Shown here in pieces: positions 1-50,565 of a stretch of 50,565 nucleotides of DNA. Location of the stretch: positions 1-50,565 of the forward strand of contig VYCW01000092.1 in assembly GCA_009843735.1 (NCBI GenBank), given 5' to 3'. This DNA comes from Acidimicrobiaceae bacterium (GTDB lineage Bacteria > Actinomycetota > Acidimicrobiia > Acidimicrobiales > Aldehydirespiratoraceae). Under the pieces are notes generated by a model, which made no database searches, had not been told where the DNA came from, and saw only the letters and a list, made by a program, of their open reading frames with translations. The position numbers and the translations under genes are program-made. Numbering within the stretch: position 1 is the first letter of the stretch; each line of letters starts with the position of its first letter.

Positions 1-921
1 TTCGAGGGGTCCAACATCTTGAACCGGCCGGTGCGGGGCGACCTGATCCGGCCCGCCACGGTGGAGGCCGCCCGCCAGGCCCTGTTCGAATGCCGCGAGA
101 GCCGGATCCGTCCCGGCCTCGACGACAAGGTCCTCACCGAGTGGAACGGGCTGATGCTGTCGGCGCTGGCCGAGGCCGCCGCAGCCACCGGCAACGGTGA
201 GTGGCGGGATGCGGCGGTGGCCAACGGCGAGTTCCTGGTGGCGAACCTGCGCCGCGACGACGGGCGCTGGCTGCGCTCATGGCAGGCCGGCGATGCCGAT
301 CGGCCGGCCCAGGCCCGCCACCTGGCCTACGCCCAGGACTACGGGGCCCTCATCGACGCCTTCACCCGGCTGGGCGAGCTGTCGGGCGAGGCCCGCTGGA
401 TCGACGAGGCCCGGGCCGCGGCTGACGGCCTTCTGGAGCTGTTCTGGGACGGTGACGGCGGCGGGGTGTTCACCACCGGCAACGACGCCGAGAAGCTCGT
501 CACCCGGCCCAAGGACCTGATGGACAACGCCACCCCGTCGGCCCAGTCGCTGGCGGCGTGCGGGCTGCTGCGGCTGGCTGCGCTCACCGGTGAGAGCCGC
601 TACCTCGACCGGGCGCACGAGACCATCGCCCTCTTCGGCCCGGCGGCACCCCAGCATCCCACCGCCTTCGGCCGGGCACTGGAGGCCATCGACATGGCCG
701 CCAACGGCCTGGACGAGATCGCGGTGGTCGGTGATCGCCCGGACCTGGTGGCTGCCGTGCAGACCCGCTACCTGCCCGGCGCAGTCCTGGCCTGGGGCGA
801 GCCCTACGACTCGCCGCTATGGGCCGACCGCCCCGAAGGCTTCGCTTACGTCTGCCGCGACTTCGCCTGCCAGTCCCCCGCGACCACCCCCGAGGACCTA
901 GTCGCCCAACTCGAAGCCTGA
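1..921 (+). CDS. YyaL/DUF255-type thioredoxin-domain protein, C-terminal part (5' truncated)
   Basis: The reading frame is open from base 1 (FEGSNIL...) so the start lies outside the window; a TTG at 19 is an internal Leu codon. About 306 residues remain. They match the all-alpha toroid-like C-terminal half of the YyaL/spermatogenesis-associated protein 20 family: DDKVLTEWNGLMLSAL, a helix-rich repeat region, KDLMDNATPSAQS, and a closing YVCRDFACQSPATTPEDL segment. The N-terminal thioredoxin-like domain is not visible. The biochemical role of the family is not settled. The 3' end overlaps by 24 bases, tail to tail, the end of the frameshifted HNH gene on the other strand. Confidence 0.85.
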   Translation, partial: FEGSNILNRPVRGDLIRPATVEAARQALFECRESRIRPGLDDKVLTEWNGLMLSALAEAAAATGNGEWRDAAVANGEFLVANLRRDDGRWLRSWQAGDADRPAQARHLAYAQDYGALIDAFTRLGELSGEARWIDEARAAADGLLELFWDGDGGGVFTTGNDAEKLVTRPKDLMDNATPSAQSLAACGLLRLAALTGESRYLDRAHETIALFGPAAPQHPTAFGRALEAIDMAANGLDEIAVVGDRPDLVAAVQTRYLPGAVLAWGEPYDSPLWADRPEGFAYVCRDFACQSPATTPEDLVAQLEA

Positions 922-2208
922 GCTGGGGGCGTCCGAGAATGGGGTCGCTTGTGATGCCGGGCAGTGCGAGGTCGGGGTCGTCAGCGATGCCGGGCAGGTG
1001 CAAGACGGGATCCTCCGGCGCGTGGGCGGGTCCGTGATACACCTGCCCGGGCGGGTGCAGGGTGTGCACGCCGTTGGTGGTGCGAATCTGCCACTTGTGG
1101 TGGTGGATCCTCTGGTGGCAGTCCCAGCAGACCGGGACCATGTTGGAGATCTTTGTGGACCCGCCCTGCGATACCGGCCTGATGTGGTGGATCTGGCACA
1201 GCGCGGGGTGAGCAGCACAGTGGAAGCAGCCGCCGTAGCGGGCGATGAGGATCTGTCGCTGTGCTTCGGTGGCGGTGCGGCAGGACTCAGCGCGCCAGAT
1301 CGGCTTGCCCTTGCGGTCATAGACGACGCCGGTGAACTTGGCGTTGCAGGCGAACTCCTCAAGCATCGCCGGGGGCAGCCTGTCGCCGTCGGGTAGCTCG
1401 GCGATGAGGCTGCCGGTCTCGTTGTCGATGTGCGCGACCACGCAGATGTCAGCGATGGGCTTCCCCTTGCCATCGCCCGCTGCGTTGCCGGCGGTGAGGT
1501 TGTCGAGGGCGTCGGCCATGCACTGGGCGAACGTTCGGCGATCGGAGCCCGAGCCTGCCGCGGCCTTCTTGTCGGCCTCGTACATGCGGCTGGCCTGGCC
1601 CGGAGCCGGTTGCCGACGCGCTGACCTGTGGCGGCGTCGAACTCGCCGTAGAGGTGGACCATGCCGTCCTCTGCGTTTCGGAGGCGCACATGGCGCCGTG
1701 CCCTCTGGCGCCGATGCTCGGACTCCCCGCCGTCGTCCTCGCGAGCAACCACCCAACGCCGGGCCTCGCGGCTGAACTGCTCAGGTCGCATCAGCTCGGC
1801 GCTGGCCAGCAGACCCGCGTCGCCAGCGACGGCGCCCGCGCCCGCCTTGTCGATGGCCTCCGCCAGACGCTTGGCGTTGGCCGGCGACACCCGCCCCGAT
1901 TCCACCAAGTCTCGTGCAACAGGCACTTCCCTGAAGGCTTCAGCGGCCTTGACCTGGCTGCGAGCCTCCGTCCGGTGCAATCCCGCGGTGGCGGCCAGCA
2001 CCTCTGCGCCGCCGTCGCCATGGCGCTCGCGCCCGGCCACGGCGGCCGCTGCCGAGAGCTGGAACGCAGAGGCGATCCCCACAAACGACTTGGAGATCCT
2101 CAGACCGTCGCGCAACTCGTCAGTGGTCGCGGACCCGTCGTTGGCGATGGCCAGCATCTCCTTCACCGCGGCCTCGGCTCTTCGGGCGGCTTCGATCAAC
2201 ATGATCAC
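898..2208 (-). pseudogene. DUF222 / HNH endonuclease (13E12-type), frameshifted
   Basis: The first ~203 residues (GTG at 2208) are a DUF222 domain ending in FDAATGQRVGNRL. Near 1586-1606 the coding signal moves to another frame, which continues SRMYEADKKAA and then a full HNH domain (CQIHHIRPVSQGGST, MVPVCWDCHQRIHHHKW). One missing C in the GGCC run there would restore RAQASRMYEADK, so either the gene is broken by a 1-nt deletion or the base was lost in sequencing. The frame used before the shift stops at 898. The HNH frame has no stop until 584, which would put 338 bases antisense to the YyaL gene; its true end is unclear. Such genes are often multicopy in actinobacteria and their role is poorly known. 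Confidence 0.8.
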
Positions 2209-2216
2209 AGCATCCC

Positions 2217-2242
2217 ATAGGGGTGTGACATCTATCCCCTAT
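2217..2242. promoter_or_regulatory. Inverted repeat in an AT-rich patch upstream of the DUF222/HNH gene
   Basis: ATAGGGG (2217-2223) and CCCCTAT (2236-2242) form 7-bp arms around a 12-nt spacer, just upstream of the HNH start at 2208. Bases ~2233-2280 are strikingly AT-rich for this window, with TTTTCATGAATTT-like sequence. It could be an operator/promoter of the HNH gene or a scar of acquired DNA; no promoter hexamers with good spacing were identified. Confidence 0.35.
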
Positions 2243-2339
2243 TTTCATGAATTTCTAAACATTTTCTTGCAAAATTCTCGCCCACCTCCGCGATTTCCGG
2301 CCGGCCCGGGCCGATTTGGGGTAGCTCACTGGGCCTCGG

Positions 2340-2705
2340 CTATTCGATGGACTCGAGCAACTCGATGCGGTTGCCGAACGGGTCATCGGCATACGCCCGG
2401 CGACATGTCTCCAGCGTCTCGCCATCGCGGACCGTGACACCGGCCGCCCGCAACCGCGCAACCAGGCGGTCCAAGCCGTCCACCACAAGCGCGGGATGGG
2501 CCTTTCGGGCCGGCCGGAAGTCGGCGTCCACACCGAGGTGGACCTTGACGCAGTCATTCTCGAACCAGCAGCCACCTCGCAGCTCCAGATGGGGAGGCTT
2601 TGGCACCCGTGTGAGTCCGAGTAGACCCTCGTAGAACTCCTGGGCGGACGTTTCACCGCCCTCGGGCATGGCCAACTGGACATGGTCGATCGCCACGATC
2701 GTCAC
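2340..2705 (-). CDS. VOC family (glyoxalase/bleomycin-resistance fold) protein
   Basis: A 121-residue single VOC module. It opens with IDHVQLAMP (first metal-ligand strand), has FYEGLLGL, a central GGCWFENDCVKVHLGVD strand, and ends with YADDPFGNRIELLES, where Glu is the usual last metal ligand. Length is normal for a one-domain VOC protein acting as a dimer. Substrate cannot be told from sequence. The start is GTG at 2705; there is no Shine-Dalgarno sequence, but a TAGGAT hexamer ends 6 nt before the GTG, suggesting a leaderless transcript. Confidence 0.85.
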   Translation of the reverse strand: MTIVAIDHVQLAMPEGGETSAQEFYEGLLGLTRVPKPPHLELRGGCWFENDCVKVHLGVDADFRPARKAHPALVVDGLDRLVARLRAAGVTVRDGETLETCRRAYADDPFGNRIELLESIE

Positions 2706-2711
2706 GGCCTG

Positions 2712-2717
2712 ATCCTA
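2712..2717 (-). promoter_or_regulatory. Candidate -10 element (TAGGAT) of a leaderless transcript, VOC gene
   Basis: ATCCTA on the plus strand reads TAGGAT on the minus strand, 6 nt before the GTG of the VOC gene. Spacing fits transcription starting at or next to the start codon. The same arrangement recurs at 11479 and 34518. No clear -35 was seen. Confidence 0.4.
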
Positions 2718-2794
2718 CTTACCACGCCCTGCTCGAGCGTGCCCGTCACCCCCGCCGGTACCCGCGATCTGCCGAGGTGCCCGGGATCAGCGGT

Positions 2795-4012
2795 TCAGGC
2801 GGCGGCCTTCTCGAGGATGTGCACCCCGCAGGCTGAGGCCAGGCCGATGACGTGGGCCAGGCCGACGGTGGCTCCTTCGACCTGGCGGTCGCCGGCCTCG
2901 CCCCGTAGGTGGGTGGTGACCTCGTAGACGTTGGCGACGCCGGTGGCGCCGATCGGGTGGCCCTTGGAGATCAGCCCGCCGGAGACGTTCACCGGCGTGG
3001 TGCCGTCGCGGAACGGCCCGCCCGAGTCGATGAAGTCCCCGGCGCCGCCCGGCTCGCACAGCCCGAGGTTGTCGTAGTGGATCAGCTCGGCGGTGGCGAA
3101 ACAGTCGTGCAGCTCCACCAGGTCTAGATCGGCGGGACCCACCCCGGCCGCCTCGTAGGCCTGGTCGGCGGCGTTGCGGGTGAGGGTGTTGACGTCCGGC
3201 TGCACCTGGCAGTCCTCGGTGAAGGGGTCCGATGTCAGCACCGACGCCGACACCTTCACCGCCCGCTTGCGGACGTGGGCCGGCATCGACGCCAGCCGCT
3301 CCCCCGACACCAGCACCACCGCGGCCGCGCCGTCGCCGGTCGGGCAGCACATCAGCAGGGTGTTGGGGTAGCTCATCATCGGCGACTCCAGGATCTCCTC
3401 CATGGAGAACTCCTTCTGGTACTGCGCCAGCGGGTTCAACGTCGAGTGCAGGTGGTTCTTGTAGGCGACCCGGGCGAACTGCTCGAAGCCCACCCCGTCA
3501 TGATCGTGGGCGTAGGCCATGCCGGCCTGGGCGAACACCCCGGGCATGGTCTCGGTGCCCAGATGGCCGTCCACCCCGGTCACCGCGCCGTAGCGCCCGG
3601 ACGGTTCGAAGACCTTCTTCTCCTTCTTGGTGGCGCCGCCGCCCAGCAGGCCCATCTTGCCCATCTGCTCGGCCCCCACGGCCAGGCCGATCTCGGCCTC
3701 GCCGGCGCGGATGGCCATCATCACGGTGCGGATGGCGGTGGCCCCGGTGGCGCAGGCGTTGGCCACGTTGTAGACCGGCACGCCGGTCTGGCCGATCTGC
3801 TTCTGCAGCCGTTGCCCCACCGCACCCGAAGCCTGGAACAGCGCTCCGCAGGCCAGGACGTCGATGTCGGCCACCGTGACCTCGCCGTCGGCCAGCGCGC
3901 CCAGGGCGCTCTCGGAGGCCAGGTCGATCAGGTCCCGGTCCGGGTAACGCGCGAAGCGGGTCATGTGGGCGCCGAGCACCCACACGCTGTCTGGGGAGAT
4001 CCGGGCTGCCAT
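2795..4012 (-). CDS. Thiolase-family protein (SCP2/lipid-transfer type acetyl-CoA acetyltransferase)
   Basis: 405 residues from an ATG at 4012 preceded by a strong AGGAGG about 11 nt upstream; longer upstream frames are not needed. Thiolase landmarks are present: nucleophile region NVANACATGATAI, LVELHDCFATAEL, NVSGGLISKGHPIGATG with the catalytic His, and the C-terminal GLASACGVHILE with the second Cys. The HDCF motif and the DUF35 partner 23 bp upstream place it with SCP2-like thiolases that work with a zinc-ribbon/OB-fold subunit, as in Ltp/ChsH2-type systems. It probably acts on an acyl-CoA, either by C-C cleavage or condensation; the substrate is unknown. Confidence 0.85.
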   Translation of the reverse strand: MAARISPDSVWVLGAHMTRFARYPDRDLIDLASESALGALADGEVTVADIDVLACGALFQASGAVGQRLQKQIGQTGVPVYNVANACATGATAIRTVMMAIRAGEAEIGLAVGAEQMGKMGLLGGGATKKEKKVFEPSGRYGAVTGVDGHLGTETMPGVFAQAGMAYAHDHDGVGFEQFARVAYKNHLHSTLNPLAQYQKEFSMEEILESPMMSYPNTLLMCCPTGDGAAAVVLVSGERLASMPAHVRKRAVKVSASVLTSDPFTEDCQVQPDVNTLTRNAADQAYEAAGVGPADLDLVELHDCFATAELIHYDNLGLCEPGGAGDFIDSGGPFRDGTTPVNVSGGLISKGHPIGATGVANVYEVTTHLRGEAGDRQVEGATVGLAHVIGLASACGVHILEKAAA

Positions 4013-4035
4013 TGTCGCTGCTGCCTCCTGTTTGG

Positions 4036-4434
4036 TCAGGTGGGTTCGTAGCCGAACGCGACGGCTTCGGTGCCGTCGTCGTCGGCGCCGACCGGGTAGG
4101 TGGCGAGCCGCACCCTCATGCCGAGGGTGACCGCCTCCGGCGTCGGGTCGCAGTTGACCACGTTGGATCGCACCCATGTGCCGTCGTCGGTGCGGACGAT
4201 GGCCGACACGAACGGCACCGGGATGCCGGGCGCGGCCCGGTGGACGATGGTGAACGCCCTCAACTCGCCGGAGCCGTCGACCGAAGCCGGCGCGAACTCG
4301 GTCCTGCCGCAGCGGGCGCAGGCGTTGCGCCGGTCGAAGAACCGGGCCCCGCAGCCAATGCACTCCTGGGCCACCAGATGCGGTTCCGGCTCGAGATGCA
4401 GGTAGTCGACGAGCGGAACCCGAGCCGGTGCCAT
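4036..4434 (-). CDS. DUF35 zinc-ribbon/OB-fold acyl-CoA-associated protein
   Basis: 132 residues. An N-terminal rubredoxin-like zinc ribbon (CIGCGARFFDRRNACARCGR: two CxxC pairs) is followed by an OB fold (SGELRAFTIVHRAAPGIP, PFVSAIVRTDDGTWVRSNVV, MRVRLATYPV). Such proteins partner SCP2-type thiolases or hydratases, matching the thiolase gene 23 bp downstream; the two probably form an operon and a complex. I chose the ATG at 4434 (MAPARVP) over the one at 4455 because TAACCT (plus-strand AGGTTA, 4443-4448) sits 8 nt before it, resembling other leaderless starts here. Confidence 0.82.
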   Translation of the reverse strand: MAPARVPLVDYLHLEPEPHLVAQECIGCGARFFDRRNACARCGRTEFAPASVDGSGELRAFTIVHRAAPGIPVPFVSAIVRTDDGTWVRSNVVNCDPTPEAVTLGMRVRLATYPVGADDDGTEAVAFGYEPT

Positions 4435-4495
4435 CGCTCCGCAGGTTACCGTCAAGACCTCGGTATACCGCCCAGGAACGAGTAGCGCAGGACCG

Positions 4496-5095
4496 CTACC
4501 AACCGGACCGGTGGAGGACCTCGTCGAGTGGGGGGCGGCCCCGGCGGGCGGACCGGCTCGGCCGGTCGTCGTCGGCGGGGTGGCCGATGGCTACCGTGCC
4601 CACGCCCCGCCGGTCGGGGGGCACGCCGAATCGCTGGCGCACGTCCTGCTCGTGGTCGAACATGCCGAAGAAGGCCGCGCCGAGACCGCGGTCTTGCGCG
4701 GCCAGCAGCAGGGTCATCACCGCGGCCCCGCCGTCTACGAACCAGTACGGCACCGGCCAGGCCTCCTCCCCGGCTCCGAGGCCGGTGTGGTCCTTGTCGG
4801 GCTCCCGGTAGCGGCGCAGGTACCCGCCCGGGTGCGACCAGACCACCACCAGCACGGGGGCGTTCAGCAGGCCGGGCCAGGCGAAGCCGTCGCGTTGCTC
4901 CAGGGGCAGGGTCACATCCCAGTAGGCCGCGGTGTCGCTGCCCTCCAGCACCAGGAACTCCACCCCCGCGGTGTTGCCCGCGGTCGGCGCCCGCCGGGCC
5001 AGATCACAGATCTCGTCGACGGTGAGCGGCGGCACCGTCTCGCTCGTGAAGGAGCGCACCATCCGGCGTCGCCGGACCGCGTGCTCGAACTCCAT
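4496..5095 (-). CDS. Nitroreductase-family FMN oxidoreductase
   Basis: 199 residues. The N-terminal RRRRMVRSFTSETVPP is the FMN-phosphate Arg/Ser patch of the family, followed by LARRAPTAGNTAGVEFLVL. The middle WFVDGGAAVMTLLLAAQDRGLGAAFFGMF is the conserved helix contacting flavin, and VGTVAIGHPADD ends the core. Predicted cytosolic dimer using FMN and NAD(P)H; the substrate is unknown. It lies between the DUF35 and 5132-5800 genes on the same strand but is separated by short gaps, so co-transcription is only possible. Confidence 0.82.
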   Translation of the reverse strand: MEFEHAVRRRRMVRSFTSETVPPLTVDEICDLARRAPTAGNTAGVEFLVLEGSDTAAYWDVTLPLEQRDGFAWPGLLNAPVLVVVWSHPGGYLRRYREPDKDHTGLGAGEEAWPVPYWFVDGGAAVMTLLLAAQDRGLGAAFFGMFDHEQDVRQRFGVPPDRRGVGTVAIGHPADDDRPSRSARRGRPPLDEVLHRSGW

Positions 5096-5131
5096 GGCTC
5101 CGCCGCGCCGGCCGCAGGCGCGACCGCCTCG

Positions 5132-5800
5132 TTACAGGAGCTTCTCGAGCTCCTCGGCCATCACCCAGCCGTGGACGATCAGCGTGTCGCCGTCCGCTCC
5201 GACCAGTCCGTCGAGCAGGGCCGCCGCTTCGGGTTGGACCTTGTCGGGCTTGAGGCTCGCGTGGTCGAGCACCACCGGCGGGCCACCCTTGCCCCGGGTG
5301 GTGAAGATCCGGTCCTCGTAGCTGAGCGAGCCGATCCCGAAGCGCTTGGCTAGCCGGCGTCCCCAGGCCCGCTCCTCGCCGGTGGCCTTGTGGCCCGGCC
5401 GGGGGACGACATCGTGGAGGTTCTTGAACGCCTCGAAAGCGCCCGGATCGTTGATCTGCATGCCGACGAGCACATCCTCGTCGGGGAAGGACAGGGCGGC
5501 CCGGCGCAGCTGGTCCGTCACGATGCCCCTGAGGACGGTGTCACGGCGGGTCGTGCGGCAGGTGTGGCCGGCACCGATCAGCACGCACGGCGTTCCGCCG
5601 ATGCGCTCCAGGGTGCAGAACGAGAAACCGCGCAGCTTGCCGTTGTCGCGGGCCTCGGTGACCAGTACCCAGGCCTCGGCCTGCTTGGAGAGGGAGCCGA
5701 CCTCGTAGGCGCTGGACGAGATGGCGCACAGATCGGCCATCTCAGCCAGATCGGAGTCCCCCAGTGCGGTGCAATCCCTGGTCTCGATCGCGATTGCCAT
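5132..5800 (-). CDS. Uncharacterised protein, possibly GNAT-like
   Basis: 222 residues from ATG 5800, preceded by GGGGTGGAAG as Shine-Dalgarno; a GTG 12 nt upstream is less likely because it lies inside that site. Features: AWVLVTEARDNGKLRGFSFCTLERIGGTPCVLIGAGHTCR, resembling the central beta strands of an acetyltransferase fold, then AFEAFKNLHDVVPRPGHKATGEERAWG, and a C-terminal DTLIVHGWVMAEELEKLL. No signal peptide or membrane helix. The GNAT assignment rests on general strand pattern only; I do not recognise a characterised family. Confidence 0.6.
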   Translation of the reverse strand: MAIAIETRDCTALGDSDLAEMADLCAISSSAYEVGSLSKQAEAWVLVTEARDNGKLRGFSFCTLERIGGTPCVLIGAGHTCRTTRRDTVLRGIVTDQLRRAALSFPDEDVLVGMQINDPGAFEAFKNLHDVVPRPGHKATGEERAWGRRLAKRFGIGSLSYEDRIFTTRGKGGPPVVLDHASLKPDKVQPEAAALLDGLVGADGDTLIVHGWVMAEELEKLL

Positions 5801-5898
5801 GGTGGCTTCCACCCCTATAGATCGCCCATGCCGTCCGCTCCAGTCTCAGGGATACGGCGACATTTCGCAACCCTCGTAAGTCGTTTCGATCGAACGGA

Positions 5899-5943
5899 AC
5901 GGCTCGTATGGGGCCAGGTCTCTCGCCTGCCCGCTCGGCCTCT
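5899..5943 (-). repeat. Dispersed intergenic repeat, partial copy E
   Basis: Contains the 13-nt end module AGAGGCCGAGCGG (read on the minus strand, ends at 5943) 11 nt downstream of the dnaE stop, and a degenerate internal part resembling copy D (plus-strand CTCGTATGGGG against CTCGCCCTCATGGGG). The other end module is absent. The flanking gap (5801-5954) also holds the 10-bp palindrome TTCGATCGAA at 5885-5894. Confidence 0.5.
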
Positions 5944-5954
5944 GGGGGATTCGA

Positions 5955-8900
5955 TCAGACTCCGGCGATCGCCTCGGCCCCCAGCAGCTCACGGAGTTCG
6001 GCCGGCAAGCCGTTGGCGGTGTCCACGGCAAAGTCATCGGCCAGGCGTGCCACCCGGCGCTCGCCCAGCAGCAGCTCGACCGGCGACCCGCCGGGATGGG
6101 CCGCGAACAGTGACCTGAGCTCCTCGATGTGGTGGTCAGTCTGGTGCTCCAGACCCAGATTGACCCGCAGCACCGGGTCCGGCTCGGTGCTGGTAACCGG
6201 GTGCACCTCGTTGGCGAAGAACCTCAGGGTCTCCTCCCTCGTGTCGAGCCGACCTCGCACCACGACCACCGCGTCGTCGGCCAGCTTCGATCCGTGTTCA
6301 GCCATCACTCTCGGGAACACCAGGACCTCCATCTTGTCCTGGAGGTCCTCGAGCGAGAAGCTCGCCATCAGCTCGCCCCGGCGGGTCCAGCGGCGTTGCA
6401 GGCCGGTGACCACTCCCCCCACCGACCAGAAGCCCGCGTCGTCGCTGACGCCCGCTCCGGCCGCCAGATCGCCGATAGTGCAGTCGGCCAGGCGGCGCAC
6501 CCTGGCCTCCATCCCCTTCAGCGGGTGATCGGAGATGTAGAGGCCCAGCATCTCCTTCTCCTGGGCCAGCTTCACCATGCGCTCGTACTCGACCTCCGGC
6601 ACCTCCGGCCGGTCGTCGAAGGACGGCCCCTCGCTCTGCTCGCCGAACAGCGACATCACGCCGGCGTCGTGTTCCCGCCGCTTGCGCACCGTCATGTCGA
6701 TGATCGACTCGTGCACCTGCTGGAGGCCCTTGCGGGGGTGCCCCAGCGAGTCGAAGGCCCCCGCCTTGATCAGGGACTCGACCGTCCGCTTGTTCAGCAC
6801 GTCGACGTGCACCCGCTCGACGAAGTCGACGAAGGACGCGAACGGTCCGCCCTCGTCGCGTTCGGCGATCACCTTCTCGACGACGCCCTCCCCCACGTTG
6901 CGCACCGCCGACAGGCCGTACACGATGCGGCCGGGTCCGGTGTCGTTGTCGGTGGGGACCGGCGTGAAGTCCGACGCCGACCGGTTGACGTCGGGGACCT
7001 GAACGTCGATGCCTCGCAGGCGGCACTCGTTGAGGTAGACCGAGGCGTTCTCGAGCTTGCCCTTGACGCTGGTGAGCAGGGCTGCCAGGTACTCGACCGG
7101 GTAGTTGGCCTTCAGGAAGGCGGTCTGGTACGCGACCAGGCCGTAGCCGTAGCTGTGGCTCTTGTTGAAGGCGTAGTCGGCGAACTGCTCGATGATCCTG
7201 AAGAGTTGGGTGCCGAGGCCCTCCTCGTAGCCGTTGGCCACCACGCCCGCCACGAACTTCTCCTCCTCGGCCGCCATGGCCTCCCGGATCTTCTTGCCCA
7301 TGGCCTTGCGCAGCGAGTCGGCCTCGGCCAGCGAGTAGCCCGCGAAGCGCTGGGCCACCCGCATGACGCTCTCCTGGTAGATCATCAGGCCGTAGGTGTC
7401 GGCCAGGATGTCGGCCGCGTCGTCGTGGAAGTACTCCACCAGGCGCCGGCCGTTCTTGCGGTCCGCGTAGTCGTGGTGCATGTTGGCGGCCATCGGCCCG
7501 GGCCGGTACAGGGCCACCAGCGCGCAGACGTCGTCGAAGGCCGTGGGCGCCAGCGAGCGAACCAGCGAGCGAACCTGGGGATTCTCGAGCTGGAACACCC
7601 CGATGGTGTCGCCCTCCCGCAGCATCCGGTAGGTGGCATCGTCGTCCAGCGCGACGGAGTCGATGTCGACCGTGAGGCCCCGGGTGCGTCTGACCAGCTC
7701 GACGGTGTCGGTGATCACATCGAGGTTGCGCAGCCCCAGGAAGTCCATCTTCAGCAGGCCGAGGTCCTCGACGCCGTGCATCTCGTACTGGGTGACGATG
7801 GGGGCCTCGGAGGCGTCCCGGCCCGGCTCGGGCTTGCGCTGTATGGGCATGTACTCGGTCAGCGGCTCCGGCGTGATGACCACCGCGGCGGCGTGGATGC
7901 CGTCCTGGCGCCTCATGCCCTCGAGGCCCCGGGCGACATCGACCACCTTGGCTACGTCGGTGTCGGTGTCGTACATCTGGCGCAGCTCGCCTGCGGCCAC
8001 GTAGCCGTCCCGGTGGCTGTCCGACTCCTCGAAGCAGTACCGCAGCGGAGTGTCGCGGCCCAGGACCAGCGGAGGCATGGCCTTGGCGATCTTGTCGCCC
8101 AGCGAGTGGGGATAGCCCAGCACCCGGGCCGCGTCACGCACCGCGGCCCGAGCCTTGATCCTGCCGAAGGTGATGATCTGGGCCACGTGCTCGCGGCCGT
8201 AGCGCTCGGCCGCGTAGTTGATCAACTCGTCCCGGTGGCGCGAGTCGAAGTCCATGTCGATGTCGGGCATCGACACCCGGGAGGGGTTGAGGAACCGCTC
8301 GAACAGCAGGTCGTAGCGGATCGGGTCGAGGTCGGTGATGCGGAGGCTGTAGGCCACCGCGCACCCCGCGGCCGAGCCGCGGCCCGGCCCCACCCGGATG
8401 TCTCTGCGGCGGGCGTAGGCGATCAGATCCCAGGTGATGAGGAAGTAGGAGGCGAACCCCATGCTGTTGATGACCTCGAGCTCGTACGCGAGACGCTTGG
8501 CCACCTCCTCGGGCAGCGGGTCCCCCCAGCGCTGGCGGGCTCCCTGGTAGGTGAGGTGATCCAGGTAGGCGCGGTCGTCGTCGAAGCCCTCGGGCACCTC
8601 GAAGTGCGGCAGGCGGGGCGTGCCGAACTCGATGTTCACCTCGGCCCGTTCCGCGATCAGCAGGGTGTTGTCGCAGGCCTCGGGAAGCTCGGCGAACACG
8701 CTGCGCATCTCCGCCGCGGTCTTCATGTAGTGCTCGTCGCCATGGAACTTCAGGCGGTCGGTGTCCTCCAGCAGCGACCCGGTCTGCACGCAGAGCAGAG
8801 CGTCGTGGGCTGCGGCGTCGGCGCGGTGCGTGTAGTGGCTGTCGTTGGTGGCCAGCAGCGGGGCGTCGAGCTTGCGGCCGATCTCCAGCAGCTGCGAGAG

Positions 8901-9500
8901 GATCTGGCGCTGCTCGGGAATGCCGTGGTCCTGCAACTCGATGAAGAAGCTGTCGCGGCCGAAGATGTCCTGGAAGCGGGCCGCCTTGGAGAGCGCCTCC
9001 TCGGTGTTGCCGCGCAGCAGTGCCTGCGGCACATGGCCGCCGAGGCAGCCGGTGGTCGCGATCAGTCCCTTGCTGTGGTCGGCCAGGGTCTCCCAGTCGC
9101 AACGGGGCTTGTAGTAATAGCCCTCCATGAAGGCCCGGCTGGCCACCTTGATCAGGTTCTTGTAGCCGGTGTCCTCGGTGGCCAGCAGCGTGAGGTGGTA
9201 GTACAGCTTGCCCCCGCCCTCCACGTCACCGCCGGAGTCGTCGAGCCGGCCTCGGCGAGGGGGACGTTCGTGGCGGGAGTCGCGGGCCATGTAGGCCTCG
9301 GTGCCGATGATGGGCTTGATCCCGGCCTGCTTGCAGCCCCGGTAGAAGTCCAGGACGCCGTACATGTTGCCGTGGTCGGTGATGCCCAGGGCCGGCTGGC
9401 CGTCGGCGACCGCCGCCGCGATCAGGTCGTCGAGCCGGGATGCTCCGTCGAGTATCGAGTACTCGGTGTGGGTGTGGAGGTGGACGAAGGAGTCAGCCAC
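5955..9500 (-). CDS. dnaE: DNA polymerase III subunit alpha (DnaE)
   Basis: 1181 residues, the replicative polymerase catalytic subunit. Start GTG at 9500: AGGAGG lies 6 nt upstream and the protein then opens with the PHP domain ([16 protein letters not shown]). Two of the three catalytic Asp lie in PDIDMDFD (~412-419); upstream [11 protein letters not shown] and downstream [12 protein letters not shown]-like ([11 protein letters not shown]) segments are conserved. Later features are [17 protein letters not shown], the finger region [30 protein letters not shown], tandem helix-hairpin-helix, and a C-terminal OB fold ([20 protein letters not shown]). No intein. The PHP domain keeps its metal ligands, so proofreading by PHP is possible as known in other actinobacteria. 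A plus-strand frame of 1135 codons over the gene is a GC-rich shadow. Confidence 0.97.
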   Translation of the reverse strand: [1181 protein letters not shown]

Positions 9501-9511
9501 CTTTTGCCTCC

Positions 9512-9569
9512 TGTGGACACTGTGGACCGATGTTGAGGAAGCTGTGGAAGGAATCACACAGCTGTGATT
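9512..9569 (-). promoter_or_regulatory. dnaE leader with DnaA-box-like repeats and an inverted repeat
   Basis: On the minus strand GTGTCCACA (9512-9520, 8/9 to the actinobacterial DnaA box TTGTCCACA) and CGGTCCACA (9521-9529, 7/9) lie directly adjacent, just upstream of the dnaE Shine-Dalgarno; a weaker CTTCCACA follows at 9543-9550. At 9552-9569 AATCACA and TGTGATT form 7-bp arms around a 4-nt spacer. Together these suggest a protein-controlled leader or promoter, but no function has been shown. Confidence 0.35.
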
Positions 9570-9656
9570 CGCACCATAGTCGGCTCTTCAGGGGCTCGCG
9601 CAAGTGCATTGCTTGTCCGGCCTCACCACTGCGCGGCGGCTGAACGGGTTGATCGG

Positions 9657-10163
9657 CTACAGGTAGGTGCCGTGGCGGCTGCCGGTGTCGGCTCCCTGGG
9701 GCGGTCTTGGGTAGGGGTCGGCTCCTGGTGGGAGCTCTCCTCGCATGGATTGGAGCTGCTGGTGAGCGGTCATCTGCTGGGCCAGCAGCATGGCCTTCAT
9801 GCCCTGGATCAGGCCTTCGAGCCAGCCGACCAGCTGGGCCTTGGCGATCTGGAGCTCCATCGCGGAGGGGGGCTCCGGCTGGTCGAACGGCGACGCGAGC
9901 CGGGCCAGTTCGTCGCGCAGGTCCGGCGACAGGGCCGAGCCGACCTCCCCCACCGAGGTCTCGTAGATCTCGCGCAGCCGCTGCCTGCTGGCCTCGTCAA
10001 GGTCGGTGGAGCGCACCTCGGCCAGGAGCTGCTTGAGCATCGTGCCGATGCGCATGACCTTGGCCGGATGGTCGATGGTCTCGTTGATCTCGTCGTCGCC
10101 CTCGCCGCCGGCGACGTCGATCATGTCCGGAGCCAACACTTCGGGGGATTCGGTCTCAGACAT
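9657..10163 (-). CDS. bpa: Bacterial proteasome activator (Bpa/PafE, DUF2587)
   Basis: 168 residues from ATG 10163, chosen for GGAGG 6 nt upstream (MSETESPEVL). The body is helical: HPAKVMRIGTMLKQLLAEVR, then a long region ending in MELQIAKAQLVGWLEGLIQGMKAMLLAQQM, characteristic of the ring-forming four-helix fold of Bpa. The tail is proline-rich and ends in GTYL; the mycobacterial protein (Rv3780) ends in GQYL, the peptide that docks into the 20S alpha ring and opens its gate. It implies that this organism has a 20S proteasome and ATP-independent degradation of unfolded proteins. Downstream of the phosphodiesterase gene and repeat A on the same strand. Confidence 0.85.
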   Translation of the reverse strand: MSETESPEVLAPDMIDVAGGEGDDEINETIDHPAKVMRIGTMLKQLLAEVRSTDLDEASRQRLREIYETSVGEVGSALSPDLRDELARLASPFDQPEPPSAMELQIAKAQLVGWLEGLIQGMKAMLLAQQMTAHQQLQSMRGELPPGADPYPRPPQGADTGSRHGTYL

Positions 10164-10255
10164 GCTGCCTCCCACGCGTCCGGGCGCCCACGGCTCAACC
10201 CTACGACGTGCGCGGGTAGGCACAACAGGGTCACGTTGGGACCGGGGGTCTCCGG

Positions 10256-10351
10256 CTCTTGTTCGCTGCGCTCACGGGCCGCCCAATCCGGGGAACACTG
10301 CCCACGGCCTCGCCCGTATGAGCCGGATTCGCCGCATACCGCTCGGCCTCT
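10256..10351 (-). repeat. Dispersed intergenic repeat, copy A
   Basis: Read on the minus strand it begins with AGAGGCCGAGCGG immediately at the phosphodiesterase stop and ends with GCGGCCCGTGAGCGCAGCGAAC plus AAGAG. The middle contains AATCCGG and CCGGATT, able to pair. It sits in the 187-bp gap between the phosphodiesterase stop and bpa. Shared modules with copies B, C and D define the family. Confidence 0.75.
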
Positions 10352-11472
10352 CACGAGACGTGGACGAGGAGCGGCACCAGCATCTCGGCCTGCGTGAGCG
10401 AGCCGTGCCGGCCGATGATGTTCGAGCCGCCGTCGTCGGGGTGGCCGAAGGCCCAGCCGTCCCGGGCCACCAGGGCCACATCGCCCAGTCGTGACCGGGC
10501 CGCGTCGGTCACGACGGGGCCGAGCCAGCCCTCGTCGATGATCTCGGAGGCGGTGTGCACCCAGGCCTGCTGTCCGTGGCAGTCGACCGCGGCATCGTAG
10601 AGGTCCCGGCCCCGTCCTGGCCGGGCGTGCAGCCAACGGAAGCGGGCCTCGCCCGACTCGGCCTGAGAGCAGTCGAGGACCGGGCGGCCAATCCTGACCA
10701 TGCCGCCGGAGCAGTCGACCAGGCCGTGGTCGGAGGTCGCCACCACTGCCGTGTCCTTGGGGAGGACCGTGAGCAGGTCGGCCATCAGCCGGTCGCAGGC
10801 TCTCAGCTCGGCCTCGTAGTGCTCTCCGAAGGCGTGCTCGTGGGCCACGATGTCGAGGCCCTCGTAGTAGGCGTAGACGAAGGACTCCCCCGCGGCCAGG
10901 AGCTGACGAACCTCCACGACGAGGCTCGACAGCATCTTGTAGCCGAAGCGCCGGGCGTCGCGCAGGTAGGCGCGGCTGAATCCCGACTTGCGATACTCGG
11001 CCTTCTGGAGCGCGGGCGGGCGCTGCCCGCCGAAGGACACAACCGGCTGGAGCCGCTCGGGCGGATGGCGGTCCAGCCCGTCGCCAACCGGCGTCCTCCA
11101 CCTCAAGACGTTGAGGTTGCCGTCGTATGTCGGGATGCGGTAGCCGACGATGCCGTGCTCGCCGACCCCGACGCCGGTGGCTATGGAGGTGAGGGCGGAG
11201 GCCGTCGTGCTCGGGGCGACGGTGGTGATGGTGGCCGCGTGCATCTCGTTGAGCGTCGGCGCGACACGCGGCCGCGCCGAGAGCTGTTCGGCGCCCAGGC
11301 CGTCGAAGACCAGCACCACCACCGCGCGAGCGTCGAGCACTGCGCCGGGCAGCGGGCTCGCCGTCCCCGTCCCGGACCCCAGGATCGCGGGCACGATGTC
11401 GGCCACGCACCCTCCGCCGTACGCGGGCAGGACCGGCTCTCTCCGCTCGGGGGTGGGTTCCGGGCCGGCCAC
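10351..11472 (-). CDS. Alkaline-phosphatase-superfamily nucleotide pyrophosphatase/phosphodiesterase
   Basis: 373 residues from GTG 11472 (VAGPEPTPERREP). Typical type I phosphodiesterase order: VVVLVFDGLGAEQL (first metal Asp), ATITTVAPSTTASALTSIATG (nucleophile Thr/Ser), GVGEHGIVGYRI, a Tyr-rich YAYYEGLDIVAHEHAFGEH (metal Asp and His), VVATSDHGLVD (Asp-His pair) and late FGHPDDGGSNIIGRHGS. No signal peptide is evident, so it appears cytosolic. Substrate unknown. Divergent from the Rrf2 regulator, with its start codon touching a 15-bp palindrome. The stop codon abuts repeat A. Confidence 0.8.
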   Translation of the reverse strand: MAGPEPTPERREPVLPAYGGGCVADIVPAILGSGTGTASPLPGAVLDARAVVVLVFDGLGAEQLSARPRVAPTLNEMHAATITTVAPSTTASALTSIATGVGVGEHGIVGYRIPTYDGNLNVLRWRTPVGDGLDRHPPERLQPVVSFGGQRPPALQKAEYRKSGFSRAYLRDARRFGYKMLSSLVVEVRQLLAAGESFVYAYYEGLDIVAHEHAFGEHYEAELRACDRLMADLLTVLPKDTAVVATSDHGLVDCSGGMVRIGRPVLDCSQAESGEARFRWLHARPGRGRDLYDAAVDCHGQQAWVHTASEIIDEGWLGPVVTDAARSRLGDVALVARDGWAFGHPDDGGSNIIGRHGSLTQAEMLVPLLVHVS

Positions 11473-11490
11473 GGCATCTAGGATGCCACC
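11473..11490. promoter_or_regulatory. Palindrome and candidate -10 in the phosphodiesterase/rrf2 divergent region
   Basis: GGCATC-TAG-GATGCC (11473-11487) is a 6-3-6 palindrome adjoining the phosphodiesterase GTG. On the plus strand TAGGAT (11479-11484) is a -10-like hexamer 6 nt before the ATG at 11491, which would give a leaderless transcript. Overlap of a palindrome with a -10 suggests an operator, perhaps for Rrf2 itself; this is inferred from position only. Confidence 0.4.
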
Positions 11491-11550
11491 ATGAGGGTGT
11501 CGACACGCGGGAGCTGCGCCGCGCCGCCTGTCGCCGCAGCCCGGCGATGA
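11491..11550 (+). other. 19-codon upstream ORF duplicating the rrf2 start
   Basis: ATG 11491 opens MRVSTRGSCAAPPVAAARR and stops with TGA at 11548-11550, overlapping the rrf2 ATG as ATGA. Its first 17 nt (11491-11507) are identical to the first 17 nt of rrf2 (11547-11563), and the next codons look diverged from the rrf2 ones (SCA against DYA). It is therefore likely a tandem duplication of the gene start, and may act as a translated leader coupled to rrf2. Confidence 0.45.
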
Positions 11551-11993
11551 GGGTGTCGACACGGGGCGACTACGCCTCCCGGGCCCTGCTGTCCCTCGCG
11601 CTGCACAGCGACAACGCGCCGACCTCGGTGCGGGAGATCGCCGAGCGCACCGCGCTGCCCCAGCCCTACCTCGAGCAGATACTGCTGGCCCTGAAGGGAG
11701 CCGGCCTGGTGCGCTCCAAGCGGGGCGTGGGCGGAGGGTACGTCCTGGCCCGCGACCCGTCCGACATCAAGCTGTCGGACATCGTGCGGGCGGTGGACGG
11801 GCCCATCGCGGCCGGCGACTTCGGCGAGCCCCACACCGACGGTGCCTGCGATCACGAGGGTCAGTGCGTGCTGCTGGCGATCTGGTCGGCGTCGGGGTCG
11901 CACATGAGGCGGTTCCTGGACTCCTTCAGCCTGGCCCAGATCACGGCGATGGCCCAGGGCGAGGCGCCCTGGCCCGTGGACTCCGAGAACTAG
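11547..11993 (+). CDS. Rrf2-family transcriptional regulator
   Basis: 148 residues. N-terminal winged helix typical of the family: MRVSTRGDYASRALLSLALH, SVREIAERTALPQPYLEQILLALKGAGLV with recognition helix and SKRGVGGGYVLARDPSDI wing. Two cysteines, C101 and C107, occur in the cluster-binding region (GACDHEGQC); IscR and NsrR have three (Cx5Cx5C) and the third position here is Trp113. A cluster is thus possible with another ligand, or absent. No isc/suf genes are adjacent; the divergent phosphodiesterase gene and rrf2 itself are the obvious targets. Gene start is translationally coupled to a small upstream ORF. Confidence 0.88.
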   Translation: MRVSTRGDYASRALLSLALHSDNAPTSVREIAERTALPQPYLEQILLALKGAGLVRSKRGVGGGYVLARDPSDIKLSDIVRAVDGPIAAGDFGEPHTDGACDHEGQCVLLAIWSASGSHMRRFLDSFSLAQITAMAQGEAPWPVDSEN

Positions 11994-12040
11994 CAGCCTC
12001 GCCTCTCCGGCCTGCGAGACCTGGACCCGCCAGCACCCCG

Positions 12041-12964
12041 CTAGGTGCAGGCGGCCAGCACCGCGGCCAGGTCGGGCGGAAGAGGCGACTCCGCCCGGAC
12101 GGTCTCGCCGCTGGCGGGGTGCGTGAAGGACAGGCTGCGGGCGTGCAGGAACGGCCGGGACAGCCCGAAGACATCGTCGATGTGGTCTGAGCCGTAGGTC
12201 GGGTCCCCGACCACCGGGTGGCCGATGGCCCGTAGATGGACCCTGATCTGGTGGGTGCGGCCGGTCTCGAGCCGGCACGACAGAAGCGCGGCCCTAGCCG
12301 GCTGCGCGTAGCGCTGCTCCACCGTGTAGCCGGTCCGGGCCGCCCGGCCCCGGTCGGTGACGGTCATGCGCTGCGGGTTCCGGCTGGATCGACCGATCGG
12401 TGCATCGATCACGCCCGAGGACGCCTCGGGCTGGCCCCGTACCAGAGCGGAGTACACCCGCTGCGGTTGATGGGAGCGCAACTGCTCGACCAGCAGCTGG
12501 TACGCCCGCTCCGTGCGGGCCACCACCATCAGGCCCGAGGTGCCGCGATCGAGCCGGTGCACTATCCCGGGCCGGTAGGCGTCGCCGACATCGGCGATGT
12601 CGGGATAGCGGGCCAGCAGGCCGTTGACCAGCGTGCCGCGGTCGTGCCCCGCGCCGGGGTGGACGACCAGGCCGGCCGGCTTGTCCACCACGACCACCTG
12701 GGCGTCCTCGAGGACCGTCTCGAAGGCCACGTCGGGGTCGGCCGCGGGCCGCGGGTCGTCGCGCCGCTCGACGGCGACGGCCAGCGACTCGCCCGCTGCG
12801 ACCCGCCTGGTGCCCGACGTGACCACGGCACCGTCGAGGCGCACGCCGCCGGTGGCCACCAAGCGGGCGGCGACCGATCGGCTCACGTCGGCCACGAGGG
12901 CCACGACGCGGTCGAGCCTCAGGCCGTCGAGGGCCGAGCCGACGACCTCGCCCGGATGGCTCAT
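12041..12964 (-). CDS. rluD: RluA/RluD-family 23S rRNA pseudouridine synthase
   Basis: 307 residues. S4 RNA-binding domain at ~15-65 (LRLDRVVALVADVSRSVAARLVATGGVRLDG), then the pseudouridine synthase core with catalytic Asp139 in IVHRLDRGTSGLMV, PIGRSSRNPQRMTV, LETGRTHQIRVHLRAIGHPVVGDPTYG. These are RluA-subfamily motifs and the S4 domain points to RluD-like modification of helix 69 or a related site. ATG 12964 overlaps the lspA stop (ATGA), a widespread lspA-rluD pairing. Confidence 0.92.
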   Translation of the reverse strand: MSHPGEVVGSALDGLRLDRVVALVADVSRSVAARLVATGGVRLDGAVVTSGTRRVAAGESLAVAVERRDDPRPAADPDVAFETVLEDAQVVVVDKPAGLVVHPGAGHDRGTLVNGLLARYPDIADVGDAYRPGIVHRLDRGTSGLMVVARTERAYQLLVEQLRSHQPQRVYSALVRGQPEASSGVIDAPIGRSSRNPQRMTVTDRGRAARTGYTVEQRYAQPARAALLSCRLETGRTHQIRVHLRAIGHPVVGDPTYGSDHIDDVFGLSRPFLHARSLSFTHPASGETVRAESPLPPDLAAVLAACT

Positions 12965-13464
12965 CGCTCCCGGCGATAGGCAGCCCACACCAGGGTGGCG
13001 CCGCCGAGGACGACCCCCATGTCGGCCACGTTCCACACCGGCCACCACTGCACGTCGATGAAGTCCACCACGGCCCCGCCGAGGAAGCCGTCGTCTGATC
13101 GGAAGAGGCGGTCGGCGAGGTTGCCGAGCGCTCCCCCGGCGATGGACCCGGTCGCGACGGCCGACAAACGGCCCGACACCAGCCGCCGGTTGAGCAGCAG
13201 GATTGCGGCCACCGCCACCGCCGCCACGCCGAGCAGGGGCCCAAGGCCCTGGAAGCTGCTGAAGGCGGCTCCGGTGTTGAACACGAGACGCAGTCGCAGC
13301 GTCCACACGAGGTCGATGACGCGGCCATTGTCGAGCGTCTCCAGGGCCCACCACTTGGTGAGCTGGTCGACGACCACCACGACCGCGGCCGAGGCCAGGA
13401 CTGTGGAACCATGGCGACGGCTGGGCCTCGCGCCCTGTTCTCCGCTCTTGTTCGCTGCGCTCAC
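12961..13464 (-). CDS. lspA: Lipoprotein signal peptidase (LspA)
   Basis: 167 residues, prolipoprotein signal peptidase of the inner membrane with four hydrophobic segments (~21-33, ~76-92, ~102-114, ~147-160). Conserved boxes: DQLTKWW, NTGAAFS, GNLADR (Asp118) and VVDFIDVQWWPVWNVAD (Asp148); the two Asp form the catalytic dyad. The only plausible start is GTG 13464, which lies inside the dispersed repeat copy B, so the first ~8 residues (MSAANKSG) are repeat-encoded; no Shine-Dalgarno sequence precedes it. It ends in a 4-nt overlap with rluD. Confidence 0.92.
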   Translation of the reverse strand: MSAANKSGEQGARPSRRHGSTVLASAAVVVVVDQLTKWWALETLDNGRVIDLVWTLRLRLVFNTGAAFSSFQGLGPLLGVAAVAVAAILLLNRRLVSGRLSAVATGSIAGGALGNLADRLFRSDDGFLGGAVVDFIDVQWWPVWNVADMGVVLGGATLVWAAYRRER

Positions 13465-13581
13465 GGGCCGCTCGGGCCGGTCTTCCGCTCTTGTTCGCTG
13501 CGCTCACGGGCCGCTCGGGCCCGAGGGCCTCGCTCAGCAACGTGCCGGATCCGCGTCATCGTGCCTAGCCGCTCGGCCTCT
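13445..13581 (-). repeat. Dispersed intergenic repeat, copy B (end module doubled)
   Basis: On the minus strand it starts with AGAGGCCGAGCGG at 13581 and carries the other end module twice: 13488-13521 and 13445-13478, identical over 34 nt (each holding GAGCGGCCCGTGAGCGCAGC and AACAAGAG) and separated by 9 nt. The second module covers the lspA start codon. It fills the 144-bp gap between the dksA-like stop and lspA. Confidence 0.75.
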
Positions 13582-13608
13582 GCCCCGTCGGTCACATCCT
13601 AAGGAGTC

Positions 13609-14091
13609 TTACCGGCGGCCTAGGCCGCCCGCCTTTACCTCGACGCGCTCGGCGGCCCACGGGATGGCTCGGAGGCGGGCGATGGGAATCGGTGCTCCCG
13701 AGGTGATGCAGTAGCCGTAGGTGCCGTTGTCGATGCGTTCGAGCGCGGCGTCGATCTGGCTCACCGTGTGGCGGGCCTGGCTCGACAGGGCGAGGTCGCG
13801 CTCGCGTTCCACCGCCACGGTGGTGCCCTCGCCGCCCTCCTCGTCGAACTGGACGTCGCCGGGCTCCCGCGTGGCCAGCAGCGACTCGGCCTCGGCCTGG
13901 TACTCCTCGGCCGAGTGCAGGTACTTGGCCCGTTCCTTGAGCAGCTTCCGCCTCATGTCATCGAGGAACTTGGCGTCGAAGCGGGGCTTGGCCCCGGACG
14001 CCCTCGCGCCGGACTTCTTGGCCGACGTCTTGGCGCCGGACGGCTCGGTGTTCGTGGTCTTGCCGGCTTGTGCCCCGTCGGCCTTGGCCAT
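13609..14091 (-). CDS. TraR/DksA-type protein with degenerate zinc finger
   Basis: 160 residues. Lys/Ala-rich N-terminal extension (~1-36), a coiled coil (DAKFLDDMRRKLLKERAKYLHSAEEYQAEA), acidic tip region (GDVQFDEEGGEGTTVAVERERD), then RIDNGTYGYCITSGAPIPIARLRAIPWAAERVEV. In DksA this last region is a C4 zinc finger; here only the first Cys survives, as in many actinobacterial relatives. It may bind the RNA polymerase secondary channel, inferred from the family. ATG 14091 has GGAG upstream. Lies between divIVA and lspA. Confidence 0.82.
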   Translation of the reverse strand: MAKADGAQAGKTTNTEPSGAKTSAKKSGARASGAKPRFDAKFLDDMRRKLLKERAKYLHSAEEYQAEAESLLATREPGDVQFDEEGGEGTTVAVERERDLALSSQARHTVSQIDAALERIDNGTYGYCITSGAPIPIARLRAIPWAAERVEVKAGGLGRR

Positions 14092-14129
14092 GTCAAGCTC
14101 CCGTCCTGCCGTCAGACGAAGGACCCCCG

Positions 14130-14135
14130 GTTATA
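14130..14135 (-). promoter_or_regulatory. Candidate -10 (TATAAC) for the dksA-like gene
   Basis: Plus-strand GTTATA reads TATAAC on the minus strand, 38 nt upstream of the dksA-like ATG in the 69-bp gap after divIVA. It is the best -10 match in that gap; no well-spaced -35 was found. Confidence 0.4.
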
Positions 14136-14160
14136 TCAGCGGTACAAGCGTGTGCGGCGT

Positions 14161-15465
14161 TCAGGCCCGCTGGCCGAGCCTACCGCCGCGGCCCGGGCCC
14201 TCGTCGTGGTCGAAGAACGCAGCCATGGCGGCGTCAGCACTGGGCAAGGGGGCGTCGCTGCTGACTACCTGCCGGAGTTGCTCGATGAACTCGTCGTCCT
14301 CCTCGGCCTCGATGTCGAAGAGCTCTGGGCTGCGGGTCTCCGCCGATTGCGTCGCCGGTGCAGCCACGGTCTCGGGACCGTCGCCGGGGTGTGGATCCGC
14401 CGATCCCTGGTGGGCTTGCTCAGCGCCCGCATGCCCGGCCGGATGGACGCTGCCGGCAGCAACGTCGTCCGTGTCTGCGCTCTCCCCGGCCCATCCCACC
14501 GGCGGAAGGTCGGGCAGCGTGTCGGCGGCGAGCGTGTCGGTGGCGAGCGGGTCCGCGAGGGCATCGTCGACGGCTTCGGCGTCATCGGCCTGCTCGGCGG
14601 CCGGAGCCTCGTCACTGGCCTGCTCGACGGCTTCGGCGTCACTGGCCTGCTCGGCGGCCGGATCCTCGTCGCCGGGGTCTGGGGAGACCTCCATGGCTGA
14701 CTCTTCCTGAGCATCAGGGTCAGCCTGGTCCTCGGCCTCGGCGACCGGATCGGCCTCGCCCGGTTCGGTAGCCTCGTCAGCCGCCATGTCCAGGGCCGAG
14801 CCGTCCGGCCCGGCAGGAGCGTCGGCGGGATCGGCCGGATCAGTGACGGGCTCGAACTGCTCCACGAAGGACTGGAACGAGGTCGCCAGATTGCGCAGTT
14901 GCCACCGCTCGCTGTCGAGCCTGGCCTGGATGGCGGCCGTGGCCGCTTCGAGATCGGCGCGGGTTGCCTCAAGAGCCTCGATCTCCTCGATCTTGCGGGC
15001 GCGTTCGACGGCCAGCTCGGTGGCCGCCGTCCGCTTCGCCTCGCTGAGAATCAACTGGCAGTTCTCCTCGGCCTCGGCCAGGGTCTGCTCCGCCCGCTCC
15101 TCCGAGGAGCGCAGCCGCTCGTTCGCGGCCGCCTCAGCCTCGGCGACCGTCTTGGCCGCTCGCTCCTGCGCCGAGTCGGTGATCGACTTGGCCTCGGTCC
15201 GCGCCTCCGCGATCGCCGTGTCGGCGGTGCGCTGGGCCAGCACGAGGGTGCGGAGCAACATCTCGCGGGTCTCGCTCAGCCCGTCGCCGTTGCCGCTGTG
15301 AGGCTCCGCCTGAGCCAGTCGCTGCTGCAAGTCCGAGATCTGATCCCTGCCCTGGGTCACAGCCCGGCTCACCGCCTTGACGTAGCTGTCGACCTCCTCG
15401 AAGTCGTAGCCGCGCATGCGCTCGCGAAACCGGACCTCGGTGGAGAGGTCATTGAGAGCATTCAT
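14161..15465 (-). CDS. divIVA: DivIVA/Wag31-family polar growth protein
   Basis: 434 residues from ATG 15465 (MNALNDLSTEVRFRERMRGY). The N-terminal module VRFRERMRGYDFEEVDSYVK is the membrane-curvature/polar targeting domain. Residues ~45-205 are heptad-rich coiled coil (ADTAIAEARTEAKSITDSAQ, ANERLRSSEERAEQTLAEA). The rest is a long acidic Ala/Asp/Glu/Pro-rich tail with short repeats such as AEAVEQASDEAPAAEQ, ending in DEFIEQLRQVVSS. In actinobacteria this protein recruits wall synthesis at poles and septum; its place after sepF and yggT in a division locus is typical. Confidence 0.9.
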   Translation of the reverse strand: MNALNDLSTEVRFRERMRGYDFEEVDSYVKAVSRAVTQGRDQISDLQQRLAQAEPHSGNGDGLSETREMLLRTLVLAQRTADTAIAEARTEAKSITDSAQERAAKTVAEAEAAANERLRSSEERAEQTLAEAEENCQLILSEAKRTAATELAVERARKIEEIEALEATRADLEAATAAIQARLDSERWQLRNLATSFQSFVEQFEPVTDPADPADAPAGPDGSALDMAADEATEPGEADPVAEAEDQADPDAQEESAMEVSPDPGDEDPAAEQASDAEAVEQASDEAPAAEQADDAEAVDDALADPLATDTLAADTLPDLPPVGWAGESADTDDVAAGSVHPAGHAGAEQAHQGSADPHPGDGPETVAAPATQSAETRSPELFDIEAEEDDEFIEQLRQVVSSDAPLPSADAAMAAFFDHDEGPGRGGRLGQRA

Positions 15466-15551
15466 GCGGCGATGATGCCACGGACATGCTCGCATTTGGT
15501 GGATGCCCCACCGCGGCGGGACGCCCGCGAGCAGCAGCCCGGCTCAGCCTC

Positions 15552-15821
15552 TCAGCAGATTCCAGCCGCTCTGAGGAGCCTCTGCAGGAGGATGATCCCG
15601 AAGATCACGATCACCGGGGAGAAGTCGAACGCCATGCCACCGAACCGGGCGGCCGGGAGCATCCGCCGGACCGGTCTCATGACCGGGTCGGTGACGGTGA
15701 TCAGGAAACCGGCGACGGTGGCCATCGCCCCGTGCGGATTGAGGGGGAACCAGCTCAGCAGCACGCGACCGAAGATCGCGAACAGGTAGAGGTTGAGCAG
15801 CAGGCAGACGAACCAGAGCAC
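15552..15821 (-). CDS. YggT family membrane protein
   Basis: 89 residues with two hydrophobic segments (~2-24 and ~67-84) flanking a loop with VTDPVMRPVRRMLP, the hallmark of YggT. Starts with GTG 15821, 17 nt after the sepF stop. It belongs to the conserved sepF-yggT-divIVA string in Gram-positive bacteria; the molecular role is unknown, though link to division and osmotic behaviour has been proposed for relatives. Confidence 0.88.
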   Translation of the reverse strand: MLWFVCLLLNLYLFAIFGRVLLSWFPLNPHGAMATVAGFLITVTDPVMRPVRRMLPAARFGGMAFDFSPVIVIFGIILLQRLLRAAGIC

Positions 15822-15838
15822 TTACGGCGCCCGCCGAG

Positions 15839-16378
15839 TCAGGAGCGCTTGGGCCGGGCGGTCTCCTTCGACACCTCCGCCTCCGCGGGGGTGAGCAGGT
15901 AGACCTGGTCGGCGACTCGGTCCATCTTGCCGCCCATGGCGTAACAGAGGCCGCTCGAGAAGTCCACGAGTCGCCGCTGCAGGTCCCGATCGACTGCCTG
16001 AAGGTTCACGATCACGGGCTGGCCCGACTTGAACCGGTCCCCGATCTCCTGGGCGTCGTTGAAGGCGTCCGGAGAGACCGCGTGGGGCTTCATGCTCTGG
16101 GCGGCCACGGAATGCACGACCCGCACCGGGTTGTCGTACTCCGCCTCCGGGCCCGCCCCGCCCTCGGCCGGGGCGAGGTGCACCGGCCGCACCGTGCGTC
16201 CCAGGACCGGGTCGCCGGGCGCGGCGCCCGATGCCACCGAGACCCCCGGCTGGGCGGCCTCGGGCGCGAACCGGCCTGGTGCCGCGCCGTGTTGCGGTGA
16301 TTGGCGGATCGGGTCGTCGTAGCTCTCGTAGTGCTCGTCCGGACCGAGCCCGAGATAGATCATCGCCTTCTTCAGCAT
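15839..16378 (-). CDS. sepF: Cell division protein SepF
   Basis: 179 residues from ATG 16378, with AAGGAG 10 nt upstream. N-terminal amphipathic start MLKKAMIYLGLGPDEHYE (membrane anchor), a disordered Pro/Ala/Gly linker, then the globular domain: QPVIVNLQAVDRDLQRRLVDFSSGLCYAMGGKMDRVADQVYLLTP. SepF polymerises and tethers FtsZ to the membrane, replacing FtsA, which is missing from this locus. Residues upstream in the frame (to 16447) are not part of the gene. Confidence 0.93.
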   Translation of the reverse strand: MLKKAMIYLGLGPDEHYESYDDPIRQSPQHGAAPGRFAPEAAQPGVSVASGAAPGDPVLGRTVRPVHLAPAEGGAGPEAEYDNPVRVVHSVAAQSMKPHAVSPDAFNDAQEIGDRFKSGQPVIVNLQAVDRDLQRRLVDFSSGLCYAMGGKMDRVADQVYLLTPAEAEVSKETARPKRS

Positions 16379-16421
16379 CGATACGTCGCTCCTTGCGAAG
16401 ACTTTAGCGTGCCTGCGAGCC

Positions 16422-17129
16422 TCACCGATCCCCTGGCGGCGCGCCATATTGTGGCACGCCGCGCGACCCGTGGCGGGGACGCACCCCGAAGAGGCTCGTT
16501 CCCACCCGGACCATGGTCGCGCCCTCCGCCACCGCCACTTCGAGGTCGTCGGTCATGCCCATCGAGCAGTGAGGCAATCCCAGGGAGTCGACCAGCCGCC
16601 GCAGCCTCCTGAAGGCGTCGCGGGCCTCCGCGGGCGGCCCGAGCGGACCGATGCCCATGAGGCCCACCAGGCGGAGTCCGGCGTCGCCGGTCGCGGAGGC
16701 CAGCGACTCGGTGTCGCCGGGCGCGCAGCCTGCCTTGGTGACCTCGCCCGAGATGTTCACCTGGATCATCACCTCGGCTCCAGGGGCGCGCCGGCCGATC
16801 TCGCGGGCCAACTCGACACGGTCGACGGTCTGCCATACGTCGACGCAGCTGGCGAGCATCCTGACCTTGTTCCGCTGCAGCCGGCCGACGAAGTGGACCC
16901 GGGGCATGGGCGCCGCGGAAGCCTCCGCGAGCTTGGCCACGCACTCCTGGGCGTAGTTCTCGCCGATGTCGGCGATGCCGCACGCCGCGGCCGCATCGAT
17001 GGCCCACGGGCCGAACGCCTTGGTCACCGCGATGACGGTGACGCCGCGCCCGCCCGCGCTGGCGATGCGGCCCCTGAGAGCCTCGTACCGCTCGGCCACG
17101 GTGGAGGGCGTCGCCGGCGGCCCGTTCAC
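16422..17129 (-). CDS. YggS/PLPBP family pyridoxal-phosphate homeostasis protein
   Basis: 235 residues from GTG 17129, which overlaps the pgeF stop (GTGA). Single alanine-racemase-like barrel: VTVIAVTKAFGPWAIDAAAA with PLP-binding Lys, GENYAQE, VHFVGRLQRNKVRML, VDVWQTVDR, VMIQVNISGEVTKAG, LMGIGPLG, CSMGMTDDLEVAVAEGATMVRVGTSLFG. Family members bind PLP without known catalysis and affect B6 and amino-acid balance. Located between pgeF and sepF as in many Gram-positives. Confidence 0.92.
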   Translation of the reverse strand: MNGPPATPSTVAERYEALRGRIASAGGRGVTVIAVTKAFGPWAIDAAAACGIADIGENYAQECVAKLAEASAAPMPRVHFVGRLQRNKVRMLASCVDVWQTVDRVELAREIGRRAPGAEVMIQVNISGEVTKAGCAPGDTESLASATGDAGLRLVGLMGIGPLGPPAEARDAFRRLRRLVDSLGLPHCSMGMTDDLEVAVAEGATMVRVGTSLFGVRPRHGSRGVPQYGAPPGDR

Positions 17130-17836
17130 CGTCTCTCCAGCCGGGCCGCGGTCGCCTGGCGGCCCCGGTCGCCCCGGGCCCGGTGCGAGAAGAAGCCGCG
17201 CCGAGCGGTGTCGAGCCCCAGGTCGTCCACATCGCTGACACCGGCCGCGTTCAAGGCGCCCAGTACCGCGGCGCTGAGGTCGAGGGCCGGAGTCCCCCAG
17301 GAGGTGGCGCCGGACACGTCGCAACCGGCGGCTGCGGCCACCGCGGCAAGATCTTCCACACCGAACTCGTAGCTCGAGGGCCTGATGGCCGGACCGATCA
17401 CGGCCCGCAGGTCCGTCGCCGTCCCGGGGGGCGAGGCCCGGCGGACGCCGTCGACGACCTGGCCGATCACTCCGGCCACGATGCCGCGCCAGCCCGCGTG
17501 GGCCACGCCCAGCGCGCCGTGTCCGGCGACGACCACCGGCGCACAGTCGGCGGTGTGCAGGGCCAGCACGGCCCCGGGCACGGCCGTGACCGCTCCGTCG
17601 GCCACCTCCCCAGCACCGCCGCCGGGCTCGGTGACGAACACCACGTCGGCGCCGTGCACCTGCCGGAGCCAGGTCCATTCACCGCTCATGAGCCTCTGGC
17701 GCCGACGCCCGAGGGACCCGTCGCCCTCCGCGCCGGCACCGCCGTCGCGATAGCAGCGAAAGTCGCCCTCGGAGATCTGCGAGCAGCGGACCCTGACGAG
17801 CCACCCGTCGCCCGCCGGGACCACCCTCTCGATCAC
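17126..17836 (-). CDS. pgeF: Peptidoglycan editing factor PgeF / YfiH-type multicopper polyphenol oxidase fold
   Basis: 236 residues from GTG 17836. Conserved YfiH blocks: WTWLRQVHGADV, VLALHTADCAPVVV, LGVAHAGWRGIVAGV and AVIGPAIRPSSYEFGVE; the His and Cys residues in the first three are the zinc/copper ligands. Relatives act as purine nucleoside phosphorylase/adenosine deaminase or remove misincorporated Ser from muropeptide precursors. Location directly after ftsZ (36-bp gap) fits a wall-related role. The C-terminus is unusually basic. Confidence 0.88.
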   Translation of the reverse strand: MIERVVPAGDGWLVRVRCSQISEGDFRCYRDGGAGAEGDGSLGRRRQRLMSGEWTWLRQVHGADVVFVTEPGGGAGEVADGAVTAVPGAVLALHTADCAPVVVAGHGALGVAHAGWRGIVAGVIGQVVDGVRRASPPGTATDLRAVIGPAIRPSSYEFGVEDLAAVAAAAGCDVSGATSWGTPALDLSAAVLGALNAAGVSDVDDLGLDTARRGFFSHRARGDRGRQATAARLERR

Positions 17837-17872
17837 CTGGTCACTGCCTCCGGTGGTCGACCGGCGGCGCGA

Positions 17873-18991
17873 TCATCTCAGGAAATCGGGCACATCGAAC
17901 TCGTCGTTGAGGTCGAGCCCGCCCGGCGCATCCGGATGCTCGGCCGTGGCGAACACGTCGGCGATCTGCAGATCCTCCTCGACCGTCCTCGCGGTCTGCC
18001 TGCGGTCCCGGCGGGCGCGGCGGTCCCGCCCGCCGTAGCCCTGCCGGTCGCTCTCGAAGCCGGCGGCGATGACGGTCACCCGCACCTCGTCCCCGAGCGC
18101 GTCGTCGATCACCGTCCCGAAGATGATGTTGGCGTCCTGGTGCGCTACCGAGTGCACCACCTCGGCCGCCTCGTTCACCTCCATCAGCCCGAGGCTCGAT
18201 GAGCCCGAGATGTTGAGCAGGACGCCCTGGGACCGGTCGATCGACGACTCGAGCAGCGGACTCGATATGGCGCCGCGGGCCGCGGCCACCGCCCGCCCCT
18301 CGCCGGTGGCCGACCCTACGCCCATGAGGGCGCTGCCTGCCTCGGTCAGCACGGTGCGGACATCGGCGAAGTCGACATTGATCAGCCCCGGCGTGGTGAT
18401 CAGGTTGGTGATGCCCCCGACCCCCTGCATCAGCACCTCGTCGGCCATGCGGAAGGCGTTGAGCATGGACGTCTTCTCGTCGGCGATGGCGATGAGCCGG
18501 TCGTTGGGGATGACGATCAGGGTGTCGACCTTCTCCTTGAGGCGCTGGATCCCCTCGTCGGCCTGGACCGAGCGACGGGACCCCTCGAAGCTGAACGGCC
18601 GGGTGACCACGCCGATGGTGAGCGCGCCGAGGCTCTTGGCCACCTCGGCCACCACCGGAGCGGCGCCGGTGCCCGTCCCGCCCCCCTTGCCCGCGGTGAT
18701 GAACACCATGTCGGACCCGTTGAGGGCCTCGCGAATCTCGTCGACGTGCTCCTCGGCGGCCTGCCTTCCGATCTCGGGATCGCTGCCCGCGCCCAGGCCG
18801 CGGGTCAGGTTCTTCCCGATGTCGATCCGCAGGTCGGCGTCACTCATGCCGAGGGCTTGGGCGTCGGTGTTGGCTGCGATGAACTCCACGCCGCGCAAGC
18901 CGGCGTCGATCATGCGGTTGACGGCGTTGACGCCCCCGCCTCCGACTCCGACCACCCGGATGACGGCGATGTAGTTGTGAGAATCGGCCAT
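17873..18991 (-). CDS. ftsZ: Cell division protein FtsZ
   Basis: 372 residues, tubulin-like GTPase that forms the Z ring. Visible motifs: [15 protein letters not shown] at the N-terminus, tubulin signature [17 protein letters not shown], synergy-loop region [15 protein letters not shown], and the C-terminal peptide [10 protein letters not shown] that binds SepF and other partners. The spacer before the tail is rich in Arg ([15 protein letters not shown]). ATG 18991 aligns with MAxxxNYLAV starts; a GTG one codon earlier (18994) has better spacing (9 nt) from AGGGAGG and may be the true start. Can also be transcribed from a promoter in the 90-bp gap after ftsQ. Confidence 0.97.
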
Positions 18992-19026
18992 CACCGTATT
19001 GAACCTCCCTGGCTTGCGATCACTGC

Positions 19027-19032
19027 ATCTTA
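19027..19032 (-). promoter_or_regulatory. Candidate ftsZ-proximal -10 (TAAGAT)
   Basis: Plus-strand ATCTTA gives TAAGAT on the minus strand, about 35 nt upstream of ftsZ and outside ftsQ. It is a good -10 match. The upstream -35 region (ACCCGT) is poor. Separate ftsZ promoters within dcw clusters are known in other bacteria. Confidence 0.4.
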
Positions 19033-19049
19033 GAGCCCGCATGCCCGAC

Positions 19050-19140
19050 GACGGGTCACGGGGGGTGAAGTCGGGCTTGAGCCTTCATCCGCGGGGCCGG
19101 CACGGCTGGTGACGGGTCACGGTGGCGATGTCGGGCATGA
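19050..19140. repeat. Direct repeat: 3' end of ftsQ copied into the ftsQ-ftsZ gap
   Basis: Plus-strand 19050-19080 and 19111-19140 both begin GACGGGTCACGG and end TCGGGCwTGA, with about 25 of 31 aligned bases equal and one indel. The second copy encodes the FtsQ segment around MPDIATVTRH; the first is non-coding, after the ftsQ stop, next to the candidate ftsZ promoter. Confidence 0.45.
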
Positions 19141-19876
19141 CCACGTCGATCTCGGTGATGCAGTCAAGCTCGGTTCCCGCCAGCACGGCTCGCACTGCGC
19201 TCATCTTGTCGTCCAGGAGGTTCTGCCCGCCGAGCACGACGTTGGCCCCGCCGATGAGCTGCAGCCCCAGCTGCCCGTTGCCGGGATGGAGGGTCACCGC
19301 GCTGACCCAGGCGCGCAGATCGTCGGGCATCGCCGCGACCACTGCCAGCGGCCCGTCCGCGGCGGTGTGGATGTCGCCGAGCCGGCCGGCGAACGGCACG
19401 GCGACATGGGCGAGACCGCCCGGTTCTGCCGGCGCCGTCGCCCACTCGACGGCGTACCCATAGGCGTCGATCAGCACAATGCGGCCCCCGGTAGCGGGAA
19501 CCTCGGCCACCGGCACGCGGGGTACGACCGTGATACGCACCGTGCCCGGCCAGTCCCGCCAGACCCGCGCAGACCGCACCCAGGGCAGCGAAGTGACGGA
19601 CCTCTCGGCTGCGCCCAGGTCCAGCGAGAGCATCGGCATCCCGGTGGAGAAACCCGTGCTCTCAAGGATCTCGGCCGTGCGGGCCCCGCCTCCCCCGATG
19701 GAGATGCGGTCCACGTCCACCAGCGGCGTGCGGCTGATCCCGAATCCCAGCCCGGCCACCAGCGCGACGGAGGCCAGAGCGATCAGGATGTGTAGGCGCC
19801 GTCGCCCCTGCGCCCGCAGCACCGCGATGCGGCGCGCCTTCATCCGCGGGTCCACGGCCACGGCTGCCTCGCTCAC
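19085..19876 (-). CDS. ftsQ: Cell division protein FtsQ/DivIB
   Basis: 263 residues. Short cytoplasmic basic N-terminus, one membrane helix (~28-46, LHILIALASVALVAGLGFGI), a POTRA domain (LVDVDRISIGGGGARTAEILESTGFSTGMPMLSLD, then SLPWVRSARVWRDWPGTVRITVVPRVPVAEV) and an extracytoplasmic beta domain ending near TVTRHQPC. It scaffolds the divisome with FtsL and FtsB-like proteins. GTG 19876 overlaps the murB stop (GTGA). The position murB-ftsQ-ftsZ is standard. Confidence 0.9.
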   Translation of the reverse strand: MSEAAVAVDPRMKARRIAVLRAQGRRRLHILIALASVALVAGLGFGISRTPLVDVDRISIGGGGARTAEILESTGFSTGMPMLSLDLGAAERSVTSLPWVRSARVWRDWPGTVRITVVPRVPVAEVPATGGRIVLIDAYGYAVEWATAPAEPGGLAHVAVPFAGRLGDIHTAADGPLAVVAAMPDDLRAWVSAVTLHPGNGQLGLQLIGGANVVLGGQNLLDDKMSAVRAVLAGTELDCITEIDVVMPDIATVTRHQPCRPRG

Positions 19877-20832
19877 GGCAACTCCCAGGGCTCGAAGCCG
19901 ACGAGGTGGGTCTCAACGGCCAGGTCCACACCGTGTTCTTCGGTCACCAGCCGGCGCACCTCCCGCATCACCTCGACTATGTCGGCCGCGCAGCCCTCCT
20001 CATCGGACTGGATGAAATTCGCGTGCTTGGGCGAGACCTCCGCGGAACCGATCCGCAGTCCCTTGGCGCCCGCAGACTCGATCAGAGCGCCCGCCGCGGC
20101 CGGTTCCGGGTTGGTGAACACCGACCCTGCATTGCGGCCACCGGGCTGGTTGGCTCTCCGCCACTGGACGATCTCGGCCAGCAAGGCCCGGCCTGCCTGC
20201 CGGTCGCCGAACCTCAACTGGAGCTTGAGGGACGCCACTACCTGGTGCGTGGAGATGCTGCTCGTGCGGTAGCCGAGATCCAGCTCATCGACGCCTAGCA
20301 CTGTGAAGCCCCCGTGGTGCAGGTCGACGACGACCGCCTCCACCAGCGACTCGGACATGTCCGAGCCGTGGCCGCCCGCGTTCATCCGCACCGCGCCCCC
20401 GGCGGTCCCGGGGACGCCGACAGCCCATTCGAAGCCGGTCAGGCCGGTGTCGGCCGAGGCCCGGGCCAGGACCGGCAACAGCGCCCCGCCGGACGCAGTG
20501 ACCGCCGTGCCGTCGATCTCGAAGGTCGCCAGCCCGCTTCCCAGGGCCACCGCCAGCCCGTCGAAGCCCCGGTCGGCGACCAGCAGGTTGGAGCCCCGCC
20601 CCACGACCAGCACCGGCGTCGGCTCGCCGGCGGCGGACGAGTCGGCCACGATCGATGCCAGCGTCTCGAGCTCGGCCCGGTCATTGACGGTGACGAAGAG
20701 CCGGGCCGGGCCGCCCACCCGGTAGGTGGTGTGGGCCGCCAGCCCGTGGTCCCGCCGCAGCGACGGCGCGAGTTCCGAGGCGGCCAGACGCCGGTCCAGG
20801 TCGGCCAGCCGGTCCCGGACAGCGGCGGTCAA
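19873..20832 (-). CDS. murB: UDP-N-acetylenolpyruvoylglucosamine reductase (MurB)
   Basis: 319 residues from TTG 20832, inferred because it overlaps the murC stop as TTGA and no other start precedes the first conserved block. FAD-binding motifs: HTTYRVGGPARLFV, VLVVGRGSNLLVADRGFDGLAV, GFEWAVGVPGTAGGAVRMNAGG. C-terminal substrate domain: WRRANQPGGRNAGSVFTNPE with the proton-donating Ser, AGAKGLRIGSAEVSPKHANFI. Uses NADPH to reduce enolpyruvyl-UDP-GlcNAc to UDP-MurNAc, the step feeding murC. Confidence 0.93.
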   Translation of the reverse strand: MTAAVRDRLADLDRRLAASELAPSLRRDHGLAAHTTYRVGGPARLFVTVNDRAELETLASIVADSSAAGEPTPVLVVGRGSNLLVADRGFDGLAVALGSGLATFEIDGTAVTASGGALLPVLARASADTGLTGFEWAVGVPGTAGGAVRMNAGGHGSDMSESLVEAVVVDLHHGGFTVLGVDELDLGYRTSSISTHQVVASLKLQLRFGDRQAGRALLAEIVQWRRANQPGGRNAGSVFTNPEPAAAGALIESAGAKGLRIGSAEVSPKHANFIQSDEEGCAADIVEVMREVRRLVTEEHGVDLAVETHLVGFEPWELP

Positions 20833-22241
20833 CTTGCCGCCCCCGCGGGCTCGTGGCTGGTGACGCGGGCGGCTTCGAGGCGCTCGATCACCACATCGGG
20901 CACCGACGTCAGGTCCCCGGCGCCGAGCGTCAGGCAGAGGTCGCCGGGGCGCAGCCGGCCGACCAGCCAGTCCGCGACCTCGTCGAGCCGGGGCAGCCAC
21001 GTCACCGACGACCACGGATAAGCGTCGAGCACCGCGTCGAGAACGATCTTGGAGGTCACACCGGGCCGGGGAGCCTCGCCCGACGGGTAGATCCCGGTGA
21101 GAACCAGGTGGTCGGCACCGGTGAAGGAGTGCGCGAAGTCGGCGCCGATGGCCGACACCCGGCTGTAGCGGTGCGGCTGGAAGACGCACACCACCCGGCG
21201 CCAATGGCCGGTGCGGGCCGCGTCGAGGGCCGCCGCCACCTCGCTGGGCAGGTGGGCGTAGTCGTCGACGAACGTCACGCCGCCGGAGTCGCCGCGGAAC
21301 TCGAAGCGCCTGGCCACCCCCCCGAAACGGGCCAGGGCGCGGGCCGCGTCCTCGAAGGAGGCGCCCGCCACGATTGCAGCCACCACCGCCGCGGCCGCGT
21401 TGCGAGCGTTGTGCAGGCCCGGCGTCGGCAGGGTGATCCGCCCCAGCCGGGTCTGCCCGTCGTACAGGTCGAAGGCCGACTCCGGCATCCGCAGCGACAC
21501 GTCGCTCATGCGGAAGTCGGCGTCCCTGCTGGTGCCGTAGGTCGTCGCCCCGGCGGCTGCGCCGATCCGGGCAGCGACCGGGTCGTCGGCGCACACGACC
21601 CGGTGGCGGGCCGCGGCCAGGAACTCGCCGAACGCGTCGACGAGAGCCGACGGCGCGCCGTCGTAGGTCTCGAGGTGGTCGGGTTCGACGCTGGTCACCA
21701 CCGCCACCTCGGCGTCGATGGCCAGGAAGGTCCGGTCGCTCTCGTCGGCCTCCAGCACGAACCACTCGCCGGCGTCCCACATCGCTCCGGTGCCGATCTC
21801 GTTGACGTCCCCGCCGATGATGAACGAGGGGTCGAGGCCCGCCTCCCGCAGCACCAGCGCCAGCATCGAGCTAGTGGTCGTCTTGCCGTGCGTGCCTGCC
21901 ACGGCGATCGTTCTGCGGTGTGACGCGATGGCGGGGAGGATGTCGCTGCGCCGCACGACGGGAACGCCCCGGGCCTCGGCTGCCCGAACCTCGGGATTGC
22001 TGGGGGGGATGGCCGAGGAGATGGCCACCAGCGTGGCGTCGCCGAGGTTGGCCGGGTCGTGTCCGATGGCGACCGGCACTCCCTCCGCCCGCAGCCGGGC
22101 CACCACGGGACCGTCGCGCAGGTCCGACCCCGACACCCGATGGCCCATCGACCGCAGCACCGACGCGATGGCCCCCATTCCCGCGCCGCCCGCGCCCACC
22201 ACGTGGACGGCCCGGGGGGTGGAGAGGTCGACGGCGCTCAC
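20829..22241 (-). CDS. murC: UDP-N-acetylmuramate--L-alanine ligase (MurC)
   Basis: 470 residues from GTG 22241 (GTGA overlap with murG). N-terminal UDP-binding GAGGAGMGAIASVL, ATP P-loop AVAGTHGKTTTSSML, EADESDRTFL, SVEPDHLETYDG, PGLHNARNAAAAV, and C-terminal ligase domain with FVDDYAHLPSEV and VFQPHRYSR. The usual length is 460-490. It adds L-Ala to UDP-MurNAc in the cytosol. Confidence 0.96.
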   Translation of the reverse strand: MSAVDLSTPRAVHVVGAGGAGMGAIASVLRSMGHRVSGSDLRDGPVVARLRAEGVPVAIGHDPANLGDATLVAISSAIPPSNPEVRAAEARGVPVVRRSDILPAIASHRRTIAVAGTHGKTTTSSMLALVLREAGLDPSFIIGGDVNEIGTGAMWDAGEWFVLEADESDRTFLAIDAEVAVVTSVEPDHLETYDGAPSALVDAFGEFLAAARHRVVCADDPVAARIGAAAGATTYGTSRDADFRMSDVSLRMPESAFDLYDGQTRLGRITLPTPGLHNARNAAAAVVAAIVAGASFEDAARALARFGGVARRFEFRGDSGGVTFVDDYAHLPSEVAAALDAARTGHWRRVVCVFQPHRYSRVSAIGADFAHSFTGADHLVLTGIYPSGEAPRPGVTSKIVLDAVLDAYPWSSVTWLPRLDEVADWLVGRLRPGDLCLTLGAGDLTSVPDVVIERLEAARVTSHEPAGAAS

Positions 22242-23437
22242 GGGGCGGGCTCCTGCCCTGGGGCCGAGCGGATGGGCGGTGGGCGGAGCGCGTACTGCTC
22301 GATGAGGTCCACTACGGCGCTGGCCGCGTCCGGCCGGGCCAGCGCCGCGGCCGATCCCTCCATGGCACTGAGACGGTCCGGATCGTCCAGCAGTGCGTCC
22401 ACTTCGGCTGCGAGCCGGGCCCCGTCGAGCTCGGCGTCGCTCACCAGGAGCGCCCCGCCCGCCTCGACGAGCCGGCGGGCGTTGGTCGTCTGATGGTCGC
22501 CGGGCGCTCCCGGCAGCGGAACGAGCACCGCCGGCACTCCCGCGGCCGCCAACTCGGCGACAGTGGTGGCGCCGGAGCGGCTCACCACGAGGTCGGCCGC
22601 GGCGTAAACCGTGGCCATGTCCTCCTCGTAGTCGACCAGGTCGTAGCCCAGCGTGCTCCCGCCGGCGGAGGCGGCCCGGCCGGCGAGCGCGCCGTAGTCG
22701 CGCCGCCCTGCGATGTGACGGATGTGAAGATCGCCGCGGGCCCGCCAGAGCTCGGTCGCGCCGGCGACAGCCTCGTTGATGCGGCGGGATCCGAGCGAGC
22801 CTCCGAAGACGGCCACGAGGCGCCGATCGGGGTCGACCCCCAGAGCGGCCCGGGCCGCCTCCCGGCCTGATGTGCGGTCGGCGGCCAGCACCTCGGCCCG
22901 AACCGGGTTGCCGGTCCAGGTGGCACGGCGGAGGTCGGTGGCTTCGAAGGCGGTGGCCGCACCGGCCGCGAACCGGTTCAGTAGCCGGTTCGCGAGGCCG
23001 GGAACCGCGTTCTGCTCAGTAATCACCAGAGGCACCCGCAGCAGTACCGCGGCGGCTCCGCAGGCTGCCGACGCATAGCCGCCCAGGCCCAGCACGACCG
23101 CAGGCCGGCGGCGCCGCAGGACCACCAGGGCCTGCGCGAAGGCCCGTAGGAGCCCGGTCGCCGCGGCCAGGTTGGAGAGGGCCAGCCGCCGTTGCAGGCC
23201 CCGCCCGGGCAGCGCCGTCAGCTCGAACCCGGCGTCGGGCACCAGGCGGGTCTCGACGCCGCGGGAGCTGCCGACGAAGTGCACGGCCTCGCGGCCGGCG
23301 CCCCGGTCGACGATCTGCTGGGCGATGCTGATTCCCGGCAGCACATGGCCGGCGGTGCCGCCGCCTGCGATGACGGCCCAACACGAGCCGGGGCGTTCGC
23401 CCGACCGGCCCCGCCGGCGCGGCGCGGGCGCGCTCAT
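22238..23437 (-). CDS. murG: UDP-GlcNAc:undecaprenyl-PP-MurNAc-pentapeptide GlcNAc transferase (MurG)
   Basis: 399 residues from ATG 23437 (ATGA overlap with ftsW); about 30 residues longer than typical owing to a basic N-terminal extension. GT28 motifs: VIAGGGTAGHVLPGISIA, VLGLGGYASAACGAAAV, EQNAVPGLANRLL, VFGGSLGSRRINEA, SRSGATTVAELAAAGVPAVLVPLPGAPGDHQ for UDP-GlcNAc binding. Peripheral membrane enzyme that makes lipid II from lipid I. Confidence 0.95.
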   Translation of the reverse strand: MSAPAPRRRGRSGERPGSCWAVIAGGGTAGHVLPGISIAQQIVDRGAGREAVHFVGSSRGVETRLVPDAGFELTALPGRGLQRRLALSNLAAATGLLRAFAQALVVLRRRRPAVVLGLGGYASAACGAAAVLLRVPLVITEQNAVPGLANRLLNRFAAGAATAFEATDLRRATWTGNPVRAEVLAADRTSGREAARAALGVDPDRRLVAVFGGSLGSRRINEAVAGATELWRARGDLHIRHIAGRRDYGALAGRAASAGGSTLGYDLVDYEEDMATVYAAADLVVSRSGATTVAELAAAGVPAVLVPLPGAPGDHQTTNARRLVEAGGALLVSDAELDGARLAAEVDALLDDPDRLSAMEGSAAALARPDAASAVVDLIEQYALRPPPIRSAPGQEPAP

Positions 23438-24636
23438 CGGATCTGCCTCGCCACGTTCAGCAGAACCCCCATGGCGGCCATGGTCGTCACCAGGGAGGTG
23501 CCGCCGAACGAGAGCAGCGGCAGGGTGATCCCGACGACCGGGAAGACCGCGACCGCTGCACCGATGTTCAGCGCGGCCTGAAGGATGATCCAGGACGTGA
23601 TTCCCACCGCGAGGAGCATCCCGAAGCGATCCGGCGCCCGCAGTGCCACGGTGAGGCCGGTCGCGGCGATCACCACAAACAGTGTGACGACGAACAGCGA
23701 GCCCGCCAGGCCAAGCTCCTCGCCTATCACTGCGAAGATGAAATCGGTGTGGGCGTACGGCAGGAATCCCCACTTGGCTCGGCCAGAGCCGAGCCCCAGC
23801 CCGTCAATCCCGCCGGCGGCCATGGCATGCAGGGACCGGAGGGTCTGGTAGCCGTTGCCGAGAGGATCCTGCCAGGGATCGAGGAAGCCCAGCACCCGTT
23901 CGCGGCGCCACGGAGAGTAGGCGACCAGCAGCGCCGTCAATGAGGCCCCGACGGTGCCGGCCAGCGCCAGGTGGGACAGCCGCGCGCCCGCGAAGTACAG
24001 CATGGTGGTGGCCACGCCGGCGATTAGGAGGCAGGCGCCCAGGTGGGGCTGCATCATCAGCAGTGCGCTCACGACTCCGGTCAGGATCAGTACCGGCTGC
24101 AGGGTGGAGCGGGTGTCCTCCATGTGACGATCGGGCCGGGACAGCAACTCGGCCACGAAGACGATGAAGGCGAGCTTGGTCAACTCCGACGGCTGGAAGA
24201 CGATCGAGCCTGTCCCGAGCCAGCGGCGGGCCCCGTTGGCGCTGAGGCCCACGCTGGGCAGCGCGGTCAGGGCAAGCAGCAGCAGGCAGGCGCCCATGCC
24301 CAGCGCGGCGGGCCGCCGCCACCGGTGGTAGTCCAACCGCAGCAGCACCAGCACTCCCACCGTGCCGACGCCGAGCCACATGGCCTGGCTCCTGAACAGG
24401 GACCACGCTGAATCTGTGCCCGACAGGCTGGGCGCGGCGGTGGCCGACAGGGCCATGACCAAGCCGAGCAGCACCAGCGCGGCCAGGGCCAAGATCAGCA
24501 CCAGGAACGGCCCCGTCCGGCGCCCCATCGGGGGACGGGGGCCGCGACCGTCCGGGGCCAGTCTCGCCGTCGGGTGACTGCGGCGGGCATCCTGCAGTGC
24601 CACCTGGCGCGTTCGGGCGTGTCGGGTGGCGCTCAC
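23434..24636 (-). CDS. ftsW: Lipid II polymerase FtsW (SEDS family)
   Basis: 400 residues from GTG 24636, which overlaps the murD stop. A basic cytoplasmic N-terminus (~40 residues) precedes about ten membrane helices. SEDS signatures: NGARRWLGTGSIVFQPSELTKLAFIVF, MMQPHLGACLL, GFLPYAHTDFIFAVIGEELGLAG and PLLSFGGTSLVTTMAAMGVLLN. Works with FtsI, encoded upstream, as septal glycan polymerase. One SEDS gene only in this window. Confidence 0.95.
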   Translation of the reverse strand: MSATRHARTRQVALQDARRSHPTARLAPDGRGPRPPMGRRTGPFLVLILALAALVLLGLVMALSATAAPSLSGTDSAWSLFRSQAMWLGVGTVGVLVLLRLDYHRWRRPAALGMGACLLLLALTALPSVGLSANGARRWLGTGSIVFQPSELTKLAFIVFVAELLSRPDRHMEDTRSTLQPVLILTGVVSALLMMQPHLGACLLIAGVATTMLYFAGARLSHLALAGTVGASLTALLVAYSPWRRERVLGFLDPWQDPLGNGYQTLRSLHAMAAGGIDGLGLGSGRAKWGFLPYAHTDFIFAVIGEELGLAGSLFVVTLFVVIAATGLTVALRAPDRFGMLLAVGITSWIILQAALNIGAAVAVFPVVGITLPLLSFGGTSLVTTMAAMGVLLNVARQIR

Positions 24637-26018
24637 GACGGCACCGTCCCGCATCGGGATCGGTCGGCAAGCTCCCTGACCAGGCGGGCGAAGTCATCGC
24701 CGCGGGCTGCGTAGCTCGGGTAGAGGTCGAAGGAGGCGCAGGCCGGTGAGAGCAGCACCGCCGAGCCCGGCTCGGCGGCCGAGGCGGCCAGCTCCACGGC
24801 CTCGCCCATGTCGGCCGCGACCCGCACCGGACGATCAGCGGCGAAGACCTCGGCCACCTCATCGGCGGCCTCGCCGAAGGCGACAACGCTGCTCACGCAG
24901 TCGACGGCGTCGAGCAGCTCGCTCAGGTCGAGGCCCTTGTTGCGCCCGCCCGCGATGAGCACGGCCGCTCCGAACCCCCGCAGAGCGGCGACGGTGGCAT
25001 GGGGTGTCGTCGCCTTGGAGTCGTCGTAGAACGACACGCCGCCTATGGAGGCCACCAGCTGGACGCGGTGGGAGCCCGGCTCGAACGATCGGAGGGCTTC
25101 GGCCAGTCCCTCGGTGGTGGCGCCGACCGCGGTGGCGGTGGCCGCCGCGGCGAGGGCGTTGGCGAGGTCGTGGGGCATGGCCCGGCGCAGCTCCCGCACA
25201 CTCACTACCGGCCCCGAGGGTCCGGTCAGCGTGCCGGAACGGCACCACCAGTCGGCCGGTCCCTGTCGTGCGAACGTCCAGGTGGCGCGGTCCTCCGGCA
25301 GGTGGGCCATGACGGTCGGGTCGAGCTGGTTGGCCACCGCGGTCGCTCCCGGCGGCAGCCATCGCCACAGCCGGGCCTTGGACGTCTCGTAGGAGACCAG
25401 GTCGCGGTGGATGTCGAGATGGTCGGGAGCGAAGTTGAGCCAGCACGCCGCCCGGGGCTCGAAGCGGAGGCTGTGGGCGAGGCGGAACGAGGAAGCCTCC
25501 ACCACGAACACCTCGGCGCCGGTCTGCTCGATGGCGGCGACTAGGGGAAGGTCGTTGTTGCCGGCAGCGACTGCTTCCAGCCCCGAGCACCGCAGCGCGG
25601 CCACCGCCATCTCGGTGACGGTTGTCTTGCCGCTGGTCCCGGTCACGGCCGCGATCGGCCTGGAGTCCCAGGATCGGGCCAGATCGAACTCGCTGGCGGT
25701 CGGCACGCCGCCGTCCCGAGCCGCGGCGAGGGCCCGGTGATGCTCGGGCAGACCCGGCGTGGGGATCATGGCGTCCGCGGCCCGGACCAGCTGACGGAGT
25801 CGGCGGTCGTCGGGTGCGATCTGCAGCTCCAGGCCCAGGCCCTCGGCCTCTGCGATCGTGGCCGCGTCCGGTCCGTCGTCGAAGGCGGTCACCGTGTGGC
25901 CCCGCGACAGCAGCGCCCGGGCCACGGCCCGGTTCGTGGCCCCGAACCCGGCGAGCAGAAGCGACGGCGGCACCTCGGCCATCGCCCCGGCCATCGCGTC
26001 GGCGCTCGTGCCTGTCAC
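24633..26018 (-). CDS. murD: UDP-N-acetylmuramoyl-L-alanine--D-glutamate ligase (MurD)
   Basis: 461 residues from GTG 26018 (GTGA overlap with mraY). N-terminal LLLAGFGATNRAVARALLSRGHTVTAFDD binds UDP; ATP site AVTGTSGKTTVTEMAV; VEASSFRLAHSLRF, LNFAPDHLDIH; C-terminal FYDDSKATTPHATVAALRGF and LIAGGRNKGLDLSEL; LLSPACASFDLYPSYAARGDDF. All match MurD. It adds D-Glu to UDP-MurNAc-L-Ala. Confidence 0.95.
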   Translation of the reverse strand: MTGTSADAMAGAMAEVPPSLLLAGFGATNRAVARALLSRGHTVTAFDDGPDAATIAEAEGLGLELQIAPDDRRLRQLVRAADAMIPTPGLPEHHRALAAARDGGVPTASEFDLARSWDSRPIAAVTGTSGKTTVTEMAVAALRCSGLEAVAAGNNDLPLVAAIEQTGAEVFVVEASSFRLAHSLRFEPRAACWLNFAPDHLDIHRDLVSYETSKARLWRWLPPGATAVANQLDPTVMAHLPEDRATWTFARQGPADWWCRSGTLTGPSGPVVSVRELRRAMPHDLANALAAAATATAVGATTEGLAEALRSFEPGSHRVQLVASIGGVSFYDDSKATTPHATVAALRGFGAAVLIAGGRNKGLDLSELLDAVDCVSSVVAFGEAADEVAEVFAADRPVRVAADMGEAVELAASAAEPGSAVLLSPACASFDLYPSYAARGDDFARLVRELADRSRCGTVPS

Positions 26019-27067
26019 GGCGTGAGCCTCGAGATCGAGTCGACGATGCCGGAACTGACGGCATCCCCGTAGAACAGCCCCAGCCCGAGCCCGGTGCACA
26101 GTCCCGACAGGATCCACAGGCGGATGATGACCGTGGTCTCCGGCCAGCCCCGCAGCTCGAAGTGGTGGTGCAGGGGCGCCATGCGGAAGACCCGGCGGCC
26201 GAAGCCCCGGAACGAGACGACCTGGATGATCACCGACAACGTCTCGATGACGAACAGGCCGCCGATGATCGGTAGCAGGAACTGGGTGTTGGTCGCCAGG
26301 GCCAGCGCGGCCAGGCCGCTGCCGAGCGCCAGCGAGCCGGTGTCGCCCATGAAGATGCGAGCGGGGGCGGCGTTCCACCACAGGAATCCGATGATCGCCC
26401 CCACCATGGCTGCGCTCACGATGGCCAGGTCGAGCGCGTGGGCCACCTGGTAGGAGTCGTAGTGGTCGAACTGCCAGAAGCCGATGAACATGAAGGCGCC
26501 GTAGCCGACGCCGCTGGCGCCGGCGGCCAGGCCGTCGAGCCCGTCGGTCAGGTTCACCGCATTGGTGGTGGCGATGATGAGCAGGATGGCCCAGATCGAC
26601 CAGCCGATCCGTCCCAGCTCCAGGCCGGGGTAGTCGAAGCGGGTGAACGACACCGTGGTGTGGACCGACGTGAACTGGGTCATCGCCCAGGCGAACCCCA
26701 CGCCGACGGCCAGCAGGCCGATGATCTTCGTCCGCTTGTTCAGGCCGAGGTTGCGGGCCGCCACGACCTTGATCCAGTCGTCGAGCAGGCCGACCAGGCC
26801 CGCAGCGATGATGGTGAGCATCACGATGATCCCCGACCGGGTGTAGATGCCGCCGAACACGTCGCTGACGACGTATCCGGTGGTAGCGGCGACCACCACC
26901 GCGATGCCTCCCATCGTGGGGGTGCCCGACTTCACCCGGTGCTCCTGAGGCCCGTCATCGCGGATGGGCTGGCCGATGCCGTAGCGCACCAGCACCCGGA
27001 TGAGCATCCAGCATCCCAGCAGGGACACGAACATGGCGATGCTGGCCGCCAGCAGTAGGCGTATCAC
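26015..27067 (-). CDS. mraY: Phospho-N-acetylmuramoyl-pentapeptide transferase (MraY)
   Basis: 350 residues, about ten membrane helices. Catalytic and metal motifs: GLVGLLDDWIKVVAARNLGL (the DD pair), NAVNLTDGLDGLAAG, FMGDTGSLALGSGLAALAL, and the HHHFELRGWPETTVI loop. GTG 27067 overlaps the murE stop. Transfers phospho-MurNAc-pentapeptide to undecaprenyl phosphate to form lipid I. Its direct contact with murE is notable because murF usually lies between them. Confidence 0.96.
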   Translation of the reverse strand: MIRLLLAASIAMFVSLLGCWMLIRVLVRYGIGQPIRDDGPQEHRVKSGTPTMGGIAVVVAATTGYVVSDVFGGIYTRSGIIVMLTIIAAGLVGLLDDWIKVVAARNLGLNKRTKIIGLLAVGVGFAWAMTQFTSVHTTVSFTRFDYPGLELGRIGWSIWAILLIIATTNAVNLTDGLDGLAAGASGVGYGAFMFIGFWQFDHYDSYQVAHALDLAIVSAAMVGAIIGFLWWNAAPARIFMGDTGSLALGSGLAALALATNTQFLLPIIGGLFVIETLSVIIQVVSFRGFGRRVFRMAPLHHHFELRGWPETTVIIRLWILSGLCTGLGLGLFYGDAVSSGIVDSISRLTP

Positions 27068-28518
27068 CGCTCAGCCCCGATCCGGCCGCGGGACGCCAGA
27101 CGCTCGATCTCCTCGCTGACCACGGCCCGGTCGTCGAAGGGCAGCCGCTCGCCGCCGATCGTCTGGCTGGTCTCGTGGCCCTTGCCGGCTACCAGCACCG
27201 TGTCGCCGGCGGCGGCCACCGACAGTGCGTGCCGGATAGCCAGACGCCGATCGGGGTCGCACCGTTCGGGGGCGCGGCTCATCCCCCCGACGATCTCGGA
27301 GATGATCTGCTCGGGGTCCTCCGAGCGGGGATTGTCGCTCGTGACTATCACGCGGTCCGCCAGTCTGTCCGCGGTGGTGCCCATCTCCGGGCGTTTGCCG
27401 CGGTCCCGCTCGCCGCCCGCGCCGAATACGACCGTGAGCGTGCCGCCGGTGAGGCTGCGAGCGGCCCGCAGCGCGGCCGCCAGCGCGTCCGGGCTGTGGG
27501 CGTAGTCGACGATGACCGCGAAGTCCTGCCCGGCCTGGACGGACTCGAACCGGCCGGGCACCGGCGTGGCCGCGGCCAAACCGGCGGCCGCGGCCGCCGG
27601 TTCCATGCCGAGCGCGGTGGCCACCTCCGCGGCCAGGACGGCGTTGGCCCGGTTGAAGGCTCCGGCCATGCGCAGCGTCACCGTCTGCCCCCGCCAGCAG
27701 AATGTGCTCGATCGGGTGTCGGCCTCGATGACCTCGATCTGGCCCTGGTCCACCTCGGTGACGGGAATCTCCGAGGCGGCCCGCTCAGCGAGGCGCTTTC
27801 CCCACCCGGTGGTCGTGTCCACCACCGCCCGATCGGCGAGTTCGCTCGTGAAGAGCCGGGCCTTGGCCGCGAAGTAGTCCTCCATCGAACCGTGGTAGTC
27901 GAGATGGTCGTGCCCGAGGTTGGTGAACGCGGCCACCCGGAAACGGCATCCGTCCACCCGGTGCTGCACCAGCCCGTGCGAGGAGACCTCGACGGCCGCC
28001 GCGCTCTCTCCCCGGCGCAATGCTGACGCGAGCAGGCGCTGCAGGTCGGTGGCCTCTGGAGTGGTGAGCCTGCCTGTCAGTGTGCCGATCTCGGCCGTGC
28101 CGGCGCCGGTCGCTCTCAGCAGCCCCGCGAGGAGGCGAACGGTCGTGGTCTTGCCGTTGGTTCCGGTGACTCCGGCAACGTCGATGCGCCGGCTGGGGTG
28201 CCCGTGCACTGCGGCGGCGGCGGGTCCGAGTGCGGCCCGCACCGACTCGACGACCAGGCAGGGCACGGCCGCGGGCATCGGGCGCTCTGCGAGCAGCCCG
28301 ACCGCGCCGGCATCCACGGCATCGCCTGCGAAGCGGTGGCCGTCGTGGGCCTCGCCGGGAACGCAAGCGAACAGCGAACCGGGCCCTACCCGGCGGCTGT
28401 CGTGCTCGACGTCGTCCACTGCGATCGAACCCGGCGGTGAGGGATCCTGCCGGCTCGGGTCGCCGGGCCAGACCAGGTCGGCGCCCAGCGCTCGGGACAG
28501 CTCGACCAGGCCGATCAT
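27064..28518 (-). CDS. murE: UDP-MurNAc-L-Ala-D-Glu:meso-diaminopimelate ligase (MurE)
   Basis: 484 residues from ATG 28518 (ATGA overlap with ftsI). N-terminal VDDVEHDSRRVGPGSLFACVPG, ATP loop GVTGTNGKTTTVRLLAGLL, VEVSSHGLVQHRVDG, FTNLGHDHLDYHGSMEDYFAAKARLF, IVDYAHSPDALAAALRAAR, and SDNPRSEDPEQII, where DNPR is the meso-DAP-selecting motif. So the wall is predicted to be of DAP type. The protein is of ordinary MurE length and not a MurE-MurF fusion. Confidence 0.95.
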   Translation of the reverse strand: MIGLVELSRALGADLVWPGDPSRQDPSPPGSIAVDDVEHDSRRVGPGSLFACVPGEAHDGHRFAGDAVDAGAVGLLAERPMPAAVPCLVVESVRAALGPAAAAVHGHPSRRIDVAGVTGTNGKTTTVRLLAGLLRATGAGTAEIGTLTGRLTTPEATDLQRLLASALRRGESAAAVEVSSHGLVQHRVDGCRFRVAAFTNLGHDHLDYHGSMEDYFAAKARLFTSELADRAVVDTTTGWGKRLAERAASEIPVTEVDQGQIEVIEADTRSSTFCWRGQTVTLRMAGAFNRANAVLAAEVATALGMEPAAAAAGLAAATPVPGRFESVQAGQDFAVIVDYAHSPDALAAALRAARSLTGGTLTVVFGAGGERDRGKRPEMGTTADRLADRVIVTSDNPRSEDPEQIISEIVGGMSRAPERCDPDRRLAIRHALSVAAAGDTVLVAGKGHETSQTIGGERLPFDDRAVVSEEIERLASRGRIGAER

Positions 28519-30407
28519 GTTCGTGTCCCTAGAGCATCGGCCGCTGTGGCGGTGACGCTCGAATCCGGTGGGGCCTCGGTCGTTGTCGTCGGCACCGTCG
28601 CGGGTTCGGCGCGCCGCCGGTCTCCGAGCTCGGCATCGAACACAGCCGGGATTCGCAACTGGCGCAGCGAGTACTCCGCGATGTCGCTGACGGCGGGTGC
28701 GGCCAGCCTGCCTCCGGAGACGACATCCCCCTTCGGCCGGTCGATCACGACCAGCACGACTAGGGCGGGCCCGTCGTCTTTGCTGATGATCCCCGCGAAG
28801 GTCGCGGTGTGATGGCGGCCGATCAGCTCGTTCCTCTCGTTCACGCACTCGTAGCCGATGTCGCAGGGTTGCCACGCCGTGCCGGTCTTGCCGGCTACCG
28901 AGAATCCCTCCACGACGGCCTGCTGGCCGGTACCGGACAGCACCACCGACTCCAGCATCCGCATCAGCGACGACGCCATGTCCGAGCTGAGGATGCGCAC
29001 CGGCGCCGGACCCTCCTCGGCGGGTAGACGGGTGCCGTCGCTAATGAGCCGCAACGGCACCCGCACCCCGTCGTTGGCGATCGTGTTGTACAGCTGCAGC
29101 ATCTGCAGGGGAGTCACCGCCAGCCCCTGACCGATCGCCATATTGGGCAGGCTGAGGCCGTTCCAGCGGCTCAGCGGGGGCACGATTCCCTTCGACTCGC
29201 CCTTGAAGTCGAGGGCGGTGCGGGAACCGAAGCCGAAGGCGCGGATGGTCTGGTACAGCCGCTCCTCACCGGTCATCTGGGCCATCTTGATCGTTCCGAT
29301 GTTCGAGGACCGGGTGACTATCTCGGTGGGAGTCCATTCCACGTCCGGATGGGTCGGGGTGTCCTCGAAGCGATGCTCCCAGATGGTGAGGTACGACGGC
29401 ACCTCTATCTCCACGTGCTCGAGTACCGCCCCGCTCGACAGCGCAGCAGCCGCAGTCACCGGCTTGAACACGGAGCCGGGCTCGTAGGTCCAGGTCGCCG
29501 CCAAGTTCTGGCGGGTGCAGTTGACGATGCCGTCGGAGCCGCGGGCGACGTTGGCCATGGCGACGATCTCCCCGGTGGCGGGAAGCGAGACCAGCGCCAC
29601 CCCGGAGGATGCGCCGGCGGACGCGACGACGTCGAACAGCATCGATTCGGCCTGGAACTGGACGTTGCGGTCCAGGGTCACGGCGATGTTCTGCCCGACG
29701 GTCGGCGCGGTCACCTCCTGCAGCCCGCCGGGAATGGTCGTTCCGTCCACCCCCACTTCCTTCACCACCCGTCCGGGAGTACCCGACAGGTGCTCGTCGT
29801 AGGTCTCCTCGATGCCGCTCATCCCCACATGATCGATGTTCACCCGCCCCACGGCCGCCAGGGCTGAGCAGTCGCCGTTGGGATGCTCGCGCCGCGGTTC
29901 TGGGATGACCTTGATGCCGTCGATTCTGAGGTCGTTGACCTGCTCTCCGACCTCTGGATCGATCTGGCGCACGATGTAGCGGAACGCGCCGTCGCCCTGC
30001 AGCTTGTCGAGCAGTTCGGAGGCCTCGATGCCCAGGACCTCCGACAGCGCGGCGGCCGCGCCATGGGGGTCCTCGATCACACGCGGATTCGAGACGACGG
30101 TGGCGGCCGGCAGCGACAGGGCGATGGTCCGGCCGTTGCGGTCGATCACCGTGCCTCGGGGAGCGGGCACGGTGATCTCGCCTATAGGGATGGCCACGTC
30201 GGTGAGGATCCGCGGGTCGGGTGTCGCCTGAACGTCGACAATGCGGTAGACGAGGGCGCCCAGCGCGAGCAGCAGGATCACCAGAACGGCCACGACCCGG
30301 CCCCGGCCCACCAGTTGGCGGCCGGTCATGGAGCGAACCGAGTCGCCGGAGCCCCACCGGCTCGGATGCCGCGAAGATGCGTCGGAGCCCCGCCCGGATG
30401 GCGTCAC
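28515..30407 (-). CDS. ftsI: Division-specific class B penicillin-binding protein (FtsI/PBP3)
   Basis: 630 residues. Single membrane helix (~38-56), PBP dimerisation domain beginning PAPRGTVIDRNGRTIALSLP, and transpeptidase domain with S312xxK (YEPGSVFKP), S367-S-N369 and K507TG. C-terminal tail is Thr/Ala/Pro-rich (VPTTTTEAPPDSS), no PASTA domain. GTG 30407 overlaps the ftsL stop (GTGA). Crosslinks septal peptidoglycan in partnership with FtsW. Confidence 0.94.
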   Translation of the reverse strand: MTPSGRGSDASSRHPSRWGSGDSVRSMTGRQLVGRGRVVAVLVILLLALGALVYRIVDVQATPDPRILTDVAIPIGEITVPAPRGTVIDRNGRTIALSLPAATVVSNPRVIEDPHGAAAALSEVLGIEASELLDKLQGDGAFRYIVRQIDPEVGEQVNDLRIDGIKVIPEPRREHPNGDCSALAAVGRVNIDHVGMSGIEETYDEHLSGTPGRVVKEVGVDGTTIPGGLQEVTAPTVGQNIAVTLDRNVQFQAESMLFDVVASAGASSGVALVSLPATGEIVAMANVARGSDGIVNCTRQNLAATWTYEPGSVFKPVTAAAALSSGAVLEHVEIEVPSYLTIWEHRFEDTPTHPDVEWTPTEIVTRSSNIGTIKMAQMTGEERLYQTIRAFGFGSRTALDFKGESKGIVPPLSRWNGLSLPNMAIGQGLAVTPLQMLQLYNTIANDGVRVPLRLISDGTRLPAEEGPAPVRILSSDMASSLMRMLESVVLSGTGQQAVVEGFSVAGKTGTAWQPCDIGYECVNERNELIGRHHTATFAGIISKDDGPALVVLVVIDRPKGDVVSGGRLAAPAVSDIAEYSLRQLRIPAVFDAELGDRRRAEPATVPTTTTEAPPDSSVTATAADALGTRT

Positions 30408-30922
30408 CCGGCCGACTTCCCTCTGGTGAAGGCTCCTCGGGTCGGGATGGCACCGGCACTGCGGGTGGTATCGACGGCCGGGGGCGGCTCATAGTCCGAC
30501 AAGCCAAGACTGAACGGGTCGGTTACCGGGGGCTTGAGCTGGCCGGGCCCGACCGGGGTCAGCAGGACCAGCTCGGCCGCCGGCACGAGCCCCACCGAGT
30601 GGGCGTGCTCAGCCAGGCCCTCCGGCGAGTCGAGGAAGGCAATCTCGGCCTGCAACTGGTCGATCCGCTCCCGGCTCAGCTGGTTGCGCTCGATGAGATC
30701 GTCGAGCGAGGCCTGGTTCTCAACGAGCACGGCGTGCAGCGCGGCCAGGGCCAGGCACACCGCGAACATTCCCAGGGCAAGCAGGGTGCCGACATCGGTT
30801 ATGGACCGGCGTGCTGCCGCGGGGGCTTCGGCGACCTTTAGGTCTCGCCGCTTGCGCTCAGGTCGTGATGCGGGCGTCGCCGGGGCCCGCTGGGTGGCGC
30901 GCCCTTGAGCCCGGGGTGCCAT
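30404..30922 (-). CDS. ftsL: FtsL-like septum protein
   Basis: 172 residues. Basic cytoplasmic N-terminus (~1-40), one membrane helix (~44-64, VGTLLALGMFAVCLALAALH), then a coiled coil (VENQASLDDLIERNQLSRERIDQLQAEIAFLDSPEG) and a Pro-rich tail. Sequence conservation in this family is low; the call rests on topology and on the slot between rsmH and ftsI. It would join FtsQ and FtsB-like protein in the divisome. Repeat C lies just upstream. Confidence 0.82.
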   Translation of the reverse strand: MAPRAQGRATQRAPATPASRPERKRRDLKVAEAPAAARRSITDVGTLLALGMFAVCLALAALHAVLVENQASLDDLIERNQLSRERIDQLQAEIAFLDSPEGLAEHAHSVGLVPAAELVLLTPVGPGQLKPPVTDPFSLGLSDYEPPPAVDTTRSAGAIPTRGAFTRGKSAG

Positions 30923-30988
30923 CAGACATCCCTAGCCAGGCCGCGCGGGAAGGTGAGGTCGCCTCGCCACGCGGCGTGGTGTTTCCCG

Positions 30989-31083
30989 CTCTTGTTCGCT
31001 TCGCTCACGGGCCGCTCGGGCCACGGCCTCGCTGAGCGTGTCGTCACTGCCCTCACGGTTGGTCGCCTATCCGCTCGGCCTCT
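30989..31083 (-). repeat. Dispersed intergenic repeat, copy C
   Basis: Lies between rsmH and ftsL on the minus strand. AGAGGCCGAGCGG begins it inside the last codons of rsmH, which therefore ends in QRPSG; the far module holds GGCCCGAGCGGCCCGTGAGC and GAAGCGAACAAGAG. After the module, GCGGGAAACACC resembles GCGGGAGACACC after copy D, so the family may extend further. It interrupts an otherwise tightly coupled operon. Confidence 0.75.
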
Positions 31084-32029
31084 GGTCCAGGCGTTCCACG
31101 GCCCGCAGCCGGGCCGAGCCCGCCCGATGGTTGGCGGCCTTCTCGGTTTCCGTCGGGGTGCGGGACCGTCGTCCCAGGAGCCGGACAGTGGCTGGGGCAC
31201 CCGGCGCCGGAGGCAGCCCCGGCCGCGGCGGCGGGGACTCGCCGGCCGCCAGCCTGAAGACCGACTTGACGATCCGGTCCTCACCGGAGTGATACGACAG
31301 CACGGCGCATCGGCCGCCATCGACCAGACGATCGATGGCGCCGGTGAGGGATCGTTCGAGCATCTCCAGCTCTCCGTTCACCTCGATTCTGAGGGCTTGG
31401 AAGGTGCGCCGGGCGGGGTGGGCGCGCCGGCGCGTCGTGGCGGGAACTGCTCCTGCCACCGTCCTGGCGAGCTGTCTGGTGGTAGTGAAGGGCCGCTGGG
31501 CGACGACGGCTGCCGCGATGCGACGGGCGTACCGCTCGTCGGCGTTGCGGCGGAGCAGGACGGCGAGGGCGTCCTCGCTCTCGCCGTTGACGATGTCGGC
31601 GGCGGTGACCGGGCCGTCGGGGTCCATGCGCATGTCGAGGGGGCCGTCGAGCCGGTAGCTGAAGCCGCGCTCGGGCCGGTCGAGCTGCCGCGAGCTGACC
31701 CCGAGGTCGAAGAGGCACGCCGAGATCCGGTCCTGGCCGATGCTGTCCAGCACGGTGCCGAGCGCATCGAAGGTGGCCCGGTGCAGCGTCACGCGGTGCC
31801 GGTGAGGGGCGAGGCGCTCGGCCGCGGCCATCAGGGCCTCAGGATCCCGGTCCAGGCCCACGAGCCGAATGTGCGGAAGGTTCTCCAAGAGCGCGTCCGT
31901 GTGCCCGCCGTCCCCGACGGTGGCGTCGAGGACGACCCCTTCGGGAACGTCTCGCAGCACGTCCACAACCTCCCGGCACATCACCGGCTGGTGGTATTGG
32001 GGCTGGCCGGCTCCGGTCTCGCCGCTCAT
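31067..32029 (-). CDS. rsmH: 16S rRNA (cytosine-1402-N4)-methyltransferase RsmH (MraW)
   Basis: 320 residues from ATG 32029. SAM-binding fold: YHQPVMCREVVDVL, VVLDATVGDGGHTDALL, VGLDRDPEALMAA, then CLFDLGVSSRQLDRPERGFSYRLDGPLDMRMD, and C-terminal FQALRIEVNGELEMLE and VLSYHSGEDRIVK. All are RsmH hallmarks. No strong Shine-Dalgarno was noted. It follows mraZ after a 262-bp gap containing a large inverted repeat. The last residues are encoded by dispersed repeat C. Confidence 0.95.
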   Translation of the reverse strand: MSGETGAGQPQYHQPVMCREVVDVLRDVPEGVVLDATVGDGGHTDALLENLPHIRLVGLDRDPEALMAAAERLAPHRHRVTLHRATFDALGTVLDSIGQDRISACLFDLGVSSRQLDRPERGFSYRLDGPLDMRMDPDGPVTAADIVNGESEDALAVLLRRNADERYARRIAAAVVAQRPFTTTRQLARTVAGAVPATTRRRAHPARRTFQALRIEVNGELEMLERSLTGAIDRLVDGGRCAVLSYHSGEDRIVKSVFRLAAGESPPPRPGLPPAPGAPATVRLLGRRSRTPTETEKAANHRAGSARLRAVERLDQRPSG

Positions 32030-32099
32030 GGGCGGCGGGGTCACAGCGTGCTGGGCCCGGCGGCCGGTCGAGCGGCGTCGAGTGCACGGGTGAGGCAAC

Positions 32100-32224
32100 G
32101 CCCGGTCATCTGCAGTTCCCCGACCGACGGCGCACGTCGGGATTTCTCCCCCGATCGAGCTAATGGCAAGCGGGCGGAGTACGGGTCTTCCATCTGCCAA
32201 TCGGGGAACTGCACATGACCGGGC
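32100..32224 (-). ncRNA. Candidate structured leader RNA between mraZ and rsmH
   Basis: Arms 32100-32123 and 32201-32224 (each GCCCGGTCAT-S-TGCAGTTCCCCGA when read inward) are inverted copies with 23 of 24 matches. In the minus-strand transcript the stem can extend five more positions (32124-32128 with 32196-32200) using U-G, U-G, G-C, G-U and C-G pairs, pairs not available on the other strand. In the 67-nt loop, 32137-32154 can form a 6-bp hairpin with a GAGAAA loop, again with one G-U pair valid only on the sense strand. This suggests a sense RNA structure controlling rsmH and downstream genes. A structured mraW leader motif has been described in actinobacteria; I cannot tell whether this is the same. 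Confidence 0.5.
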
Positions 32225-32291
32225 GAGCCTTCGACGGCACCCCTGGTCCTTGTGGATTCGGTGGTCTGGGTAGAATTGGTGGGTGGGACGA

Positions 32292-32741
32292 TCAGGCACT
32301 GGCGATCCCCCGCCCGTGGGCTATGGCTTCGGCGAGACGCTCCGGTCCGACGGACTGCACCTCCGCCCAGCGTTCGGGACTCCAGATCTCGATGCGGCTG
32401 ATCATGCCGGTGACGATCACATTGCGGTCTATTCCGGCTCCGGCCCGCAGGTGGGGCAGGATCCGCATGCGTCCCTGCCCGTCGGGCACCACGAAGTCGG
32501 CCTGGGCCGCGAAGCTCCGCAGCGCGTTGATGTCCACCAGCCTCTCGCCCGTCTGGGACCGGAGCTCCTCGGCGGTGCGAGCGAACTCGTCGACCGGCAG
32601 GATTCCCACGCAGCCGTCCAGGGCGGTGACGTAGGCGCCGTCGGCCAGGTGGCTGCGGAACCCCGCCGGCAGGATCAGCCGGCCCTTGCCGTCGATGGTG
32701 TGCTCGTGGACACCAACGAACAACGTGCGAGGGGGGTTCAT
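32292..32741 (-). CDS. mraZ: Transcriptional regulator MraZ
   Basis: 149 residues, two AbrB-like SpoVT repeats: FVGVHEHTIDGKGRLILPAGFRSHL (~8-32) and FAAQADFVVPDGQGRMRILPHLRAGAG (~77-103), each with the DxxGR core. It is the first gene of the dcw cluster, and in other bacteria it binds decamer-spaced boxes upstream of itself and represses the cluster. Such boxes are visible upstream here. ATG 32741 has no clear Shine-Dalgarno. Confidence 0.95.
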   Translation of the reverse strand: MNPPRTLFVGVHEHTIDGKGRLILPAGFRSHLADGAYVTALDGCVGILPVDEFARTAEELRSQTGERLVDINALRSFAAQADFVVPDGQGRMRILPHLRAGAGIDRNVIVTGMISRIEIWSPERWAEVQSVGPERLAEAIAHGRGIASA

Positions 32742-32788
32742 GGTTGACGCTCACGCTCGTCCACATCGAGCCAGGGCCCTCACCGGGG

Positions 32789-32853
32789 CACCACATACGA
32801 CTCCCAGCCACTCCACAGCGCACCACCGTACTCCCTTTCTCACCACAAGGCAA
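32789..32853 (-). promoter_or_regulatory. mraZ promoter with MraZ-type decamer operator
   Basis: Promoter on the minus strand: -35 TTGCCT (plus 32848-32853), 17-bp spacer, -10 TACGGT (plus 32825-32830). Overlying it, five consecutive decamers (32801-32850) end in GTGGTG, AGGGAG, GTGGTG, GTGGAG and TGGGAG, and a sixth GTGGTG follows 2 nt out of phase (32789-32794). This matches the known MraZ operator design of repeated TGGG/GTGG boxes at 10-bp spacing, and its place over the promoter suggests autorepression. Confidence 0.65.
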
Positions 32854-32933
32854 GTCATTGGGAGGACAAATCTCCCGACTGGAGACATCGCGGGTGGAAC
32901 ACCCCCTCCCCGCGTACGGGCGCCGGGGCGGGA

Positions 32934-33701
32934 TCAGCTCGAGCGCAACGCTGCGAGCAAGGACCGCGTCAGCTCGACCTCCGTCGCCGGGATGGAGGTG
33001 GAGCGGCTGTCCAGGACCCTCTGACCCTCGGCCCGTTCCGCATCGCTGAGGTCCAGCAGGTCCAGCTCATCGAGCCCGTCATCGGTCGCGCTCGGGGCGG
33101 CCTGCGATCCCTCGGGCTGCAGCCGGGCGGCCGTCTGTATCCGCACCCGATCCCGGCTGCGCCGCTGGCTGACTCCCACAACCTTGCGACCGTCCAGGAA
33201 CACCTCGCCCGGACCCATTCCTGCGAAGCACACCAGCCTTCCCCACCGGTCGGCGACGAGGCGGCCGGTGTGGACCGAGCCCCCAGCGTCGGAGATGCTC
33301 GACACCACCGACGCCCACAGCCGGCCGACCCAGCCCGTCGCCAGGGTCACGTCGTCGTGCCATAGCGGATCGGTCGCGGTCACGAAGAAGTCCGCCCACA
33401 CCTGGCGCCCGGGCCGCAGCAGCACCGCCCCTCCTCCGCTGCGCCGGCGGACAACCTCCACGCCCGAGGTCGCGGCACGGTGTGCGTCGGCTACGCCGGC
33501 CTTCTGGGTGCTGCCAAGCACCAGGCCCGGCTCCTCGACGGTGTACATCCTGGCCAGCCTCGACGCGTTGGTTGGCGGCTCCTCCAGCGCGAGGAGGTCG
33601 GAGACCGAGCCGCGCACGTGCTCAACCGTCCAGTCAGGACAACCGCCGGGTGCTGGGACTCCGGCCGGTGCGCGTCCAGCCGGTTCGCCGCTCGGGCTCA
33701 C
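32934..33701 (-). CDS. Lipoate/biotin--protein ligase A-like protein
   Basis: 255 residues from GTG 33701 (overlaps the HNH stop as GTGA). Ligase-fold motifs: PGLVLGSTQKAGV, EVVRRRSGGGAVLLRPGRQVWADFFV (the RRxSGGGAV lipoyl-AMP loop), and EVFLDGRKVVGVSQRRSRDRVRIQTA with the conserved Lys. C-terminal part is acidic (DDGLDELDLLDLSDAERAEG). Likely attaches lipoate or octanoate to a carrier domain, although no target protein or lip gene is nearby. Confidence 0.82.
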   Translation of the reverse strand: MSPSGEPAGRAPAGVPAPGGCPDWTVEHVRGSVSDLLALEEPPTNASRLARMYTVEEPGLVLGSTQKAGVADAHRAATSGVEVVRRRSGGGAVLLRPGRQVWADFFVTATDPLWHDDVTLATGWVGRLWASVVSSISDAGGSVHTGRLVADRWGRLVCFAGMGPGEVFLDGRKVVGVSQRRSRDRVRIQTAARLQPEGSQAAPSATDDGLDELDLLDLSDAERAEGQRVLDSRSTSIPATEVELTRSLLAALRSS

Positions 33702-34210
33702 GCGGTGCGCAGGCCGCTTCCGGGTCGCAGGTACGGTGTCCACACCTCAGGCACAGCGCCCGCGGCGATCTCGACCCAGGTCGACGGCGGCGGCGGCTCG
33801 GGCCGGCGGCGCAGCATCATGCCGCTCTCGCTGGGAAGGCGGTCCCGCTTCTTGGCGTTGCACCGGCGGCACGCCGCCACGACGTTCTCCCAGGTGTGCT
33901 GCCCGCCCCGGCTGCGGGGCACGACGTGGTCCATCGTCTCGGCCCTTGCGCCGCAGTACTGGCAGGCGTCGCGGTCTCTCGCGAACACTGCCCGCCGGTT
34001 CGGCGAGCGGTGACGGGGGCGGGGCACGTTCACGTAGTGACTCAGCCGAACCACCGAGGGCACATCAACCGATCGCCGCTCGGATCGGAAGGCGCGTCCG
34101 GTGGCGTGGAGCATCTCGACCTTCTCGGCCAGCACCAGGCACACGGCCCGGCGGGCGCTCACCACTGCGAGCGGCTCGAAGGTGGCGTTGAGGACGAGCA
34201 CCCCGGACAT
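33698..34210 (-). CDS. HNH endonuclease family protein
   Basis: 170 residues. N-terminal VLVLNATFEPLAVVSARRAVCLVLAEKVEML is typical of a widespread actinobacterial/cyanobacterial HNH family; the HNH site is CQYCGARAETMDHVVPRSRGGQHTWENVVAACRRCNAKK, with two CxxC zinc pairs and the D-H...N...H pattern. C-terminal PPPSTWVEIAAGAVPEVW. Role unknown. Start ATG 34210; TAGCCT lies 7 nt upstream, indicating a leaderless transcript. Coupled to the ligase gene by a 4-nt overlap. Confidence 0.87.
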   Translation of the reverse strand: MSGVLVLNATFEPLAVVSARRAVCLVLAEKVEMLHATGRAFRSERRSVDVPSVVRLSHYVNVPRPRHRSPNRRAVFARDRDACQYCGARAETMDHVVPRSRGGQHTWENVVAACRRCNAKKRDRLPSESGMMLRRRPEPPPPSTWVEIAAGAVPEVWTPYLRPGSGLRTA

Positions 34211-34217
34211 CGGGGGC

Positions 34218-34223
34218 AGGCTA
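34218..34223 (-). promoter_or_regulatory. Candidate -10 (TAGCCT) of a leaderless transcript, HNH gene
   Basis: Plus-strand AGGCTA gives TAGCCT on the minus strand with 7 nt to the ATG at 34210, and no Shine-Dalgarno sequence in between. Confidence 0.4.
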
Positions 34224-34235
34224 GCCGTCCGCCAG

Positions 34236-34511
34236 TCAGAGATGCGGTCGGCGCACCCTCTGAGCCCTACACCACTCGAGCCACACGACGAGGTCCGCGG
34301 GCGACGGGGCCCGGGCCGGGTCGCCGTACATCGTCTCGGATCTGAAGCGCACGAGGTCGGTCGGGGGCAGGGGCACGAACGGAGGCTGCCGCCACCAACG
34401 GTCCGGGGCGAAGCGAACGAGCAGAGCCGCCGCCGTCGGCCACAGCCGCGGCCTGGCTGCTACAGCAAGGGCCAACCGCAGCGCCGACCTGCCCGCCAGT
34501 AGAGCGCCCAC
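34236..34511 (-). CDS. Small conserved actinobacterial protein of unknown function
   Basis: 91 residues, GTG 34511. Features: RPRLWPTAAALLVRFAPDRWWRQPPFVPLPPTDLVRFRSETMYGDPARAPSPADLVVWLEWCR. Similar short proteins with the WWRxPPFxPLP and RFRxxTxYGD blocks recur in actinobacteria, from memory; none has a known function. No signal peptide. TAGGAT lies 6 nt before the GTG and no Shine-Dalgarno is present. Confidence 0.75.
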   Translation of the reverse strand: MGALLAGRSALRLALAVAARPRLWPTAAALLVRFAPDRWWRQPPFVPLPPTDLVRFRSETMYGDPARAPSPADLVVWLEWCRAQRVRRPHL

Positions 34512-34517
34512 GGCCGG

Positions 34518-34582
34518 ATCCTAATCAACCCACCGGCAGGTATCGCTCCCACTCATGGCGCTCGCATCCGGAGCGGTACGCT
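34518..34582. promoter_or_regulatory. Divergent -10 pair of probable leaderless transcripts
   Basis: Minus strand: TAGGAT (plus-strand ATCCTA, 34518-34523), 6 nt before the GTG of the 91-residue gene. Plus strand: TACGCT (34577-34582), 8 nt before the moxR ATG. Neither gene shows a Shine-Dalgarno sequence. The two transcripts would start about 80 bp apart and diverge. Confidence 0.45.
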
Positions 34583-34590
34583 GACCCGCG

Positions 34591-35535
34591 ATGGCTGACT
34601 TCGAGGAGCAGTTCAGGCTGGTCCACCAGAACATGGAACTCGCCGTCAAGGGCAAGCCCACCGTCATCGAGCATCTCATCCTGGCCCTGGTGAGCGGAGG
34701 GCATGTGCTCATCGAGGACGTGCCGGGCGTGGGCAAGACGAGCCTGGGCAAGGCGCTGGCCCGCAGCATCGACGTCAGCTTCGGTCGGATCCAGTTCACA
34801 CCGGACCTGCTTCCCGTGGACATCACGGGCACGTCGGTGTTCAACCGGGCCACCGGATCATTCGAGTTCCGTCCCGGGCCGGTCTTCTCGAACATCGTCC
34901 TGGCCGACGAGATCAACCGCGCCTCGCCCAAGGCCCAGTCGGCCCTGCTGGAGGCCATGGGAGAGCAGCAGGTCACCGTCGACGGCGTCACCCGGAGCCT
35001 GGAGCCCCCCTTCACGGTGATCGCCACCCAGAATCCGCTGGAGTACGAGGGCACCTATCCCCTGCCCGAGAGCCAGATGGACCGATTCCTGATGCGCCTG
35101 AGCGTGGGCTACCCGGACCCCGTGGCCGAGGATTCGATTCTCGTGTCGAGGCGGGCCCAGGAGCCGGTGGACCTCATCGGGCCGGTAGCCGACGCGGCCG
35201 TGATCCAATGGATGTCCGAGCGGCTCGAGGAGGTGCATGTCTCGGGGCCGCTGCGTTCCTACCTGCTCGATGTAGCCGGGGCGACGCGGCGCCATCCGGG
35301 CCTCTCGCTGGGCCTGTCACCCCGGGGGGTGCTGGCCCTGCTGAGGGTGGCGCGGGCTCGGGCGGCCTCGCTGAGCCGCGCCTACGTGACCCCCGACGAC
35401 ATCAAGGCGCTCGCGCCCGTGATGCTGCCGCACCGGCTCCTGGTCAAGCCCGACAGCCGGGTGCGGGGCCTGCGCTCGACCGACATCGTCACCGAGATCA
35501 TCGACTCTGTGCCTGTGCCCCGCAAGGGGCGGTGA
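34591..35535 (+). CDS. MoxR-family AAA+ ATPase
   Basis: 314 residues. Walker A EDVPGVGKTSLGKALA (~45-51), Walker B IVLADEINRA (~102-107), sensor 1 TVIATQNPLEYEGTYPLPESQMDRFLMRL, and lid domain LGLSPRGVLALLRVARARA. First gene of a moxR-DUF58-transglutaminase cluster seen widely in bacteria; MoxR proteins act as chaperones for partner assembly. Start ATG 34591 with an upstream TACGCT. Confidence 0.93.
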   Translation: MADFEEQFRLVHQNMELAVKGKPTVIEHLILALVSGGHVLIEDVPGVGKTSLGKALARSIDVSFGRIQFTPDLLPVDITGTSVFNRATGSFEFRPGPVFSNIVLADEINRASPKAQSALLEAMGEQQVTVDGVTRSLEPPFTVIATQNPLEYEGTYPLPESQMDRFLMRLSVGYPDPVAEDSILVSRRAQEPVDLIGPVADAAVIQWMSERLEEVHVSGPLRSYLLDVAGATRRHPGLSLGLSPRGVLALLRVARARAASLSRAYVTPDDIKALAPVMLPHRLLVKPDSRVRGLRSTDIVTEIIDSVPVPRKGR

Positions 35536-35536
35536 C

Positions 35537-36712
35537 ATGCCGACCTCCCTTGGCTGGAGGTTGCTTGCGCTCGGCGTGGTCGCGGTCGCGGCCGGCCGGG
35601 CGTTCGGAATCCTCGAGCTCTATGTCATCGGGACCGCGGCCGTAACCGCGGTAATGGTCGCGTGGGCGCTACGGCTCGCGCACCGGTCCCGGTTGTCGCT
35701 CAACCGCCTGGTGTCTTCCGGGATGGTTGCGGTCACCGAGCCCGTCGACGTGAGGCTGCAGGTCACGAACCTCCGGAGGCTGCCGTCCCCGACCGTTCTC
35801 CTCAGCGAGCAGGTGAGCGGTGAGCCCGACGCCCGCTTCAGCCTGGCGCCGGTGCCCGGAGGCTCGACCGCGACCTCCAGCTACCGGCTGCAGCCAACCC
35901 GGCGGGGCGTGCTGGAGATAGGCCCGACGGTCGTCAGTGACATCGACGGCCTCGGACTGGCGCACCGGCGACGGATCGTCCACCGACGCACGCGTGTGGT
36001 CGTCCATCCGCCCATCGAGGCGCTGGTTCCGCCTCGGCTGCCTGTCGGCGGGGGCCTGTCGCTGCCCAGCGATTTCCATCGACGGTCGCTCGGGCTTGAG
36101 AGCGACGAGTTCGACGTCCTGCGACCGTACGTGGAGGGCGACGACCTCCGCCATATCCACTGGCGCTCTACCGCGAGACTCGACGAGTTCACGGTGAGGC
36201 GGTTCCAGCCGTCCCGACCGGGCCGCATGACGGTGATCATCGACACCCGTCCCCCCGGGAATCTCGTGAACGTGCAGGACCGCACCACTTCGGTGGCCGC
36301 GTCCATCGTCAACGCCGTGCTGCGCTCAGGCGACGAGGCTCAGGTCCTCACCACCGACGGTCGCGGCACCCGGCTGCTGTCCAGCTACTCCGAAGTGGGC
36401 GTGGCGCTCGAGTTCCTCGCCCTCCTCGACGGAGGGCAGTCCGGCATCGCGGTCCAGTTGATCGGCGAGGGGTCGGTCGTCGTCGCGGTCTCGGCCTCGC
36501 CCGACGCCATCGACGACGACGGCGCCCGTCATGAGTTGGCCGAGCGCCTGGAGGCCTCGCTGATCGTCACCTACGGCTCGGGGCATCGATCCACCCCGGC
36601 CCCGGCGCTGGACTACGAGGGTGGCTGGATACACCTGACCGGCCCCGGCCAACTGCCGAGCCTGTGGCGGGTGCCCGCATTGGCCGGCCGCGGGGTCGCA
36701 GACCTGGTGTGA
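35537..36712 (+). CDS. DUF58 domain protein (MoxR partner)
   Basis: 391 residues, starting just after the moxR stop. Two N-terminal membrane helices (~7-45), an Ig-like region (VAVTEPVDVRLQVTNLRRLPSPTVLL, SYRLQPTRRGVLEIGPTVVSDIDGLGL), then the DUF58 core SDEFDVLRPYVEGDDLRHIHWRSTARLDEFTVRRFQ and a von Willebrand-A-like MTVIIDTRPP segment. These proteins are usually membrane-bound partners of MoxR. Its stop overlaps the next start (GTGA). Confidence 0.92.
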   Translation: MPTSLGWRLLALGVVAVAAGRAFGILELYVIGTAAVTAVMVAWALRLAHRSRLSLNRLVSSGMVAVTEPVDVRLQVTNLRRLPSPTVLLSEQVSGEPDARFSLAPVPGGSTATSSYRLQPTRRGVLEIGPTVVSDIDGLGLAHRRRIVHRRTRVVVHPPIEALVPPRLPVGGGLSLPSDFHRRSLGLESDEFDVLRPYVEGDDLRHIHWRSTARLDEFTVRRFQPSRPGRMTVIIDTRPPGNLVNVQDRTTSVAASIVNAVLRSGDEAQVLTTDGRGTRLLSSYSEVGVALEFLALLDGGQSGIAVQLIGEGSVVVAVSASPDAIDDDGARHELAERLEASLIVTYGSGHRSTPAPALDYEGGWIHLTGPGQLPSLWRVPALAGRGVADLV

Positions 36713-39186
36713 GCGTGGCCGGAGGACCGGGATCGGGCCCGGGATCGGGCCGCGGCGGGGGCTACGAGGTCATGCTGGAGGCTGCGCTGGTCGCGGTCAC
36801 GGTCGTGGTCGCGGTGGGAATGGAGCGGCTGTTCACCGACACGTCGTTCCTGCGCGACGTGGTGGCGCTGGCCCTCGCATGCCATGTAGTCGCCGCCGCG
36901 ATCCGTCGGGTGGGTCTGCAAGCGGTTGGCGCTGCGCTGATCAGCTTCGCCAGTCTCGCCGTCACGGCAACGGTGCTGCTCTACCCCGAGACGGCCTGGC
37001 TCGTGGTGCCGACGCCCGGCACCGTCTCAGCCGCATCCGATCACCTGGTGGAGGCCTGGGACGTGGTGAACGGCGGCCCGGCACCGGTCGTCCCGGTACC
37101 GGGACTGGTCCTGATCGCCGGGATCGCGCTCGGATTGTGCGCCTTCCTGGCCGATGCGGTCGCCTTCCGGCTGCGCTCCGGAGGGTGGGCGGTCGTCCCG
37201 GCCGCAACCATCTACGGCTTCACAGCCGCGGTCGGGACCGGCGACGCGGCGGTGCTCCACGGGACGCTGGCATGCGGCGCCATCGGGTTGACGATGGTCG
37301 CGCTGCGGCTTCGCAACCGTCGGGCCGACGTCTGGATCGAGGCCGGACCGGGTCGCGGGACGAGGGCCATGGCCCGCGTAGGGGGCGCCGCGCTGCTGAC
37401 GGCGGTGGCGGCCGGCGCAGTCGCCGGTCCGGCCCTTCCCGGGGCGCGGGCCGAGCCGTGGATCGACCTCGAGCGCTTGGAGGTCACCGACGCCGCGCCC
37501 TGGGTCAACGCCCCGCCCCCTACCCCGGAGCCGTGGGCTGATCTCGCCGGGGCGAGCGACGGCGGGCCCGCCTCGCTGGAGGGGGCCGACGTCGGGCCGA
37601 GGGTTCTTGTCAGTCCTCTCGTTCAGGTCCGCAGCCGTCTCATCGATCTCTCCGAAGTGGAGCTCTTCGCGGTGGCCGTGCCCGAGGACGAGCGCCAGTA
37701 CTGGAGGCTGACATCCCTCGACGAGTTCGACGGCGACGCGTGGAGGGCGCGCTCGGAGTATGAGGAGGTCTCCGGGCCGCTGGCGGCCACGCTCGACCCG
37801 TCGGCGGCATCGGGACCTCACCTGTCGCAGACGGTGATGCTCACGGGACTCGGGAACTCCTACCTGCCCGCCGCCTACGAGCTTCGCCGGGTCATCGACG
37901 ACGGCGGGGTGGCCATGGAGTACGAGGCCCTCTCGGGCTCGCTCATCAAGACGCGCCGGGCTGCGCTCGTCGGGCCGAGGCGGTTCACCTACGCGGTCGA
38001 CTCGGCCGTCCCCGCGATCGGGGATCCGGACCGGCTGCGCCGGTCTGAGACATCGATGCTGGAGGAAGGGTTCCTGGCCACCAACACCCAGCTTCCAAAC
38101 GATGTGCAGGAGCTCGTCCGTTCCGAGGCGGAGCGGATCACCGCAGGAGCGCGGTCCGACTACCACCGGGCGCTGCTGCTACAGGATCACTTCCGGCTCG
38201 ACGGCGGTTTCCGCTACGACCTGGAGGTGCATTCGGAGGGAGTCGACGGGTTGGGGGACTTCCTGTTCGACGTCCGGGCCGGCTACTGCCAGCAGTTCGC
38301 GTCGGCCTACGCCGCCCTGGCCCGCAGCATCGGCCTGCCGACCCGGGTGGCGGTCGGGTTCACGTGGGGCGAATGGCAACCGGAACGCGCCATCGACGGG
38401 GCCTTCGTCGACGGGGCCTATGTCGTGCGGGGAAGGCATGCCCACGCCTGGCCCGAGGTGTACTTCGCGGGTACCGGCTGGACCCGGTTCGAGCCGACGC
38501 CCGGCAGGGGTGCTCCCGGTGACTTCGCCATCACCGGCCATGTTGCCGATCAGGCCGGTCCCGGTCGGGACGCGGCTGCGGCCGGCGCCGATCAGGGTGT
38601 CGAGCCGGCGGAGGCGCCCGGGCGCGGCGCAGCCGGACCGGATCCCGCCGGTGTCCCGACTGACGATCCCGAGGCGGGCTCGGGTCTGGCCCGCAGGTCG
38701 GAGCCCTCAGCCGATTCGCAGGTCGGGGCCCCTGAGAGCCGGGACCGGCTCAGCCCCGCACTGCTGGCTGTGCTCGCGCTGGTTGGGTTGGGGTTCGCCT
38801 TTGGTTTGGTGCCGGTGCTGAAGCGCCTTCAGCGGCGCAGGCACAGGGACCGTCTCGCCGACGATCCGGCCGGATTGATCGACTTCTGGTGGAGCAGCGC
38901 TCTCGAGGCGCTGGCGCTGGTTCAACTTGACCCAAGGCCCTCCGAGACGCCCCAGGAGCTGGCCCGACGGGTTGTGTCGGTCCGTCCCGCGGTGGGACCC
39001 ATACAGGAGCTGGCCGTCATCGCCACGCACGGGCGCTATGCCCGCGAGACGCCGCCGTTGATGGCGATCAGGGCCGGTGTGGTGGGTTCGCTCGTGGTCG
39101 GCTCGTGCCGCCGGCAGGCAACCGTGCTCAGCCGGCTGGCCGCCGCGCTCGATCCTTCAACGCTCTTCAGCAGAGCGCGCTGGTAG
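36709..39186 (+). CDS. TgpA-like membrane transglutaminase-domain protein
   Basis: 825 residues from GTG 36709. About six hydrophobic segments in the first ~240 residues, an extracytoplasmic region, a transglutaminase-like domain with Cys527 (GYCQQFASAYAALARSIGLPTRVAVGFTWG) and His579 (GRHAHAWPEVYF, GTGWTRFEPTPG), a long acidic Gly/Ala/Pro linker, a further helix (LSPALLAVLALVGLGFAFGLVPVL) and a cytoplasmic DUF4129-like tail. With MoxR and DUF58 it forms the usual three-gene cluster; the enzyme's substrate is unknown, though wall-related roles are often proposed. Confidence 0.9.
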   Translation: MSVAGGPGSGPGSGRGGGYEVMLEAALVAVTVVVAVGMERLFTDTSFLRDVVALALACHVVAAAIRRVGLQAVGAALISFASLAVTATVLLYPETAWLVVPTPGTVSAASDHLVEAWDVVNGGPAPVVPVPGLVLIAGIALGLCAFLADAVAFRLRSGGWAVVPAATIYGFTAAVGTGDAAVLHGTLACGAIGLTMVALRLRNRRADVWIEAGPGRGTRAMARVGGAALLTAVAAGAVAGPALPGARAEPWIDLERLEVTDAAPWVNAPPPTPEPWADLAGASDGGPASLEGADVGPRVLVSPLVQVRSRLIDLSEVELFAVAVPEDERQYWRLTSLDEFDGDAWRARSEYEEVSGPLAATLDPSAASGPHLSQTVMLTGLGNSYLPAAYELRRVIDDGGVAMEYEALSGSLIKTRRAALVGPRRFTYAVDSAVPAIGDPDRLRRSETSMLEEGFLATNTQLPNDVQELVRSEAERITAGARSDYHRALLLQDHFRLDGGFRYDLEVHSEGVDGLGDFLFDVRAGYCQQFASAYAALARSIGLPTRVAVGFTWGEWQPERAIDGAFVDGAYVVRGRHAHAWPEVYFAGTGWTRFEPTPGRGAPGDFAITGHVADQAGPGRDAAAAGADQGVEPAEAPGRGAAGPDPAGVPTDDPEAGSGLARRSEPSADSQVGAPESRDRLSPALLAVLALVGLGFAFGLVPVLKRLQRRRHRDRLADDPAGLIDFWWSSALEALALVQLDPRPSETPQELARRVVSVRPAVGPIQELAVIATHGRYARETPPLMAIRAGVVGSLVVGSCRRQATVLSRLAAALDPSTLFSRARW

Positions 39187-39190
39187 CGGC

Positions 39191-39577
39191 TCAGCTGCCG
39201 TTGCGATCGTCGCGGTCGAAGCGCTCCCGCATCCGGGATCCGGCTCCGCCGACGACGTGGCGGAATCCCCCGCCCCGCATCGACTGGGTCATCTGACCCA
39301 GCCCGGCCCGGCCCACCCGGCGGGCGTTGCGCTCTAGGAACAGGAGCGAGACAAGCATCACTAGGAATCCGCCGAACGACAGCAGGAACGACACCGACAG
39401 CAGCCAGACCATGATCACGATGCCGACCAGCAGGCCGAGCGCGGCCCACTTGATGTTGCGGAAGGCGTGGGTGTACACCGTGGTCTCGGCTACCTCGCGG
39501 GCCAGTTCCGGGTCGCTCTCGTAGAGGTGCGACTCGATCTCGCTGAGAATCCGCTGCTCGTCCTCCGACAACGGCAC
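39191..39577 (-). CDS. DUF3040 membrane protein
   Basis: 128 residues. N-terminal PLSEDEQRILSEIESHLYESDPELA is the DUF3040 signature; two hydrophobic helices (~43-61, ~64-81) and a basic tail (GAGSRMRERFDRDDR). Actinobacteria-specific and of unknown function. GTG 39577 is preceded by GGAGGTGA. It converges on the transglutaminase gene with only a 4-bp gap. Confidence 0.88.
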   Translation of the reverse strand: MPLSEDEQRILSEIESHLYESDPELAREVAETTVYTHAFRNIKWAALGLLVGIVIMVWLLSVSFLLSFGGFLVMLVSLLFLERNARRVGRAGLGQMTQSMRGGGFRHVVGGAGSRMRERFDRDDRNGS

Positions 39578-39658
39578 GCCATCACCTCCGGCACCTTGGC
39601 TTCGCAGCTGTGCGTGTTCGTCCCGACGATAGCCGGAATCAAGGGCAACTGCGTGGCG

Positions 39659-40975
39659 TCAGGAGCTTTTTCGGCTGTGGCCGGACTCGTCGGCGGCCGG
39701 TCCCCAGCGTTGATCCGCGTCCGAGGGTGACCGAACGCCGCGCCCCTCGCGAACCGCGGCTGCGGGGCCGATGGCCGACGCGCCGAAGCGATCCCTTATC
39801 TGGTCGGTCACCCGGTCGGCTGCCTCGCTGCTCGCAGCCCCGTCCTCGCTCTCGTCGAGTCCGAACGTCAGCTGCCGGGCCGAGGCCTCCACGAGCCCCG
39901 ACGCGCCTACTCCCAGGAGCCGCACACCAGCTGCGACATCGATCTGGGCGAGGAGCTCGCGTGCTGCGGCTACCAGGTCGCGGGTTCCGTCGGTGGGATC
40001 GGGCAGCGTCACCGAGCGGGTGATGGTCTTGAAATCGCCGAAGCGCAGCTTCAGGGTGATGGTTCGAGACTGCAGGTTGGAGGTCCTCAACCGCCGGGCC
40101 ACCGCGTCGGCTAGCCGGGTGGCCTCGGCTTCGAGTTCGGCGGCTGTGTGCAGGTCCCGGGCGAAGGTCTCCTCGTGGCTGATCGAGCGGGGCAGGCGAT
40201 TCACGATCACCGGCCGGTCGTCGATGCCGCTGGCTAGCTTGTGCAGCTGGCGGCCCGCGGCCGCTCCCAGCGCCGAGACGGCGGCCGCCTCGGGCAGGCA
40301 GGCCAGGTCCCCGACCGTCTCGATCCCGAGGCGGTGCAGCCGCCGGGACGTCGCCGGACCCACGCCGAAGAGCGCGGTGACCGGCAGCGGATGCAGGAAG
40401 TCCAATTCGGTGCCGGCTTCGACGACACATACCCCCGGGCCCGGCTCGAGCCCCGAGGGCCCCGCACGGGGCTTGGCCCGCTCAGTCGCCAGCTTGGCCA
40501 TGAACTTGGTGGAGGCCACCCCGACCGAGCAGGTGAGCTGCTCCTGCTCCAGGATCCGGGCGCGGATCCCGGCGGCCAGCTCGGGGGCCGGGCCCAGCAG
40601 GCGCGCCACTCCCCGGACGTCGAGGAAGGCCTCGTCCAGCGAGAGGGGCTCGACCAGCGGGGTGACGTCGCGCAGGACGGTCATCACCCGCGCCGACACC
40701 TCGGCGTAGTGCGCGTGGTCGCCCGGCAGGAACACCGCGTGGGGGCACAGCCGGCGAGCCCGCACCGACGGCATGGCCGAGTGGATGCCGAAGACCCGGG
40801 CCTCATAGCTGGCTGCGGCCACCACGCCCCGGCTGCCGGTTCCGCCCACCACGACCGGCTTGCCTCGCAGCTCGGGGCGGCGTCGCATCTCCACCGCGGC
40901 GTAGAAGGCGTCCATGTCCACATGCAGGAAGCCGACGGTCCCGTCCGGCGGGCGGCCCCGAAGCTCTGTGGTCAC
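39659..40975 (-). CDS. dinB: DNA polymerase IV (DinB, Y family)
   Basis: 438 residues, GTG 40975 after GGAAGG. Palm motifs FLHVDMDAFYAAVE and PLSLDEAFLDV (catalytic Asp and DE), VGVASTKFMAKLATERAKP, HhH region ALFGVGPATSRRLHRLGIETVGDL, little-finger domain with RSISHEETFARDL and SRTITLKLRFGDF. RQLTFGLD is a QLxLF-like clamp-binding motif; a ~50-residue tail follows it. No LexA box was found upstream, where repeat D lies. Confidence 0.94.
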   Translation of the reverse strand: MTTELRGRPPDGTVGFLHVDMDAFYAAVEMRRRPELRGKPVVVGGTGSRGVVAAASYEARVFGIHSAMPSVRARRLCPHAVFLPGDHAHYAEVSARVMTVLRDVTPLVEPLSLDEAFLDVRGVARLLGPAPELAAGIRARILEQEQLTCSVGVASTKFMAKLATERAKPRAGPSGLEPGPGVCVVEAGTELDFLHPLPVTALFGVGPATSRRLHRLGIETVGDLACLPEAAAVSALGAAAGRQLHKLASGIDDRPVIVNRLPRSISHEETFARDLHTAAELEAEATRLADAVARRLRTSNLQSRTITLKLRFGDFKTITRSVTLPDPTDGTRDLVAAARELLAQIDVAAGVRLLGVGASGLVEASARQLTFGLDESEDGAASSEAADRVTDQIRDRFGASAIGPAAAVREGRGVRSPSDADQRWGPAADESGHSRKSS

Positions 40976-41049
40976 GGGCCTTCCCGCGCTCGGTTCAGAG
41001 CGTCCGCGAATGCGTGAGAGCCGCTTGCGTCGATATGGGGTGTCTCCCG

Positions 41050-41133
41050 CTCTCGTTCGCTTCGCTCACGGGCCGCTCGGGCCACGGCCTCGCCCTCATG
41101 GGGCGGAATCGCTTGCCGATTCGCTCGGCCTCT
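41050..41133 (-). repeat. Dispersed intergenic repeat, copy D
   Basis: 84 bp in the 253-bp gap between divergent dinB and the 41229 gene. Minus-strand order: AGAGGCCGAGCG, a GAATC-GGCAAGC-GATTC mini-hairpin, GCGAGGCCGTGG, and a final GAGCGGCCCGTGAGCGAAGC plus GAACGAGAG. One substitution (CTCTCG for CTCTTG) separates its end from the other copies. The rest of the gap shows nothing but the -10 at 41216. Confidence 0.75.
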
Positions 41134-41215
41134 TGGCATCCTTCCAGTCTGCCAGCGCCCGACGACGCGGTTCGTCGCCGGTGCGGCCGCACGGCAGGCG
41201 CGGGAGGTCGTTGGG

Positions 41216-41221
41216 TACGCT
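41216..41221 (+). promoter_or_regulatory. Candidate -10 (TACGCT) upstream of the 41229 gene
   Basis: TACGCT ends 7 nt before the GTG at 41229, the same hexamer and nearly the same spacing as upstream of moxR. Suggests a leaderless transcript covering the small membrane protein and the two-component genes. Confidence 0.45.
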
Positions 41222-41228
41222 CTAGTCG

Positions 41229-41549
41229 GTGCTGGACCAACCCCCTGCTGTGCCGCCGGACTCGTCGCCCTCGCTGCTTGCCCGGGTGCTGGCGTTCTCG
41301 GCCATCATCGTGGCCGGGGTCTGCGGGGGCCTGATCGGCTTCGCGGTGATGGACTTGAGCTGCGACGACGGCTGCACCACCACCGCAGGGCTCGTCGGGC
41401 TGGGCACGGCCGTTGGCGCCGCGATCGGGACGGGGATCGTGGCCGTGCTGACCCTCCGGGCCGCCGTGGAGTGGCGGGCCCAGCAGCCTGCGGTCACGGC
41501 CGAACCGGTTCCCGGCGAGGGCCGTCCCGGGAGGCGTGACCGGCGATGA
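41229..41549 (+). CDS. Small two-helix membrane protein preceding the two-component system
   Basis: 106 residues, GTG 41229. Two hydrophobic helices (~20-42 and ~53-76) joined by a short loop with two cysteines (MDLSCDDGCTTTAG) likely outside the membrane, and a polar C-terminus. No recognised family. Its TGA overlaps the response-regulator ATG (ATGA), so it is co-translated with the system and may modulate it; that is inference from position. Confidence 0.65.
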   Translation: MLDQPPAVPPDSSPSLLARVLAFSAIIVAGVCGGLIGFAVMDLSCDDGCTTTAGLVGLGTAVGAAIGTGIVAVLTLRAAVEWRAQQPAVTAEPVPGEGRPGRRDRR

Positions 41550-42226
41550 CCACTCGCATCCTCACCGTGGAGGACGACGAGCGCATCCGTACCGCGCTGC
41601 GCCTCGCTCTCGAGGACGAGGGCTGGGAGGTGGACGAGGTCGCCTCAGGTGAGGAGGCGCTGATCGCGTTCGGCCGGGTGCCCGCCGACGTGGTGCTGGT
41701 GGACATCATGCTGCCGGGCATCGACGGATTCGACATCTGCCGGGCCATCCGCAAGTCGAGCGACGTGCCCATCGTCATGATCACCGCCCGCTCCGACACC
41801 CACGACGTGGTCGCCGGGCTCGAGGCCGGGGCCGACGACTACCTCACCAAGCCCTTCGCGCCCAAGGAGCTGTCGGCCCGCATCAGGGCCCTGCTGCGCC
41901 GGGCCCGCGCCTCCGACGGCGGCACCGACGAGATCGTCTTCAACGACCTCGAGATCCTCCCCGACGCGGGCATAGTGCGGGTGTCGGGCATCGAGGCCCA
42001 CCTCACCAAGACCGAGTTCCGCCTGCTGGTCGAGTTGGCCTCCAACCCGGGGAAGATCTTCAGCCGCGAAGTTCTGCTGGAGCGGGTATGGGGTCTCGGC
42101 TACTTCGGCGACGGCCGGCTGGTGGACGTGCACGTCCGCCGGCTCCGCACCAAGATCGAGCCCGACCCGGCCAACCCCCGCCATGTGGTGACCGTACGGG
42201 GGCTCGGCTACAAGCTCGTGCCCTAG
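41546..42226 (+). CDS. mtrA: OmpR/PhoB-family response regulator (MtrA-like)
   Basis: 226 residues. Receiver domain: acidic ED10-D11, phospho-acceptor Asp53 (VVLVDIMLPG), Thr80 and Lys102 (LTKPF). C-terminal winged helix: AHLTKTEFRLLVELASNPGKIFSREVLLERVWG, VDVHVRRLRTKIEPDP, TVRGLGYKLVP. Next to a HAMP kinase and a GerMN lipoprotein, the actinobacterial mtrA-mtrB-lpqB arrangement, which governs division and wall hydrolase genes in mycobacteria. Symbol is by context and similarity. Confidence 0.85.
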   Translation: MTTRILTVEDDERIRTALRLALEDEGWEVDEVASGEEALIAFGRVPADVVLVDIMLPGIDGFDICRAIRKSSDVPIVMITARSDTHDVVAGLEAGADDYLTKPFAPKELSARIRALLRRARASDGGTDEIVFNDLEILPDAGIVRVSGIEAHLTKTEFRLLVELASNPGKIFSREVLLERVWGLGYFGDGRLVDVHVRRLRTKIEPDPANPRHVVTVRGLGYKLVP

Positions 42227-42241
42227 AGACGTAGAACCCTG

Positions 42242-43696
42242 GTGCGGCGCCCGACCTTCGTGCCATTCTTCGCCCGCCGGGGACTCCGGCGTCGCATCAC
42301 CGCCGCGTTCGCGGGGGGCGGGCTGCTGCTGGCCTCCACGATCTCCTTCGCCACTTTGGCCCTCGCTCGCCAGAATCTCCTGGAGGAGCGCGACGAGACC
42401 GCATTCTCGGTGTTCGCCAACAACGGCCGGCGGGTCCGCAACGAGCTCACCGCCGAGACCGACGACGAGGGTCGCCGGGCCATCGTCGAGCGGCTGAGGC
42501 AGACATCGGGCACGTTCCCGCTGCTGCGGGTCGGCGATGAGTGGACCTCGGCCGACCCGCTGGTGTTCAACCGGGAGGCGGTGCCCGCCTCGCTGCTGGA
42601 ACTGGTCGAGTCGGGGGTCCCGGCCCGGATGCGCACCACGATCGGGGTCAGCACCGCCATCGTCTCCGCTGTCCCCATACCGGGCACCCCGACCAACGCG
42701 ATCTACTTCGAGGCCGCGCCCCTCGACGACATCGAGGACACCCTGGACACCCTGGCCATCATCCTCTTCGGCGTGGCCGCAGTCACCACCGTGTTCGCGG
42801 CCGCCGTCGGATGGTGGGCCGCGGGCCGGTTGCTCAATCCGCTGTTCAAGGTGCGGACGGCGGCCGAGTCGCTGGCCGCGGGCGCCCTCGACACCCGCCT
42901 GACGCCACCCGACGACGCCGACCTGGCCTCGCTGACCGCCTCGTTCAACGAGATGGCTAGGGCCCTCGAGGAGAGGATCGCCCGCGACGCCCGTTTCGCG
43001 TCCGAGGTCAGCCACGAGTTGAGATCGCCGCTGATGACTCTCACCGCGTCGGTGGAGGTGCTCTACAACATGGCCGACGAGCTGGGCGAGCGTGGCCGTA
43101 CGGCGCTCGACCTGCTCAGCGACGACATCGCCCGCTTCCGGCGACTGGTGGAGGACCTGCTGGAGATCAACCGGTACGACGTGGGCACCGCCGACCTCGA
43201 GGCCGAGGAGGTGCACATCGTGGAGTTCGTGCAGCACGCCATCTTCCAGTTCGGTCTCGACTCGACCGCGGAGGTCGACTTCGAAGCGGCCTCCGGCATG
43301 GAGGACACCGTGTTGATGGCCGACAAGCGCCGCCTCGGACGGGTGGTGTCGAACCTGGTCGAGAACGCCTCCAAGTACGGCGACGGAGAGGTCGTCGTCA
43401 GCCTCGAGCGTGTGGACGGCCTGGTGCAGCTGGGCGTCGAGGACAACGGCCCGGGGGTGATCCCCGCGGAGCGCGAGCTGATCTTCGACCGGTTCCACCG
43501 CGGCCGGGCCGGCGGGCGGCGGGGCCGCGACTCGGGATCCGGTCTGGGACTGGCCCTGGTGGCCGAGCATGTCGGGCTGCACGGCGGGCGGGTCTGGGTG
43601 GAGGACCGCCCGGGCCCGATCCCCGGCGCCCGATTCGTGGTCGAGCTGCCGGTGTCGGAGCTCGATGAGGAGAGGGAGCACACCCCGGCACCGTGA
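42242..43696 (+). CDS. mtrB: HAMP-containing sensor histidine kinase (MtrB-like)
   Basis: 484 residues, GTG 42242. Helix 1 (~19-41), extracytoplasmic sensor of ~130 residues, helix 2 (~170-194), HAMP (~195-247), phospho-acceptor His258 in SEVSHELRSPLMTL, then the ATPase: N box VVSNLVENASKYG, G1 VEDNGPGVIP, F box FDRFHRGR, G2 GSGLGLALVAEHVGLHGG. Predicted to phosphorylate the response regulator 15 bp upstream. The stop overlaps the next start (GTGA). Confidence 0.86.
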   Translation: MRRPTFVPFFARRGLRRRITAAFAGGGLLLASTISFATLALARQNLLEERDETAFSVFANNGRRVRNELTAETDDEGRRAIVERLRQTSGTFPLLRVGDEWTSADPLVFNREAVPASLLELVESGVPARMRTTIGVSTAIVSAVPIPGTPTNAIYFEAAPLDDIEDTLDTLAIILFGVAAVTTVFAAAVGWWAAGRLLNPLFKVRTAAESLAAGALDTRLTPPDDADLASLTASFNEMARALEERIARDARFASEVSHELRSPLMTLTASVEVLYNMADELGERGRTALDLLSDDIARFRRLVEDLLEINRYDVGTADLEAEEVHIVEFVQHAIFQFGLDSTAEVDFEAASGMEDTVLMADKRRLGRVVSNLVENASKYGDGEVVVSLERVDGLVQLGVEDNGPGVIPAERELIFDRFHRGRAGGRRGRDSGSGLGLALVAEHVGLHGGRVWVEDRPGPIPGARFVVELPVSELDEEREHTPAP

Positions 43697-44385
43697 GGCT
43701 GCCTCCCCTGCTCCGTCGCCGGCGCGCGGTCGCCGGTTGCCTGGCCGCCGCGCTGGTGGCCGCGGTCGCGGCCGGCGGCTGCGGTCTTCCCACCGACGAG
43801 AACGCACAGGCAATCGATCCCGAGGACCTTCCCGAGACGCTCAGACCCGGGTTCACGGCCACCACCACCACCACTGTCCCCGCTCCCCTCACAGAGTCCC
43901 GAACCGTCTTCCTCCTGACCAACCCGCAGGACATCGAGCGCACGATCGTGGTCGAGGTGGAGCGCCAGGTGGACCGCAACGCCACTCTCGGCGATGTGCT
44001 GGCCACGCTGTTCGGAGAGGCCACCTCGATCGAGGAGTCCGACGCCGGGTACTTCAACACTCTGGAGCTGTTCGAGATCGTGAGCGCCACCGTCATCGAC
44101 GGCGTAGCCACCGTCGACATCGTGCATCCGTCCCCGGAGGGTGAGGACTCGGCGCCCTCGGCCGACGAGCTGCGGTTCGCGGCGGCCCAGCTCGTGTTCA
44201 CCGCCGCGGCGACGGAGGGCGTCGACGGGATCCGGATCCTGCTGGACGGCATAGAGGTGTCCGTCCCGACCAGTGACGCCGACGCCGAGCCCGGGTCGAT
44301 CCTGCGAACCAGCGCTTACGAGCAGTTCCAGCCCGACTTCGCTCCGACGACCACCACCACGTCCCCCGACGAGGACGAGAACTGA
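43693..44385 (+). CDS. GerMN-domain lipoprotein (LpqB-like)
   Basis: 230 residues, GTG 43693. Basic N-terminus, hydrophobic h-region and lipobox AGGC with Cys30, so a secreted lipoprotein processed by LspA. The linker is Thr-rich (TATTTTTVPAP); the GerMN domain spans ~70-190 (RTVFLLTNPQD, LGDVLATLFGEATSIEESD, VSATVIDGVATVDIV). Tail Thr/Asp-rich. Shorter than mycobacterial LpqB, lacking the beta-propeller, but its place after mtrA-mtrB supports an accessory role in kinase signalling. Confidence 0.8.
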   Translation: MRLPPLLRRRRAVAGCLAAALVAAVAAGGCGLPTDENAQAIDPEDLPETLRPGFTATTTTTVPAPLTESRTVFLLTNPQDIERTIVVEVERQVDRNATLGDVLATLFGEATSIEESDAGYFNTLELFEIVSATVIDGVATVDIVHPSPEGEDSAPSADELRFAAAQLVFTAAATEGVDGIRILLDGIEVSVPTSDADAEPGSILRTSAYEQFQPDFAPTTTTTSPDEDEN

Positions 44386-44414
44386 GCCTGCGTCTTGCAG
44401 CCGGCCTGCGCGGG

Positions 44415-45446
44415 TCAGGAGAAGAAGGTGTGGGCCACGTCGAGCAGGTCGTCGCTCACCGGCTTGAGCTTCGCGGTCGCGTCGCGCAGTGAGACCAACT
44501 CGATGGCGCCATTGCGCAGGGCCACCATCTGCCCGAAGGCGCCGTCATGGACCGCGTCGATGGCCGCTACCCCGAAGCGGGTGGCGAGCACCCGGTCCGA
44601 CGGCGTGGGCGTGCCGCCCCGCTGGACATGTCCGAGGATCGTGACGCGGGTCTCGAGCCCGGTGCGAGCCTCGACCTCCGCCGCGATGACGTTGGCGATC
44701 CCGCCAAGACGCTTGTGCCCGTAGGCGTCCACCGGGGGCTCAGCCACCTCGAACGTTCCGGGCCGGGGCCGGGCGCCCTCGGCCACCACCACTATCGATG
44801 CGAAACGGCCTCTGCCCTGGCGCCGCAGCAGCGCCGCGCACAGGTCGTCGAGATCGAACGGTTCCTCGGGCACGAGAATGTAGGCGGCGCCCCCCGCGAT
44901 CCCGGCCCAGGTGGCGATGTGGCCCACATTGCGCCCCATCACCTCCACGAAGATGACCCGCTCGTGGCTCTCCGCGGTGGTGTGGAGGCGGTCGATGGCG
45001 TCGGTGGCGACCGTTATGGCGGTGTCGAACCCGAAGGTCCGTTCGGTCATGCCCACGTCGTTGTCGATCGTCTTGGGAATCCCGACCACGTCGAAGCCGC
45101 GATCGGACATTTCGCATGCGCACGACAGCGTGCCCTCGCCGCCGATGGCAATGAGCGCGTCCAGCGCCAGCGTGCGCATGGTCTCGGTGGCGGCGGCCAT
45201 GCCGTCGGGGAGGCTGAAAGGCGTGTGGCGCGAGGTGCCGAGCACGGTGCCTCCCCTCGGCAGCAGACCCCGGCAGGACTCCACGTCGAGCGGCATCCAG
45301 TGGTTGTCCACCACGCCGCGCCACCCGTCGCGGAAGCCGATGACCTCGTCGCCGTACTGGCGTTCGGCCTTGCGCACCACCGCCCGGATCACTGCGTTGA
45401 GCCCGGGGCAGTCGCCGCCCCCCGTGAGGATCCCGACTCGCATCAC
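44415..45446 (-). CDS. pfkA: 6-phosphofructokinase
   Basis: 343 residues. MRVGILTGGGDCPGLNAVIR, substrate loop GIPKTIDNDVGMTERTFGFDTA, EVMGRNVGHIA, ILGHVQRGGTPTPSDRVLATRFG. Residue pair E104-G105 in GGEGTL and Lys125 in PKTIDND place it in the group III type common in actinobacteria: Gly at the second position favours ATP, whereas PPi-PFKs have Asp. GTG 45446 overlaps the kinase stop (GTGA); ATG 45443 is an alternative. Together with the ROK kinase it supplies the top of glycolysis. Confidence 0.93.
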   Translation of the reverse strand: MMRVGILTGGGDCPGLNAVIRAVVRKAERQYGDEVIGFRDGWRGVVDNHWMPLDVESCRGLLPRGGTVLGTSRHTPFSLPDGMAAATETMRTLALDALIAIGGEGTLSCACEMSDRGFDVVGIPKTIDNDVGMTERTFGFDTAITVATDAIDRLHTTAESHERVIFVEVMGRNVGHIATWAGIAGGAAYILVPEEPFDLDDLCAALLRRQGRGRFASIVVVAEGARPRPGTFEVAEPPVDAYGHKRLGGIANVIAAEVEARTGLETRVTILGHVQRGGTPTPSDRVLATRFGVAAIDAVHDGAFGQMVALRNGAIELVSLRDATAKLKPVSDDLLDVAHTFFS

Positions 45447-46393
45447 GGCGCTTCTGAGGCGAGCAGGGCCGCTCCGATGGCACCGGCCTGGCTACCGAAT
45501 CGCGCCGGCACGATCTGCACCCTCCGCCGTTGGTCGCCGCCGAGCACCAGGCGGTGAGTCCACGACTCCATGCCTCGCACGAGTGGCTCGCCGATGTCGA
45601 TCAGACCGCCCGCGATCACGATGACCTCGGGGTCGAGCACGTGCACGAGGTTGGCCACACCCACCGCGGCCCAGCGGCAGAACTCGTCCAGGACGGCCAG
45701 CGCGTCCGGGTCGCCCTTGGCGACCAGCGCGTGGACATGCTCGCCCCGGATGGCGCTGACTGAGCCGGCCTCGTCGATGGCGCTGTCGAAGTCGCCTCGG
45801 GCGGCGGCGTGGCGGGCCAGGCGACCTAGGCCGGTCCCGGATGCGTAGTACTCCCAGGGGCCGGGCGAGCCGGTGACGTGCTCGGGTCCCGACATCTCGA
45901 TCGTCATGTGGCCCGACTCGCCCGCGAAGCCGTTCCAGCCCCGGTAGAGCCTCCCGTCGAACACGAACCCGGTGCCCAGACCGGTGCCCAGCGCTACCAG
46001 GGCGACATGGCGTGAGCCCCTCGCCGCTCCATGGAGCGACTCGGCCCAGGCCGCGGCGGTGGCCTCGTTCTCGACCACCACCGGCCGTCGCCACTCTGCC
46101 CGCAGGCGTCGGCGCAAGTCGAGGTCCAGGACGCCGTCGATGTTGGGCGAGTACTTGAGCACCCCGTCGGAGTCGACGAGCCCGGCGATGCCCACCCCGA
46201 CCGCCGAGAACGCGGTGCTGCACTCGGCCTCGAGGCCGGCGACCATCCGAATGATCGTCTCGACCAGCGCCTCGCTGTCGGCGGTGGTGGCGTCCCGCCG
46301 CACTGCGACGGGCGTGGTGGGGTCGCTGGGATGGACGGCCAAGCCCAGCACCTTGGTGCCACCGATGTCCAAGCCGCAATACATAGTGCTCAA
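45443..46393 (-). CDS. ROK-family sugar kinase, probable glucokinase, lacking the zinc motif
   Basis: 316 residues. ATP/phosphate motif GLDIGGTKVLGL, GVGIAGLVDSDG, VVVENEATAAAWAE, ALGTGLGTGFVFDG, then GFAGESGHMTIE. In nearly all ROK proteins the next stretch is CxCGxxGCxE, holding a structural zinc; here it reads HVTGSPGPWEYYASGTG with no Cys. The active-site Asp equivalent (NEATAAA region) and ESGH are kept, so it may still be active. Directly followed by pfkA (4-nt overlap), supporting glucokinase; another hexokinase specificity is possible. Confidence 0.82.
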   Translation of the reverse strand: MSTMYCGLDIGGTKVLGLAVHPSDPTTPVAVRRDATTADSEALVETIIRMVAGLEAECSTAFSAVGVGIAGLVDSDGVLKYSPNIDGVLDLDLRRRLRAEWRRPVVVENEATAAAWAESLHGAARGSRHVALVALGTGLGTGFVFDGRLYRGWNGFAGESGHMTIEMSGPEHVTGSPGPWEYYASGTGLGRLARHAAARGDFDSAIDEAGSVSAIRGEHVHALVAKGDPDALAVLDEFCRWAAVGVANLVHVLDPEVIVIAGGLIDIGEPLVRGMESWTHRLVLGGDQRRRVQIVPARFGSQAGAIGAALLASEAP

Positions 46394-46403
46394 GGGCTCC
46401 CGT

Positions 46404-46859
46404 TCAGATTCGGGCGCCCGCTTCCACGTAGCCCTTCAGTTCGTCCAGCGCGGTGTGCATGATGCGCGACTCGGCCCGCCGCTTCACGAAGCCCGGCAGG
46501 GGCACCGCCAGTTCCACCGCGAGCTGGTAGGTCACCTCGGTGACATCGGTCTCTCCGGGAACGGGCACGAACTCGTACTCGCCGTCGAGCCTGGTAGTGG
46601 CATCTCCTCGCTGGAGCCTCCAGGCCAGGCGCAGAGGGTCCGAGCCGTAGAAGTACCTGAGCGTGTACGTCGTGGAACGGCCCATGGCGGTGACCCGGTA
46701 CTCCACGTCGACGGCTCGACCGTCGCGGTCCCGGGCGACGATCTTCGCCTCCTTGACATCGTGCGCCCATCGCGGGTACTGCTCGAAGTCGGTGGCCGCG
46801 CGGTAGCAGCGCTCGGGCGAGGCCATGATGGTGGTGCGCTGGGTTGCCTGATCGACCAC
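46404..46859 (-). CDS. SRPBCC/Coq10-like lipid-binding START-fold protein
   Basis: 151 residues from GTG 46859, favoured over TTG 46868 because GAGGAG lies 11 nt upstream of it. VDQATQRTTIMASPERCYRAATDFEQYPRWAHDVKEAKIV is the Polyketide_cyc/Coq10 opening; later TTYTLRYFYGSDPLRLAWRLQRGD and the long C-terminal helix VKRRAESRIMHTALDELKGYVE. Hydrophobic-ligand binding is expected. Next to a GT4 mannosyltransferase gene, as in mycobacteria (TB16.3 near pimB), from memory. Confidence 0.85.
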   Translation of the reverse strand: MVDQATQRTTIMASPERCYRAATDFEQYPRWAHDVKEAKIVARDRDGRAVDVEYRVTAMGRSTTYTLRYFYGSDPLRLAWRLQRGDATTRLDGEYEFVPVPGETDVTEVTYQLAVELAVPLPGFVKRRAESRIMHTALDELKGYVEAGARI

Positions 46860-46969
46860 GGCGGGCAACGCTCCTCGGAGTTTCTCTCAACGGCTGCGGC
46901 CTGCTCGCGGCCGCGTGGCGAATGACCCTAACAACGTCACTGGTGCTTGCGGTATGCGGCCAGGGATGC

Positions 46970-48118
46970 CTATTCGCTCCGACCCCGGGGCAGCCGACCG
47001 GCCATCTCCTCGATGGCCAGGCGCAGTTGATCGGCCAGGAGGTCGTAGGAGAAGGCGCTCACGGCCCTGCGCCGCGCCGCCGCGCCCATCCGGGCCCGGA
47101 GTTCGCGGTCGTCGAGGAGGGCGCCGATGGCTTCGGCTGCGGCCCTCGGGGTCGCCGGGTCGAGCACGATTCCTGTCTCGCCGTCGGAGACGGCCTCGTG
47201 GGCTCCGCCGCTGCGCCCGGCGACCTGCGGAACGCCCGCGGCGGCGGCCTCGAGGAACACGATGCCGAACCCCTCCTGCTCCAGGCCCCGCCAGCGGGTG
47301 CGGCACAGCATCGCGAACACGTCCGCGCTCCCGACCAGCGCGGTGACGTCGTCATCGCCGAGCCGTCCCAGGAGCCTCACCGGCGCCCCGACCCGGCCGG
47401 CCAGGCCCTCCAGGCGGCCCCGGTCCCGGCCGTCCCCGGCGATCACCACCTGAAGGTCGCGGCCCTCGGCGGCCAGGATCGCGGCTGCCCGCACCAGCGT
47501 GTCCATGCCCTTGCGGGGAACCAGTCGCGACACGCTGACCACCGTCGGGCTGCCGGGCCGCAGCCCCAGACGGCCGCGCCACCGATCCCGGTCCCGGTCG
47601 TCCATGGGTCTGAACCGCTCGGTGTCGACTCCCGGCGGGATCACGAACGCGGCCAGGTGCCGGCCCAGCGCCCGTTCGCTCTCGAGAGCGGGGTAGCCGC
47701 CCGCCGCGATCACTCCCGTCGCGGAGTCCAGCACCCGCCGGAGGAGCGGTTTCAGCACGGGGAGGCGGCCGGGAATGGCCACCTCGGCCCCGTGCACCAC
47801 CACCGCGTAGGGCAGGTCCAGGCGGGGGCCGATCAGCCCCGCCGGAAGCGCCGGATCGATCACTACGAGGTCGACTTCGTGGTGCTGCGCCAGACGGCGC
47901 ACCCGGCGGACCAGGTGTGGGCCGGGCAGGAGCCACGGCTCGGTTGAACGCACCACCGTGAAGGGCTGCTCGGCGTCGAACGCGGCCGAACCCGCATACG
48001 GCGTGGTGTGGACCACGACATCGTCGGGAGGCAGCCGACGCCACAGCTCCCACAAGTAGTTCTGGATGCCCCCCACCTTCGGCGGGAAGTCGTTGGTCAC
48101 CAGGAGGTGCCGGGTCAC
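46970..48118 (-). CDS. GT4 family glycosyltransferase (PimB-like)
   Basis: 382 residues, GTG 48118 overlapping the queG stop. GT-B fold: HLLVTNDFPPKVGGIQNYLWEL (nucleotide-sugar acceptor side), YAVVVHGAEVAIPGRLP, VIPPGVDTERFRP, VSVSRLVPRKGMDTLVRAAAIL, VVIAGDGRDRGRLE, LEQEGFGIVFLEAAAAGVPQVAGRSGGAHEAV (EX7E motif). Sequence and position resemble PimB', the phosphatidyl-inositol mannoside mannosyltransferase; the exact acceptor cannot be proven. Cytosolic face of membrane. Confidence 0.85.
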   Translation of the reverse strand: MTRHLLVTNDFPPKVGGIQNYLWELWRRLPPDDVVVHTTPYAGSAAFDAEQPFTVVRSTEPWLLPGPHLVRRVRRLAQHHEVDLVVIDPALPAGLIGPRLDLPYAVVVHGAEVAIPGRLPVLKPLLRRVLDSATGVIAAGGYPALESERALGRHLAAFVIPPGVDTERFRPMDDRDRDRWRGRLGLRPGSPTVVSVSRLVPRKGMDTLVRAAAILAAEGRDLQVVIAGDGRDRGRLEGLAGRVGAPVRLLGRLGDDDVTALVGSADVFAMLCRTRWRGLEQEGFGIVFLEAAAAGVPQVAGRSGGAHEAVSDGETGIVLDPATPRAAAEAIGALLDDRELRARMGAAARRRAVSAFSYDLLADQLRLAIEEMAGRLPRGRSE

Positions 48119-49320
48119 GCCGCGTCCCGCGGTCGCACGGTCCGCTCCATCTCAGCCCTCACCAGCGGGTCGTCTCGTCCGGACAGCGCCTCGAGTCCGA
48201 GCCCCAGCCGCCGGGCGCACCACACGGCGTGGGCGCGGATCAGCGGATCACGGTCGCGCAGCGCCCGGTCGACGGCGGACCGGACCCGGGGGTCGGACCG
48301 ATCGCCCACGTTGGCCAGCACCACGAGCGCGTTGCGGCGCAGGTAGCGGGGCTCTCGCCTCGGGATGTACCAGCGTCCGAAGCCGGCCATCAGGGCGTCG
48401 TCGCTGGCGTCCAGCATGTCCAGGACCGGTACCCACGCTCCGGTGCCGGTCGACGGGGGTGACTGGTCGACCCCGGCGACGGGGTCGGGGCGGTTTCGGG
48501 CGCGGCCGGTTAGACGGACCCGCACCCGGTTGGGCGGGCACACGTCGGAGCAGTCGTCACAGCCGTAGATCCTGTCGCCGAGCGCTACCCGGTAGTCGGG
48601 GTCGAACACGCCGTCGGTCTGCACCAGCCAGGCCAGGCACCGTCGAGCGTCGACCGTTCCCTCCGCGATGATCGCCCCCGTGGGGCATCCATCGATGCAC
48701 TGGCGGCACGATCCGCAGCCGTCGGCCACGGCACCGTCGGAGTCCTGCGGGGCTATCGGGGCGTCTGTGACGACGGCTCCGAGCACCACGAGGCTGCCGA
48801 CTCCGGGCACCAGGATGTTGGAGTTCTTTCCCCACCAGCCGATGGCCGCCCGGTGCGCGGCCGCCCGGTCGACGAGACCGTTCTCGTCGGCCGATACCAC
48901 CGCTCGGTGGCCTGCGGCCCGCAGGGGTTCGGCCATCGTCTCCAGGGCGGCCCGGAGCGCGGTGTAGTGATCGGCGCGCGCGTAGGCCGCCACCCTGGCG
49001 TGGGGGCCTCCGTCACCGGGCGGGTCGCCGGCGCTGGCCTCGAACTCGAGCGCCCCGACGATCAGCGCCGCCGCGCCGGGCAGCAGGCGGGTCGGGTCGG
49101 TGGAGCGGTCCGGGTTGCGGTAGGTGAACTGCATCCCGCCGTGCAGCCCGGCCTGCTTGCGCTCATGCAGCACCGCGGCGACCTCGCTGAACGGCTCGGC
49201 CCGGCAGATCCCCACCGCGCACAGCCCGGCGGTCCGGCCGATAGCGGCCAGCGTGCCAGCGTCGACGGGCACGGCCTCAGTCGTTCCGCTGCCGGGGTCG
49301 AGTGTCTCGCGCCGAGTCAT
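48115..49320 (-). CDS. queG: Epoxyqueuosine reductase QueG
   Basis: 401 residues, ATG 49320. N-terminal cobalamin/reductase module (GLCAVGICRAEPF, GMQFTYRNPDRSTDP), ARADHYTALRAALE, IGWWGKNSNILVPGVGS, then two [4Fe-4S] sites: CGSCRQCIDGCPTGAI and CDDCSDVCPPNR with upstream Cys in RRCLAWL. C-terminal HEAT-like repeats (LVVLANVGDRSDPRVRSAVD, DPLIRAHAVWCARRLG). It completes queuosine in tRNA. The other queuosine genes are not in the window. Confidence 0.93.
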   Translation of the reverse strand: MTRRETLDPGSGTTEAVPVDAGTLAAIGRTAGLCAVGICRAEPFSEVAAVLHERKQAGLHGGMQFTYRNPDRSTDPTRLLPGAAALIVGALEFEASAGDPPGDGGPHARVAAYARADHYTALRAALETMAEPLRAAGHRAVVSADENGLVDRAAAHRAAIGWWGKNSNILVPGVGSLVVLGAVVTDAPIAPQDSDGAVADGCGSCRQCIDGCPTGAIIAEGTVDARRCLAWLVQTDGVFDPDYRVALGDRIYGCDDCSDVCPPNRVRVRLTGRARNRPDPVAGVDQSPPSTGTGAWVPVLDMLDASDDALMAGFGRWYIPRREPRYLRRNALVVLANVGDRSDPRVRSAVDRALRDRDPLIRAHAVWCARRLGLGLEALSGRDDPLVRAEMERTVRPRDAA

Positions 49321-49350
49321 CCCGTCTGCCGTTGTCGGCCGTCCACCGGG

Positions 49351-50391
49351 TCATCCGGTCGGTGCGGTGGTCACCTCGTCGAACTTCCTCGCGGCCCGCC
49401 CGTCGTCGATGGCGGCTGCGGCCGCCTCCACCCCCTGGGCGAGGTCGTCGGCGATGCCGGCGACCACCAGGCCCGCGGCCGCGTTGAGTACGACCATGTC
49501 CCGCTTGGGTCCGAGTTCGCCGGCCAGCACGGCGGCAAGGATCCGGGCATTGGTCACCGTGTCGCCGCCCCTCAACTGGTCGTGGGTGGCGGCCGGCAGT
49601 CCCACGTCGGCGGCCTCCAGGCGGTACTCGGTCATCTCGCCCTCGTTGAGGTCGACCACCAGGTTCGGCCCGGTGGTGGTGAGCTCGTCGTACTGGCCGT
49701 CGCCGTGCACCACCAGCGACCGCACCGAGCCCGTGGCCTGCAGGACGGATGCCATGGTGGGGGCCAGCGACCGTTCGGGCACGCCGATCACCTGGCGCTG
49801 CACGCGGCCGGGGTGCGACAGAGGCCCCAAGAGGTTGAACACCGTGGGAATGCCGAGCTGGGAGCGAACGCCGGCGACATGGCGCATGGCCGGATGGAAG
49901 GACTTGGCGAACGCGAAGCCCAGACCCGCGGTGCGGACCATCTCGGTCACTTGCTCCGGCGATGCGCCGATGGGCACGCCGACCGCATCCAGCAGGTCGA
50001 AGCTGCCCGAGGTGGAGGAGGCCTTGACGTTGCCGTGCTTGCACACCGTCGCGCCCGCGCCGGCGGCGACGAAGCAGGCCATCGTCGAGACGTTCAGCGC
50101 GTGGGTCTTGCGACCGGCGGTGCCGCCGGTGCCCACGATGTCGATGGAGCCCGCCGGGAGGTTCAGGGGCGTGGCCGCGTCGCGCATGGCGTCCACCAGG
50201 CCCTTCAACTCCCCCACCGCGGCTCCCTTGATCCGCAGGGCGACGATGAATGCGGCCACCTGGGCGTCGGTGGCCTCGCCCGCGAGGATCGATCCGAGCG
50301 CAGCCCGGGCCTCGCCCGCCCCGATGTCGCGGCCGGCTGCGAGACTCCCAAGCACGCTGGGCCAGCCGCCGTAGTGGTCGAGCGTGGTCAT
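49351..50391 (-). CDS. trpD: Anthranilate phosphoribosyltransferase (TrpD), with atypical PRPP motif
   Basis: 346 residues, ATG 50391 with GGAGGAAAGCC upstream. Family order is intact: GEATDAQVAAFIVALRIKG, GTGG at the pyrophosphate loop, NVSTMACFVAAGAGATVCKHGN, SGSFDLLDAVGV, FHPAMRHVAGVRSQLGIPTVFNLLGPL (anthranilate Arg in VRSQLG), VHGDGQYDELTTTG (metal D-E). Unusual points: GTGGDG is GTGGTAGRKT with loss of the Asp and a two-residue insertion, and KHGNR is KHGNV. Probably TrpD in tryptophan synthesis, but no other trp gene is present. Confidence 0.82.
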   Translation of the reverse strand: MTTLDHYGGWPSVLGSLAAGRDIGAGEARAALGSILAGEATDAQVAAFIVALRIKGAAVGELKGLVDAMRDAATPLNLPAGSIDIVGTGGTAGRKTHALNVSTMACFVAAGAGATVCKHGNVKASSTSGSFDLLDAVGVPIGASPEQVTEMVRTAGLGFAFAKSFHPAMRHVAGVRSQLGIPTVFNLLGPLSHPGRVQRQVIGVPERSLAPTMASVLQATGSVRSLVVHGDGQYDELTTTGPNLVVDLNEGEMTEYRLEAADVGLPAATHDQLRGGDTVTNARILAAVLAGELGPKRDMVVLNAAAGLVVAGIADDLAQGVEAAAAAIDDGRAARKFDEVTTAPTG

Positions 50392-50455
50392 GGCTTTCCT
50401 CCCGGCCCGTGTCGGCGGCGCGGGTGTCGCCGTCGCGTCAACCCGTCAGGCTAAC

Positions 50456-50461
50456 TACGGT
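50456..50461 (+). promoter_or_regulatory. Candidate -10 (TACGGT) of rnpB
   Basis: TACGGT lies about 12 nt before the inferred 5' end of the RNase P RNA, in the trpD-rnpB divergent gap. The -35 region is not convincing. Confidence 0.3.
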
Positions 50462-50472
50462 CTAGCCTTGAA

Positions 50473-50565
50473 GCGGTGGCGGGGAGCCGGCTGGATGGCC
50501 GCGGTCCGCTCAGGCGGATCGAGGAAGGTCGGGACTCCGCAGGGCAGGGTGCTGGCTAACGGCCA
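50473..50565 (+). ncRNA. rnpB: RNase P RNA (rnpB), 5' part, cut by the window end
   Basis: The plus strand carries the type A 5' domain: GAGCCGGCTGGATGGCCGCG (P2/P3 region), then TCGAGGAAGGTCGGGACTC (conserved region I, usually GAGGAAxGTCCGGxCT) and CAGGGCAGGGTG followed by GCTAACGGCC. Alignment from memory with actinobacterial rnpB is close. The exact 5' end is approximate. The catalytic RNA matures tRNA 5' ends. The rest lies beyond base 50565. Confidence 0.9.

Follow-up and report, generated by a model that had tools for sequence, protein, structure and literature searches.

A conserved structured RNA precedes rsmH in the Acidimicrobiia and carries a loop resembling the 16S rRNA around C1402

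Introduction

In the autoregulatory leaders of ribosomal-protein genes, the mRNA carries a mimic of the rRNA site to which the encoded protein binds, and the ribosome-binding site is occluded by this leader. Among rRNA methyltransferases, KsgA (RsmA) of E. coli is thought to repress its own translation, and we know of no conserved leader family for it.

The methyltransferase RsmH (MraW) methylates C1402 of 16S rRNA; RsmH and RsmI are reported to act on 30S subunits and not on protein-free 16S rRNA, and for RsmH no detectable binding of cytidine was reported (PMC5053481). A cis-regulatory RNA, the mraW RNA (Rfam RF01746), lies directly upstream of rsmH/mraW in Actinobacteria. It was listed for Actinomycetales in Weinberg 2010 (PMC2864571) and is reported to be transcribed in Corynebacterium diphtheriae, where it is presumed to be tied to peptidoglycan synthesis (PMC5784534); in the parts of these two papers that concern the motif, its function is given without a test. 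The E. coli ncRNAs from the same operon that are named in the relevant part of PMC6156199 lie within mraZ, ftsL, ftsI and murE. Here, a structured RNA found between mraZ and rsmH is described. The window is the whole stretch of DNA analysed, 50,565 nucleotides of an Acidimicrobiaceae bacterium.

Results and Discussion

The mraZ-rsmH hairpin is a structured RNA of the sense strand

The region between mraZ and rsmH contains an inverted repeat with arms at 32099-32123 and 32201-32225, each 25 nt long and 77 nt apart, which are complementary at 24/25 positions (96%), the highest complementarity among the 25 of 31 window inverted repeats listed. A sequence-only reading of the locus had proposed 24-nt arms matching at 23/24 positions across the same spacer, and each arm proved to be one base longer. 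It had also proposed an inner extension with G-U pairs and a nested hairpin with a GAGAAA loop, both of which are found in the sense-strand fold, whereas it had overlooked the start codon within the 3' arm and a second nested hairpin, P2 (32194-32162), where the sequence of the element is conserved most strongly. The features of the locus, in the order of transcription, are as follows.

32292..32741, minus strand: mraZ, the upstream neighbour (Pfam PF02381, 71.8 bits)
32196..32225, minus strand: 5' arm of the long helix P1; 26 P1 pairs modelled, compensatory at 19/26 in the 48-sequence alignment and 26/26 in the 65-sequence alignment
32162..32194, minus strand: P2 hairpin (GAUGGAAG ... CUUGCCAUU); 8 pairs, compensatory at 2/8 (48 sequences) and 8/8 (65 sequences)
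32171..32181, minus strand: P2 loop core UACUCCGCCCG, near invariant; 9/11 positions match the 16S rRNA around C1402
32132..32160, minus strand: P3 hairpin with a GAGAAAU loop; compensatory at 4/9 pairs in the 48-sequence alignment
32099..32128, minus strand: 3' arm of P1, from the fold and the inverted repeat
32118..32121, minus strand: Shine-Dalgarno-like GGGG within the 3' arm, replaced by GGGAG or GGGGG in relatives
32107..32109, minus strand: AUG in the 3' arm, from which the window's 22-codon leader ORF starts
32041..32109, minus strand: short leader ORF, 22 codons plus stop; its UGA overlaps a possible rsmH GUG start (GUGA, 32044-32041)
31067..32029, minus strand: rsmH (mraW), 16S rRNA C1402 N4-methyltransferase (Pfam PF01795, 317.5 bits); start candidates are AUG 32029 and the in-frame GUG 32044

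P1 is a near-continuous helix of about 26 pairs with P2 and P3 nested within it. Short members of about 94-103 nt keep P1 and P2 and have a shortened P3 or none, and in four genomes of ~0.6-1 Mb (f65) the loop UUACUCCGCCC is kept and the stems look by eye to be more A+U-rich. The sense (minus) strand folds at -85.6 kcal/mol, compared with -54.3 +/- 3.9 for shuffled sequences (z -8.1; 0/200 shuffles equal). The plus strand likewise gives a stable fold (z -7.2), and as a near-perfect palindrome must fold on both strands, a single sequence cannot decide between them. Among 91 class-wide sequences, G-U pair cells exceed A-C cells, which would be G-U pairs on the opposite strand, by 282 to 80, and the element was therefore assigned to the minus strand, that is, to the sense mRNA.

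Covariation in the mraZ-rsmH gap of relatives, which the sequence-only reading had named as a check, was assessed by pair counts with shuffles and slid controls, and compensatory pairs were found. In an alignment of 48 sequences, which omits two partial or second copies (L072 and L080), four rows of identical sequence and four repeat retrievals, 95.5% of cells are paired and 25/43 pairs show compensatory change against a shuffle mean of 12.3; 0/500 shuffles reach any of five measures, and slid controls are 33-45% paired. A class-wide alignment of 65 sequences gives 92.7% paired cells and compensatory change in 43/43 pairs, compared with 37.5-48.3% paired in slid controls, although it leans towards the model because it was fitted to that model. 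It draws on 65 of 100 sources, the omitted ones being 26 with a strong antisense match, 8 without a good match and 1 repeat.

The near-perfect inverted arms would also suit a mobile or DNA-level element, such as a MITE, a REP sequence or a recombination or terminator palindrome. This is exceedingly improbable in view of the single full-length copy, the fixed place in relatives, the covariation with its G-U bias and the lack of a terminator-like site. A search of the window's genome returned one full-length copy, and the remaining matches (E up to 10) cover 14-25 bases. Positions 31950-32950 contain no terminator-like site (a G+C-rich hairpin followed by a U-run); a terminator was rejected, and the earlier idea of an attenuator, if taken to mean an intrinsic terminator, is not supported. 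The hairpin is a structured RNA of the minus strand, and the earlier preference for a functional sense-strand RNA over a DNA palindrome or MITE is supported by covariation, G-U bias, copy number and synteny.

Two further readings of the inner region were rejected by eye. An apparently conserved peptide, MEDPYSARLP, in one frame of P2 is broken by single-base indels (L023, L109) and by the difference in P3 length, changes that leave the pairing intact, and kissing between the P2 and P3 loops (CUCC with GGAG) is lost in L022 and L025, P3 being absent in short members. Several contigs of relatives (G002 C51/C45, G005 C31, G453 C169/C290, G287 C255) end inside the element or within about 30 bases of it, as might be expected at a strong hairpin.

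The element is an analogue of the mraW RNA

The sequence-only reading had also suggested a comparison with the Rfam mraW motif. Membership of that family is not supported by score, although the genomic position is the same and the architecture is similar. Neither the window nor any of 10 diverse member loci contains a match to the mraW RNA at its gathering score (50 bits), and the same holds for every other family of Rfam 15 at its own gathering score. A search of positions 31900-32900 against Rfam up to E 10 returned no mraW RNA and two chance-level matches (E 4.6 and 9.9), neither of which lies on the hairpin.

Like the mraW RNA, the element lies directly upstream of rsmH and forms a long hairpin with a conserved C-rich apical loop starting with ACU. 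The mraW RNA, however, is a single hairpin without P3, and its loop is ACUUCCCC (in 3/3 RF01746 loci over the cut-off) in place of ACUCCGCCC in the element; the best 16S match of the mraW loop is not C1402, unlike that of the element. None of the genomes over the mraW cut-off (G549, G560, G521) is among the matches of the two covariance models of the element described below. The mraW RNA is thus an analogue of the element at the same place.

The other systems are more distant. The E. coli operon ncRNAs differ from the element. In contrast to the ribosomal-protein leaders, the element precedes the gene of an rRNA methyltransferase and resembles rRNA over a short stretch of a single loop, and its binding by the encoded protein is putative; KsgA control involves a different enzyme and a different RNA. 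In the open-access literature, nothing on point was found for the element or for RsmH autoregulation, subscription journals being largely outside this coverage.

The element is widespread in the class and linked to rsmH

The element was found by BLASTN in 43/51 genomes of the window's family. Of the eight genomes without a match, G023 has a degenerate copy (locus L087), six belong to genus g10 and G030 is 66% complete. The element is still recognisable at mraZ loci in other families of the order. In genus g6 it is better conserved than its neighbour MraZ, with 84-86% DNA identity as against 59-60% identity of MraZ in the three genomes listed.

A covariance model (R1) matched 168/248 genomes of the order and 229/296 of the class. 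In a sample of 396 genomes from the phylum it matched 23, of which 22 lie within the class and one (G654) is false: the match is an unrelated palindrome, and tblastn with RsmH and MraZ of the window found in the surrounding 1.6 kb two scraps of MraZ (E 0.2 and 0.98). A broader model (R2), built from the 65 class-wide sequences, matched 249/296 class genomes and, in the phylum sample, 25/396 genomes, all 25 within the class; it gave no match in any of the 358 sampled genomes outside the class, nor in 13 class genomes. Searches over more than 40 genomes used stricter filters, with some weak matches lost.

At all 91 loci examined, rsmH lies directly downstream of the element. Upstream, mraZ is present in 90/91, a linkage that is not independent for 19 loci, since these were fetched via mraZ. 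Loci from the genome-wide searches show the same arrangement, and both genes are present at 16/16 weak or divergent matches picked, one of which (G299) was already among the 91. The distance from the end of the model to the HxPV motif of RsmH has a median of 62 nt and lies between -3 and 172 nt in 89/91 loci, the outliers being 346 nt (L129) and 692 nt (L021). Among eight loci without a good match, in seven the stop codon of mraZ is separated by just 23-82 nt from the first rsmH codons, and in the eighth, L087, the copy is degenerate and its loop reads TACTCCGCCC. At L083-L086, from genus g10 of the window's family, the mraZ-rsmH region measures 23-80 nt, an apparent clean loss.

The element is very probably a cis-acting RNA leader of rsmH. 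The suggestion of the sequence-only reading that it regulates rsmH gains backing from this linkage and from the start codon that lies inside the helix in many members.

Two other observations concern the surroundings of mraZ in the window. Repeats of GTGG/TGGG type, seen by eye at 32780-32850 upstream of the gene, resemble MraZ operator boxes, and a lipoate/biotin ligase-like gene (PF21948) adjoins mraZ at 32934-33743.

P1 contains a Shine-Dalgarno-like run and a start codon in many members

By eye, the 3' arm of P1 carries GGGG, GGGAG or GGGGG followed about 7-8 nt later by AUG or GUG. The start codon of the arm is in frame with rsmH in 44/91 loci, and in four of these (L139, L180, L181 and L184) the codon is a GUG at a different position of the arm. 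As about a third would be in frame by chance, the weight rests on the 25 of these 44 loci that have no other start before the aligned RsmH sequence. At 14 more loci, including the window, a leader ORF from the arm stops between -12 and +30 nt from an rsmH start, and eight of the 14 have a one-base-offset AUGA or GUGA overlap. The remaining 33/91 loci have neither an in-frame nor a coupled arm start, and 14 of them lack AUG or GUG in the arm. At L021 (G013), the arm AUG opens a 204-codon frame whose end overlaps a possible rsmH start as AUGA. In the window, the segment TCGGGGAAC surrounding the Shine-Dalgarno-like GGGG has a predicted mean unpaired probability of 0.001. On the modelled fold, P1 appears to hide the start signals of rsmH, or those of a leader ORF coupled to it.

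Two explanations centre on this helix. One is that ribosomes methylated at C1402 initiate better at starts buried in stem-loops, so that the leader would read the methylation of the ribosome pool without RsmH binding the RNA. A 2026 preprint reports, in the part that bears on this point, that in B. subtilis, ribosomes methylated by MraW are required for the efficient translation of mRNAs that carry early stem-loops, one of which has a stem limited to upstream sequence and the start codon (PMC13317604). The element likewise takes in the Shine-Dalgarno-like run and the start codon, and it shares with the cmpA and isp mRNAs of that work a stem-loop at the start or early codons and a functional link to RsmH; those are other genes, however, and the portion of the preprint concerned mentions no rRNA-substrate-like loop. 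Such a readout would constitute positive feedback and leaves the near-invariant P2 loop, set on varying stems, unexplained, and we consider it quite unlikely.

The other explanation is that RNase III cuts P1, freeing the Shine-Dalgarno sequence and start codon and separating mraZ from the rsmH-fts mRNA, while the loop recruits a modulator. A near-continuous helix of 26 pairs would suit this enzyme, and the precedents outlined in PMC5371410 are adhE and cIII, of which the adhE cut frees the Shine-Dalgarno sequence and start codon. Here too the loop is left unexplained, and this account is unlikely.

The P2 loop resembles the 16S rRNA segment around C1402

The motif CTCCGCC (CUCCGCC) is present in 90/103 P2 loops, comprising those of the 91 loci and 12 of the 16 weak or divergent matches. 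In the window, the loop core is mostly unpaired (predicted probability 0.76), and the cytosine that aligns with C1402 is at 32174. The 16S segment in question is CACACCGCCCG, which we take to contain C1402.

An 11-column profile was built from 88 of the 91 loops, L171, L081 and L175 being left out for want of a gap-free alignment. Its top 16S site was CACACCGCCCG in all four genomes scanned, one of which (G052) is without the element, with 8.8-9.2 bits compared with -0.1 to 0.75 for the next-best site. With a joint background, the C1402 site scored 9.0-9.4 bits and the best 23S site 3.5-4.7 bits, the 23S rRNA being partial in two of the four. Column-permuted profiles equalled the score at C1402 (16S rRNA of G016) in 183/20000 cases (0.9%) for 11 columns, 989/20000 (about 5%) for 8 columns and 6608/20000 for 18 columns, where C1402 ranks 1, 1, 2 and 3 in the four genomes. 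In the window, 22/101140 positions on both strands, including the element's own loop, match at 8.5 bits or more; strings of this kind are therefore no rarity in G+C-rich DNA. The likeness of the loop to the C1402 segment thus seems specific but short (~10 nt), stands at about the 1% level and was noticed before being tested. Pairing of the P2 loop with rRNA was also considered and rejected, the best complement being 8/11 alike in 16S (four genomes) and 23S (two genomes).

If the 16S likeness were a matter of chance, the P2 loop could be bound by another ligand, such as a metabolite, another protein or a small RNA, that sets the expression of rsmH and the wall genes. Strong loop conservation would equally fit a riboswitch or a protein-binding leader, and the mraW RNA has a different loop at the same place. 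Such a ligand would, however, leave the C1402 match to a chance of about 1% by column shuffles with 11 columns (5% with 8), and rsmH is linked in every locus examined. This reading is rather doubtful, though it deserves weight.

Possible autoregulation of rsmH by substrate mimicry

The preferred reading, which is plausible though we stop short of calling it probable, is translational autoregulation of rsmH, in which RsmH would recognise the P2 loop as an imitation of its rRNA target. P1 would sequester the ribosome-binding site together with the start codon, whether these belong to rsmH itself or to the short leader ORF coupled to it, so that translation would be off or low by default. The P2 loop would imitate the 16S segment ACACCGCCCG around C1402, the nucleotide methylated by RsmH, and RsmH in excess of its ribosomal substrate would bind the loop of its own mRNA. 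Bound RsmH may keep the leader closed, or block its opening by ribosomes or RNase III, and the closed leader would shut down RsmH synthesis. Repression of translation by the leader, the role of RsmH as its ligand and the direction of the feedback are all inferred.

Several observations weaken parts of this proposal. Binding of RsmH is made less likely by its reported need for 30S subunits and by its reported failure to bind cytidine detectably. Mimicry is weakened by the analogous Rfam mraW RNA, whose loop ACUUCCCC has its best 16S match elsewhere than at C1402, and by the 16S match itself, which is short, was noticed before the test, is weaker with 8 columns and is gone with 18. Start-codon occlusion is weakened by the 33/91 loci without an in-frame or coupled arm start, and autoregulation by a helix so stable that translation of rsmH without an opener is hard to explain, as well as by the several genomes of the window's family without the element. 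In a more specific form of autoregulation, the loop cytosine that corresponds to C1402 (32174) would be bound by RsmH and perhaps also methylated by it, and the leader would sense free RsmH or the output of methylation and close its own start codon. This form is conceivable, though less likely than not; if true, the division and wall operon would contain a switch that senses modification throughout the class.

The element represents a strongly conserved RNA family, undetected by Rfam release 15, that is tied to the single gene rsmH wherever examined and is present in 249/296 class genomes. If the mimicry reading is right, an RNA-modifying enzyme would be controlled by a copy of its own target, and control of the ribosomal P-site modification at C1402 would be tied to the division and wall operon. 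The proposal offers a concrete, testable idea for why structured RNAs precede rsmH.
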